Shown in pieces: positions 1 through 42,768 of a stretch of DNA of 42,768 bases; position 1 is the stretch's first letter; every line of letters starts with the position of its first letter. The position numbers were made by a program, and so were the translations under genes. The notes beneath the pieces were generated by a model. The model had not been told where the DNA came from. It saw only the letters and a list, made by a program, of their open reading frames with translations, and made no database searches. This stretch comes from a virus, in the IMG/VR virus record IMGVR_UViG_3300043421_000059, positions 1 to 42,768 of that record. One strand, written 5' to 3'.

Positions 1-141
1 TTGTGGCGCGCTCGCCGAGGGGGCTGCCCTGTGAACCTCGAACTCACTGGAGAAGAAACTGGCGAAGAGCTGGTGAAACTGCTGGTCAAGGTGCGCCATA
101 ACGCCCGCATCCTGGACAAAGCGCGCACCGGTTTTCAATCG
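1..141. repeat. Left copy of terminal direct repeat
   Basis: These 141 bases recur at the right end of the window (42629-42768), identical apart from one extra G in the run at 18-22 (five G here, four there). This is the overlap expected when a circular or circularly permuted genome is written out linearly. The extra G shifts the frame between the small upstream gene and the GTG of the next gene, so the four-G version, which keeps a GTGA overlap, is probably correct. Confidence 0.95.
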
Positions 142-648
142 CTTAGTGCTCGCTGCTCTCTCACGCTGAAGACGCTTGACGAGCAGGTCGGCAAGGCCGG
201 CCAGGCCGAGCTCAAGGCAAGCGCCGAGCGGCATGCAGCCGAATTCAAGACGCAACTCATGGAGATCCGCTTCGCGGAAATCGAGCTCGGGCACTTCACC
301 ATGGCGCTCAGTCGCCACCTGGATGAAAAGGCCGTCCGCGAGCGCGTGCTGGATGCTCTGAATGTCGGCTTGGCCGCCCGGAATTCCCCTGAAGTCCAGG
401 ACCCAGAGACCACCACTGCGATGCTGATTTACGGCCTGCAGCTCGAGAACTCCTCGGAACGCAGGCCAGAGGGCTGGCACTTCCCCCCGCTGGCATGGTG
501 CTGTCACTTAGCCATGATGAACAAGATGAAGACGAACAGGGAGTTCGATCGCGCCGCGCACGATGCCCTCAATGAGGTGTTCAACGGCTACTGGGGCGAG
601 TACCGCGAGCGCCCGCTGATGGAGCGCCTGGCTGGGAGGGCGGTATGA
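31..648 (+). CDS. Early-operon phage protein of unknown function
   Basis: Encodes 205 residues; I do not recognise the family. It is largely helical and charged, with a Leu/Lys-rich N-terminal stretch, a His/Glu-rich middle and an aromatic C-terminal part containing a WHFPPLAWCCHLA segment. The GTG at 31 is preferred because a G-rich Shine-Dalgarno stretch (16-22) lies just upstream, and because in the right-hand copy of this sequence the same GTG overlaps the stop of the preceding small gene. An open frame from base 1 exists only because of the extra G in this copy. It belongs to the plus-strand early operon running from the immunity region toward excisionase and integrase. A role in host takeover or recombination is possible but not shown by the sequence. 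Confidence 0.75.
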   Translation: MNLELTGEETGEELVKLLVKVRHNARILDKARTGFQSLSARCSLTLKTLDEQVGKAGQAELKASAERHAAEFKTQLMEIRFAEIELGHFTMALSRHLDEKAVRERVLDALNVGLAARNSPEVQDPETTTAMLIYGLQLENSSERRPEGWHFPPLAWCCHLAMMNKMKTNREFDRAAHDALNEVFNGYWGEYRERPLMERLAGRAV

Positions 649-666
649 ATGGGATGCAGCTTTTGC

Positions 667-684
667 ACCCCATCGCAATGGGGT
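667..684. terminator. Small hairpin between convergent genes
   Basis: A perfect 7-bp inverted repeat (ACCCCAT, CGCA loop, ATGGGGT) lies between the plus-strand gene ending at 648 and the minus-strand gene ending at 699. There is no clear T-run on either side, so it would be a weak or factor-dependent terminator at best. Confidence 0.35.
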
Positions 685-698
685 CAGGGTTTGGGCAG

Positions 699-1214
699 CT
701 ACCGAAGGAGATGGGGCTTCGCTTTCAGTTTTTGAGCCACCTTGTCCGGCGCGTGCGTGGTCTTGTCCCCCAGTTCGAGAAGTCCATGGCGCTCACCAAG
801 CCGCACCAGTTCGGCAGCCGCCTCAACGGCGCCCTGATAGTCCCTGCTGTGGACAGCCCCGCCCATTGCGCCAATCAACCGCATCATCTCTTTTCCCTCC
901 GGGCTCTGCTTCGGAACCATGTCGGCGACTGTGTTCAAGTAGTAGCCCAGCAGGCCATTCATGCGGGTCAATGCATCGATAGACGAAGAGAACAGTTTGG
1001 CGTCGCGCTCCCGACCGGCAGCCTGTTCGTGGACCGCCGACTCCAGTGCTGCCGCATGCGCACGAAGTTCGACAACCTCCTGCAACGCGCTTACGAGCTC
1101 CGCGTTGTAGCTGCGGCCATTCTTCTGCGCAGATTCATGGACGGCAGCATGCAGCTCTGGCGGAAGCCTGAGCGCCGTCTTCACGAAATTCTTCTGATCA
1201 ATGCTGGTAGCCAT
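699..1214 (-). CDS. Mnt-like ribbon-helix-helix repressor, divergent from arc-ant
   Basis: Encodes 171 residues. Residues 1-45 form an Arc-type ribbon-helix-helix DNA-binding domain with the signature KTALRLPPELHAAVHE followed by GRSYNAELVSALQE. The rest is helical and probably mediates oligomerisation, as the C-terminal helix of P22 Mnt does. The chosen ATG (1214) starts the protein just before the domain; upstream residues of the longer frame overlap the shared promoter region. The gene is transcribed away from a paralogous small Arc-like gene and the antirepressor, the arrangement of mnt versus arc-ant in P22 immI. Family role: repressor of the antirepressor promoter in the lysogen. The domain call is strong; the Mnt-equivalent role is inferred from position. 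Confidence 0.8.
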   Translation of the reverse strand: MATSIDQKNFVKTALRLPPELHAAVHESAQKNGRSYNAELVSALQEVVELRAHAAALESAVHEQAAGRERDAKLFSSSIDALTRMNGLLGYYLNTVADMVPKQSPEGKEMMRLIGAMGGAVHSRDYQGAVEAAAELVRLGERHGLLELGDKTTHAPDKVAQKLKAKPHLLR

Positions 1215-1297
1215 GCCTCCATCATAGTCCCTGTCGCCAAGTCGGATATTGACCCCATCATGGAAGCATGCCTCTATCATTGCTCCATGCCTCCATT
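1212..1297. promoter_or_regulatory. Divergent promoter/operator with three repeated motifs
   Basis: Three same-orientation copies of a motif, read on the minus strand as ATGATRGAGGCATG, occur at 1212-1225, 1267-1280 and (shorter) 1286-1297, between the two divergent ribbon-helix-helix genes. A TTGACC box (1249-1254) and TATCAT (1275-1280), 20 bases apart, could be an Arc/Ant-side promoter, although that spacing is long. The repeats are candidate operators for one or both ribbon-helix-helix proteins. The copy at 1212 overlaps the minus-strand start codon. Confidence 0.55.
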
Positions 1298-1309
1298 GCG
1301 GAGGCACAA

Positions 1310-1504
1310 ATGACGATCAAGAAACCCAGCCAGAAAGACTACGTGAAAACCGCCCTGCGCCTGCCGCCAGAACTGCACGCCGCTTTGCATGAAGCGGCAG
1401 CCGAGGGTGAGCGCACCTACAACGGCGAGATCCTGGCCCGCCTGCGCGCGTCTTTCAAGGGCAAGCGCACCCAGCAATCCACCACTCCCAAGGAGAACCT
1501 GTGA
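1310..1504 (+). CDS. Arc-like ribbon-helix-helix repressor
   Basis: Encodes 64 residues, close in length to P22 Arc. The domain occupies residues 8-50, with KTALRLPPELHAALHE and then ERTYNGEILARLRA. It is clearly paralogous to the divergent gene at 699-1214, which has nearly the same strand-helix core. The ATG at 1310 has a good GGAGG at 1300-1304, five bases upstream. The stop overlaps the GTG of the antirepressor gene (GTGA at 1501), so the repressor and its likely target are translationally coupled, as arc and ant are in P22. Likely role: dimeric repressor limiting antirepressor synthesis after infection. The role is inferred from family and context. Confidence 0.85.
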   Translation: MTIKKPSQKDYVKTALRLPPELHAALHEAAAEGERTYNGEILARLRASFKGKRTQQSTTPKENL

Positions 1505-2382
1505 ACGAACTCATCCCAGTAACCCCGCGCGAGATCGGCGGCACTACCGTACTCACGGTCGATGGCCGCGCACTGCACACCCACCTCGGTCCAGACACCG
1601 ATTTCAACGTGTGGGTCGCCCGTCGCATCGAAGAGTACAAGTTCGAAGAGGGAAAGGACTTTCAATCTTTTTTGGGTGAAAGTACCGGTGGCCGCCCTCC
1701 AAAGGAATACACGCTGTCCCTGAACATGGCGAAGGAGCTTTCGATGGTCGAGCGCAACGCCAAGGGCAAAGAGGCGCGCCAGTACTTCATCGAATGCGAG
1801 GCCCGCGCGATGGCAGACGCTCCCGCCCTCCCAGCACCGGCTAGCACCAAGCCGGCGCGCGTCCGAAGCACTCCAACATCAGACCGGGTGAAAGCCCTGG
1901 CCTTCGTCACTCGCGAGATTGCCCGCGTACCCGGAGTGCGTCCAGAGGCTGCAGCGTCTGCCTTCCTGGCCATCGTGGAGCGCGATACAGGCCTGCCCGT
2001 TTCCGAGTTGCGTAGCGCGCTGCCCGCCACGCCTCCGGAGGTTGCATTCCAGCTCAACCCGACGTTCCTGGCCAAGCGCCTGGAAATCGAAGGTCTCAAG
2101 GCCAGCCATATCAACCTCGCCTTGATCGCCCTTGGGTTTCAGGAGGAAGGCGAGCGCGACTACGTGGTCACCGCGAAGGGCGCCGAGTACGGCGAAATGC
2201 GCTCGTACACGAACCAGCACAACGGACATCAAGGCTATCAGTCCGTCTGGTCGGCCGCAGTGGTGCCGCTGCTCGCAGCGTACTTTGCAGAGCATCCTGA
2301 CGCAGCAAAACCGCTGCCTAAGGCGCAACGCAAGCTCACAAAGAAGGCTGCGGCCCCCGAGCCCCAAGGAGCACTGCTGTGA
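1501..2382 (+). CDS. AntA/AntB-type antirepressor
   Basis: Encodes 293 residues. The N-terminal ~105 residues match the AntA/AntB antirepressor domain: LHTHLGPDTDFNVWVARRI, then EGKDF, GRPPKEYTLSLNMAKELSM and KGKEARQYFIECE. A Pro/Ala-rich linker follows. The C-terminal part (about 120-270) resembles the second domain of phage antirepressors, predicted to be mixed helix and strand with a GFQEEG segment. Such proteins bind and inactivate a CI-type repressor, tipping lysogen to lysis. The GTG start overlaps the Arc-like gene stop, so its translation is probably coupled to its own repressor. Its likely target is the S24 repressor at 39013-39711, or a repressor of a co-resident prophage. Confidence 0.85.
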   Translation: MNELIPVTPREIGGTTVLTVDGRALHTHLGPDTDFNVWVARRIEEYKFEEGKDFQSFLGESTGGRPPKEYTLSLNMAKELSMVERNAKGKEARQYFIECEARAMADAPALPAPASTKPARVRSTPTSDRVKALAFVTREIARVPGVRPEAAASAFLAIVERDTGLPVSELRSALPATPPEVAFQLNPTFLAKRLEIEGLKASHINLALIALGFQEEGERDYVVTAKGAEYGEMRSYTNQHNGHQGYQSVWSAAVVPLLAAYFAEHPDAAKPLPKAQRKLTKKAAAPEPQGALL

Positions 2383-2567
2383 CTGCGCATTTCACGATAT
2401 CAAGTGAGAAACCGCCCGGTCCTCATGCGACAGGCCATCCCGACCGAGGCAAAGTCGGGCCCACAAAAGGCGAAGCCCCGATGCAGGTGAGAGCGCATCA
2501 GGGCTTCTTGATCCAGAACCGTTACCAGGAACCAGAACATGTCGAATGCTACAGCAGTCGCGCCTGA
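2379..2567 (+). CDS. Possible small coupled ORF of 62 residues
   Basis: A GTG overlapping the antirepressor stop (GTGA) opens a 62-residue frame ending 29 bases inside the next gene. Its composition is Pro/Gly/His-rich with no recognisable domain, and the interval also contains a strong hairpin. The overlap pattern favours translation; the lack of protein character argues against it. Treat as uncertain. Confidence 0.3.
   Translation: MTAHFTISSEKPPGPHATGHPDRGKVGPTKGEAPMQVRAHQGFLIQNRYQEPEHVECYSSRA
2476..2508. terminator. Long hairpin (attenuator or terminator) after the antirepressor
   Basis: GAAGCCCCGATGC at 2476-2488 pairs with GCATCAGGGCTTC at 2496-2508, with one mismatch in a 13-bp stem. 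There is no T-run on the plus strand. On the minus strand the stem is followed by CGCCTTTTG, so it is more terminator-like for leftward transcription. It may reduce readthrough from arc-ant into downstream early genes. Confidence 0.45.
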
Positions 2568-3315
2568 GCGCGCAACCAAGGCCCCACCACGCGCCAAAGA
2601 GGCGCCCGCCCCTGCTCCCACAGCAACTCCGGGGCCCGCCGCAGCAAGTCCGTGTTCAGAGGACGAACTGCTGGTGATTCACACGCTGCGCGACCAGCTG
2701 CAGCAAATCTACGATTTGCACTGGGGCCAGATGCATCTCTACAGCAACGAACTGCTGCTGGCAGGTGTCGAGGCGCTCTCAAATGTGGCCGACAGTTCCG
2801 ACGCACTGCACCGGGCGGCCGCGCTGACGTACGGCGCACTCTCAATGCAGAAAGCCGAGCGTCCTGGCTCCGAAGCCACCGCAGTCATTGAGGCCGTATA
2901 CACAGCCTTGAACTCTGCCTCAATCAGCTATGGCTGTTCCGAGGATGGATGTGTTGCATTGGCCAATGGCATTCGGGCAGGCCAGCGCCAGTTCCGCGAC
3001 CGCCCTTCCCCACCCATCAGGCGGATGGAAGAGGAATCTGAAATCACGGGCCCGAACGCTCTCACGCGAAAGCAGTTGCTGTGCGTGCTGGAAGTGGCCG
3101 CGAGCAACCTTGCGACCATCGACAACATCCTAATGCAGGCGCAGGCTGAGCCGGATTCTTGGGCACTCTCTGGGCTCGTAGATGCCGCGCAGGCGCTAGC
3201 CCGTCATTGCGGCGGCATGGTCGACACGGCCGCAGGTGAAGCCATCCTGGGCGGGCATGACCGCTGGAACTACGGCCCCAACTTCACGGATCTCGGAAAG
3301 GCTGGTGCAGCATGA
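2539..3315 (+). CDS. Early phage protein, Ala/Pro-rich N-terminus, unknown function
   Basis: Encodes 258 residues. The first ~40 are a low-complexity Ala/Pro/Thr linker; the remainder is predicted helical, with repeated Ala/Leu-rich helices and no motif I can name. The ATG at 2539 has AGGA about nine bases upstream. It overlaps the next gene by four bases (ATGA). The following protein has the same layout, an Ala/Pro-rich tail followed by a helical body, so the two may be diverged paralogues or partners. Position in the early operon suggests an accessory role in recombination or host modulation, not supported by any motif. Confidence 0.7.
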   Translation: MSNATAVAPERATKAPPRAKEAPAPAPTATPGPAAASPCSEDELLVIHTLRDQLQQIYDLHWGQMHLYSNELLLAGVEALSNVADSSDALHRAAALTYGALSMQKAERPGSEATAVIEAVYTALNSASISYGCSEDGCVALANGIRAGQRQFRDRPSPPIRRMEEESEITGPNALTRKQLLCVLEVAASNLATIDNILMQAQAEPDSWALSGLVDAAQALARHCGGMVDTAAGEAILGGHDRWNYGPNFTDLGKAGAA

Positions 3316-4019
3316 ACGCCGTCGCAACCCAGACCAGTGCCAAGCCTCGTGCGAGTGGTGCCCAGAAAGCACCAGCGACGACGAAGAGCCCAGAGGATGC
3401 GTTCACGCCGGAAGCGATCCAGGCTGCATTTAGCCAAGTGGAAACGCTGCTGAACGAAGCCTACATGACCGACGAGGATCACAAGTGGAGCGGCGACTCA
3501 GACCGTCTGCTCGACATTGCTCACAATTTGGCAGACAAGGCCATGATCGAGCCCCCCAAGGGCGAAGAAATTGACCGAGTTGCGTTCAATATCGCAGCGC
3601 TCATTCGCGCCGCACGACTCGTCCCGGGTGACGGAGAAAGCCAGCAGCGGAAAACGTTGCTCGATCAGGCAGCCGTGCATCTGAACTGGATCACCGAGTG
3701 CGATGTACACGGCGAAGACTGCTGCGACCCAGGTGCACCACGCCAAGCAGCGCCGCGAGAAGCTGCGGAAGAGTCCGCGCACAAAACAGAAATGCGAGAG
3801 TGCGCGCGCACTGCCTGCTACGAGATCCAGTGCTTGGCCGAGGCAATGCAAATCGTCGCAGAGAAGTTCGGCAGCTCCGAAGATCAGCCAGTGGCCCACG
3901 GAATCATGGCCCGCATCATCGTCCTTTCGGAGATCGTCTATCACGCAGCGCAGCTTCACGGCGAGGCGCCCATGGCCACACTGGCCGAGTTGCGGAACAG
4001 CTTCAAGGGGAGGCTTTGA
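3312..4019 (+). CDS. Early phage protein of unknown function
   Basis: Encodes 235 residues, starting in an ATGA overlap with the upstream gene. A ~25-residue Ala/Lys/Thr-rich N-terminus precedes a helical body that includes ITECDVHGEDCCDPG, a Cys/His/Asp cluster that could bind metal, and a long helical C-terminal region ending RNSFKGRL. No family is recognised. Its layout resembles the protein encoded just upstream. It ends right before a tiny CxxC ORF, with a strong GGGGAGG at 4008-4014 overlapping its last codons. Confidence 0.7.
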   Translation: MNAVATQTSAKPRASGAQKAPATTKSPEDAFTPEAIQAAFSQVETLLNEAYMTDEDHKWSGDSDRLLDIAHNLADKAMIEPPKGEEIDRVAFNIAALIRAARLVPGDGESQQRKTLLDQAAVHLNWITECDVHGEDCCDPGAPRQAAPREAAEESAHKTEMRECARTACYEIQCLAEAMQIVAEKFGSSEDQPVAHGIMARIIVLSEIVYHAAQLHGEAPMATLAELRNSFKGRL

Positions 4020-4021
4020 AC

Positions 4022-4084
4022 ATGTGCAGTTATTGCACTGGTCCTGTGCATCGTTTGGGGCATCCTGAGAGGAAAGTGAAATGA
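4022..4084 (+). CDS. Micro-ORF of 20 residues with CxxC and two His
   Basis: Starting at ATG 4022, eight bases after a GGGGAGG Shine-Dalgarno sequence (4008-4014), the frame encodes 20 residues: Cys at positions 2 and 5, His at 10 and 14, and a basic tail. The stop overlaps the start of the next gene (ATGA at 4081). Cys2-His2 spacing of this kind can bind zinc, but nothing this small is recognised. It could instead act only as a leader peptide coupling translation to the gene downstream. Short-ORF status and strong signals make it a real candidate, not a certainty. Confidence 0.5.
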   Translation: MCSYCTGPVHRLGHPERKVK

Positions 4085-4575
4085 TGCCGACCGATACCAC
4101 CCTGACCCTAAGCGGCACTCTGTGCAGCATGGGAAGCCTTGGCCCGGACGACATGGCCATGATCACGCCTGACACGCCGCGCATTACCGTGCAGCTGGAA
4201 GATGGCCATGTTGTCCACCTTCTGGGCCTTACCCGGGACCACGTTAGCAGCATGGCGCCACTGTTCTATGAACCTGTGCGGATCGTCCTGCACTCGGTGG
4301 CAACTGGGCGAAGCATGAAGCAGACCGTCACCAGTCTGACCAAGGCCGACACGGTGGCCCTGTGGCACGCAGTACAGGCCCAGAGCGACCTGTTCCGGGC
4401 AACCCGGGATCTTCACCGTGAGGATGGCCAGTTCACTGCTGAGCAGATCGAGGGCGAACGCCTGCGGCTCCTGCACTCGAAGCGCGCGCTGCGCAAGGTG
4501 AACGCCATCCGGAAGCAGCAGGCCATGCAGGTGCTGCAGATCGAGAACAAACCTGCAGGAGGTGCAGGACCATGA
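4081..4575 (+). CDS. Early phage protein of unknown function
   Basis: Encodes 164 residues. The N-terminal half is strand-rich (ITVQLEDGHVVHLLGL, PVRIVLHSV) and the C-terminal half is a long charged helix (about 115-155). No family is recognised. The start overlaps the micro-ORF stop, and AGAGGAAAG lies upstream. The stop overlaps the excisionase start by four bases, so it is translated in series with xis and int. A role in integration or excision is conceivable from position only. Confidence 0.7.
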   Translation: MMPTDTTLTLSGTLCSMGSLGPDDMAMITPDTPRITVQLEDGHVVHLLGLTRDHVSSMAPLFYEPVRIVLHSVATGRSMKQTVTSLTKADTVALWHAVQAQSDLFRATRDLHREDGQFTAEQIEGERLRLLHSKRALRKVNAIRKQQAMQVLQIENKPAGGAGP

Positions 4576-4784
4576 CAGCGCGCTACGTTCGCATTCCCAA
4601 GTTCTGCGAGGAGACTGGGTACACGGCTCGCGCCGTGGAAACGAAGATTCATCGCGGAGTCTGGGCCGAAGGCCGACAGTACCGCCGAGCCCCAGACGGC
4701 TGCATCTTTATCGACATGCAAGGATTTGAAAAATGGGTCGAAGGCCAGAAACAGGCGGAGTCCGCCCAAACCGCGACCGCATAG
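4572..4784 (+). CDS. xis: Excisionase (recombination directionality factor)
   Basis: Encodes 70 residues matching phage excisionases of the winged-helix type: YVRIPKFCEETGYTARAVETK, then GVWAEGRQYRRAPDG and FIDMQGFEKWVEG, the usual pattern ending in a KWVEG-like wing. Excisionases bind and bend attachment-site DNA so that integrase excises the prophage. The gene directly precedes integrase and overlaps it by 52 bases in another frame, which couples their expression. Its start overlaps the upstream stop (ATGA). Confidence 0.88.
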   Translation: MTARYVRIPKFCEETGYTARAVETKIHRGVWAEGRQYRRAPDGCIFIDMQGFEKWVEGQKQAESAQTATA

Positions 4785-5944
4785 AGGTGCGCTTCATGTG
4801 GCAGGGCAAGCAGATTGCCCCCACTCTGGACCTGAAGCCCACAGCGTCGAACCTGAAGCACGCGGCGCGCATTCGCGAAAAAGTGTTGCAGGAGATCGAG
4901 CGCGGCACCTTCAAGTTCAAGGACCACTTCCCCGATTACCGGCATGCCGCCAAGCTCCAGCCAGCCAGCGAGGAAGAGCAGCGCACGTTGACCGCGTGGG
5001 CCGAGACCTGGTATCTCCTGGCGGCCCGGTCCGTGGAGTTCTCCACGCTCAAGATCTACAAGCGCCACATGAAAGCCTACTGGCTGTCGGTGTTCGGGGA
5101 CATGCGGCCCGAGCAGGTAACCCACCGCATGGTGCTGGAGCGCCTGGCGTTTTTGGCACAAGACCGCTTTGACGAGGAGACGGGCAAGACGCACAAGGCA
5201 CTGAGCCGCAAGACGCAGAACAACATCATGATCCCGCTGCGCGGCGTGTTCGAGCTGGTGTGCAAGCCGCCCAGCACCTTGGCCAACCCCACGGATGGCA
5301 TCGACAACCTCAAGACGCAGAAGTCCAAGCCTGACCCATTCAGCCCGGCGGAAGTCGAAGAGATCCTGACCACCATCCGCCGCCAGTGGGGCGACGAGTT
5401 CCACGACTATTTCGAGTTCAGCATGTTCGCCGGCCTGCGTGCCAGCGAGCAGATCGCCCTGCTCTGGCAAGACGTAGAGCTGCGCACCGGCCGCGTGCTG
5501 GTGCACCGCTCCCGCGTGATGGGGCAGGACAAAGAGCGCACGAAGACTCACGTCGAGCGGGAGGTGGAGCTGAACGCCCGGGCATTGGGCGCCCTGCAGC
5601 GCCAGCGGGCCAGAACGCAGGCGAAGGGCCAGGAGGTTTTTCACAACCCAGCCACGGGCCGCGCCTATGTCGATGAGCAAAAGCAGCTGCAGGTGTGGAC
5701 TCGGAGCCTTCGGTCAAGCCAGGTCAGATACCGGCCGCCGAAGGAGTGTCGAGACACCAGCGTGACGCTTGCTCTCATGGCCGGGGCGAATCCGGTATGG
5801 GTTGCAAACCAGCACGGGCACAGCGTGCAGGTGATGATGCGGGACTATGCGAAGTGGATCCCGAACGCTGATCGAGGCTCGAATCTGGCCACCGTGAATG
5901 CAGCGTTGGGGTCACCTTCCGGGCGCCTCAAAACTGCGATTTAG
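4733..5944 (+). CDS. int: Tyrosine-family site-specific integrase
   Basis: Encodes 403 residues, a typical length for phage tyrosine recombinases. It has an N-terminal arm-binding region, a core-binding SAM-like domain (about 85-185) and a catalytic domain (about 200-380). Likely catalytic residues are Arg236 in FAGLRASEQ, Lys271, Arg340 in KECRDTS, His363 in QHGHS and nucleophile Tyr372 in RDYAKW. The His expected three residues before Arg340 is Lys337, a variation to check. AAGGA lies eight bases before the ATG. The stop codon itself overlaps the first arm-type repeat, and attP follows immediately. It catalyses phage integration into and excision from a host tRNA gene. Confidence 0.95.
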   Translation: MGRRPETGGVRPNRDRIEVRFMWQGKQIAPTLDLKPTASNLKHAARIREKVLQEIERGTFKFKDHFPDYRHAAKLQPASEEEQRTLTAWAETWYLLAARSVEFSTLKIYKRHMKAYWLSVFGDMRPEQVTHRMVLERLAFLAQDRFDEETGKTHKALSRKTQNNIMIPLRGVFELVCKPPSTLANPTDGIDNLKTQKSKPDPFSPAEVEEILTTIRRQWGDEFHDYFEFSMFAGLRASEQIALLWQDVELRTGRVLVHRSRVMGQDKERTKTHVEREVELNARALGALQRQRARTQAKGQEVFHNPATGRAYVDEQKQLQVWTRSLRSSQVRYRPPKECRDTSVTLALMAGANPVWVANQHGHSVQVMMRDYAKWIPNADRGSNLATVNAALGSPSGRLKTAI

Positions 5945-5960
5945 GTTCAAAGTAGGTTCA
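5942..5960 (+). promoter_or_regulatory. Paired TAGGTTCA repeats (integrase arm-type sites, left)
   Basis: Two direct repeats of TAGGTTCA, at 5942-5949 and 5953-5960, start 11 bases apart. The first overlaps the integrase stop codon. A matching pair lies on the far side of the att core at 6136-6155. Flanking pairs of short direct repeats around a core are the pattern of integrase arm-type binding sites. Confidence 0.65.
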
Positions 5961-5988
5961 AAACCGAGCGATCCGACGCCACAAAGAG

Positions 5989-6023
5989 AAAAGCCCCAAG
6001 TAGATCAACTACTTAGGGCTTTT
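5989..6023. terminator. Strong intrinsic terminator shared by int and the tRNA side
   Basis: A 15-bp stem (AAAAGCCCCAAGTAG / CTACTTAGGGCTTTT, one mismatch) with a five-base loop. Flanking A and T runs make it bidirectional: it can stop int transcription from the left and host tRNA transcription from the right after integration. It lies six bases beyond the tRNA-like CCA end, where a tRNA gene's own terminator normally sits. Confidence 0.85.
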
Positions 6024-6028
6024 GCATC

Positions 6029-6054
6029 TGGCGGAAACGGAGGGATTCGAACCC
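6029..6054 (-). other. attP: attP core: tRNA 3'-end segment
   Basis: Read on the minus strand this is the 3' end of a tRNA: T-arm with the GGTTCGAATCC loop region, acceptor strand CGTTTCC, discriminator G and CCA. The TCCGCCA ending suggests tRNA-Ser, but the isotype is not proven. Sequence on the 5' side does not continue as a tRNA, and no matching GGAAACG acceptor strand is present. A C/T clash at T-stem pair 50-64 suggests identity with the host stops near 6055. Integration here would restore an intact tRNA gene. The position directly after int is typical of attP. Confidence 0.85.
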
Positions 6055-6080
6055 GCGATAGGGGTATTTGATGCGTATTC

Positions 6081-6112
6081 CAGCGTATCCGACACTATGA
6101 ACGTGTACGCTG
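6081..6112. repeat. Inverted repeat beside the att core
   Basis: CAGCGTA (6081-6087) and TACGCTG (6106-6112) form a perfect 7-bp inverted repeat, with GACAC/GTG symmetry inside. It sits between the att core and the right arm-type repeats, so it may bind Xis or a host bending protein. It has no terminator features. Confidence 0.45.
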
Positions 6113-6135
6113 AACTACGCCATAAAACGCTGGTT

Positions 6136-6155
6136 TAGGTTCGCTTTTAGGTTCA
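6136..6155 (+). promoter_or_regulatory. Paired TAGGTTC repeats (integrase arm-type sites, right)
   Basis: TAGGTTCG at 6136-6143 and TAGGTTCA at 6148-6155 start 12 bases apart and have the same orientation as the pair at 5942-5960. Together they flank the att core. The second copy ends one base before the ATG of the next gene. Confidence 0.65.
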
Positions 6156-6156
6156 C

Positions 6157-6450
6157 ATGACTGACTTGATCACCATGCTCGTAGAGGCAATCTATGCGGA
6201 GCCCCGCAAAGGCCGCTCCATGCCTGCGCGCATCGAACTGGAGCCCGACCTGTTCCGCCAGTTCCAGCGAGAGCACCGGGAGGCCCTGGCTGCCATGCTG
6301 CCAGAGGCCAACAACGTGTACCCCGGCTCACTGGCAGGCGTGCCGGTCGTTGAGGCGACGACACCAGGGGCGGTGCTGGTCCGGCTGGACGGCCGCCGTG
6401 ATGTGCTGGCGCTGCTGCCTATTTCTCAGGCGGCAGGCCTTCCGACTTAA
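6157..6450 (+). CDS. Small phage protein next to attP, unknown function
   Basis: Encodes 97 residues with a helical N-terminal half (LEPDLFRQFQREHREALAAML) and a strand-rich C-terminal half (GVPVVEATTPGAVLVRLDG). No family is recognised. It starts one base after the right arm-type repeat and overlaps the HEPN-like gene convergently by 32 bases. In the prophage it would lie at the chromosomal junction opposite integrase, a place where cargo genes are common. Confidence 0.6.
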   Translation: MTDLITMLVEAIYAEPRKGRSMPARIELEPDLFRQFQREHREALAAMLPEANNVYPGSLAGVPVVEATTPGAVLVRLDGRRDVLALLPISQAAGLPT

Positions 6451-6916
6451 GGCCGAGATTTTTGGTTGCCTTGAGTACGCCGCGGGCCAGAGTTTGGAGC
6501 CCTGAGATATCGTAGGAACCTCCGACGTATTCGTGAGCGTATCGAGCCACGACAAAGTAGTCATTGCATTTAACGAGCAAGGGCTGAAGGTCTTGCTGGG
6601 TAAGCGTTTTGAACTCCATCTCAAGATCAGCACGTATCGTCGCAGGCAGGCGCGTGAAAACTTCGGAGTGAAGTTTGTGCCCCCACGCGTCAGATTGTGT
6701 TCTGGCAGCAAGCACGAGACCATCTGTTGTTGGCGCTTCTACGTCAACGAAGCCTACCGTGGATTTAAGGGCTAGCTCCACGCTCAGGGCGTAGTTCACC
6801 ACCACGGGGTAAACCAGCCTGGCAAAGTCGTCTCCCTCAAATAGGGCATCAGCAGCTTTGCAAAATTGCTCAGCGCCAGTCCATATGCGACCGTTTGGTC
6901 GAATCGTCTTACTCAT
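6419..6916 (-). CDS. HEPN-like accessory protein
   Basis: Encodes 165 residues. The segment VVNYALSVELALKSTV followed by WGHKLHSEVFTRL matches the helix pattern of HEPN-type proteins (A..ELALK..., then GHKL...), which often act in RNA cleavage, toxin-antitoxin or abortive-infection systems. A canonical RX4-6H active-site motif is not evident; RYAH is the closest, so it may be catalytically inactive or of another class. The ATG at 6916 has AAGG seven bases upstream and is preferred to the one at 6922. It is less GC-rich than the structural genes and lies beside attP, typical of lysogenic cargo. Confidence 0.6.
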   Translation of the reverse strand: MSKTIRPNGRIWTGAEQFCKAADALFEGDDFARLVYPVVVNYALSVELALKSTVGFVDVEAPTTDGLVLAARTQSDAWGHKLHSEVFTRLPATIRADLEMEFKTLTQQDLQPLLVKCNDYFVVARYAHEYVGGSYDISGLQTLARGVLKATKNLGLKSEGLPPEK

Positions 6917-6964
6917 CGTCATACCTTCGTTGCGGTGCGATGCGCCATGCTAGCCGACTGACAT

Positions 6965-7234
6965 TCAGCCCCGCACCGCCCCATGCAGTGCCATCAGCCG
7001 CTGCGCGATGCCCTCGGGGTCGATCCTCATGTTGCTCATCGTGGTGGTGCCAACACAGACATGCTCGTACCAAATGTGGAACCCCGACAGATCGGGCATC
7101 TGGGCCTGGCTGCACTGCCTGATCGCTGCGGCGATGTTCGGGGCCCCCCACTGGTCCACCTCTTCCCGCCCATCCAGGACGAGCGCGCGATAGTTTCCAG
7201 GTTCAGTCTTGCTGATGTGCAGGGTTAAGAGCAT
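6965..7234 (-). CDS. Small accessory protein of unknown function
   Basis: Encodes 89 residues, starting with a strand-rich stretch (MLLTLHISKTEPGNYRALVL) and followed by helix-forming sequence. No family is recognised. It lies just downstream of a strong minus-strand terminator (7237-7263), so it needs its own promoter or readthrough. It precedes the HEPN-like gene by about 50 bases and may form a two-gene unit with it. Confidence 0.5.
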   Translation of the reverse strand: MLLTLHISKTEPGNYRALVLDGREEVDQWGAPNIAAAIRQCSQAQMPDLSGFHIWYEHVCVGTTTMSNMRIDPEGIAQRLMALHGAVRG

Positions 7235-7236
7235 GC

Positions 7237-7263
7237 AAAAAAATGCCCGCTTTGGAAGCGGGC
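7237..7263 (-). terminator. Intrinsic terminator of the membrane-protein operon
   Basis: GCCCGCTT (7245-7252) and AAGCGGGC (7256-7263) form an 8-bp GC-rich stem with a three-base loop. On the minus strand the stem is followed by ATTTTTTT. It lies 23 bases beyond the stop at 7286 and marks the end of the two-gene membrane cassette. Confidence 0.9.
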
Positions 7264-7285
7264 AGTGCGGTCTGCAGATGGTTCT

Positions 7286-7918
7286 CTAAGCAAAACGTCG
7301 ATTTGCAAACGAGCACTGTTCAACCACCGATTGATCAAGAAACATGTCTGCAACTTTGGAACCTGTGGCTTCTGCAATGCTGTGAGTTGTTCTGCCAAAG
7401 TGACGGAGCGAATGCAGGGCCAAGCGAGCAAAGGCCGCAAAGCCCCGCGTCATCGCTTCGCACACCATTTTCAAAAAGACGATGGGCGCAGCAATCGCAC
7501 TCACCAAAATGAAGAAGACCGAGGTCTGGATTGCAAACTCAATAACCGCATGCAAGGCGTGCTGACGCACCTGCTGAATGTACTTCGCCTGCCCCTCCGG
7601 CAATCGCACAAAAAGCTCTCCTGCCTTCTTCTGCATGTCCGCAATGACCTCAGGTTTATCTTTCAAAGAGGCCTGAACAAATATGATTTTCCATACAGAC
7701 ATGTCCTCAATAAACCGAAGGTGCGAATTGATGGAGTCGCGTGCGAATTTGTACCCCTCACCGTCAAGCGACCAGCCATTAGCGACGAAGGTGCTCCTCA
7801 ATTGATCTCGGCAATCGAATAATTTATCTCGCGCATCGTCAAGCAAAGATCGCTTGAGTGCAAACCTCCACATTGCCATAACAAGAAGCGATGCGACGAC
7901 GAAGTGTAGGATTTCCAT
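7286..7918 (-). CDS. Membrane protein, second gene of a two-gene accessory operon
   Basis: Encodes 210 residues. A hydrophobic helix at residues 2-18 and a second, longer one at about 128-156 (EFAIQTSVFFILVSAIAAPI) flank a charged helical domain. No family is recognised. The ATG at 7918 is chosen because TGAGG lies six bases upstream. It follows the 125-residue membrane protein gene within about 15 bases and ends at a strong terminator. AT content is visibly higher than in the structural genes, suggesting acquisition as cargo. A role in superinfection exclusion or defence is plausible from location and topology but unproven. Confidence 0.65.
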   Translation of the reverse strand: MEILHFVVASLLVMAMWRFALKRSLLDDARDKLFDCRDQLRSTFVANGWSLDGEGYKFARDSINSHLRFIEDMSVWKIIFVQASLKDKPEVIADMQKKAGELFVRLPEGQAKYIQQVRQHALHAVIEFAIQTSVFFILVSAIAAPIVFLKMVCEAMTRGFAAFARLALHSLRHFGRTTHSIAEATGSKVADMFLDQSVVEQCSFANRRFA

Positions 7919-7933
7919 ATTTGGCCTCACTGT

Positions 7934-8311
7934 TCAAGCTGGCGTATTGCCTTCTGCATCAAGATCGCTAGAGGCGTTGTAAGGATCTTTTGCTTCAGAT
8001 CCATGACGATGCTCTGCCAATTTACGGATTGCCCGCTTTTTACCCTTTCGCTCCAAGTACCAAGCGCCACCCAGGCCGGCCGTCAAAATCGAATGAGCAA
8101 TCGTCGAGACTTTCATCTTCTCTACCAGTCCTCCAAGAGCTTCAATGGATGCCGGGTTGTTGTTGCCGAGCGCCTTTAAGGTGTCAAAAAACATGTAGCC
8201 GAGGAAGGCGATTAGCACGTATTTCATGGCGTTGGTCAACAAATCAACAAACACGCCAAATTTCTGGGCTCCGATGCCCGCCCTTCTCGCTTCGAGTTCG
8301 TTTTTGTTCAT
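7934..8311 (-). CDS. Small two-TM membrane protein, first gene of the cassette
   Basis: Encodes 125 residues. Predicted membrane segments lie at about 28-46 (AMKYVLIAFLGYMFFDTL) and 68-86 (VSTIAHSILTAGLGGAW), followed by a basic, then acidic cytoplasmic-type tail (ERKGKKRAIRKLAEHRHGSE). No family is recognised. It has its own AT-rich upstream region with a TATGAT box (complement of 8335-8340), so the pair may be expressed from the prophage independently of late transcription. Probable partner of the protein encoded directly downstream. Confidence 0.65.
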   Translation of the reverse strand: MNKNELEARRAGIGAQKFGVFVDLLTNAMKYVLIAFLGYMFFDTLKALGNNNPASIEALGGLVEKMKVSTIAHSILTAGLGGAWYLERKGKKRAIRKLAEHRHGSEAKDPYNASSDLDAEGNTPA

Positions 8312-8467
8312 GTCTGCCTCTCAAGACGGCGGCGATCATAAACACAACGGGCAGGAAAAGTAAGAAAAAGTTTCCTACTTCCTATGATGGTAGGGGCGTG
8401 GACTAGTTCCGGCAAGTAGGACTAGACCTATTGCCGAATAGCGGTAGAACGTCAGGTACGCAAGGGA
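8312..8467. promoter_or_regulatory. AT-rich intergenic region upstream of the membrane cassette
   Basis: This 156-base gap is AT-richer than its surroundings. It contains a minus-strand TATGAT box (8335-8340) upstream of the 125-residue membrane protein, an A/T-rich stretch around 8358-8376, and a short inverted repeat CTATTGCCGAATAG near 8430. It is the likely promoter region of the cassette. The -35 element is not clear. Confidence 0.4.
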
Positions 8468-8758
8468 TCAGGTGCGGAGGCGATCTGGTGGCAAGGTGAT
8501 GGTTCCCAAGCTACCAGAAGAACGCGGCCGAATCCAATGGACCCACAGTCCCTTGACCCAGGCCAGTGCGCAAACCACCGCCACAACGCCGACGCCCCAT
8601 TGGCCGCTGGCCCAGACCGACCAGAACCAGAATGGCTGACTGATCAGGCCGACGATGCAGGCCCAGCGCTGGAACTGCATGGTTCGGCTCTGCGACAGCC
8701 AGATGGCTGCAGGGCCAAGGACGGCGAGAGCGGATTGGACGATCTGATCGGGCGGCAT
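8468..8758 (-). CDS. Small hydrophobic phage membrane protein
   Basis: Encodes 96 residues with three hydrophobic segments (about 5-20, 31-49, 53-73) rich in Trp and Phe, including ISQPFWFWSVWASGQWG. Small membrane proteins with a QPFW(F/Y) stretch like this are common hypothetical genes in phages, often near lysis genes; I do not know a tested function. It is a possible second holin or antiholin, but it lies on the far side of hicAB from the lysis cluster. It is transcribed divergently from hicA. Confidence 0.6.
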   Translation of the reverse strand: MPPDQIVQSALAVLGPAAIWLSQSRTMQFQRWACIVGLISQPFWFWSVWASGQWGVGVVAVVCALAWVKGLWVHWIRPRSSGSLGTITLPPDRLRT

Positions 8759-8803
8759 GGCCTGGATTCTCGCATTACTGGATAAACGATCAGTTAACTA
8801 TTT

Positions 8804-8848
8804 CTTGTGTAGTGTTGTGTATCTAATTTTGTTGTGTATACTTACACA
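8804..8848 (+). promoter_or_regulatory. hicAB promoter and autoregulatory operator
   Basis: A TTGTGT box (8815-8820), a 16-base spacer and TATACT (8837-8842) make a likely promoter. The -10 lies inside a perfect inverted repeat TGTGTA-TACT-TACACA (8833-8848). Further TTGTGTA half-sites occur at 8805 (TTGTGTAG), 8816 and 8833 (GTTGTGTAT contexts). Inverted repeats over the -10 are expected binding sites for the ribbon-helix-helix domain of HicB. Confidence 0.7.
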
Positions 8849-8850
8849 CC

Positions 8851-9030
8851 ATGAACAGCACAGCAATCATCAAGAAACTCAAGGCAGACGGTTGGGTGCT
8901 GACCAACACAGTCGGGTCTCATCACCAGTTCACGCACCCGACCAAAAAAGGCAAAGTCACAGTGCCACACCCGAAGAAGGATCTTCCAATCGGCACAGTG
9001 AAGAGCATCATGAAACAAGCGGGCCTGTGA
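8851..9030 (+). CDS. hicA: HicA toxin (mRNA interferase)
   Basis: Encodes 59 residues of the HicA fold, a double-stranded-RNA-binding-like mRNA interferase. The hallmark GSHHQFTHP (residues 22-30) carries the conserved catalytic His, followed by KVTVPHPKKDLPIGTVKSIMKQAGL, the standard HicA ending. The small frame lies directly after the operator and 23 bases before hicB. Free HicA cleaves mRNA and arrests growth; HicB neutralises it. In a prophage the pair may stabilise lysogeny or act against other phages. Confidence 0.95.
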   Translation: MNSTAIIKKLKADGWVLTNTVGSHHQFTHPTKKGKVTVPHPKKDLPIGTVKSIMKQAGL

Positions 9031-9053
9031 AGGCCCTTTTGCGGAGAACCACA

Positions 9054-9443
9054 ATGCTGTACCCCATCTACGTGCACAAGGACGAAGACAGCGCCTATGG
9101 CGCGACATTCCCCGACTTCCCCGGCTGCTTTGCTGCTGCCGATGATCTGCAGGGCCTTCCCCGGGCCGCGCAAGAAGCTGCTGAAGCGCACTTCGGCGGC
9201 GACGATGATCCGATCCCCGCACCCACCGCCCCCGAGGCCTGGGCAAACGATCCCGACTACTCGGGCGGCTACTGGATGCTGGTGGACATCGATCTGGCCA
9301 AGGTGCGCGCGAAGGCCGTGCGCCTGAATATCAGCCTGAACGAGGCCCTTGTTCAGCGCATCGACGCGGCGGCCAAGGCGCGAGGGCAATCGCGCTCCGC
9401 CTTCCTGGCTACGGCCGCTGAACACGAAATGGCCAGCGTATGA
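9054..9443 (+). CDS. hicB: HicB antitoxin
   Basis: Encodes 129 residues. The N-terminal partial RNase-H-like domain (1-50) has the usual YGATFPDFPGC motif; the C-terminal part (about 93-127) is a ribbon-helix-helix DNA-binding domain with RLNISLNEALVQRID. This matches HicB proteins that bind HicA and repress their own operon. An insertion rich in Asp and Pro (about 50-80) separates the two domains. A GGAG at 9042-9045 precedes the ATG by eight bases. Confidence 0.95.
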   Translation: MLYPIYVHKDEDSAYGATFPDFPGCFAAADDLQGLPRAAQEAAEAHFGGDDDPIPAPTAPEAWANDPDYSGGYWMLVDIDLAKVRAKAVRLNISLNEALVQRIDAAAKARGQSRSAFLATAAEHEMASV

Positions 9444-9688
9444 AAGTAACCGTCATTGGAGGTCCGCTTGACGGGCAATTGATAGAGGTTGCAGACGCGC
9501 TCGATGAGTTCATGCACGAGGTGCAAGATGGCTCGAAGATCCGGTACATCAAGCGCCTGTGGTCAAAAGCGATCAACGAACAAACGCGCGAGGTCGGACA
9601 ATCCGCTTACTTCGTGGCTGCCGCGTTGACGGATCAGGAAGCGAGTGCACTCATCATCAAGCACATCAAGGAGCACGGGGCCCAATAG
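9440..9688 (+). CDS. Small protein coupled to hicB, unknown function
   Basis: Encodes 82 residues beginning MKVTVIGGPLDGQ, a strand-rich start seen in small phage hypothetical proteins, with a helical C-terminus. The start overlaps the hicB stop (ATGA), making it the third gene of the hic operon. It overlaps the Rz1 gene convergently by 23 bases. Whether it takes part in the toxin-antitoxin system or is only co-transcribed cannot be told from the sequence. Confidence 0.6.
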   Translation: MKVTVIGGPLDGQLIEVADALDEFMHEVQDGSKIRYIKRLWSKAINEQTREVGQSAYFVAAALTDQEASALIIKHIKEHGAQ

Positions 9689-10010
9689 GCGCCGTGCACG
9701 CGGCCAGCGCCGTGCGCAGCAGCCCCTCGTAGCCCTCCCGGCGCTCAATCTCTGCCTGGGCAGCCTGGGTGAACTGATCCACCGTAGCGCCCGGGCGCAG
9801 GGCTTCGGTTGGCATCACCGGGCGGTCGGGTTCTTTCTCCTGACAGGCTACGGGCACCGCCACGTTCACGCGCTGGATCTCCACGCGCGGCGGCGCGGTG
9901 CCGCAGCCTGTCAGCGCCACGGCAGCCAGCAACATGCAACCTTGCAGAAAACGCGCTTTGTCAACCGACAAACCTTGCGGATTCCGGCTTTTGTCAACCA
10001 GGGCATTCAT
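9666..10010 (-). CDS. Outer-membrane spanin lipoprotein (Rz1-like)
   Basis: Encodes 114 residues from the ATG overlapping the Rz stop (ATGA at 10010). After ~24 residues comes a lipoprotein signal with lipobox ALTGC, then TAPPRVEIQRV and a Pro-containing helical tail. This is the form of an o-spanin, lipid-anchored in the outer membrane and binding the inner-membrane spanin to fuse the envelope membranes in the last step of lysis. It is unusually long for Rz1 and is not nested within Rz. Convergent overlap with the third hic-operon gene. Confidence 0.8.
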   Translation of the reverse strand: MNALVDKSRNPQGLSVDKARFLQGCMLLAAVALTGCGTAPPRVEIQRVNVAVPVACQEKEPDRPVMPTEALRPGATVDQFTQAAQAEIERREGYEGLLRTALAACTAPIGPRAP

Positions 10011-10372
10011 GGCTTCACCCTCCCCTTGAGCCAGTCGTCTACCCGAGCCTGCGCGCTGGCGCACACGTCGCCGGGTACGGGGGCAGGAGCGGCCAGGATC
10101 TGGTCGGCCCGCTGGTTGTATCCCTGAGCAGCATTTGCGGCGGCCGCCCGGGCTAGTGCAGCATCGCGGGCGCGCTTGTCGGCCAGCTCGCGCAGGTCGT
10201 CCACGCTGTCGCTGCAGGCGCTGGCCGCCTGCCGGGCGCCGTCGCGCTGGTCCTCCATGTCGCGCAGGCCTGCCTGGGCGGTGGCCGTGTCGTCGCGCTG
10301 GCCCAGGTATGCCCAGCCCAGCAGGCCGTTAGCAGCCAGGCTGATCAGGATGAGGATGTGCAGCGGGCTCAT
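10007..10372 (-). CDS. Inner-membrane spanin (Rz-like)
   Basis: Encodes 121 residues: an N-terminal transmembrane helix (4-22, ILILISLAANGLLGWAYLG) and a long Ala/Asp/Arg-rich coiled-coil periplasmic domain. This is the standard i-spanin architecture. The start overlaps the endolysin stop (ATGA), and the following gene is an Rz1-like lipoprotein. It acts after endolysin, joining inner and outer membranes to complete lysis of Gram-negative hosts. Confidence 0.85.
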   Translation of the reverse strand: MSPLHILILISLAANGLLGWAYLGQRDDTATAQAGLRDMEDQRDGARQAASACSDSVDDLRELADKRARDAALARAAAANAAQGYNQRADQILAAPAPVPGDVCASAQARVDDWLKGRVKP

Positions 10373-10983
10373 GGCTGCGCCCTCGCAATCAGGCCAGCGC
10401 TGAAATGCCCGTCCCTACCCCACTCCTCGCACAGCTCGCGGCTGGTGTCACGGCGGTCCACCAGCCCGGGCAGCACGACTGGCTGACCATTGACGGTGCC
10501 ACGAACCCAGCGGGGCATCTGCTGGCACATGCCCACCAGGTCGCCAGCGTTTCCCAGGCGCACCAGCGTCGTGCCATCGAGCACGGACGGGCCCAGGTTG
10601 TAAACCATGTCGATCAGGCTCACGCGCACCCACACGTTGTAGGTGTCCCAGTGCTTGAAGGCAGCGCGGGCCAGGCGCTCAGCCTCCATGTACTTGGGCA
10701 GCTCCAGCCGTTTGCAGTCGTCGCGCGAGTAGGTGCGACCTGCCACCACCTCCGGACCGGTTACGCCGTTGCACACCGTGAGCGGCTGGCCCTTGCCCAG
10801 CTTATCGATGTAGGGCGTGCCAATGTGCCGGCCGCTGCTTTCGTAGTAGCTGCCCAGCTCCATGGCCAGCAGAACAGCGTCGCTAGGCCGCTGGGCCGCG
10901 TAGTGCGTGGCCACGCCTCCAGCGGCGCCCATGGTGATGGCGAGAGCTGCCTGCATGAGCCGCTTGCGGATTGCGTCTTTCAT
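10369..10983 (-). CDS. SAR endolysin (GH24-type lysozyme)
   Basis: Encodes 204 residues. Residues 9-28 form a weakly hydrophobic Ala/Gly-rich signal-anchor segment, typical of signal-arrest-release endolysins. The lysozyme part follows: Glu48 in SYYESSGRH is the likely catalytic residue, with Asp60 in YIDKLGKGQ and the TVCNGVTG segment completing the active-site region. It cleaves the glycan strands of peptidoglycan. The ATG at 10983 overlaps the upstream stop (ATGA) and is preferred to a start 12 codons upstream. Activation would follow membrane depolarisation by the holin encoded upstream. Confidence 0.88.
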   Translation of the reverse strand: MKDAIRKRLMQAALAITMGAAGGVATHYAAQRPSDAVLLAMELGSYYESSGRHIGTPYIDKLGKGQPLTVCNGVTGPEVVAGRTYSRDDCKRLELPKYMEAERLARAAFKHWDTYNVWVRVSLIDMVYNLGPSVLDGTTLVRLGNAGDLVGMCQQMPRWVRGTVNGQPVVLPGLVDRRDTSRELCEEWGRDGHFSAGLIARAQP

Positions 10984-11297
10984 TTGTGCCCTTTCAGTGC
11001 TGCCCAGAAGCCCATGCACGCGGTCCCAAAGCCGACGATATAGGCCATGGGTTTTGCCAATTTGCCCAGCCAGTTCAGGACCTTGATGGCGCCCTTGAAC
11101 GACTGAAACAACTCCACCAGCTCGGCCGTATCGGCCTTCACAGCCTTGGTGGCCGTGGTGTTGGTCTCCAGCTCCAGCCGTAGCGCCTTTTGCTCTGCCT
11201 CGACGCGGGCAAAGCGCACATCGCCATCGTCCAGCCGGGCGTGGATAGTGGCGGCCGTGGCGGGGTCCACCAGGTTTCCGAAATCGTCTTGAATCAC
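10980..11297 (-). CDS. Holin-like protein with coiled coil and C-terminal TM
   Basis: Encodes 105 residues. A soluble N-terminus and a coiled coil (about 30-75, ARVEAEQKALRLELETN...) lead to one hydrophobic helix at about 84-101 (PMAYIVGFGTACMGFWAAL). The layout resembles XhlA-type or pinholin-like proteins, and the gene sits immediately before the SAR endolysin. Family assignment is by topology and position, not a diagnostic motif. Confidence 0.65.
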   Translation of the reverse strand: MIQDDFGNLVDPATAATIHARLDDGDVRFARVEAEQKALRLELETNTTATKAVKADTAELVELFQSFKGAIKVLNWLGKLAKPMAYIVGFGTACMGFWAALKGHK

Positions 11298-11320
11298 AGC
11301 CCCTCCCTTTTTGGTTTGTC

Positions 11321-11542
11321 TCAGACCTCGATTTCCACCAGCGTGAGGTCCGGCGCTGGCCCCTCGATCACGCCGTCCCGCACAAACACGCGGTCATCCA
11401 CTGCCGCCTCGCCCAGCACGCGCAGGGCGCCGCCACCTTGCAGGGCTACAGTGGCTCCGCCGGCATAGACAGCCACCACGGTGCCCACCAGGCGAGGTGC
11501 GTTCGGCAGCAGGCGCTTGAATTCGGCGTACAAATTAGCCAT
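11321..11542 (-). CDS. Small tail-tip/baseplate protein
   Basis: Encodes 73 residues, largely strand-forming (LVGTVVAVYAGGATVALQGGGALRVLGEAAVDDRVFV), like the small OB-like proteins found in phage tail tips. The start overlaps the end of the upstream 560-residue tail protein by eight bases. It is the last gene of the tail cluster before lysis. No exact family is recognised. Confidence 0.6.
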   Translation of the reverse strand: MANLYAEFKRLLPNAPRLVGTVVAVYAGGATVALQGGGALRVLGEAAVDDRVFVRDGVIEGPAPDLTLVEIEV

Positions 11543-13217
11543 GGACTTCCACCTCCACGTTTTGCCGTGCCACAGGCGGGCTGTAGCTGGCTGACACCCC
11601 GCGCACCAGGCCGCGCCGGGTAACGGTGCTGGGCCCGGCGCCTTCGGTCACGTCGATGAGCTGCCCCACCTCCAGCAGACCCAGGTCGTCGTTGATGGGC
11701 AGGCTGAGGCTCAGACGCTGCTGGCGGCCGGTGTCACCCAGGATGGCCAGGCCGCGCTGGCGGGCGGCGTCGGCGTGGGTGATGAGGTCGTCCACCACCG
11801 TGGCAGCGGCCAGGCCGCCCGTGGTGCCGGTTTTGACCACATGGCCATTCACCCCCACCAGCTGGCCGCTGACGTACACCTCGTTGTATGCGGGCTTATC
11901 CAGCCACTCCACCCCCTCGCGCAATGCAGCCCCCACCGGCAAGCTGACGGCCGGGGTCAACGCGCCCCAGTCCCAGGGGGCTGCTGGGTAGCGGTGGCGC
12001 ACATGCAGGGTCTGCAGCACGGCATCTGTCTGCACGTAGGCGCCTGCCGCCTCAGCAATGCGAAGAACCGCCGACATGGGAGTGCCCTGGTGCAGCCACA
12101 GCCCAGCTGGCAACAGCCAGTCGGTGATGTGCCAGCCGATATCCCAGCCCAGCGGCAGACCCACCTCGGTGACGGCGTTGATAGCCGCCTGCTGGACGGT
12201 GATCGCGCTGGCGCTGGCGTAGCTGTAGGCCACGGCGAACGGGTCGGCCAGCAGCGCACTGGGGCTACGGCCGCTGACACGAATGCGGGCCTTGCCAAAG
12301 GTGCGCTCCCGCGTAACGCTCTCGGCCAGCCAGCGCACCGGGTAGCCATTGATGGCTGCCTGCAGCAGCACCGGAGCGCCGTCCATGCCGGGCATGATCG
12401 CGTCCATGACGGCAGCGGGCAGCGATGCCTCCACACGCCAGGCCCAGCTCTCGGCGTCAGTGCTGATGGACAAGGAGAGGACAGGCAGCGCGGTGCCGTC
12501 ATCCACACGGCTCAAGGTGGCTTCGTTGGTCATGATGTAAACCGTTCTCATGGGCACCACCACGGTGCCGCCTTCATCTGGGATAGGCCCGCCAGGCGGG
12601 GCAATGACCATCCAGCCCGCATCCAGATCGCGGCTGTAGCGGGTCCATGGAATCCAGCGCTCGGCGTCGGCCAGTTGGGCACGGACCCAAGGCGTTGCGA
12701 ATGCGGACGATGCGCGCTCGCCGTATTGCCCCCAAAGGCCTACGCTCTCGGCATCGGATTGGCGGGCAAGCACCCACGGAACCGGCGCCAGCAGTACCGG
12801 ACGCCCCGTGTACACACTCCAGGGCGATGCCCTTTGCGCATCTGCAATGCGGCTGAGCACCCAAAGGGCGCCGCTGTCTGGCTGCAGGTAGCGGGCAAAG
12901 CGCTGCCAAGGGGCGCTGCGCTCGGCGTCTGCCGCATCCGTTGGCACCCATGCAGCGCGGGCCTGGCTCTGTTGCCGCAAGCCCACCGCCCACGCGGCTC
13001 GCATTGCAGGGTCTGCAGAGTCGGCGCTGTGCATGGGCGACCGGGCCTCAAGAGCCTGGGGCAATGCGGCAGCCCATGGGGCATCAAAGGTAGCCACCAC
13101 GCGCTGAGCGGAAGTTCTGGGCGGCGGGCTGTACGACAGCAGCGCAGCGGTGCCCGACTGGTGAGAGCCCTGCGCGCCGTAGTTCAGGATGACGGCGGTG
13201 GATGGCTGGGCACTCAT
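11535..13217 (-). CDS. Tail hub/tip protein with Trp-repeat N-terminus
   Basis: Encodes 560 residues. Residues ~45-205 carry a degenerate repeat of about 20-24 residues centred on PW or W with DAE motifs (DAERSAPWQRFARY, DAQRASPWSVYTG, DAERWIPWTRYSR). The C-terminal half (about 235-560) resembles hub or gpD-like tail proteins, with a YNEVYVSGQLVGVNG segment and a final strand domain with DLGLLEVGQLIDVTEG. It probably forms part of the tail tip facing the host surface. It overlaps its neighbours on both sides, consistent with ordered tail assembly. Function assigned by context. Confidence 0.65.
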   Translation of the reverse strand: MSAQPSTAVILNYGAQGSHQSGTAALLSYSPPPRTSAQRVVATFDAPWAAALPQALEARSPMHSADSADPAMRAAWAVGLRQQSQARAAWVPTDAADAERSAPWQRFARYLQPDSGALWVLSRIADAQRASPWSVYTGRPVLLAPVPWVLARQSDAESVGLWGQYGERASSAFATPWVRAQLADAERWIPWTRYSRDLDAGWMVIAPPGGPIPDEGGTVVVPMRTVYIMTNEATLSRVDDGTALPVLSLSISTDAESWAWRVEASLPAAVMDAIMPGMDGAPVLLQAAINGYPVRWLAESVTRERTFGKARIRVSGRSPSALLADPFAVAYSYASASAITVQQAAINAVTEVGLPLGWDIGWHITDWLLPAGLWLHQGTPMSAVLRIAEAAGAYVQTDAVLQTLHVRHRYPAAPWDWGALTPAVSLPVGAALREGVEWLDKPAYNEVYVSGQLVGVNGHVVKTGTTGGLAAATVVDDLITHADAARQRGLAILGDTGRQQRLSLSLPINDDLGLLEVGQLIDVTEGAGPSTVTRRGLVRGVSASYSPPVARQNVEVEVHG

Positions 13218-13882
13218 GCGGCATCCTCAGCCAAGATGGGGACCAGGCGGTTTGCCGCTGGGGGTATCCAGTCACTGGCAGCATCATCGAGGTGGATGGC
13301 TACGACATACACCTCGCCATCATCGAACCCAGCGGGCACGCGGTATTTGCCCGCGACGGTGTCAACTTGCCCGACCAGCTCACCGCTTTCGCGCTTGTAG
13401 CACCGCACGCGGCGGTTGACCAACACGTCAGACTGGCGCACCTCGCCCCGCACTTCGTATCGCGGGTGGAAGGCGGTGCCACCACCGATGAAGGTGATGG
13501 ACCCCGATCCTTCGCCAGCCACTCCATGGGCCGCTACGCCGCTGCCGATGACGGCGAGCGTGCCGGATGCTTCACCTGAGATGCCATGGGCCGCTACACC
13601 GCCGCCAGCGAACTCCAGCGCTCCATCTCCAGCACCCACCATTCCGGGCTCGGTGTGCTCTGCATATCCGGCACCGACAAAGGAGAGAGCACCAGCGCCA
13701 GCACCCGACACGCCATGGGCCGCGGCTCCGCTGCCCGTGAACGAGAGTGCGCCCGAGCCCACCCCGGTGGACCCCGAAGGAGCCCAGGTGAAGTTGGCCG
13801 CATTGCCTGCAGGAGCCGTATAGGCTCCCACACCTACCCAGGTGAAGTTGGCGGCGTTACCGGCGGGCGGTGTGTAGCTCAT
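13214..13882 (-). CDS. Gly-rich repeat tail fibre/tip protein
   Basis: Encodes 222 residues. The N-terminus repeats PAGNAANFTW twice (about 6-15 and 24-33), a motif type seen in other phage tail proteins. Next come four or five ~22-residue repeats of the form GxGxGxLxFxGxGxAxHGV (about 40-135). The C-terminal ~80 residues are strand-rich (RRVRCYKRESGELVGQVDTV). The DNA shows matching repeats with CCATGGGCCGC boxes near 13526, 13588 and 13717. Probable surface-exposed tail fibre or adhesin. Confidence 0.65.
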   Translation of the reverse strand: MSYTPPAGNAANFTWVGVGAYTAPAGNAANFTWAPSGSTGVGSGALSFTGSGAAAHGVSGAGAGALSFVGAGYAEHTEPGMVGAGDGALEFAGGGVAAHGISGEASGTLAVIGSGVAAHGVAGEGSGSITFIGGGTAFHPRYEVRGEVRQSDVLVNRRVRCYKRESGELVGQVDTVAGKYRVPAGFDDGEVYVVAIHLDDAASDWIPPAANRLVPILAEDAA

Positions 13883-15324
13883 ACGGGCGTCGTGCGCAGA
13901 ATGAGGTCGTTGTAGGTAGTTCCAGCGTCGTCATCCAGTGCGACGACGTAGCAGGCCCCCGCGAATGACGTTCGCAACAGGTAGTCACCAAGCTGGCGAG
14001 ACGCAAAGCTGCGCTCGATCGAATCCCCGATTGCGGCATACCCAGCCGGTGTAGGGTGGATGCCGTCTGACTGGGTGAGCCCTGACTGCATGAAGCCGCT
14101 GCCATCAATGATCGAAGCCATGATGTCGATGGCCATGTAGTTCCCAGAAAGGGAAGCCGCCTTCGTGGTCCACCACGTCGTCATGTAGTCGCGCAGGTCT
14201 GGGGTCGGCGAGTTGTCTGCACCGCCAGACTTGCCGTACATCGCGTTCAGCAATATCACCTGCTGCCCAGCCGCCGTGATGGCGTCCATGGAGGCCTGGA
14301 TATTGGAGGTTCGTGTTGTCTGGCTCACCCCAGTGGCTTCATCGTTGCTGGATGCATGCAAGAAGACCACACGCGGACCCTCGCGGGTTGCCTCGGCGAT
14401 TCGCGCCAGTATTTGTGTGCTCGACTGCCCACCCACCCCCTTGTTCACGATCAGGTTGTTCCTGAACGTGGGAGCCAGCACCGCGTTGCGCTGCCATGTG
14501 CTCTCGTCATTCGTGAGCGCCAAGGTTTGGTTGGGGGAGAACAAGGTTTTGCCCTCGCAGATCGAGTCCCCTATGGCTACGAAGTTCGGCTTGCAGAGCG
14601 ACAGGTAGTCGAACTCGACCCAGAAGCCAGAAGGTGCGTTACTGGCATTCACGACCTCCAAGGTGGTCGAGCTGAACCACTCACAAGCCACCTGGGCCTT
14701 GAACTTCCACTTGCCATCTGCCTCACGGAAAAAGCACGCCAACTTCCCGAACTTGCTGTCGTACTGCAGGGCAAATTCCACAGGCTCGGTGGAGTAGGAA
14801 AGACCGGTAGCGCAGGAGGCCACGTTGCGGACCGCACCAGAAGAAGTTGTGCCACTGAGGGACACGGCACCAGCTGTGAATGAGCTGTTGGCCGCGCTGG
14901 TCCCAAACCAGAGGGACACTTCTTTCGAGCCGTTCAGCATCCATACGGCACCGATGCCAGTGTTCGCTGCCCTGCACTTCCCGTACAGAATCCAATCCCG
15001 GTTGGTCGGGGTGAACGTGCTGATGGTCTTGGACATTGCGGCAAAACTGCCAGCGGTAATTTTTGTCTGGCGGTTCCACGATGACGCGTTGGACAAGGTC
15101 GAGTTCGTGGCTGTCCACCCGGTGAGAGATGTTCCCTCGTCATTGAACGTGGCGTTCTCGTCTGCCGGGGCGGGCGCGGGGCCGTGCAGCACCCGGTAGC
15201 CCAGCCCGCTGCTGGAAGCAGTCTCCCCCAACAGCGCGCCTGTATCTCTCCGATACGCGCGCACCACTCTCCCGCCAGCGGGACTGCCCCCACTGTCGTA
15301 GACCGTGCCGCTGATATTCGGCAT
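13879..15324 (-). CDS. Tail-associated SGNH/GDSL hydrolase
   Basis: Encodes 481 residues. The N-terminus (1-48) is a small beta domain resembling a carboxypeptidase regulatory-like fold; the middle (about 55-240) is a lectin-like beta region. An SGNH hydrolase follows: GDS at 252-254 with Ser254 as nucleophile, GVGGQ at 296-300, SSND with Asn327, and DGIHP with Asp420 and His423. SGNH enzymes remove acyl or acetyl groups, so the protein probably de-esterifies a surface polysaccharide during adsorption. It overlaps the Gly-rich tail gene by four bases. Confidence 0.85.
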   Translation of the reverse strand: MPNISGTVYDSGGSPAGGRVVRAYRRDTGALLGETASSSGLGYRVLHGPAPAPADENATFNDEGTSLTGWTATNSTLSNASSWNRQTKITAGSFAAMSKTISTFTPTNRDWILYGKCRAANTGIGAVWMLNGSKEVSLWFGTSAANSSFTAGAVSLSGTTSSGAVRNVASCATGLSYSTEPVEFALQYDSKFGKLACFFREADGKWKFKAQVACEWFSSTTLEVVNASNAPSGFWVEFDYLSLCKPNFVAIGDSICEGKTLFSPNQTLALTNDESTWQRNAVLAPTFRNNLIVNKGVGGQSSTQILARIAEATREGPRVVFLHASSNDEATGVSQTTRTSNIQASMDAITAAGQQVILLNAMYGKSGGADNSPTPDLRDYMTTWWTTKAASLSGNYMAIDIMASIIDGSGFMQSGLTQSDGIHPTPAGYAAIGDSIERSFASRQLGDYLLRTSFAGACYVVALDDDAGTTYNDLILRTTPV

Positions 15325-15326
15325 GC

Positions 15327-15740
15327 TCAGGCCCCTCCCACCGTGATGGTGAGCGATGTGATGGCGATGGGGCCACCAGCAACAATTGACGTGGTGTTGA
15401 CTTTGATGAAGCCATCACCTGCAGCGTTGGTCACATCCACGGCGTTGACGATGGCGCCAGTGCTGTCTTTGATGTATGCCCAGGCTGCGGTGCCACTGGC
15501 ATCGGCCGCGCTGTCTTGCGTGATCGTGCCGAAGGTGATGACGCCTGTGTCTTGCGTGGCGGAAGGGTCGCTGCAGGTGAGCGTGCCCAGCTTGACCTGC
15601 GCCCCCAGCGCATCGCCCAGGTTCGTGGGGATGGAGCCGGTATAGAACTCAATGGTGGCAGGGCCGCTGCCCGCATCAAAGTACGAAATCCACAGGTCGG
15701 CGATGTCGCTGCGCAGCGCGGGGATGAGTCTCAAAATCAT
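15327..15740 (-). CDS. Tail protein of unknown role
   Basis: Encodes 137 residues from ATG 15740, which has AAGG upstream; a longer in-frame extension runs into the 1213-residue gene and is less likely. It is strand-rich (TIEFYTGSIPTNLG, QVKLGTLTCSDPSA, GPIAITSLTITVGGA) and looks like a small tail or fibre-base domain. It lies between the large tail protein and the SGNH hydrolase. No named family is recognised. Confidence 0.6.
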   Translation of the reverse strand: MILRLIPALRSDIADLWISYFDAGSGPATIEFYTGSIPTNLGDALGAQVKLGTLTCSDPSATQDTGVITFGTITQDSAADASGTAAWAYIKDSTGAIVNAVDVTNAAGDGFIKVNTTSIVAGGPIAITSLTITVGGA

Positions 15741-15763
15741 GGTGTTGGTGTCCTTGTGTAGGG

Positions 15764-18700
15764 TTAATCCACATCGCCACGCAGCTGCGCGTCGAAACTG
15801 TCGCCCGCCAGCGTGGCCCCAGGCAGCACGGTGCGGACAAGCCATGTGGGGGGAGCGGCGGCGATGGTGTCAAAGCGCAGCTGATTGCCCGCAGACCAAC
15901 CCAACCCCCAACCCGCTGCACGCAAGGTGAAGTAAGGCAGTCCGGTGAGTGCATTGACTGGCTGCAGATCGACGCCTGTGGTGCCAGTGCCAATGACGCC
16001 CGAGTTTTCGCCGATGATCTGAAACGCCGTGCTGCTGGTGAAGTTCAGGCGCCAGCGCTCGGTGATGGCCCCACTGTTGAAGACCTCCACGGGGTAGTCC
16101 ACATCGTTGTATTGCGCAGTGGCTCCGCTTCCGATCAAACTGCCCTGCCACACACCGGTCCAGGTCTGCTGGTCGAAAAGATTGGTGGCGCGGGCTTGCA
16201 GGTCGCCGTACAGCAGAGCGCTGCTGAGCAAGCTCCCGGCCGGGAAGTCGCGCAGGAGCGGCGCCGTGAGCGTGACCTGGCCGTTGATCTGCACGTCGCT
16301 CAACAGGCCCATCTCTTCGATGCGGTGCTTTGCCACGATGGGCGTCACATACCCCGCCAGGCTCAGGTCTGCAGCCATGGTCGCGGTGCCTGCCGCGAGA
16401 TCCACCACATAGAGGGAGCTGGACAGCTTCTTCTTCTCCGCATCCTCCAGCCACAGCACGGATAGATCGGTGCGGCCCACATGGATGACGCTGCCTGCTG
16501 CGGGTGTGCCCGCGTCGTAAATGTCGGTGTGGTGCACCACCACCACATCGGCAGGCCGGTAGATGGGCACACGGCCATCACTGGGCAAGCGCACCGGGTC
16601 GAGGCCCAGGATGTCTGCATCGAGCGGCAGATTGCTCAGGACCACGGTGCTGTACCGCAGGGTGCGAGGCTGCACGGGCCGTGGCTTCCACACCTGCAGT
16701 CCGATGACGTTATCCGGGTCGTACCAGTCCTCAGTCTCATTGCCAGCGGCAGTGACCAACTCCCCGAACTCTGCGTACACAACCCCCATGGATTGCTCCA
16801 CGAAGCCGCGCATGTAGGGGCCGCTGATGTTCCCGTTCTGGTCGCTCGACCCTGAAAGCAGGGTGCCATCCTCTGCCGTCACCTGGATGTACAGGCTGGC
16901 AGGGCGGATGGGTGAGCCAGCCGTGCGGAAGAAGGCAGAGACTGCAGTCCACTGACCATACACCGTCAAGCAGCTCTTCACGGAGAGAGCAGATGCGACG
17001 TTGTTGTTCCACACCTTCAAGGACACCAGCCCCGCCGTGTAGTCAATGGAGCCTACGGCAAGTCCGCTGCCAGTCAGGGGGTCGATGTTGGTGTAGATGA
17101 CGCCGTTGCGGTCCAAGTAGGACTTTCCGGTCAACTCAAACCGGACGCTGCCCTCGGCGATGGAGCGCCCTGTGGTGCGCAGCAGGTCAATGACCAGGGG
17201 GGAGTCATCCAGTGACGTGGTGGCAGTCCTGGCGCTGTCGCTGGTGGCTACTGCGCTGCCAATGACGCTGTACGTGGCGTCATCTGCTGGATCAATCTGG
17301 CAAGACGCAGATGTTTGGGCCAACCACCTTGGACCGCCTCCATTAGCCCAGTTCCACACAGACCCACTGCCAACCACATTCGTTGATGTGAGTGCCACGG
17401 CGCCCGTGGAGTAGTTGACGCTGCCAACCACGGTATCGGCCACTACCAAGAAGTCGGTGTGGCTGTTTTCTGCCCAGTAGGAGAGCAGACTCGTGTCCTT
17501 TTTCACAACCAAGTTGCCCAGCCCGTCATCAACCAGTTGGAGCGTTTTGACGTACTCGTCTTCCAAAATGACTGTGCGAAAGGTTGCAGTGACCTGCAAA
17601 CTACCGGGGTCGAACGGCGCCCCTGCGAGAGTGGATGGCGTGAGGGCCGGGAAAGAGCCTGTGAGGGTAGGCTGATCACCGGGGGTAGAGGGCACGAGCT
17701 GGGCGTAGGCCACGCTGATCACAGACCCGGCATCCGGCAGCTTGCCGCCGAACTCAAGGGACAGCGCACCGGTCACATGGTTGAGGCTCCCGGTCACGCT
17801 GTTGGCGCCTGCGATGAGGCCCTGGATTCCCGCTGTGGCGGTGTTGGCCACACCCCCCACGTAGTACGTCACCACTGCGCTTGCGCGCTTGACCGGGAGG
17901 TCTGGCAGCGTCATCGAGAACCGGGCCGAATTGCCCGCGTCATTGGTGACAACCGAGTAGTGAACCGGGCTACCCCATGACAACAGCACACTGCTACCCA
18001 CGTCCGGCAGCGCGCCGAGCGTGATCGTGGCGCCGCCGGTGACGTAGTCGATGGAGCCGGTGCCGTACTGCGAGTCACCGCCTACCAGCTCTCCCAGCCC
18101 GTTGTCCCGCAGGCGATACCACTTGCCGAGCGCCCGGTAATCGACGATCAGGGTGCCAGGTGCTGGAATGGGCAGCAGGGGCACGGCGTACACCGTGCCG
18201 CGTGTGCCCAGCGTGATTTCAATCGCCTTCGTGTGCGCTGGTTGAGCCACCTCAACGGCTGGCACGTATTCCGCTTCGAGGAATACGGTGTCATCGACGT
18301 ACTGGGAGCTGATGGCGAGGGTGATGGTGCCGGACTCGTAGTCAACCGTTCCAGCCTGAGTCCTGAGGGTGGCTGCTGGAGCTGCGGGAATGACACCGCT
18401 TCCGTTGTCAGACACCCATTCTGAGAATGCATCCGACAAACCCGAGACCACCTTCTTTGCCCGCACACGCAAGCTCCCCGCCTTGATGGGGAGAGAGGTT
18501 TTGCGTGCCAAGGGGGTATTACCAACGACCCATGGAATGGTCTCTTTGGATGCCTGCGACGAGGACGGCTGTAGCGCGGAGGCCCCGGCGATGCTCACAA
18601 GGCTCAGCGGAGTCTCACGCTGCGTAGTGGGGACGATGGGGGCATAGACGGACGTGACCGTCAATTCCAGCGCTCCAGAGGAGACGGAGGAAGTAAGGGG

Positions 18701-19405
18701 CTGCAAGCCAAAATAGCGGGCAGCATCCGCCACGGTGGTGGTGCGGAGCACGCCTGTGTTGGCACTGCTGCCAGAGAACCGGCTTGGAGAGGCAATCCCT
18801 TGGAATTCATAGCGCAAGGGGGATCCGATTTTTAGGGTAACGACCCGGCGGCGAAACTCACCGCCGGTGTCGGTGAAGGTGCGGACCTCATGCACCACGT
18901 CTTGCAGGCGCACGAACTGCTGCGCGGTCGTAGCGCCACCCACCTCAGTGCTGATGGCATAGACCTCGCCCACTTCGGGCAGCGACTCTTCCTCGCGCTG
19001 GTATGCCAGGATGGCCTGCGAGCCCTTGAGCTGGCGCCCATAGAGCACCATGCGGCTCTCTGGGCCTGCAATGACATAGCTCTCGATGCGGTCACGCGCG
19101 GCGGTGCGCTGGTCGAAGTCACTGCCCGTGCTGAACGCCAGCACGCTGATGCGGTTGTTGTCTGGCGCGTCGCTGATGATGAAGTGCGCACCCGCGTATA
19201 CATCCAAATTTGTGGTGTTGACGTGCGGATAGACCTTGCGCAAGTTGACACGGCCATAGACCGAATCGACCCGGCTGACCTTGGGGAAGATGTTGCCAGC
19301 GATGCCATCAGGAATGACGCGGCTGGTGCGGCGGCCACCGCCGTCGGTGGTGTCTGTCATGCGCTCGGATTCGAGCAGGCGGATGTTGCTGGGGAGGATG
19401 GTCAT
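15764..19405 (-). CDS. Large tail-tip protein with repeated beta modules
   Basis: Encodes 1213 residues, the largest gene. Residues 1-~200 contain a compact globular part (FPKVSRVDSVYGRVNLRKVYP). From about 330 onward, at least five modules share the motif G(S/T)(I/V/L)(D/N)Yx(T/S)Gx(I/V)xL, for example TGSIDYVTGGATITL and VGSVNYSTGAVALTS, separated by strand-rich spacers; this suggests tandem immunoglobulin-like or fibronectin-like domains. The C-terminal ~250 residues are distinct (DLSLAGYVTPIVAKHRIEEM). Position after the tape-measure region marks it as a tail-tip or central fibre protein. Confidence 0.65.
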   Translation of the reverse strand: MTILPSNIRLLESERMTDTTDGGGRRTSRVIPDGIAGNIFPKVSRVDSVYGRVNLRKVYPHVNTTNLDVYAGAHFIISDAPDNNRISVLAFSTGSDFDQRTAARDRIESYVIAGPESRMVLYGRQLKGSQAILAYQREEESLPEVGEVYAISTEVGGATTAQQFVRLQDVVHEVRTFTDTGGEFRRRVVTLKIGSPLRYEFQGIASPSRFSGSSANTGVLRTTTVADAARYFGLQPLTSSVSSGALELTVTSVYAPIVPTTQRETPLSLVSIAGASALQPSSSQASKETIPWVVGNTPLARKTSLPIKAGSLRVRAKKVVSGLSDAFSEWVSDNGSGVIPAAPAATLRTQAGTVDYESGTITLAISSQYVDDTVFLEAEYVPAVEVAQPAHTKAIEITLGTRGTVYAVPLLPIPAPGTLIVDYRALGKWYRLRDNGLGELVGGDSQYGTGSIDYVTGGATITLGALPDVGSSVLLSWGSPVHYSVVTNDAGNSARFSMTLPDLPVKRASAVVTYYVGGVANTATAGIQGLIAGANSVTGSLNHVTGALSLEFGGKLPDAGSVISVAYAQLVPSTPGDQPTLTGSFPALTPSTLAGAPFDPGSLQVTATFRTVILEDEYVKTLQLVDDGLGNLVVKKDTSLLSYWAENSHTDFLVVADTVVGSVNYSTGAVALTSTNVVGSGSVWNWANGGGPRWLAQTSASCQIDPADDATYSVIGSAVATSDSARTATTSLDDSPLVIDLLRTTGRSIAEGSVRFELTGKSYLDRNGVIYTNIDPLTGSGLAVGSIDYTAGLVSLKVWNNNVASALSVKSCLTVYGQWTAVSAFFRTAGSPIRPASLYIQVTAEDGTLLSGSSDQNGNISGPYMRGFVEQSMGVVYAEFGELVTAAGNETEDWYDPDNVIGLQVWKPRPVQPRTLRYSTVVLSNLPLDADILGLDPVRLPSDGRVPIYRPADVVVVHHTDIYDAGTPAAGSVIHVGRTDLSVLWLEDAEKKKLSSSLYVVDLAAGTATMAADLSLAGYVTPIVAKHRIEEMGLLSDVQINGQVTLTAPLLRDFPAGSLLSSALLYGDLQARATNLFDQQTWTGVWQGSLIGSGATAQYNDVDYPVEVFNSGAITERWRLNFTSSTAFQIIGENSGVIGTGTTGVDLQPVNALTGLPYFTLRAAGWGLGWSAGNQLRFDTIAAAPPTWLVRTVLPGATLAGDSFDAQLRGDVD

Positions 19406-19423
19406 GGGGTGCGGCTCGCTGGG

Positions 19424-19819
19424 TCAGACTTCGATCAATCGCAACGTGGTCACGTAGGGGTGGTCAGCGCCCGGCAGCTCAGGACGCGCAACCGGACGCG
19501 CTTCAAAGGGGCTGTCAGGCGCAAAGCACACATCGAAGCTGCGCCCATCGGCCAGGGTGAGCACGTACACGGCACCCGGCGCTTGCGCCAGCGCATACAC
19601 GGCCTGCACCACTGCGCGGGTCATTCCCAGCCAGCCCGCGTCATCGTTGGCCTGCAACGTGATGGGACGCCCCGCAAGGCGCGTGGCGCTTTCGTACACC
19701 AGTGCGCCGCCCAATGTGTATTCGGCAGAGGACTCCACAGGGCGCCAGTCAAACTCATCCACCCAGACGAGGCCTCGGGGCAGGTGCACGGTATCGAGCG
19801 TGTGGTAGTTCGTGGTCAT
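19424..19819 (-). CDS. Small tail protein downstream of the tape measure
   Basis: Encodes 131 residues: WVDEFDWRPVESSAEYTLGG, a strand-helix region and a C-terminal VTTLRLIEV strand. It lies five bases after the tape-measure gene and just before the 1213-residue tail-tip gene, the slot of the distal tail or gpM/gpL-type proteins. No family match is certain. Confidence 0.55.
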   Translation of the reverse strand: MTTNYHTLDTVHLPRGLVWVDEFDWRPVESSAEYTLGGALVYESATRLAGRPITLQANDDAGWLGMTRAVVQAVYALAQAPGAVYVLTLADGRSFDVCFAPDSPFEARPVARPELPGADHPYVTTLRLIEV

Positions 19820-19824
19820 GGTGG

Positions 19825-22689
19825 TCAGAACACGGCCTTACCGCTTTGCAGCTCGCGCAGCAGGTCCTGCAGCGCACTGGCGCCTGCGGCGTCGGTATTG
19901 ACGGTGCGGCGTAGGCCGTTGAAATTGAGGGTGACGGCAGTGACGGGCGCTGCGGGCTGGGGCGCAGGCGTTGCTGCGGCTGGCTGCTTGGCGGCCTGCG
20001 GGGTGGTACGCCGCGTCTTTTCAAACTCAAGGATCGCCGCCGCTTGCGCCTGGCCCTGGTCGTCAAACTTGTAGAACTCGGCCATCTTGCCGAGGGCCTC
20101 GGACAGAGTGCCAAACTTCCCTGCCCACTTCTTTTGCACGTCGCCAGCCGCGTACGGCACGTTGCCGTTGGCGTCCAAAAACTGTTCGGACAACTTGGTG
20201 GCGATCAGCTCGTCCAGGCCAGCCGAGGTGAGGTAGTCGATGATGGCCGTGCGGGTCCAGATGCCCATGGTTTGGGCGCGGCCCAGGGCGTCGCTGGTGA
20301 AGCCCTCCTTATTGCGGAACTGCGAGCCGCCGCTGCCCACTTCCTGCACTCCGGGCGCCAGCTCCTGGCCGTTGCTGCTCATGCGGCCACGCTCGAACAA
20401 GCCCTTGTCACCCTGCCCTGGCCGCCCGTAGGTCTGCTGCATGCGGCGCTGGTAGTCCTGCAACGCCTGATTGGTGGTGTTGATGGCCGATGTGACGCCG
20501 CCCCAATCGCGCTGCATGCCGGGCGCCACGCGACCGCTGGAGGCCCCCACCGCATCCACCGCGTCGCGCAGCTTTAGGGTGGACTTTCCTGCAGCGTCTA
20601 CCTGCACTTCATAGCCACGGGTGGCGGCCTCTGCCTCCACCCAGCTGGGGGCGATGCCTTTGTTGGCGGCAATGGCCTTTTCAGCGGCCACCTTGAAGGC
20701 GTTTGAAATGTCTTCTGCAGTGCTGGTGCCGGCGCGTTTGATGGTGTCGTAGTCGCGCTGGGCGGCATCGGCCTGGCGCTTGAGGTCGGCGGCGCTGGTG
20801 ACGCCCAGGCGACCGAATGCAGCCTCGATCTGGGCGGCAGCATCTGCAGCGGCACGGGCGGCGTCTTTGGCTGCCGGGGCTGTGTCGCGCAGGGCCTTGT
20901 TGATTTCCTGCAGCTTGGCAGCGGCCCCTTGCAGATCGCCCCGCGCGATCAGGTCGGCATAGTCCTGCCGCAGCGCTGCAATGGCGGCGCCATGCTCATC
21001 GGAGGCCTGCTTTGCAGACCGGTCGGCCTGCGCTTTTTTCTCGGTGGCCACTGCGGCGCCGTCGGCCACCTGGGCAGTTTTTGCCAACTCTACGTTGGCA
21101 GCGGCCACGGTTTTTGCCCATTCATCGGTGGCGGTACTTGCGGTGCGCAACGTACCAGTCACCCCATCAAAGCCTTCGCTCGCCAGCCCTGCGGACTCCT
21201 TTGCATCCTCGAAGGATGCCCGCATCTTTTTCGAGAACGCATCACTCACCGCACCCAGCCCGCCCAATGCCTCGCGCATTTGCGCTGTTTCATTGATGAT
21301 GCGCTGCTTGGCATCACCGATTGCGATTTTCTGCAGGCCCTCATTAATTTTTATGCCTGCATTTAGGATGAAAGCTGCGGTCTCAGTAAACGCAAGACCG
21401 ATGCTATAGATGGCAGTGAGCACGGCATTCACGCCCGCGCTCATTACCCCATAAGACAGCTTGACGACATTGCCCGCGTTTTTCGCGAACACACCTACCT
21501 GAGTGAATACCTCGCCCGTGCGGGTGGCGAAATCTTGGAGACGGGTTGTTACGGCGGCAAAATCCACCGTGCCGAGAAACTCGCGCACCCACTTGATGCC
21601 AGTCTGAAAGGCTGTGGCAATTGCCTCGCCGAACTTGGCTACCGTACCATCCGCAACTGCCGACTTCAGAGCCGCAGACAGCTGATCCACCCCATCCTTG
21701 ATGACAGGGAGAACCGGCGTGCCCAGCACGTTTTTGACCGTCTGCCAGGCACTGGACAACCCCGTCAGCGAGCCATTCAGGTTGTCCTGCATGACCTTGG
21801 CTGTGGCGGCAGCACTGCCCTCCGCATCCTTGAGCTTGGCAGTCAGGTCGTCAAGCGCCCCCATGCCTTGGTTGAGCAGTGCACGCAGGGCTGGGCCAGC
21901 CTCTTGCCCTACGGCATTGATGGCTTTGCTGCCTGCGGGGCCTGCCTTGGCCAGCTGGTGCAGGGCATCTTCAAAGTTGCCGGTGGTGATGCCTGCGGCG
22001 GCCAGTTCGTTGCGGAAGCTGCTGGCAGGGTTGGCAAATTGGCTAAGGATGGAGTTGAGCGCAGTACCGGCCCGGCTGGCATCAATGCCCGCGTCGGCAA
22101 ACTTGCCGATGATGGCCACGGTGCTTTCCAGGCTGAGGCCCAGGCTGTTGGCCACTGGGGCTGCATAGCTGAGCGCCTGGGCCAGCCCCGTCACGCTGGT
22201 GTTGGTGGCGTTGGCACCCAGCGCCAGTACGTCAGCCACGCGGCCGGCGTCGGAGAACGCCAGCCCCATGCCCATGACGGCTTTGGTGATGAACTCGCTG
22301 GCCTGGCCCAGGTCAGTGCCGCCCGCTGCGGCCAGTTGCATGACGGCGGGCAACGCCGCGATGGCGTCGTTGGCATTCAGCCCGGCCTTTGCAAGGTTCT
22401 CCAGCGCGGCTGCCGCCTCTACGCTGGTGAACTGGGTGTTGGCCCCAGCGTCCTCAGCCACCTTGCGCAGGCGGGCCATTTCTTCGGCTGATGCGCCTGT
22501 GGCCGCTTTCACGCGGCTCATGGCCTGCTCAAAGTCTGCGGCGCCCTTCACTACCCCGACAAATGCGCTGATGCCGAAGTAGGTGGCAACGGCAGCGCCC
22601 ACCGCCACCACCTTGGACTGCAAGCTGGTGAACACCGAGGACGCGTTGTCCTTGGCGTTGATCAGAATCTCAATGGGCTTGAATGCCAC
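19825..22689 (-). CDS. Tail tape-measure protein (TP901-like)
   Basis: Encodes 954 residues starting from a GTG (22689) with MAFKPIEILINAKDNASSVF, the classic opening of TP901-type tape-measure proteins. The body is Ala-rich and helical, with long coiled stretches and a membrane-like patch (about 380-440, TAIYSIGLAFTETAAFI). The length sets tail length; at roughly 0.15 nm per residue it predicts a tail near 140 nm. It is clear evidence of a long-tailed phage. No lysozyme or peptidase domain is visible. Confidence 0.92.
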   Translation of the reverse strand: MAFKPIEILINAKDNASSVFTSLQSKVVAVGAAVATYFGISAFVGVVKGAADFEQAMSRVKAATGASAEEMARLRKVAEDAGANTQFTSVEAAAALENLAKAGLNANDAIAALPAVMQLAAAGGTDLGQASEFITKAVMGMGLAFSDAGRVADVLALGANATNTSVTGLAQALSYAAPVANSLGLSLESTVAIIGKFADAGIDASRAGTALNSILSQFANPASSFRNELAAAGITTGNFEDALHQLAKAGPAGSKAINAVGQEAGPALRALLNQGMGALDDLTAKLKDAEGSAAATAKVMQDNLNGSLTGLSSAWQTVKNVLGTPVLPVIKDGVDQLSAALKSAVADGTVAKFGEAIATAFQTGIKWVREFLGTVDFAAVTTRLQDFATRTGEVFTQVGVFAKNAGNVVKLSYGVMSAGVNAVLTAIYSIGLAFTETAAFILNAGIKINEGLQKIAIGDAKQRIINETAQMREALGGLGAVSDAFSKKMRASFEDAKESAGLASEGFDGVTGTLRTASTATDEWAKTVAAANVELAKTAQVADGAAVATEKKAQADRSAKQASDEHGAAIAALRQDYADLIARGDLQGAAAKLQEINKALRDTAPAAKDAARAAADAAAQIEAAFGRLGVTSAADLKRQADAAQRDYDTIKRAGTSTAEDISNAFKVAAEKAIAANKGIAPSWVEAEAATRGYEVQVDAAGKSTLKLRDAVDAVGASSGRVAPGMQRDWGGVTSAINTTNQALQDYQRRMQQTYGRPGQGDKGLFERGRMSSNGQELAPGVQEVGSGGSQFRNKEGFTSDALGRAQTMGIWTRTAIIDYLTSAGLDELIATKLSEQFLDANGNVPYAAGDVQKKWAGKFGTLSEALGKMAEFYKFDDQGQAQAAAILEFEKTRRTTPQAAKQPAAATPAPQPAAPVTAVTLNFNGLRRTVNTDAAGASALQDLLRELQSGKAVF

Positions 22690-22784
22690 GGGCGGTGCTT
22701 TCGGTTGGGGTAGGCGGGCAATGCAGCGGCTTCAACTGCCGCCGTTTCCACAACAAAGTGGTAGGGCGGCACTTGGAGGCGCAC
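22662..22784 (-). CDS. Possible 40-residue ORF between tail tube and tape measure
   Basis: A GTG at 22784 opens a 40-residue frame (starting VRLQVPPYHFVVETAAV) that overlaps the tape-measure start. The same frame is open from the codon after the tail tube stop, so it could also be read by stop-codon readthrough. This is the place where tail assembly chaperones are encoded. There is no good Shine-Dalgarno sequence, so confidence is low. Confidence 0.3.
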   Translation of the reverse strand: MRLQVPPYHFVVETAAVEAAALPAYPNRKHRPWHSSPLRF

Positions 22785-22814
22785 GGCGCGCGGGGCGCCG
22801 TGGGTGGGGGTGGT

Positions 22815-23603
22815 TTAGGGTGCGGGGCGGCCGTCCACGTACAGCGCTTCGGCGTTGGAGGGCTTGAGCACTTCCAGGCCGAACTGCATCTGCACGAAGT
22901 CGGTGCCTTCAGCGATCACCGGAAGCTCGCCAGAGGGTGTGAGGGTGACGCTGGGCATGTACCAGTCGCGGTTGGTGCCGCTGGCGTTGTCGGCCACGAT
23001 GCGCAGCGCGCCCGACAGCTCGGACACGGAGCCGGACTTGACGCGGTCCCAGGTTTTTTCAGCCTTGGTGTAGTCCACCTTGACGTTCTGCCCCTCGGTG
23101 ATGGCGCCACCTGCCAGGATCTGCAGGCGGCCCAGATCCAGGTCAATGTTGTAGTCAGTGCCCGCCACATAGGTGGTGGTGCCCGCATCGTTGGTAACGG
23201 TCACAGCACTGATGTTGCGCACACCCTGGGGGGCGCCAGTGTTCACGCCCAGCTGGTAGTAAAGGCCCAGCGAAACCTTGATGGTTTCGTCGGTCACTGT
23301 GCCGCTGGCCTGCGTCTGGGTTTCACGGCTGCCGGAAATGAACAGCGCGAAGTTGTCCAGGGAGAAGTTGTCGCAGGTGAGCTGGCCGGTGCGATTCACC
23401 TCCACCACCAGGGCGGCGTCTTTTTCACGCAGGCCCTTTTCAGAGCTGAAGTGCTCGGCCTTGGTGGTCTCCACCGAGAAATTCACACCCGGGCAGTTGC
23501 CCATGTAGATTTCGCCGGTCTTGGCGCCCAGGGCGTCAAAGCGGTCGAAGAACACGCGGCCACGGGGGATGGCGTATTCGTTTTTTGCGTAGGTGAGTGC
23601 CAT
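22815..23603 (-). CDS. Major tail tube protein
   Basis: Encodes 262 residues, strand-rich, beginning MALTYAKNEYAIPRGRVFFDRF. It lies between head-tail joining genes and the tape measure, the standard place for the tube protein. Segments such as EHFSSEKGLREKDAAL and DYNIDLDLGRLQILAGGAI resemble siphovirus tail tube proteins. Many hexameric copies would stack to form the tail tube. No Ig-like decoration domain is obvious beyond the ~130-190 insertion. Confidence 0.8.
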   Translation of the reverse strand: MALTYAKNEYAIPRGRVFFDRFDALGAKTGEIYMGNCPGVNFSVETTKAEHFSSEKGLREKDAALVVEVNRTGQLTCDNFSLDNFALFISGSRETQTQASGTVTDETIKVSLGLYYQLGVNTGAPQGVRNISAVTVTNDAGTTTYVAGTDYNIDLDLGRLQILAGGAITEGQNVKVDYTKAEKTWDRVKSGSVSELSGALRIVADNASGTNRDWYMPSVTLTPSGELPVIAEGTDFVQMQFGLEVLKPSNAEALYVDGRPAP

Positions 23604-23639
23604 GGTGGCTCCTATGAAAATTGGTTTGTTGGGTTGTGA

Positions 23640-24044
23640 TCAGGGCTGGCCGTCGTATCGGGCGCCGGTAGAGAACACCAGCACCACACCCGCCACCCCT
23701 TCATCAGCGAAGTCAGGCTCGCGCACACTGACCAGGCGAAGCCGCTCCCAGTTGCGGCCGCCCTGCGCGCCAGGCGCCCAGTTGTGAAGGCTTTCCACCA
23801 CGCCAGCAAACGCCTCATCCAGCTGCGCTGCAGCCAGATCGCCACGGCGCACCACCAGCGTCACCGCCCAGTTGGGCGTCAGACTGACCGCGCCGGTCTT
23901 GCTGTCAGCCACCTGAGCACCATCGATGCCGACCTCCACAGCGGGAAACTGGCGCTTTTCCACCACATCAGTGCGCAGGCGCACCGACCAGTCAGTCAGA
24001 AGATCTGCCAGGCGGTCTTTGATGGGGTTGCCAACAGCGAGCAT
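23640..24044 (-). CDS. Tail terminator-like protein
   Basis: Encodes 134 residues. The length, the mixed helix-strand pattern and the position directly before the tail tube gene fit a tail-terminator (gpU-like) protein, which caps the tail end and joins it to the connector. It begins MLAVGNPIKDRLADLLTDW. Sequence alone does not fix the subfamily. Confidence 0.65.
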   Translation of the reverse strand: MLAVGNPIKDRLADLLTDWSVRLRTDVVEKRQFPAVEVGIDGAQVADSKTGAVSLTPNWAVTLVVRRGDLAAAQLDEAFAGVVESLHNWAPGAQGGRNWERLRLVSVREPDFADEGVAGVVLVFSTGARYDGQP

Positions 24045-24049
24045 GACGG

Positions 24050-24358
24050 TCAGGCCTTGGGGTACACCGACAGATTGACCCAGCCACCTGCATCCGGCTG
24101 CACCTGGCCAGTGACGACATGCACCACGCCATCAATGACCAGCTCGCTGCCCTCGCGCACGCCCGGCGTGTTGACCACGCAGTAGCCAACCGACAGCGCA
24201 GCCACATCGACCGCCTGGTCGAACGGGTCTGACGCAGTGCGGTCGAAAAGAACGCCGAAGGGCTCGCCCCCCTGGTACACCGCCGCGGCGTTGGCGAGCC
24301 GACCCGCCACAGCGGTGTTAACGCGCTGGTCCAGGGTGGCGAAGGGCGACAGGCTCAT
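24050..24358 (-). CDS. Head-tail connector (gpFII-like)
   Basis: Encodes 102 residues, largely strand-forming in the C-terminal half (GSELVIDGVVHVVTGQVQPD). It resembles small head-tail joining proteins of the gpFII type. It sits between the DUF2190-type capsid protein and the tail terminator, where such proteins occur. Assignment is by position and size. Confidence 0.6.
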   Translation of the reverse strand: MSLSPFATLDQRVNTAVAGRLANAAAVYQGGEPFGVLFDRTASDPFDQAVDVAALSVGYCVVNTPGVREGSELVIDGVVHVVTGQVQPDAGGWVNLSVYPKA

Positions 24359-24363
24359 GTGGC

Positions 24364-24741
24364 TCAGGCGGTGACGGTGCCGGGTACGCCGGTGAAGTAC
24401 ACGGCCAGCGTGGTGACGCCATTGCCTGCCGCCTCGAAGGCGAAGGCAGCAGCGCCGGTTACATCGCCAGAGGCTGGCGTGGCTGCGTTGTCGTCAAAGG
24501 CTCCCGCTCCACTGCCGGCCGATACGTCCCAGGTCAGGGACTCGCCTTGCGCTATCACGGCGCCCGATACCTTGGGCACCAAGAACACACCGGTGCGCTT
24601 GCACTCCACCGGCTGGCCGATGTCTGCAGCATGCGAGGCGATTGCAAGAATGTTGCCGATCTTGAGCACCTGGCCCGATGCGACAGCGGCAGCCGCCGCG
24701 GGAATGGTGATCACGTCACCGACCTGCTTGAAGTTGTTCAT
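24364..24741 (-). CDS. Capsid cement/decoration protein (DUF2190-like)
   Basis: Encodes 125 residues resembling DUF2190 proteins: a VGDVITIPAAAAAVASGQVLKIGN start, GVFLVPKVSGAVIAQGESLTWDV and a Gly/Ala-rich end. DUF2190 proteins commonly sit next to the major capsid gene and decorate or stabilise the shell. The gene directly follows the protease-capsid fusion, with a hairpin in the gap. Confidence 0.75.
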   Translation of the reverse strand: MNNFKQVGDVITIPAAAAAVASGQVLKIGNILAIASHAADIGQPVECKRTGVFLVPKVSGAVIAQGESLTWDVSAGSGAGAFDDNAATPASGDVTGAAAFAFEAAGNGVTTLAVYFTGVPGTVTA

Positions 24742-24763
24742 GTCCGTTCCTTGGAAAGAGCAA

Positions 24764-24787
24764 TGGAAGGGGCACCCACCGGGCGCC
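24764..24787 (-). terminator. Hairpin after the capsid gene
   Basis: GGGGC.CCC.ACC.GGG.GCCCC symmetry between the capsid fusion stop and the DUF2190 gene gives an interrupted GC-rich hairpin, followed on the minus strand by TTCC. It may be a partial terminator or an mRNA-stabilising stem that favours capsid synthesis. Confidence 0.4.
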
Positions 24788-24794
24788 CCTGCGA

Positions 24795-26882
24795 TCAGGA
24801 GGCGCCGGTGGCCTTGCGCAGGCCGCGGTGGTCAATGACCTTGGCACCGAAGTCCAGACGGCACTTGATGGCCACGCCGTCCACTTCGAAGCCCTGCTTC
24901 GTCTCGATCACGGGACCTTCAGCGCCGTCGAGGTAGCAGTACTCCACGGTGTCCACCTGGTTCGAATTCGCGGCCAGATACCAAGCTGTCGCGCTGTCGG
25001 TGTCGAGCAGTGGCTCCACAACAGGTTCCACCGCGGTGCGGCCCCCCTGGCGGAATTCGTTCACTTCACCGGGCGCCGTTGGCACATAGTTCGAGCTGGT
25101 GAACTGGTAGGCGATCTGCTCCAAATCGGTAGGTACGATCAGGAAGGCGGGGGCCAGATTCAGAGCTTCGCCCTGCAGGCCCTTTTGCTTGCGCATCGCC
25201 TTGCGACCATCGCCGAGCTTGGTGATGTCGTTCAGCACACTGCCTGCACCAGCGAGGTTGCCGTGGCTGGCATGGAACAACGCAATGCCGTCGCCCATGG
25301 TGGGATTGCTCAGCAACTGGCTGTAGACCAGACGGTTTTCCAGGCGGGCGGCGGCATCGCCAAAGGCGCGGATCAGGCGGTCGAAGCCCCGCAGGTCATC
25401 GTTGATGATGGCCTGACGGGTGAGCGACACGATGCGACCATGGGTCACCACCTTGTACGACTCCCCAGCGTCCTTCAGAGTGCCGTAGGTGAATTCACCG
25501 TGCTCGTTCGTCTGCAGCAGGTCGGGAGCGCCCGACAACTGCACCACGTCCATGCTCTTGAAGTCGGCTGCGTTTGGAGCGCGGCTGGCCCAGATTGCGT
25601 AGGTAGAGCCAGCCTGTTCATAGGCCAGGCGCAGGCGGCGCCTGGCCACGTTGGACAGCAGGTTCGCGAAGTCGCTGGTGCCCTGCATGCCCGCCGAGCG
25701 AACCTGCAACATGCGCTCTGCGACTTCCATGCGAGTGATGCCGCGGGTGCTACCGCCAGCGCGCTCAATCATGTCGCGGCCCAGTTCCAGCAGGCTGTAG
25801 CCGCGGTACTGACGCCCGTTGTCGGTCAGTTGGGCCGATGGGTCGATGCGGTGTACCAGCGCTTCCTGCAGGCCAGCCATGCGGGTTTCGGTTTCGTCGG
25901 TCACCGTGTGCACGACAGTGTTTTGATGGCCGCCAGAAGCGGCATCGCGGCGGGCCAGTTCTTCCAGAACGGTCGAACGGGCAGCGTCCAAGGTGGTGCC
26001 GTTGCGGATCATCTCGCTGGCCAGGTTGGAAACACCGTGGCGCTGGCACAGGTCGGAGATGTCCGCCGCGCGCGTATCAACGGCAGGTGCTGCTGGAGCG
26101 GCCGCTGTAGCCACGGGGGCGGCGGTAGAGGCAGGCGCAGTGGTGCCGCCGGCGGCGTTCAGGTCTTGAGGCATGGAACGAGTTCCTTCGTCGGTTGAGG
26201 TTTCGGCGGTCGAGCCCACCGTGGGCGTAGAAGGGGTAGAGCGGGCTTCAATGAACTCGCAAGGAAAAGTGCGGATCTGGTGCTCGGGGTCATCGGCGCC
26301 GGGATGCTGGCCGCCCGCGCGGACTTGGCTGTCCATGTCTGCGGGGATGGGGACCAGCGACACCTCCATGGGCTCCCAGTCAATGACCCGGTACTCCCAC
26401 AGGCCGCCCTCTTCGGCAGGTGGGACCATCTCGATGCGGTGGCGCACGTAGCCAACTGAAACATTGCGGATGATTCGGTCTTCTACGTCCTGCACGTAGC
26501 CAGCCACGGATGGGCGGCGGCTGAAGGTCACATCGCAGGTGCCCTCGCCGTTGCTGATCGCGGGGTTCTCCACAACGCCCAGCTGAGCCTCCAGGCTCCA
26601 CTGGTTGTGTGTGTTCAATAGAGGGGCGCCCCGCTGCAGCCGATCCAGGCGGATGGACGCCTCGTCCACCACCAGGCGCTCGATAAAGGGGCGATCACGG
26701 AACCAGTCATAGCGACGCACAGCGGCACCAGTCGTGAAGACCAGCGAAGCGGTAGCCAGCGGGGTGTCGGGCTGCGACTCGTCACCAGCGGCTCGCGTGA
26801 AGTGGCGCAGTTCCATGGAACGCCCAGCCAGCGGCAATTCATCGCGGCGCGTGGCTGTGGTTGGGCTGGTGGCTTGAGGCAT
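24795..26882 (-). CDS. Prohead protease-major capsid protein fusion
   Basis: Encodes 695 residues. The N-terminal ~190 resemble HK97/S78-type prohead protease (FIERLVVDEASIRLDRLQRG, LLNTHNQWSLEAQLGVVENP, IRNVSVGYVRHRIEM, DWEPMEVSLVPIPADMD). A Pro/Ala/Thr-rich linker (about 220-270) with TTAPASTAAPVATAAAPAAP leads to a Mu gpT-like capsid domain (about 330-690, including TDNGRQYRGYSLLELGRDMIE and LDTDSATAWYLAANSN). Fusions of this kind are known in some phages; cleavage would separate protease and shell protein during maturation. A hairpin abuts the start codon (26884-26900), and an alternative ATG at 26816 (MELRHF) is plausible. Confidence 0.88.
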   Translation of the reverse strand: MPQATSPTTATRRDELPLAGRSMELRHFTRAAGDESQPDTPLATASLVFTTGAAVRRYDWFRDRPFIERLVVDEASIRLDRLQRGAPLLNTHNQWSLEAQLGVVENPAISNGEGTCDVTFSRRPSVAGYVQDVEDRIIRNVSVGYVRHRIEMVPPAEEGGLWEYRVIDWEPMEVSLVPIPADMDSQVRAGGQHPGADDPEHQIRTFPCEFIEARSTPSTPTVGSTAETSTDEGTRSMPQDLNAAGGTTAPASTAAPVATAAAPAAPAVDTRAADISDLCQRHGVSNLASEMIRNGTTLDAARSTVLEELARRDAASGGHQNTVVHTVTDETETRMAGLQEALVHRIDPSAQLTDNGRQYRGYSLLELGRDMIERAGGSTRGITRMEVAERMLQVRSAGMQGTSDFANLLSNVARRRLRLAYEQAGSTYAIWASRAPNAADFKSMDVVQLSGAPDLLQTNEHGEFTYGTLKDAGESYKVVTHGRIVSLTRQAIINDDLRGFDRLIRAFGDAAARLENRLVYSQLLSNPTMGDGIALFHASHGNLAGAGSVLNDITKLGDGRKAMRKQKGLQGEALNLAPAFLIVPTDLEQIAYQFTSSNYVPTAPGEVNEFRQGGRTAVEPVVEPLLDTDSATAWYLAANSNQVDTVEYCYLDGAEGPVIETKQGFEVDGVAIKCRLDFGAKVIDHRGLRKATGAS

Positions 26883-26883
26883 G

Positions 26884-26931
26884 CCCGGCAGGTTGCCGGG
26901 TTGCCTGTCTCATTTCTCGGAAAACTGAGAC
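26884..26931 (-). promoter_or_regulatory. Two hairpins just upstream of the capsid fusion start
   Basis: GTCTCA (26907-26912) and TGAGAC (26926-26931) form a stem with a loop containing TTCCGAG when read on the minus strand. A second stem, CCCGGC/GCCGGG (26884-26900), ends one base before the ATG. The first hairpin is closely related to the one at 28732-28760, suggesting a shared regulatory role. The second could mask the ribosome-binding site. Confidence 0.55.
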
Positions 26932-26936
26932 GATTT

Positions 26937-28457
26937 TCAAGCGGCTTTCTTGCTGGTCTGCTTATCGGTGCTGTCGTTCGATGCGTCCACCTCTGACGGG
27001 GAGCGGCCTTTTTGCAGGAGCAACAGAAGATCCAGGATGCCCAGCTTCTTGAACCGCTCCAGATCCGCAGCCAGCTCAGCGTGCAATGCCTCGGGTTTAT
27101 AGCCGCGCTGGCGCACCTTTTCGCTGAAGCTGGAGAGCCCCCCAGCAATCTCCGCCAGGTCGGCGCGAGCATCCTGCAATGGGTTGGGGGAATTCCAGCG
27201 CGGCGTTGTGTGCTCCACGCCGTACTGCATGCTACTGATCAGGCCGGCCAGGTAGGCGTGCTCCACGAACTTGCGGCACACGGCGTCGCACAACGTGGGG
27301 ATGAGGCAGGTCCACTGAGTTATTTCCACATCGCGCCGGAAATCGTTCTGGCGCATCCGGGCGCTGCTGAAGTTCACCTCCGACATGTCGCCGGTCATCA
27401 TCTCGTAGGTGACACCGAAGCCGGCAGCGATGATGTGCAGGCGCTGTTTCACGTACTCCACATAGCCGGGGGCCGCCTTGGGCTCCACGATCTGGAAGCT
27501 CATACCCTGCGGCATCTCCAGGATGTGGCCGCTGGGTAGCGCACCAAGATCGCCGGTACGCTGAATGTCGCCGCTCCCACCTTGCTCGCCTTCTGGATCC
27601 TCCTGCAATGCAGAGGTGTCGCCTGTGGCCAGCACCGCCAAGCGGGTTTCAAGATTCTTGCGCTGCGCCTCCGCATCTTCGTAGAGCTGCAGGTCTCGCA
27701 CCGGCGAGATGATGGGAGCCAAGCGGGTGATGCCCCGCCCCTGCCCTGGGCGCTCTGGGTTGAACAGGTGGATGATCTGGTCCGCAGGCACTGGGCGGCT
27801 TTGGGACCGCAGGCCCACGGAGCCCAGCATGCGCGTCAGGAGGTTGTCGCCGGGATGATTCGGGAACAGCCAGAAGGCAACCTTGCGCCCGAGCGGGTCG
27901 TATTCGATGCCGTTGATGATCGTGTTCGGGCCGCGCTTTTCGTTGCGTTTGCTGTCGAGCCAGTCGATTTCCAGAATCTGGAATTGGAGCGGAACCGGCA
28001 GCCCATCCGAGGGCCGACGCGTGCGGGCACGCACCAGTACCTCCCCATCACCTTCCATCGTGCGATACGACATAGCCTGCTGGCCGTAGACGTTGGTACG
28101 ACCGTCGGCATCTGCGAACGGCGCCCATTTCCCCCAGAGCGCATTGAGTACAGCAGCATGAGGTCCAGTGAAAAGCGGGGTGATCCCAGTGCCCACTGTC
28201 TGCGCCACCAGGGCTCGCATGCCTTGGGCGATATAGGGTACGTTCTGCTGCAGAGAGCGAGACCGGATGCGCAGCGGCTCGGCGTCAGCTTGGTGGTCCG
28301 CGTTCGCACTGGCGCCCCCGCGGCGCGGCTTCCATCCATCCTTCTTGCTTGCGCCTTCATATGCGCGGCCCAGCAGCTCTCGCGCGATCGTGCGGCGCAG
28401 ACCTGCCCGGGGGTTGAAGTAACCAACGATGCGGTCGATGACGTTACTGCGGGCCAT
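26937..28457 (-). CDS. Portal protein (lambda gpB family)
   Basis: Encodes 506 residues of the lambda-family portal type: NVPYIAQGMRALVAQTVGTGI, YRTMEGDGEVLVRARTRRP, then LQFQILEIDWLDSKRN and IIHLFNPERPGQGRGI. It forms the dodecameric ring at the DNA-entry vertex. The ATG at 28457, with GGGAGG seven bases upstream, is preferred over the TTG at 28463, which overlaps the gpW stop. Placement between gpW and the protease-capsid fusion follows lambda W-B-C order. Confidence 0.92.
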   Translation of the reverse strand: MARSNVIDRIVGYFNPRAGLRRTIARELLGRAYEGASKKDGWKPRRGGASANADHQADAEPLRIRSRSLQQNVPYIAQGMRALVAQTVGTGITPLFTGPHAAVLNALWGKWAPFADADGRTNVYGQQAMSYRTMEGDGEVLVRARTRRPSDGLPVPLQFQILEIDWLDSKRNEKRGPNTIINGIEYDPLGRKVAFWLFPNHPGDNLLTRMLGSVGLRSQSRPVPADQIIHLFNPERPGQGRGITRLAPIISPVRDLQLYEDAEAQRKNLETRLAVLATGDTSALQEDPEGEQGGSGDIQRTGDLGALPSGHILEMPQGMSFQIVEPKAAPGYVEYVKQRLHIIAAGFGVTYEMMTGDMSEVNFSSARMRQNDFRRDVEITQWTCLIPTLCDAVCRKFVEHAYLAGLISSMQYGVEHTTPRWNSPNPLQDARADLAEIAGGLSSFSEKVRQRGYKPEALHAELAADLERFKKLGILDLLLLLQKGRSPSEVDASNDSTDKQTSKKAA

Positions 28458-28459
28458 GT

Positions 28460-28669
28460 TCAATCCTCCCGCAGCGTCTTGAAATGAAAGCTGTGCAGCC
28501 GACGGCGGCCTGGGCGAGATGCTGCCAGCTCTGTCATTGCATCGTCGCGCGCCTTGATGAGCTGCTCCACGCTCCGAAAGGTGACGGAGCGCCCGTTGTA
28601 AGAAACGGTTTGCTCGCCGCTGCGGATGGCGGCATTGAGTCTATCGATGTCTGCCTGGGTGACGGCCAT
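28460..28669 (-). CDS. Head-to-tail joining protein gpW
   Basis: Encodes 69 residues matching the gpW family in size (lambda W is 68) and pattern: VTQADIDRLNAAIRSGEQTV, SYNGRSVTFRSVEQL and a basic C-terminus (RPGRRRLHSFHF). gpW stabilises the DNA-filled head and prepares it for tail joining. AGGA lies upstream of the ATG. It lies directly before the portal gene, as in lambda. Confidence 0.85.
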   Translation of the reverse strand: MAVTQADIDRLNAAIRSGEQTVSYNGRSVTFRSVEQLIKARDDAMTELAASRPGRRRLHSFHFKTLRED

Positions 28670-28731
28670 GGTGGTTCCTGGTTTCCACCGGCCGGGCGGC
28701 TCGGTAGTGCCCGCCGACCGTACCCATCCGT

Positions 28732-28760
28732 CTGTCTCAAGTCCCGGAAACTTGAGACAG
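28732..28760. repeat. Perfect 11-bp stem hairpin upstream of gpW
   Basis: CTGTCTCAAGT (28732-28742) and ACTTGAGACAG (28750-28760) are perfect inverted repeats around a seven-base loop. There is no T-run on the minus strand. The stem core GTCTCA/TGAGAC and the loop (TTCCGGG on the minus strand) nearly match the hairpin upstream of the capsid gene (26907-26931). Confidence 0.7.
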
Positions 28761-28761
28761 A

Positions 28762-29271
28762 TTAAGCAGCTGAGCTACTGCTATCTTCAGCAGGAACAAA
28801 AGAAGTCCCGAACCCAATTGAGCGATTGGCGCCCCCCACCAAAGGCGTCGCGTACTGCTCGCAGGATTGCTGGAACAGGAAGTTCATCAATGCAACAGGT
28901 GGCTCACCCGTCGGAGACTCAAAAACTCGACCGGCTCGGGAAAAAATCAACTTGTCAGCCTCAGGAACCACCCCGACAACAAAATACTCACGCACGCCCC
29001 TGATTCCTTCGGTCAGGTTCACGGCAAGCCCAAAATAGAAGATCCCATCCGGAGCCAAGCGCAGTTCAGGAACGGCCTGAAGCTCATGGGTCTGAGACCT
29101 TTCCAGGTTCCTGTCCAGCACAAAGAAAGATATTTTTGCCATCGGTGCATCGAGGTACTCGGAATACTGCGCACGCAGCGAGTTAGCTGCCTGATAGGAA
29201 GCAATCTGCGCGCGGGTGTAATCCTCACCCCAGATGATTGCCTTATCCAAAAGTTCTCTGTACTTCGACAT
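28762..29271 (-). CDS. Unknown protein inserted in the head operon
   Basis: Encodes 169 residues; no family recognised. It has a helical N-terminus (YRELLDKAIIWGEDYTRAQI) and a strand-rich middle (MAKISFFVLDRNLER, DGIFYFGLAVNLTEG, YFVVGVVPEADKLIFS). It lies between the Mor-like activator and gpW, where lambda has no gene. Base composition is lower in GC than the flanking head genes and a perfect hairpin follows it, so it may be an inserted cargo gene. Confidence 0.6.
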   Translation of the reverse strand: MSKYRELLDKAIIWGEDYTRAQIASYQAANSLRAQYSEYLDAPMAKISFFVLDRNLERSQTHELQAVPELRLAPDGIFYFGLAVNLTEGIRGVREYFVVGVVPEADKLIFSRAGRVFESPTGEPPVALMNFLFQQSCEQYATPLVGGANRSIGFGTSFVPAEDSSSSAA

Positions 29272-29294
29272 GGTTCTCTCCTTATCAATTCAGT

Positions 29295-29636
29295 CTACCC
29301 GGGACGGCCCTGCTTCAGAAATCGATACACAGAGGCACGCGAGATCCGCAGTCGCCTTGCGACTTCCGAAGCATTGCGGCCGTTGAACAGGGACAGTACC
29401 TCACGGATCAGGTTCTGTCGGTCCGTGGCACCGCGCGCAGGAATGTAGATTTCCTCACCCTTGAACTCGTCGCGGATGGCCACCTTTGCCTGGGCGAACT
29501 TCTCGCCAGCGATGCCGGGAAACTCAGCAAGCAGGTACTCAAAAATGCGGTCCACAAGGTCAGGGTCTTTCTCGATCATCTCGTCCAGGCGCGGGGTGCC
29601 AACGGTGGTTGTGGTCTTCGGTGTGTCTTTTTTCAT
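29295..29636 (-). CDS. Mor-family transcription activator
   Basis: Encodes 113 residues. The C-terminal helix-turn-helix RNLIREVLSLFNGRN followed by ASEVARRLRISRASVYRFLK is the Mor/Mu middle-operon activator type; the N-terminal part (about 14-60) carries the dimer region (LDEMIEKDPDLVDRIFEYLL). The ATG at 29636 is used; a longer frame extends into the terminase gene. Mor proteins activate phage promoters by binding DNA near -35. Its place inside the head operon is unusual and suggests control of its own late operon or of the tail genes. Confidence 0.78.
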   Translation of the reverse strand: MKKDTPKTTTTVGTPRLDEMIEKDPDLVDRIFEYLLAEFPGIAGEKFAQAKVAIRDEFKGEEIYIPARGATDRQNLIREVLSLFNGRNASEVARRLRISRASVYRFLKQGRPG

Positions 29637-29640
29637 GTGG

Positions 29641-31740
29641 TCACCAGGAGCGGTTGAAATTTGAGGAAGGGGCCGGTGCGCTGCGGCGGCGCTTGCGCGG
29701 AGGATGTTCAGCAGGGCCAGCAGGTGGAGGAGGCGTCTCGGTCGCAGCGGGCGTAGCGTCACCATCCTTTTCAAGCGGCGGCAGTGGTCGGAGCGCGCGC
29801 GGCTCGATGCCCAGCTTGCGTTCGATGACTCGCCATGCGGCCTCGGACTTCGTGTGCAGCGCCAGGCGGTGGGCCACAAACAGGGCGTACACCGTGCAGT
29901 CCAGCACCTCATTGCGCAGACGGTTGACGTTGACCCAGCGCGTAACGAGTCCCCGCGCAGTGGACGTGAGGACGCGCTGCTCGGCCGTGAGCTGGGAGTA
30001 GTAGGCGGCCGGAAGCTCCGAACTGAAGTGCACATAGCCCGGGCCTTCGTCCCTCACCTTGAGCCGCTGGAACAAAAGATCCTTCGCCGTGTCGGCGCCG
30101 ACATACCAAAGCTTCACGCCCTTCTTGATGACGTTGCCACGGTAGTTCACGTCCTGAGACTTGTGGCCCGCACTGATGGGCTGGCCTGGGGTAGGGTCGC
30201 CGCGCACCCCGAAGATCTTCTGACGCTCACGGAAGCGAACGAAGTTGTAGCCTTGGTGCGTGAAGTGGCCCATCATGTCGATGCCCACACCGGACAGCTT
30301 CAGCTCCTGGCCGCTCTCATGGGTGAACGTGGTCTGCAGGTATGGCGCCAGCTTGCTGGTCCACTCATCATCTTGGGCGGGGTCGGCCGGTATCACCACG
30401 TAGTCGATGCACCACATCTCTTCACCGCGACCGATGGCCCACACCACCACCTCGAAACGGTCATCCTGAACGTCCACCCCGGCGACCAGCACCAGGCCGC
30501 CCATGGGAACCGTGCGCAGCGCATAGCCCTCGGCCCGGGCCTGGATGGCGTCGGCCTCCAACTTCTCGGCCTCGTCGTCCTCCCAGGTCTCGCCCAGCGT
30601 TTCATTGATCCAGCCCATGAGGGGGCCTTTGTTGCCGGTGCGTCGCGCGACCATGGCAGCCAGGAACTCCGAGACGATCTCCTCCCAGGTGGCTTGCGGG
30701 CTGTAGGCCGTCCAGATCTTGAAAGCCACATGCTTCGGCGGCGTGGCGGGCAGGCCAGCGGCATTACGCCATACCCGGTCAGAACCGAAGCGCCAGACAC
30801 CGCACTCGCTGACCCATGCCCCCTCGCCTGCTATGCGCAGGTAGTCGGCCTGGCGAATCTTTCCGCAGCAGTGATGGCACTGATGCCACACGTCCGAGGG
30901 GTTCTCCTTGTCCCACTTGAACCCGTAGTTCTTGTCCTCACCGCCCCACGACAGCGGGTGATCGGCCTCGCAGTGCGGACAGGTAACCATGTACACCATG
31001 CGCGCCTGCGCCTTGAGCACGCGTGCCTCGATGTGGCTCAGGCCCTTGATGCGCGGCGTGCTGCCAAGGATGTGCTTGGGGAAGGTGGCACCTTCCAAAC
31101 GCTTGCGGCTTAGGGTGACGGGATCGGCGCTGCGCTCGATCACCTGGTCCATCCCGTCCACCTCGTCCAACTTCGCCGAGGCGACGGTGATGCGGCGGAA
31201 GTTCTTGGCGGCCGTCGCGCCCAGCAGGTGCAGCAGGCGGCTACCGCTGAAGGCCTTCAGCTTCAGAGTGTTCTCTTTGCTCTTTTTCCCCAGGGCCGGG
31301 AAGATCTTGCGCATGACCTTCACGTCCCGCAGCATGGGTTCCAGCTCGGTTTTGCAGAAGCTATCGCTGTCCGAGTCGGTGGGCTGCCACAGCGCCTGGT
31401 TGCGCTTCTTGTGGTGGGCGTCGTAGGCGATGCTGGCCAGCAGCATCTTTGTGTAGCCGACCCGGGCGCTCTTGAAGACATCGACCTCCACAATGCGGTC
31501 GTCGCCCATCGCGTCCAGGATCCCGGGCTGGAACGGGAACGGCACCCATCGCTGCTGCGTCTGGCTGGATTCGGCGGACAGGTAGAAATGCTCTTCTGCC
31601 CACCGCGACAAGCTCATGGGCGGCTCTACACCCAGGGGCGAGAAACCCGAGCGGATGGCCTTCGCAATGGCGGTGCGCGTCTCCTCGTTGATGGCGTCAA
31701 CGTCGGTCAGCGGAAAATCTGGGAGATCGCGAGCGCCCAT
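29641..31740 (-). CDS. Terminase large subunit (lambda gpA family)
   Basis: Encodes 699 residues of the GpA family, slightly longer than lambda A. The atypical Walker A region is KSARVGYTK (90-98); the Walker B-type acidic segment is KLDEVDGMD (about 190). The nuclease part includes LVAGVDVQDDRFEVVVW. A cysteine-rich region (CPHCEADH, CHHCC) lies at about 255-300. It cuts concatemers at cos and drives DNA packaging. The start overlaps the small subunit stop (ATGA), and the C-terminal tail is Pro/Arg-rich. Confidence 0.95.
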   Translation of the reverse strand: MGARDLPDFPLTDVDAINEETRTAIAKAIRSGFSPLGVEPPMSLSRWAEEHFYLSAESSQTQQRWVPFPFQPGILDAMGDDRIVEVDVFKSARVGYTKMLLASIAYDAHHKKRNQALWQPTDSDSDSFCKTELEPMLRDVKVMRKIFPALGKKSKENTLKLKAFSGSRLLHLLGATAAKNFRRITVASAKLDEVDGMDQVIERSADPVTLSRKRLEGATFPKHILGSTPRIKGLSHIEARVLKAQARMVYMVTCPHCEADHPLSWGGEDKNYGFKWDKENPSDVWHQCHHCCGKIRQADYLRIAGEGAWVSECGVWRFGSDRVWRNAAGLPATPPKHVAFKIWTAYSPQATWEEIVSEFLAAMVARRTGNKGPLMGWINETLGETWEDDEAEKLEADAIQARAEGYALRTVPMGGLVLVAGVDVQDDRFEVVVWAIGRGEEMWCIDYVVIPADPAQDDEWTSKLAPYLQTTFTHESGQELKLSGVGIDMMGHFTHQGYNFVRFRERQKIFGVRGDPTPGQPISAGHKSQDVNYRGNVIKKGVKLWYVGADTAKDLLFQRLKVRDEGPGYVHFSSELPAAYYSQLTAEQRVLTSTARGLVTRWVNVNRLRNEVLDCTVYALFVAHRLALHTKSEAAWRVIERKLGIEPRALRPLPPLEKDGDATPAATETPPPPAGPAEHPPRKRRRSAPAPSSNFNRSW

Positions 31741-32273
31741 CAGTCGCCCCCCTCTGTATCGTCGCTGTCCGCGTCCGGATCCGGATCGTCCGAAAGGTTC
31801 AGCTCCTCGGTGTCCGACACCCAGTCGTTGCGCGCCTTCGCGATGGCTTGGCGCATGGCCTCCACCGCTTCGAAGGGGAGATCAGGCACCCGCTTCATGA
31901 TCTCGCCGGGCAGCGCTTCCAGCTTCGAGGCCATCGCCGCGCTGGCCTTGGCAAGGGTCTTTTCCAGCAGCGGTATGGCAGCCCACTCGCCCAGGGCCTG
32001 CAGGTTCTTGATGCGCTGCCCCATACGGCGCTCGCGGTCGAGCTTGGCCTTTTCCTGGGCCGGGTCCAGGTCACCGTCGCCTGGCGCACGGCCTGCAGCC
32101 TGGTCCGAGAGGTTTTCACAGTACGCCAGTATCTGGGCGCCGATGGTGTCACCCCGCTGCATGACGCCCTTGGTCATGAGCTGGCTCACGCGACCCTCGC
32201 TGATGCCAAGCACCACCGCGAGGGTCTGCTGGTCGGCCTTGGTGTCGAGCATTTCAAGCAGCGCGTGATTCAA
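31740..32273 (-). CDS. Terminase small subunit (Nu1-like)
   Basis: Encodes 177 residues from a TTG at 32273, which has AGGG six bases upstream; an ATG at 32252 and a GTG at 32318 without ribosome-binding signals are alternatives. An N-terminal helix-turn-helix (QQTLAVVLGISEGRVSQLMTKG) recognises DNA, a central charged helix bundle follows, and the C-terminus is very acidic (DDPDPDADSDDTEGGD). This matches lambda gpNu1 in size and plan: DNA binding at cos, then contact with the large subunit, whose gene follows directly. Confidence 0.85.
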   Translation of the reverse strand: MNHALLEMLDTKADQQTLAVVLGISEGRVSQLMTKGVMQRGDTIGAQILAYCENLSDQAAGRAPGDGDLDPAQEKAKLDRERRMGQRIKNLQALGEWAAIPLLEKTLAKASAAMASKLEALPGEIMKRVPDLPFEAVEAMRQAIAKARNDWVSDTEELNLSDDPDPDADSDDTEGGD

Positions 32274-32446
32274 TTTAGGCCCTATGCAGTGTTGGTAAAT
32301 AGCGACACATCGGGGCACGAATTACCCGTGCGGCGCCCTTCCAGGAAGGACCCGCAGCTATCACTTTTGACTGTTGCAATCCTGCAACAAACCGCAATTC
32401 GTTGCATTTGAACAACAAATGCCCGCAGTGGAGGTGAGCCCCGTGT
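32274..32446. promoter_or_regulatory. Candidate cos region upstream of terminase
   Basis: This gap holds repeated TTGCA-type symmetries: GTTGCA/TGCAAC (32373-32388), GCAA/TTGC (32394-32405) and GCATTTG/CAAATGC (32404-32422). It also has GCACG/CGTGC (32315-32331) and CCTTCC/GGAAGG (32337-32349). A lambda-type terminase implies cos ends near its small subunit gene, so these repeats may be binding sites for that subunit (cosB) with one symmetric segment as the nick site. No exact cut site can be read from the sequence. Confidence 0.45.
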
Positions 32447-33280
32447 TCACTCACCCGCGATCTCCCGAATGCGGAAGCGCACGCGCTTGTCGAGGTAGGT
32501 CTGCAGATCAGCACGCTCGACCACGCGATCCAGATCAATGCGCTTCTCGTAGCTGGCGCGGCGCACGAACATCAGCACTGGCTTGACCTCGGCACCATGC
32601 GTGCCTGACTTGGCCCAGATACCTGGGGGCAAGTGGCTGCCACCAGTGACGCCCTTGCTCACGAAGTACACGCGTCCACGGATCAGCTTCACCTCCTTGC
32701 GGTTGGAGAGTTGGCTGTAGCTGGTGCGGTCCTCGATCTTGGCTTTGGCCTTGGCCTTCATGTTGGCCCGGTAGCCTTGTTCTCCACTGGCCTGCAGGTA
32801 GCTGATCAGCTGCGCCATGAACGCCCCCCTGATGTTGCCCCTGCCGTCGTCGCTGCCTGGGTACGGGTCCTGAGGAATGACCGTCTGAAAGCCTGCGGGC
32901 AAGATACCGGCCCGGCGCAATGCGACCTCGCTACGTTTGTCCGCGCGACTGCCTCCGTAGGCCTGGGCCTGCAGCACCTGCTGGGGGTCTACCCCCACCT
33001 TTCCGCCCTTGCCGGGCAGATTGCGTGCATCCACCGTTGGAAGCACGGAGATGGACAACTTGTCCGGGGTAGCGGGTATGAACTTGGGGGAGTTGAAGAT
33101 GAACTGGGTCGGCCGGTCGAACTGCTCCCGCAGTTCCTTGCTCAGGAAGCGCCGTGTCTGGTGCCCAGTGTCGTTCAGGGCATTCGCATACCCCTTGGCA
33201 GCCTCCTTGCCGCTCAGCTTGTTCAGGGTCTGATCCAGGGCCTTCTGCCCCCGGATCACGACTGAGAGGTCAACGGACAT
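32447..33280 (-). CDS. Phage protein (minor tail Z-like) upstream of terminase
   Basis: Encodes 277 residues. Segments such as QKALDQTLNKLSGKEAAKGY, NDTGHQTRRFLSKELREQF and a C-terminal GVTGGSHLPPGIWAKSGTH resemble minor tail Z or head-tail completion proteins. The position before the terminase genes is unusual for a structural protein. A basic AKAKAKIED helix lies around 170-185. It overlaps the previous small gene by 11 bases. Assignment is tentative. Confidence 0.55.
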   Translation of the reverse strand: MSVDLSVVIRGQKALDQTLNKLSGKEAAKGYANALNDTGHQTRRFLSKELREQFDRPTQFIFNSPKFIPATPDKLSISVLPTVDARNLPGKGGKVGVDPQQVLQAQAYGGSRADKRSEVALRRAGILPAGFQTVIPQDPYPGSDDGRGNIRGAFMAQLISYLQASGEQGYRANMKAKAKAKIEDRTSYSQLSNRKEVKLIRGRVYFVSKGVTGGSHLPPGIWAKSGTHGAEVKPVLMFVRRASYEKRIDLDRVVERADLQTYLDKRVRFRIREIAGE

Positions 33281-33488
33281 TTGAATCTCCTTCTGCGCCT
33301 TGCGCCTTGATCCTGTTCATCTCATCGGTCAACTGCTGCGGCAGGTCCGCGAGCACCCCTTCCGACTCCGCGGCGTACCGCTTCGCTGCCCACCACGCAT
33401 AGGCCCTGTCAACCTGGGCCAAGGCCACGCAGTGCGCGAGCATCACGCGCCTGTGCTCTTCCAAATTCACCCCTGTCTCTATCTGCAC
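33270..33488 (-). CDS. Small helical protein in the late operon, unknown function
   Basis: Encodes 72 residues from GTG 33488, with a G-rich Shine-Dalgarno sequence five to seven bases upstream. It is helical (EEHRRVMLAHCVALAQVDRAYAWW, then LADLPQQLTDEMNRI). The frame stays open to 33650, but codons upstream of 33488 use many rare AGG, GGA and ATA triplets, so that part is probably not coding. No family is recognised. Confidence 0.5.
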   Translation of the reverse strand: MQIETGVNLEEHRRVMLAHCVALAQVDRAYAWWAAKRYAAESEGVLADLPQQLTDEMNRIKAQGAEGDSNVR

Positions 33489-33734
33489 ATCAACCCCCTG
33501 TCCCCGTATTCCTGCCCTTTGGTGGACGGACCTAGCCATTCCTAGCCGGTCCTTCACTACTGCCCTCTGGAGCCACGTAGACCCGCCAGACGTTCGGGGC
33601 AAGGGCTCTGGCTTCGCCACCCTTTGCTGTATCTCAGCCCCTGATCCCACAGTTCAGCTATCCCCTGGTGCCTGTCGTTAAACCATTGCCGACGCATCCA
33701 GGCGGCACGCATAGAGCGGCGTGCGCGCTGACCC
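33489..33734. other. Gap after the HNH gene without a clear gene
   Basis: About 246 bases between the HNH nuclease and the small helical gene. It contains a GGACC/GGTCC inverted repeat (around 33521-33545) and short frames with poor codon use, one of which (about 33557-33766) resembles a helical DNA-binding start but ends abruptly. The gap may hold an operator or leader for the late genes. Confidence 0.35.
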
Positions 33735-34244
33735 CTACGAGTTGGCGTCCCTCCAATCGGTGGCATCCCAATTCCCTTTGCCCAAATTGCAGGTGTCGCA
33801 AAGCACCTGGAGGTTTGTGAGATTCAGTGCCAAGTGCGGATGCGTCTTTCGCGGCTTGATGTGATCGACGTTCAGCACCACCCCACCGCCAGGTGAAGCT
33901 CCACAGCACTGACACCGATTCCCGTAGCGCACAAAGGCGTGCATGCGTGCCCGCGCCCATTCCGGAGATTTCAAGAAGGTCTCGGAAGCGGCCAACGCCT
34001 CGGCACGAAGCTGCTTTCGCTCCTTGTCTGAGACTGGCTTGTGACGTAATCCATCGATCACCTCACGGTTCGAATAGACAAAACTCCTTGCGCTTGCCCC
34101 GCTTGGCCTGCCAATACCGGAAAGCTCCAATGCTTCGGCCGCGTGATTCAGCAGCGACTCGCCGATGCGGGTCGCCCGACCAGTACGAGCCTTGGCAAAA
34201 GCGCTGAGCACGCTCACAGGGATTGCTTTCTCCACACGCTTCAT
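33735..34244 (-). CDS. HNH endonuclease
   Basis: Encodes 169 residues. The C-terminal half carries an HNH fold: CQCCGASPGGG, then LNVDHIKPRKTHPHLALN (catalytic His in DHIKP) and NLTNLQVLCDTCNLGKGN, with CxxC/CxxC zinc sites. The N-terminal part is a helical accessory domain. Near terminase such enzymes can act in packaging or genome processing; here it lies between the primase and the terminase region. The ATG at 34244 overlaps the primase stop (ATGA). Confidence 0.85.
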   Translation of the reverse strand: MKRVEKAIPVSVLSAFAKARTGRATRIGESLLNHAAEALELSGIGRPSGASARSFVYSNREVIDGLRHKPVSDKERKQLRAEALAASETFLKSPEWARARMHAFVRYGNRCQCCGASPGGGVVLNVDHIKPRKTHPHLALNLTNLQVLCDTCNLGKGNWDATDWRDANS

Positions 34245-35125
34245 GCCACCGCCTCCTGGCGCACCTTCATCAGCAGGCCGCACACGGCCAGCAGGCCCGA
34301 GCGCTTGTGCAGGTCGTTCGCGTCCTCGCCAAGCACTGGGCTCATGCAATACGGCAGGCCCATTTCCTGCGCGGCTCGCTCCCCTGCCCCGCTCTTGTCG
34401 TGGTCGGCGAACGTGTAGCGGCGGCCCTTGGTCTGCTGGGCGACATAGACCATGTTGGAATCGCTAAAGCACACCAGAACGGCGGCGTTAAGGCGCATCT
34501 GCTTCACTGCAGCCTCGATGGATAGCCCCGTGGCAAAGCCCTCGCAATAGATCGTCTCGGTCGCCCTGGGGGGGCCCAGACGCAGCACGGCGCCACGCGC
34601 CTGCATGCCGTAGGTCATCTTCTTGACCCACCGCATACGGCCGGGCTCGTCCTCGGTATCGGTCCACCGGATCAACTGGGCTCCGCGCACGGCGTTGGTT
34701 TGCCAGTCGCGCATCGGGACCACCAGATCGCCGTCAGGCGTGCAAAGGCCCTGCGAGTTCGGCAGACCCTTGTAGAAGAGGTAGTTGTGAGGGCCGGGTG
34801 TCGTGGTACGCAAAAGCTCCTGCGCTTTGATCGCAGCCCGCTGATAGCCCTGTTGCTGCGCTTGGCGCTGGGCGTCGCGCTTGGCCTTCCATTGGCGCTT
34901 TTCTTCCTCGGTCCAAGGCTTGGCCTCTGGATCGTTGAACCACTGTGTGCGTGCCTCGCCATCCCAGGCAAAGACCCAGCCTCGCTGACCATCCCAGAAG
35001 TACGCGCCGTTGCGGCTGCGCGGGTGCTCGGTCGTAGGGCACCGCACCACCTTGTCGCGCGGCATGAGCTTGACCGGGTCGATCTCTACCCCATGGGCGC
35101 GCGCGAAGTCGATGAATGTCGTCAT
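34241..35125 (-). CDS. TOPRIM primase-like protein
   Basis: Encodes 294 residues. The TOPRIM domain lies at about 190-280: TIYCEGFATG with Glu195, then YTFADHDKSGAGE with Asp241 and Asp243. The N-terminal region (about 25-60) has RCPTTEHP and a Trp-rich strand part (NGAYFWDGQRGWVFAWDG) resembling primase zinc-binding regions, without the full Cys set. It probably synthesises primers for phage replication together with the helicase encoded just upstream. The start overlaps the helicase stop (ATGA). Confidence 0.8.
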   Translation of the reverse strand: MTTFIDFARAHGVEIDPVKLMPRDKVVRCPTTEHPRSRNGAYFWDGQRGWVFAWDGEARTQWFNDPEAKPWTEEEKRQWKAKRDAQRQAQQQGYQRAAIKAQELLRTTTPGPHNYLFYKGLPNSQGLCTPDGDLVVPMRDWQTNAVRGAQLIRWTDTEDEPGRMRWVKKMTYGMQARGAVLRLGPPRATETIYCEGFATGLSIEAAVKQMRLNAAVLVCFSDSNMVYVAQQTKGRRYTFADHDKSGAGERAAQEMGLPYCMSPVLGEDANDLHKRSGLLAVCGLLMKVRQEAVA

Positions 35126-36645
35126 GCGGCTTGCCTCGCCTTCGCACGCCGGATGTTCTCGGACGTGATGCGGCTCTTTACTGCGCCCGTGATGTCCACC
35201 ACGGGCGCTTTGTGGAAGCTGTACTCGAAGGGCGGCCAGTCGCCCGTCCACTCCTTGAATTTCAGCTTCACGAAGCCTTCCTTCTTGGCGATCTTGGCGT
35301 TGCCGTTGGCGTAAGCGCAGAGCTGATGAAACAGGTGGCGCTTGTCGTCGGCCAGTTTCTTGTTGCCGATCACTACCTCCTGCATTTCACCCGCCTCGTG
35401 CGTGATCTCGCTTGCGGCCACGATCTCGAAGCCGCAGGACATGCAGCGCTTGCGAAACGGCTTGTGTCCACAGGAGGGGCATCCCTTGCGCTCACTCTCG
35501 TCCTTCTCGTCCTTGCGCACCGTGCGGTCCAGGGCTTCGCCATCGTCCAAGCAATCCAGGCCGTGGTAATAGATGCGTTCGAAGTCTTCGGCGAAGCGGA
35601 TGATGTTGCCGCTGTGATCCAGCAGAATGCAGTCCGTCTTTCCAGTCGCCCGGCTCGAACGCAGCCCACGGCCCCACATTTGGATCGCAGTGGATAGGCT
35701 CTTGCGCAGAGGACGGCAGTCCACCACACAGCCAACGTCCTGCACATCGAATCCCTTGGCCAAGGCCTCCACGCTGATCAGCACTCGGATGCTTGAATCT
35801 GGCTTCTCGAACTCGGCCACGAGCTGCTCGCGCTCTCGCTTCTCCGTGTCCTTGGTGAAGGTCGCGGCGAAGATGCCCGCCTCATTGAACTGGCGGCAGA
35901 GTTCCTCGCAGTGCGCAATGGTGGCGCCGAAGACGATGGTCTTGCGACTCTCGCCGTGTCGCATCCACTCGGCCACCACGTCGCCGATGATCTCCATGCC
36001 GCGCGCCTCGGCTTCGCTGGACTGCCACTCGCCAAACTCGTTGACTTTGGCGCCCTCCATGTTGGGGCGCTTGCACGACAGAACACGCATGGGCACCAGA
36101 TCGCCCGCCTGCGTGAGTTCGTGCATGGTGGTAGGGCTGATCAGGTTGGTGAAGATCTTGCCCAGGCCGCGCGAGAACGGCGTAGCAGACAGGCCGATCA
36201 CGCGCGCCGCGCTCTCCTGCGCAAACTTCACCCAGGCGTCGCGCATGGTGTGCGCCTCGTCCACGATCAGTACGTCCGTTTGCGGCCAACCTCGGCTTTC
36301 AATGGTCTGTACGCTGGCGATCTGCAACGGTCGGCTCCAGTCCTGGCGGTAGTGGTCGCCCTGGATAACGCCGTGGTCGCGCAGGCCGTACTCGTCGGCC
36401 CGGCGGCTGGTCTGGTCGATGAGGGTGATGCGGTCGCACAGGAACGTGGCGCGCTTGCCCTGCTTGATGGCCTTGTGCGCCACGCGCAGCCCCAGGTATG
36501 TCTTGCCCGCTCCCGTGGGCGCCATGAGCATCTGGTTCTTGTGCCCAGCAAGCAGGCCCTCGGCAATGCCGTGCATAGCGGCGGCCTGAAACTGGCGAGG
36601 CGGCGGGAAGGCTCCGGTATCGAGGTCATCAAACAGTGCGCTCAT
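35122..36645 (-). CDS. DEAD/DEAH-box helicase, superfamily 2
   Basis: Encodes 507 residues. Walker A APTGAGKT (42-49), DEAH (129-132), SAT (153-155) and a motif VI-type QMWGRGLRSS are all present. After the helicase core comes a zinc-binding CPSCG...CMSCG pair (about 397-412), then a C-terminal domain. This matches SF2 helicases used in phage replication initiation. It is the first enzyme of the replication block and is followed directly by the primase. Confidence 0.9.
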   Translation of the reverse strand: MSALFDDLDTGAFPPPRQFQAAAMHGIAEGLLAGHKNQMLMAPTGAGKTYLGLRVAHKAIKQGKRATFLCDRITLIDQTSRRADEYGLRDHGVIQGDHYRQDWSRPLQIASVQTIESRGWPQTDVLIVDEAHTMRDAWVKFAQESAARVIGLSATPFSRGLGKIFTNLISPTTMHELTQAGDLVPMRVLSCKRPNMEGAKVNEFGEWQSSEAEARGMEIIGDVVAEWMRHGESRKTIVFGATIAHCEELCRQFNEAGIFAATFTKDTEKREREQLVAEFEKPDSSIRVLISVEALAKGFDVQDVGCVVDCRPLRKSLSTAIQMWGRGLRSSRATGKTDCILLDHSGNIIRFAEDFERIYYHGLDCLDDGEALDRTVRKDEKDESERKGCPSCGHKPFRKRCMSCGFEIVAASEITHEAGEMQEVVIGNKKLADDKRHLFHQLCAYANGNAKIAKKEGFVKLKFKEWTGDWPPFEYSFHKAPVVDITGAVKSRITSENIRRAKARQAA

Positions 36646-36648
36646 GGA

Positions 36649-37587
36649 TCAGCCTCCCGCCTTCTTCTTCCAGTGCGCAACCTGCCGCTTCAGGTCCGCT
36701 ACCTGCGTCATGAGGGAATTGATGCGGGATTGCAGCCCCCGGGCCAGGTCGCGCTCGCGCTTGGCCTCCACCATCGCTGCCGCGAGCTGGTCGCTGGCGT
36801 CCAAGATCTGGGCGATGGATGCGTTGTCGGCCTGCGCCTCCTGCAATTGCTCGCGCAGCGCAGAAACCTCTTCCTGCAGTGCCAAGACCTGGGCGGACTG
36901 GGCTTGCCCAACGTCATCGGACACGGCGGGAGCGGGATTCGGTGCGGCGCGCTTCGGCCGCTGAGCGGGCGCTGGGTCGATGCCCCTGCTGTCCGGCATG
37001 TCCAGGGCTGTGCCTGAGACCTCCGATTCCGGCCGCGCGGCGGGGGTATCGCCGGAATCGGCCGGCGCGGGGGCTGGCGTGCGGCCGATCTTGGCCGTGT
37101 TCTGCTGGTAGGTCTTGCCGTTGCGCTCCACAGTCCGCGTAGCAGGTGTATCTGTGTGATTCACACAGATAGCACGGCGCACCTCGCCAACCAGCTGATT
37201 ACCAACACCACAAACCTCGGCGATCTTTCGGTCGCTCCACGCCGACCACTCGGCATCCTTCAGCAGCGTTTCGACCGCCTTGCGTTTGTCGGCATGGGTG
37301 CGTTTCAAGCCATGCGTCGCATTAGCCTTGAGGCTGTAGAGCACCGCGTCTCGCCGAGTTCCTGGCGAAATTTCTTCGTATATCTTGCTCAGACCCGCCA
37401 GGCGGGCGCCGTGATAGCGGTGAAAGCCATCGGCCAGCCAGCGGTCTACCCCATCGAAAAACACGATCACAGGCGGGAACTGCACACCAGCCTTCATGGC
37501 TTCGGCGTATTCGGCCACCACGGCCTCATCAATCTTCTCGCGCGACTGGGTGTCGCCGTCAATACGGATCAGGTCCAGATCAAGCAT
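36649..37587 (-). CDS. ParB/sulfiredoxin-type DNA-binding protein
   Basis: Encodes 312 residues. An N-terminal ParB/Srx domain (about 1-95) includes FPPVIVFFDGVDRWLADGFH with the typical ADGFHR box; a helix-turn-helix (about 97-125, WSDRKIAEVCGVGNQLVGEV) follows. A Pro/Ala linker leads to a C-terminal coiled coil (about 225-310). Such proteins act in phage replication or transcriptional control; it lies just upstream of helicase and primase. The ATG at 37587 overlaps the preceding gene. Confidence 0.8.
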   Translation of the reverse strand: MLDLDLIRIDGDTQSREKIDEAVVAEYAEAMKAGVQFPPVIVFFDGVDRWLADGFHRYHGARLAGLSKIYEEISPGTRRDAVLYSLKANATHGLKRTHADKRKAVETLLKDAEWSAWSDRKIAEVCGVGNQLVGEVRRAICVNHTDTPATRTVERNGKTYQQNTAKIGRTPAPAPADSGDTPAARPESEVSGTALDMPDSRGIDPAPAQRPKRAAPNPAPAVSDDVGQAQSAQVLALQEEVSALREQLQEAQADNASIAQILDASDQLAAAMVEAKRERDLARGLQSRINSLMTQVADLKRQVAHWKKKAGG

Positions 37588-37855
37588 GCGATGGCTCCAT
37601 GCTGGTCCACGCAAACTGCTGCGGATCTATCCCTTCGTGCTCCAAGATGCTCGGTAAGGCATGTCCAGCGACAGGGCGGCGCGTCTCTTCGATTTCCCCC
37701 GTCACGATGTCCGCAACGGAATAGTGGAAGAAGCCCGCATGCTCAGCAGACGGAAGGATGCGAACAGTTTTCAGCGGGGCGCTACTGGCCCCCTGCCAGA
37801 GCTTTCCATTGGTAACTTCGGGCCAGGCGTGGCGAACGGGAAACCAATTGCTCAT
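37580..37855 (-). CDS. Small early protein, unknown function
   Basis: Encodes 91 residues, Trp- and His-rich at the start (MSNWFPVRHAWPEVTNG), with a strand-rich middle (FFHYSVADIVTGEIEETRRP). No family is recognised. The start is in an ATGA overlap with the CII-like gene, so it is translated with the early right operon. Confidence 0.65.
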   Translation of the reverse strand: MSNWFPVRHAWPEVTNGKLWQGASSAPLKTVRILPSAEHAGFFHYSVADIVTGEIEETRRPVAGHALPSILEHEGIDPQQFAWTSMEPSHA

Positions 37856-38376
37856 GCTGGTGCCCCATCAAACTCGCGCACCCATTGCTGCGTAGATTGC
37901 GTCTGCACAGCGCCCGGCTTACCAGCTGCATTCACGGCCCTCGCCGCTTGACGCAGCTTGCGCAGTGCTTCTTCGGCCTGGGCAATTTCGAGCTCAATGT
38001 CGGCCAGCTCGTTGTCGCTGATCTTCCCGTCCTGCAGGGCGTCGATGAAGACAGCCGTCACATCGCCCGCCTCGCGCGCCAGCACGGAAACACGACGCAT
38101 CGGGCTCTGCTCGGGCTCTGGCGACTGTGCATCCAGCACGAACTTGCCGCCGCACTCCTCGGCCACGTAGGCGGGGTAATCGAAGCAGTGCTCGGTGCCA
38201 GCCTCAATGCACAGGCGCGCGATGGCCAGGGCGTCCATGGCGCCCAGCTTGTGCGACGCAGATCCGGAAAGCTGTTTGCGCGTGTACTCGTCGTTCCAGC
38301 CGTTGCGATGCGAAATCGTGGAACGCCCGCCGGGGAAGTGATCCGCCGCACGGCGGAGGGTGTCAAAAAGGCTCAT
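37852..38376 (-). CDS. CII-like regulatory protein (CP76-type)
   Basis: Encodes 174 residues resembling phage CII regulatory proteins of the CP76 type: SLFDTLRRAADHFPGGRSTI, SGSASHKLGAMDALAIARL and a helical C-terminal part (DNELADIELEIAQAEEALRKL). CII-type proteins help choose lysogeny by activating repressor and integrase promoters. It is the second gene after cro, at the place lambda uses for cII. The start overlaps the preceding stop (ATGA). Confidence 0.65.
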   Translation of the reverse strand: MSLFDTLRRAADHFPGGRSTISHRNGWNDEYTRKQLSGSASHKLGAMDALAIARLCIEAGTEHCFDYPAYVAEECGGKFVLDAQSPEPEQSPMRRVSVLAREAGDVTAVFIDALQDGKISDNELADIELEIAQAEEALRKLRQAARAVNAAGKPGAVQTQSTQQWVREFDGAPA

Positions 38377-38687
38377 GTCCGGATCTCCGAAATTTGGACG
38401 TGGACGGGAGAAAGGGGTGGCACGAAGATTCGGGCCATGAACACAAACACCACGCCCACCACCGCACTGGCCACCGGCCAGGTCATCCACAGCTCGCAGC
38501 GCTCAGCGCTCAGCGAAAACGTGCAGCCCAATGGCGAGCGCGTGCGAACCATCGAATCAAGTCGGCTTGTGCTGGCATGGGTCGCCGGGGAGCTGAAGGT
38601 CTCCTGCGATGTTTCGCGGGTGAACTTGCCAGGAGCAGTGCGGTTGCAGCGGCCCATGCGGCGAGCGAGGGGGGTGTGATCAGCCAC
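38373..38687 (-). CDS. Small membrane protein between cro and the CII-like gene
   Basis: Encodes 104 residues from a GTG at 38687 with GAGG nine bases upstream. A basic/Ser-rich N-terminal part leads to one hydrophobic helix at about 70-88 (WPVASAVVGVVFVFMARIF). No family is recognised. It follows cro within four bases and overlaps the CII-like gene (ATGA). Confidence 0.5.
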   Translation of the reverse strand: MADHTPLARRMGRCNRTAPGKFTRETSQETFSSPATHASTSRLDSMVRTRSPLGCTFSLSAERCELWMTWPVASAVVGVVFVFMARIFVPPLSPVHVQISEIRT

Positions 38688-38690
38688 GGG

Positions 38691-38936
38691 TCAGGCCTCG
38701 GCCTTCATTGCCAAGTCGGGCCAGATTCGGTGCCAGTCGCCAGGGCGGAGATCGCGGCGTGTGACTGCTCCCCCAGTAGCAGTTTCAATCGCAAGGCAGT
38801 AGGCCGGGCCAGGTTTGCGCTTGGCGTAACCGTGTTGCCACTGGCGAATCTGCGCATCGCTACGGGCCCCAATTTGCGAGCGGAGATCCGCCACGCTCAG
38901 TGCGTCGGGTAGCGCAAGATATTCAGAGAGCTTCAT
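38691..38936 (-). CDS. Cro/YdaS-like DNA-binding protein
   Basis: Encodes 81 residues with a YdaS/DicC-type helix-turn-helix (SVADLRSQIGARSDAQIRQW) and the KPGPAYCLAIETATGGAVTR segment typical of this family. It lies divergent from the CI-type repressor and starts the right operon, so it is the Cro-like early regulator. The ATG at 38936 is chosen because residues of the longer frame run into operator sequence; it overlaps a spurious plus-strand ATG at 38935. Confidence 0.85.
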   Translation of the reverse strand: MKLSEYLALPDALSVADLRSQIGARSDAQIRQWQHGYAKRKPGPAYCLAIETATGGAVTRRDLRPGDWHRIWPDLAMKAEA

Positions 38937-38946
38937 GAAGCCCGAA

Positions 38947-39002
38947 TCTATAGCAATTGCTACCGATTTGCAAGTAGCCAATGCTCTTGTAGCACCTGCT
39001 AC
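38947..39002. promoter_or_regulatory. OR-like operator region between cro and the repressor
   Basis: Three 14-mers related to GTAGCANNTGCTAC: ATAGCAATTGCTAC (38950-38963), GTAGCCAATGCTCT (38974-38987, weaker) and GTAGCACCTGCTAC (38989-39002). A minus-strand promoter for cro, with -35 TTGCAA (38968-38973) and -10 TATAGA (38947-38952), overlaps the first site. The same motif occurs twice at 41322-41360. Confidence 0.75.
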
Positions 39003-39012
39003 TGTCGAAAAC

Positions 39013-39711
39013 ATGGAAGAACACCAAATTCAGGCGTGGCGAATCGAGCGACTGGCCGCCATGGTCGAGCGCGAGGGAGGCAAGGCCCCAGCGGGAAGGA
39101 AGCTCGGCTACAAGGACGGCGCTTTTGTCGGCCAGATGCTTCGTGGAGAACGGCCCATCACCGAGAAAACCGTCTTGGCCGTGCACGCGCTTTCAGGATA
39201 TGCAGGCTGGTTCAACGAAGGCGCGGGCGAAGTCGCAGCCCTGCCGGTGGCTTCGCTCACCCCCTCACCATCGCCAGGCGTGCCGGTGGTTCATGTCCCC
39301 CTGCTGGCCAACGCTGGCAGCATGGGCCCAGGCACGGACATCCAGCACGACGACATCCTGGTGGGGCAGATCGCTCTGTCAGAGCAGTGGGTATCGCGGC
39401 GCCTGCAGCCGACAAACTTGAATGCCCTTAGGTTCATTCACGCCTACGGCGACAGCATGAGCCCGACTTTTGAGGACGGCGACATTCTTTTGGTGGACAC
39501 CGGGATCAAAGATCCCAGAATCATTGATGGCGTCTACGTCATGGCCGCCAACGACCGCGTTTACATCAAACGCGTGCGCCAGCGCATGGATGGCGTGGTG
39601 GAGATCAGCAGCGACAACGCCACGGTGAAGACGGTGGATGTGCTCAATGGGGATCACCGAATCGACATACTGGGCCGCGTCGTGTGGTGCTGGAACGGGC
39701 GGAAGCTGTAA
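39013..39711 (+). CDS. CI-type phage repressor with S24 peptidase domain
   Basis: Encodes 232 residues. An N-terminal DNA-binding region (about 5-60, IERLAAMVEREGGKAPAGRK) is joined by a Pro/Ser linker to a LexA/S24 domain: nucleophile Ser148 in GDSMSPTFEDGD, general base Lys186 in YIKRV, and an Ala-Gly site at 101-102 in LLANAGS as the probable cleavage point. It is expected to repress cro and early operons and to self-cleave on RecA activation. The ATG at 39013, just beyond the operators and without Shine-Dalgarno sequence, suggests a leaderless transcript. Confidence 0.92.
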   Translation: MEEHQIQAWRIERLAAMVEREGGKAPAGRKLGYKDGAFVGQMLRGERPITEKTVLAVHALSGYAGWFNEGAGEVAALPVASLTPSPSPGVPVVHVPLLANAGSMGPGTDIQHDDILVGQIALSEQWVSRRLQPTNLNALRFIHAYGDSMSPTFEDGDILLVDTGIKDPRIIDGVYVMAANDRVYIKRVRQRMDGVVEISSDNATVKTVDVLNGDHRIDILGRVVWCWNGRKL

Positions 39712-39803
39712 AGCTCACCGAACTACGCAAATCGGCGGGAATGAGTAGTTTTTGGCGCAGTAAGAAGTACGGAAATTCAACGGGATGAGGGTCTGCAACG
39801 CAA

Positions 39804-40259
39804 ATGAATGATGCCCCTGAGTCGGAAGCGCGGGCGCTGCTGTCCCGCCCGTTGTCATGCGAGGATGCCCCTCCATGGTCTTTCAATAAACTCAAGCCGG
39901 GCCTGGCCACTTTGGAATGCGGGCTGATAAATGAGGACAGGTCAAGGTCCGGGCTGCACATACAGCTACAGTTCGCCCGCTCCCCAAAGACGCATGTGGT
40001 GTCATTCAAATTCACGGTGTTCCGAATGAACCTTGGGGCACCGCAGAGGGTCTATCAGATCCAGGTAAATGCAGTCGCGCGGGCTCCAAAGAACTGGCAC
40101 GACATAGTGCATGAGCATTTTGGCGATGCAAGAGTCCCTGGCAACGAGGCATGGTTGTCCTGGGGATACAACGAGGCAATTGACTATTTTTGCGAAAGAA
40201 CGAACATCACATTTGTGCCACCGCTCTCGGATCCCGAGGCCTTTGAGTTGAGATCATGA
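39804..40259 (+). CDS. Repressor-linked gene A, unknown function
   Basis: Encodes 151 residues. Predicted mixed helix-strand, with SFKFTVFRMNLGAPQRVYQIQ, RAPKNWHDIVHEHFGD and WLSWGYNEAIDYFCER. No family is recognised. It is transcribed in the same direction as the repressor and overlaps the DUF1828-type gene (ATGA), so the two form an operon expected to be active in the lysogen. GC content is clearly lower than in the structural genes, a sign of acquisition. Possible defence, exclusion or toxin-antitoxin component. Confidence 0.6.
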   Translation: MNDAPESEARALLSRPLSCEDAPPWSFNKLKPGLATLECGLINEDRSRSGLHIQLQFARSPKTHVVSFKFTVFRMNLGAPQRVYQIQVNAVARAPKNWHDIVHEHFGDARVPGNEAWLSWGYNEAIDYFCERTNITFVPPLSDPEAFELRS

Positions 40260-41008
40260 TCTGCCACCAACTTTCGAAACTGCTGGGTTTTGAATGCTCT
40301 CCGCTAACGGATGGCGGCGATGTCGCGCTCGTCTCAACTCCATTCAAATTTGACGATGGAGACGCTATTCCTGTCTTCGTGGAGAAGGTTCATGGGCAGG
40401 TGAGATTCTTCGATGATGGTGGCGCACTGATGCACTTTATCGGCCGTGGTGTTCGGATCGAGAACAAAAAGCAAGCCACTTTTCTGGTCAATGCAGCGGC
40501 CAAGAACGGGGCCGTTTTTAGCGACAGCGGAGACATTGAGGCATGGGCCAGCCTGGAAAAGGCGCACGAAGCATTTGCCAAGTTTCTCGCGTCCATGTTG
40601 GACCTTGCCTCGTGGGAGAGGGAGCAGCGCGGGTCCAACACCGACACCTCACTTTTTGTTGAGGAAGTGGCGCTTGCGTTGCGCGCGTGGAAACCGAGCG
40701 CGGACATCACGGTGGGGCCGCCGTTCATGGGAGTGTCTGGAAAGACTCACAAACTGGACTTCCTTGTGGATGGCAAAGGAGTTATCGCCACTGGAATCCA
40801 CCCCAATGCGATCAGCTCTATGCTTCATAGGCTCATTGACATCCGAGGGTTAATAGCCAATGCGGACACCCCATTCCTCATAGTGATTGATGACCGGACA
40901 GATCCAGATGCAGCAGAGCGAGAATCGAAGGTTGTGCAAGCAGTTGCTACGGCAATGAAGTTCACTGATTTGGAGCGAAACGCATTCAGGTCAGGGACGC
41001 TGCAATAA
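40256..41008 (+). CDS. DUF1828/DUF1829-type protein (repressor-linked gene B)
   Basis: Encodes 250 residues. The N-terminal part (about 1-90, PFKFDDGDAIPVFVEK followed by VRFFDDGGALMHFIGRG) matches DUF1828; the C-terminal part (about 130-240, including KLDFLVDGKGVIATGIHP) matches DUF1829. Its function is not established in what I know. A linked strand-helix core might be nuclease-like, but no full PD-(D/E)xK motif is visible. It overlaps the upstream gene (ATGA) and has lower GC content than phage structural genes. Confidence 0.75.
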   Translation: MICHQLSKLLGFECSPLTDGGDVALVSTPFKFDDGDAIPVFVEKVHGQVRFFDDGGALMHFIGRGVRIENKKQATFLVNAAAKNGAVFSDSGDIEAWASLEKAHEAFAKFLASMLDLASWEREQRGSNTDTSLFVEEVALALRAWKPSADITVGPPFMGVSGKTHKLDFLVDGKGVIATGIHPNAISSMLHRLIDIRGLIANADTPFLIVIDDRTDPDAAERESKVVQAVATAMKFTDLERNAFRSGTLQ

Positions 41009-41023
41009 CGGTCAACGCGCATT

Positions 41024-41047
41024 AAAAACCCGATCCGGGTGGCTTTT
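41024..41047 (+). terminator. Weak terminator after the DUF1828-type gene
   Basis: AAAA precedes a 5-bp stem ACCCG/CGGGT with a three-base loop, then GGC and TTTT. It could partly terminate the repressor-linked operon; the short stem and the interruption before the T-run make it weak. Confidence 0.5.
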
Positions 41048-41245
41048 CCATGCCCACTCGCCCGACTCGGGCGTTACCCCTGGCGGGGTGACTGGGTGGC
41101 CCAGGCCTGGCGGCTGCGGATAGGGGACTGAGGCGCACGACGCGGCGCCGTCTGACACGCAGCGGCCTGTGACCGCCCTACTATTTCCTTGCCGCTAGCC
41201 GCTTGCGGCATCCCTCCCCTCCTCGCTGCAATAGCGAGGTTCAAG

Positions 41246-41271
41246 CCCACCCACTGAGGTGGGTTTTTTTT
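41246..41271 (+). terminator. Intrinsic terminator upstream of the early promoter
   Basis: CCCACC (41246-41251) pairs with GGTGGG (41258-41263) around a six-base loop, followed by eight T. It separates upstream plus-strand transcription (repressor-linked operon or small RNA) from the early operon promoter at 41335-41363. Confidence 0.9.
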
Positions 41272-41320
41272 CGTCCGAGCAGGACTACGTACTCGCATAA
41301 GTAGCTGAAACCAAAAACAA

Positions 41321-41363
41321 TGTAGCAAATGCTATTTACTCAATCAATAGCATTTGCTACATT
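41321..41363 (+). promoter_or_regulatory. OL-like operators and early promoter
   Basis: A perfect 16-bp inverted repeat (41321-41336 and 41346-41361) contains two 14-mers of the OR motif: GTAGCAAATGCTAT (41322-41335) and ATAGCATTTGCTAC (41347-41360), 25 bases centre to centre. A promoter TTTACT (41335-41340), 17-base spacer, TACATT (41358-41363) runs through them. Binding of the CI-type repressor would block the plus-strand early operon. Confidence 0.75.
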
Positions 41364-41397
41364 TACTCCAGAGCCTCAACGAGGCATGGAGTGAAAC

Positions 41398-41436
41398 ATG
41401 CAGACCACCACAGCCCAGCCGGGCACAAGTAGCCAG
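41398..41436 (+). pseudogene. 5' end of an interrupted early gene
   Basis: An ATG at 41398 with GGAG six bases upstream directly follows the early promoter. Its first ~13 codons (MQTTTAQPGTSSQ) look like a normal start but then run antisense through the SLATT-like gene. The same frame ends at 42126 with a plausible C-terminus (IATSGQPTNTETGIA) and an ATGA overlap. I read this as an early gene split by insertion of the minus-strand moron. Confidence 0.45.
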
Positions 41437-41922
41437 TCAGGCCAGCGCTCTCGCGAGACGCTGCACCCAGGTTTCAGCCATCAGAGAGCTGGTGTTGCCG
41501 ATCGCGTTCAGAGTCGCGTTGTAGGCCGGGACGGCAAGCGCATCCACGCCCGTCGGCGAATCACTCCTCGCCTTCATCAAGGCGGAATTCAGGTCGTCGT
41601 AAGCCATACCCCACGCCTTTGCCTCCAGGGCGAGATATTCGCACTTGGCGCGACGGTGCCGCTCGGACTTGATCGCCGGCTGCACCAGCAAAGCGACAGC
41701 AGCAGTGACTGCAAGGCCAACCCCGGACGCGGCCAAAAGCGGAGAGTTTCCTTGCATGACGCCAAACGCTGCTGCGCTTCCCCCCACCAGTTGAACAACG
41801 TTCAAAACGAAGTCCAACCGTGTGTAAAGCCGTTCGCACATATGGTTGAACCAGTAACCGTACCGCACGTTGGTTACCAGCTCTGCGTGGGTTACTTCAG
41901 GTGCTTGAGTGGTGTTGCTCAT
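41437..41922 (-). CDS. SLATT-like two-TM accessory protein
   Basis: Encodes 161 residues. Two membrane segments (about 37-56 and 61-81) are followed by KSERHRRAKCEYLALEAKAW and a helical tail, the pattern of SLATT-type two-TM domains found in bacterial conflict systems. The N-terminus has MSNTTQAPEVTHAELV. It lies antisense inside the early plus operon and behind its own promoter, the hallmark of a lysogenic moron. Function by family analogy: possible membrane-disrupting effector or superinfection exclusion. No partner sensor domain is present nearby. Confidence 0.6.
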   Translation of the reverse strand: MSNTTQAPEVTHAELVTNVRYGYWFNHMCERLYTRLDFVLNVVQLVGGSAAAFGVMQGNSPLLAASGVGLAVTAAVALLVQPAIKSERHRRAKCEYLALEAKAWGMAYDDLNSALMKARSDSPTGVDALAVPAYNATLNAIGNTSSLMAETWVQRLARALA

Positions 41923-42034
41923 AAATGTTCGCCATTCCGTTTCTCGAAGGCGCCGGAGCTGGCGCAGGGCTGGGCGGCATGCGCTGCGGCGGCACCTGCG
42001 TCTTCACGTCGCGTGGATCAATTGAAGTTTTCAT
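41897..42034 (-). CDS. Small Pro-rich protein coupled to the SLATT-like gene
   Basis: Encodes 45 residues: MKTSIDPRDVKTQVPPQ, then a PSPAPAPAPS stretch and a short polar tail. The ATG at 42034 has GAGGGA seven bases upstream. It overlaps the SLATT-like start by 26 bases, so the two are co-expressed. It could be an antitoxin, a chaperone or merely a leader; no family is recognised. Confidence 0.55.
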   Translation of the reverse strand: MKTSIDPRDVKTQVPPQRMPPSPAPAPAPSRNGMANIYEQHHSST

Positions 42035-42075
42035 GGGATGTCCCTCAGAGCTGGAGTTGTGACGTAGCTGCTTCA

Positions 42076-42104
42076 ACTATAGCGACGAGCGGACAACCCA
42101 CCAA
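42076..42104 (-). promoter_or_regulatory. Moron promoter
   Basis: On the minus strand, TTGGTG (complement of 42099-42104), a 17-base spacer and TATAGT (complement of 42076-42081) form a sigma70-like promoter about 40 bases upstream of the Pro-rich small gene. It contains no repressor-type operator, so expression in the lysogen is likely. Confidence 0.6.
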
Positions 42105-42122
42105 CACAGAAACGGGGATTGC

Positions 42123-42461
42123 ATGACCACAATCCCCGCCTTCATCGACGCCAGCAAGGCACGAGCCGCCAGCGCTGACTCGGCCATGCTCGCACAGGCA
42201 GCTCGCAAGGCCCAGGCAGCTCTGCAATGGGCCCTGGCCGCGAGCCTATACACCCAGGCCGCCGACGCTCTGCATCCTGACCGGCACACCGGCAGGGAAA
42301 CGATGCAGGCCCAGGCACACCGCCGCAGCGCCCGCAACTGCCAGGCCCTGGTGGGCACCACTGCCCCGCCGCGCGCCATCAAGGACGCCCCGGACTACGG
42401 CCACATGACCCGCCAAGCCATCGCCGAGCACGACGAGGAATGGCGCGGGCACGGCCTTTAA
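42123..42461 (+). CDS. Early phage protein, Ala-rich, unknown function
   Basis: Encodes 112 residues, Ala-rich and helical (SKARAASADSAMLAQAARKAQAALQ region), with a His/Arg/Asp-rich C-terminus (YGHMTRQAIAEHDEEWRGHG). The ATG at 42123 has GGGGA five bases upstream. The stop of the interrupted upstream frame overlaps this start. No family is recognised. Confidence 0.65.
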   Translation: MTTIPAFIDASKARAASADSAMLAQAARKAQAALQWALAASLYTQAADALHPDRHTGRETMQAQAHRRSARNCQALVGTTAPPRAIKDAPDYGHMTRQAIAEHDEEWRGHGL

Positions 42462-42535
42462 ACCCGGTCGCGCCGTTTTACCCCCTTTTTCTGCACCAAC
42501 GGTCCGCGAGACCATCAGCAATCGAAAGGATGCAC

Positions 42536-42661
42536 ATGAAACAGATCGCACTCTTCTGCCGCTTGGCCGGCATGCGCCGCACCGCTGGCGCTGGGCCGCT
42601 TGAGTCAGCCACCTGGGCAGCCGGCCTGTTGTGGCGCGCTCGCCGAGGGGCTGCCCTGTGA
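42536..42661 (+). CDS. Small early protein of 41 residues
   Basis: Encodes 41 residues (MKQIALFCRLAGMRRTAGAG start, basic end RARRG). The ATG at 42536 has AAAGGA five bases upstream and is preferred to the ATG at 42530. The stop overlaps the GTG of the next early gene (GTGA at 42658). In the left-end copy of this sequence an extra G destroys the overlap. Confidence 0.55.
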   Translation: MKQIALFCRLAGMRRTAGAGPLESATWAAGLLWRARRGAAL

Positions 42662-42768
42662 ACCTCGAACTCACTGGAGAAGAAACTGGCGAAGAGCTGG
42701 TGAAACTGCTGGTCAAGGTGCGCCATAACGCCCGCATCCTGGACAAAGCGCGCACCGGTTTTCAATCG
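42629..42768. repeat. Right copy of terminal direct repeat
   Basis: These 140 bases repeat positions 1-141 apart from a missing G (run of four instead of five). Subtracting them gives a unit genome length near 42.63 kb. Confidence 0.95.
42658..42768 (+). CDS. Start of the early gene at 31-648, cut by the window end
   Basis: The GTG at 42658 overlaps the stop of the 41-residue gene and begins the same protein that runs from 31 to 648 in the left copy. Only the first 37 codons fall inside the window. This is not a second gene: it is the repeated end of a circular sequence. Confidence 0.9.
   Translation, partial: MNLELTGEETGEELVKLLVKVRHNARILDKARTGFQS

Follow-up and report, generated by a model that had tools for sequence, protein, structure and literature searches.

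A phage-borne gene pair in the rexAB position: a candidate toxin-antitoxin-like defence cassette of an H-x-H protein and a DUF1828 protein

In phage lambda and in the RexAB-type system of P. putida, two genes are situated between the repressor and OL/N, where expression in the lysogen is expected (PMC11077077; PMC12894663). The 434 Hex protein, which is expressed from the repressor's own transcript, is reported to modulate the lysogeny switch (PMC3564112). Among toxin-antitoxin systems, TumE of the DUF6516 superfamily is a translation-blocking toxin in which two helices pack on a seven-stranded antiparallel sheet; in most tumAE pairs the toxin is not encoded first, and TumA is a RelB-like or small DNA-binding partner (PMC10584680). 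The validated HipAD/DS-6 system carries DUF1829 in its antitoxin-like subunit, for which AlphaFold3 predicts binding of both toxin and DNA, while DS-5 pairs an RNase with a partner whose loss is not toxic (PMC13092281). The anticodon nuclease PrrC is reported to be silenced by a type I restriction-modification (R-M) system until an anti-restriction factor of a phage activates it (PMC2610378). Finally, PADLOC-DB contains a computed candidate system, PDC-M24, which consists of a DUF6978-type component (M24A) and a DUF1828-type component (M24B). A search of open-licence full texts returned no experimental or functional study of PDC-M24, DUF1828 or DUF6978, although a paper could exist elsewhere, and DUF1829 was named there solely in the HipAD context.

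The DNA analysed here, referred to as the window, is the complete stretch of 42,768 nt of the viral record IMGVR_UViG_3300043421_000059. It is the genome of a temperate tailed phage, encoding an integrase (4733-5941), terminase, portal, head, tape-measure and tail proteins, a helicase and an Ant-type antirepressor. Since bases 1-141 are repeated at 42629-42768 with one gap, the genome is probably complete. Near the integrase, a low-GC patch (6500-8500, approximately 0.50 compared to 0.62) with minus-strand ORFs at 6419-6922 and 7286-7930 represents possible further cargo.

The features of the immunity region are compiled in Table 1. Two genes, here termed A and B, follow a CI-type repressor on the same strand after a gap of 92 bp and overlap each other by 4 bp (ATGA). 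Their GC contents of 0.546 (A) and 0.537 (B) lie below the 0.620 of the whole window. The original prediction of two overlapping, lower-GC genes transcribed in the same direction as an upstream CI-type repressor thus agrees with the coordinates, the overlap, the base composition and the S24 match of the repressor, whose true start may instead be the ATG at 39013, as judged from the sequence. The proposed link to lysogeny and the cargo character of the pair were likewise supported. The start position of A agrees with that of its relatives L058 and L064.

Table 1. Features of the immunity region, in positions of the window.
Feature	Position	Strand	Remarks
Operator-like palindromes, TAGCAATTGCTA and two weaker copies	38951..39001		cI 5' end, between the divergent YdaS/Cro-like gene and the repressor
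CI-type repressor, S24 peptidase fold	38935..39711	+	Pfam Peptidase_S24, 1.7e-15; phrog_4 (transcriptional repressor), 4.3e-28
Gene A, 151 aa, H-x-H protein, proposed toxin	39804..40259	+	Divergent member of the DUF6978-containing partner superfamily
H-x-H motif codons (H103, E104, H105) of A	40110..40118	+	Invariant in the alignment; H-x-H in 45/46 partners
Gene B, 250 aa, DUF1828 and DUF1829-like C-terminal half	40256..41008	+	Proposed neutraliser/sensor
Terminator-like hairpin and T-tract, probable end of the cI-A-B transcript	41243..41266	+	Consensus match only
Second operator-like pair, TAGCAAATGCTA and TAGCATTTGCTA, perfect 18-bp inverted repeat	41319..41363		OL-like edge of the immunity region

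The cI-A-B region is flanked by candidate operators. The exact palindrome TAGCAWWTGCTA occurs three times in the window, with one copy at the 5' end of cI (38951) and the other two downstream of B (41323 and 41348). Allowing up to two mismatches, eight sites were identified where 2.0 are expected, a number reached in none of 100 shuffles. Identical 9-mers common to both operator-like regions were not found because the sites are degenerate palindromes, and the pattern search was used as evidence instead. With these sites as putative operators, the layout looks like OR - cI - A - B - OL, as in lambda, with A-B replacing rexAB. A hairpin follows B and the gap that separates cI from A shows no consensus promoter, which suggests that A-B is probably expressed together with cI in the lysogen. 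Next after the OL-like site lies a minus-strand gene (41437-41922, 161 aa) with a hydrophobic middle, which matches only phrog_11791 and phrog_6315, both of unassigned function; inspected by eye, its product could be a small two-helix membrane protein and another possible exclusion gene.

Gene A of the window shows no match in Pfam (including its kinase families), NCBIfam or PADLOC and only a weak match to phrog_2017 (0.0012). Its counterparts at other loci match DUF6978 (Pfam PF22398), a domain detected in 16 of 39 members of the A superfamily, as well as PDC-M24A, both of which the window protein misses. The partner of B, initially described as unrecognised, is hence better placed, as a divergent member, in the superfamily to which DUF6978 belongs. 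Across 12 aligned A proteins, W25, R82, H103, H105 and F129 are invariant. The AlphaFold2 model, built with 16 homologues (mean pLDDT 89.5, pTM 0.85), predicts one helix at each terminus and, between them, a long antiparallel sheet followed by a strand bearing the H-x-H motif. No PDB match was obtained at E≤0.001, and BFVD gave a single strong match, to an uncharacterised protein of a siphovirus.

Gene B matches DUF1828 (Pfam PF08861, 1.2e-10; 41.9 bits against a curated cut-off of 22), phrog_1960 (4.8e-45) and the PADLOC model PDC-M24B (PDLC04539, 2.8e-11). It had been described as a protein of DUF1828/DUF1829 type; the first domain stands, while DUF1829 (Pfam PF08862) shows no match at E≤1 in the window protein and appears, together with DUF1828, in the full-length homologue L003. 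D53 is invariant in all 46 B proteins. The predicted structure (pLDDT 82.7, pTM 0.52) is that of a soluble alpha/beta protein. Because no DNA-binding domain is recognisable by Pfam and the fold search gave no significant match (best E 0.01-0.06, TM about 0.2-0.3), the role of B is one that we infer. Bax1, MUS81-EME1 and an R2 retrotransposon protein, which are unrelated to one another, are among the top insignificant PDB matches, and all three have restriction-endonuclease-like folds. This would fit a defence system other than a toxin-antitoxin pair, namely one effector complex directed against phage nucleic acid or replication, in which the C-terminal half of B would be nuclease-like, A would have an enzymatic or sensing function and neither protein would be toxic alone. 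The DS-5 precedent (PMC13092281) and the defence neighborhoods of relatives described below are in line with such a complex. We nevertheless consider it somewhat unlikely: the fold matches of B are insignificant, no conserved catalytic lysine was seen in the B alignment, and the conserved putative catalytic motif is located in A, not in B. For the first two of these reasons, an assignment of B as a nuclease was not adopted.

Direct searches yielded few relatives: in phage records, single-protein queries returned no match for window A and eight records for B, none were obtained for window B in plasmids, and none from single-protein queries in viral contigs. Alignments were therefore needed as queries. 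The 46 dereplicated DUF1828 loci collected from viral contigs and genomes do not represent 46 independent events, since B served to find them and loci of one clade are related to each other. Every one of them carries a partner ORF of 100-360 aa directly upstream of B. The suspected partnership of the two genes is thereby borne out, and in this collection it is obligatory. An H-x-H motif is present in 45 of the 46 partners, the exception being L088; for comparison, the motif occurs in two of the 46 B proteins and in 17% of background ORFs of comparable length, which are mostly spurious. Starting solely from the five A proteins of the window's clade, an iterated HMM run against 2,141 ORFs recovered 44 of the 46 partners and no unrelated ORF; its one extra hit is the remainder of the L082 partner. 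The two partners missed, L087 and L088, possibly belong to a different family in the same slot. Decayed copies were also observed: in L099, A is interrupted by an internal TAG and B is shortened, and A of L088 carries an apparent frameshift relative to L087.

The pairwise distances of A and B are closely correlated (r=0.95 for 43 loci and r=0.96 for 14 phage loci). The distances of A or B to those of the adjacent repressors are not matched in this way, with r=0.12-0.18, values reached by 278 and 119 of 2,000 permutations. In the examined pairs with 66-90% identity in both A and B, the neighboring repressors are only 11-30% identical. A and B are thus co-inherited while repressors are swapped, leading to the conclusion that the pair moves as one cassette. 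Between close relatives, purifying selection acts on both genes: dN/dS amounts to about 0.02-0.25 for pairs with measurable dS, a range that leaves out the window and its nearest relatives, whose synonymous sites are saturated. The same order and spacing of homologues in many phages and bacteria, together with purifying selection, identify A and B as real genes. The position directly after the repressor in many phages, probably within one transcript unit, could also indicate that A-B acts on the lysogeny switch of the resident prophage, for instance via repressor stability or level. The divergence of the repressors next to closely similar A-B pairs, as well as the occurrence of A-B in hsd operons without any repressor, render this highly improbable.

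The order repressor - A - B is shared by three annotated phages, one each from E. coli, Pseudomonas and Helicobacter, and the homologues of the pair in ev207, a lambdoid phage, lie exactly between the repressor and N. The 36 genes found upstream of A include 14 S24 repressors, 13 HTH_3 matches and four HsdS specificity subunits. In bacteria, related pairs are found inside type I R-M operons after hsdS or next to other defence genes: locus L103 is organized as hsdM ... hsdS - A - B - hsdR, with an opposite-strand ORF between B and hsdR that we read as PemK-like, and L101 (135-7830) as hsdM - x - hsdS - A - B followed by a TOTE primase-helicase. In this hsd-like operon, the TOTE-conflict primase-helicase occupies the expected place of hsdR. 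Locus L116 has A-B ahead of the genes for a DNA methylase and a ResIII helicase, which together resemble a type III pair, and in L105 A-B follows a Fic gene. The association with R-M operons supports a role in defence. Furthermore, a Giesbergeria MAG has close copies, and 12 of the 301 genomes from its family carry B. The E. coli version was identified at ≥99% identity in 239 of 5,426 complete E. coli genomes, with one copy each and most of the pair covered in 237, and a near-identical copy exists in the lambdoid phages ev017 and ev207.

Two small overlapping genes on mobile elements, of which broken remains exist (L099), might also be expected of a prophage addiction or stabilisation module without any anti-phage function. 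We regard this as decidedly unlikely, as both R-M operons and the rex slot are places of defence genes and an addiction module would have no obvious reason to sit between hsdS and hsdR, as in L103. Instead, the presence of related pairs both beside prophage repressors and inside bacterial restriction systems suggests that A-B probably serves as a toxin-antitoxin-like means of defence against competing phages. Our best explanation, to which we give about an even chance, is a mobile anti-phage cassette that is expressed in the lysogen and acts by abortive infection, with A as the toxic effector and B as its neutraliser and sensor. In this model, A and B would be made in the lysogen from a cI-A-B transcript ending at the hairpin listed in Table 1, in the slot of rexAB. 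B would bind and silence A and, in addition, serve as the sensor of infection. An invading phage that disturbs B, or the target bound by B, would cause the release of A, which is most likely a TumE-like RNase with an R...H-x-H arrangement on an antiparallel sheet. Translation would then stop and the infection would be aborted.

A bolder version, which we consider unlikely, would see A-B as a portable alarm cassette that plugs into prophage repressor or type I hsd operons, where B would read the state of the neighboring system or target and A would represent a new TumE-like RNase branch that stops translation once this system is overcome. If true, the same module would serve phage-phage competition and back up restriction. 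DUF1828 and DUF6978 are both widespread, and the open-licence literature yielded no function for either family. Here they appear as one obligatory pair, and the movement of a conserved H-x-H effector candidate between the prophage rex slot and restriction operons provides a specific hypothesis with named residues. The E. coli genome copies and phages ev017 and ev207 offer convenient test material.

Compared to the systems introduced above, the cassette shares with RexAB the presence of two genes between the repressor and OL/N and the expected expression in the lysogen. However, RexB is a membrane protein, whereas the model of B is that of a soluble alpha/beta protein. No similarity of A-B to RexA was found among PDB sequences or the listed fold matches, and homology to RexA/RexB was rejected by sequence and fold searches.

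With TumE-TumA, the cassette has in common the two-gene organization and an H-x-H that follows a strand pair; the TumE members examined carry DN...GDHRH. The predicted model of A, a small alpha+beta protein with an antiparallel sheet and two packing helices, resembles the published description of TumE. In contrast, the gene order is reversed, with the proposed toxin first, and B is unlike TumA. The A-superfamily HMM detected one TumE with E 0.001 among 171 ORFs over most of the domain, and none of 200 motif-keeping shuffles scored as well; of the other TumE proteins, four beat at least 95% of the shuffles and three do not. The Pfam model of TumE (PF20126) matches no A protein, and the hhalign profile-profile comparison was not significant (E 0.05-0.4, like the controls). 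Given the failure of these two approaches, A was not accepted as a member of TumE. Because the sequence evidence for common descent is weak, we describe A as a protein that perhaps works like TumE rather than as a TumE.

The presence of DUF1829 in the antitoxin-like subunit of HipAD favors B as the neutraliser. HipAD differs in having a HipA-type kinase toxin and a partner with DUF3037, while A is a 151-aa alpha+beta non-kinase and B a DUF1828 protein. For PrrC, the likeness is that hsd operons harbor a candidate RNase effector, and its regulatory logic would fit A-B by analogy, with no homology claimed (PMC2610378).

PDC-M24 has the same gene order, with A directly upstream of B on the same strand. 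B matches M24B directly and A falls in the same superfamily by iterated HMM; the A proteins of seven or more relatives match the M24A models, window A none at E≤1. As window A fails these models, we treat the pair as related to PDC-M24 but divergent, and not as a member. The original suggestion of an undescribed system is only partly correct: the wider group already figures as a computed candidate in PADLOC-DB, and PHROGs lists the two families (2017 and 1960) with no function assigned. The window lineage differs from PDC-M24 in being phage-borne and in its location in a repressor operon.
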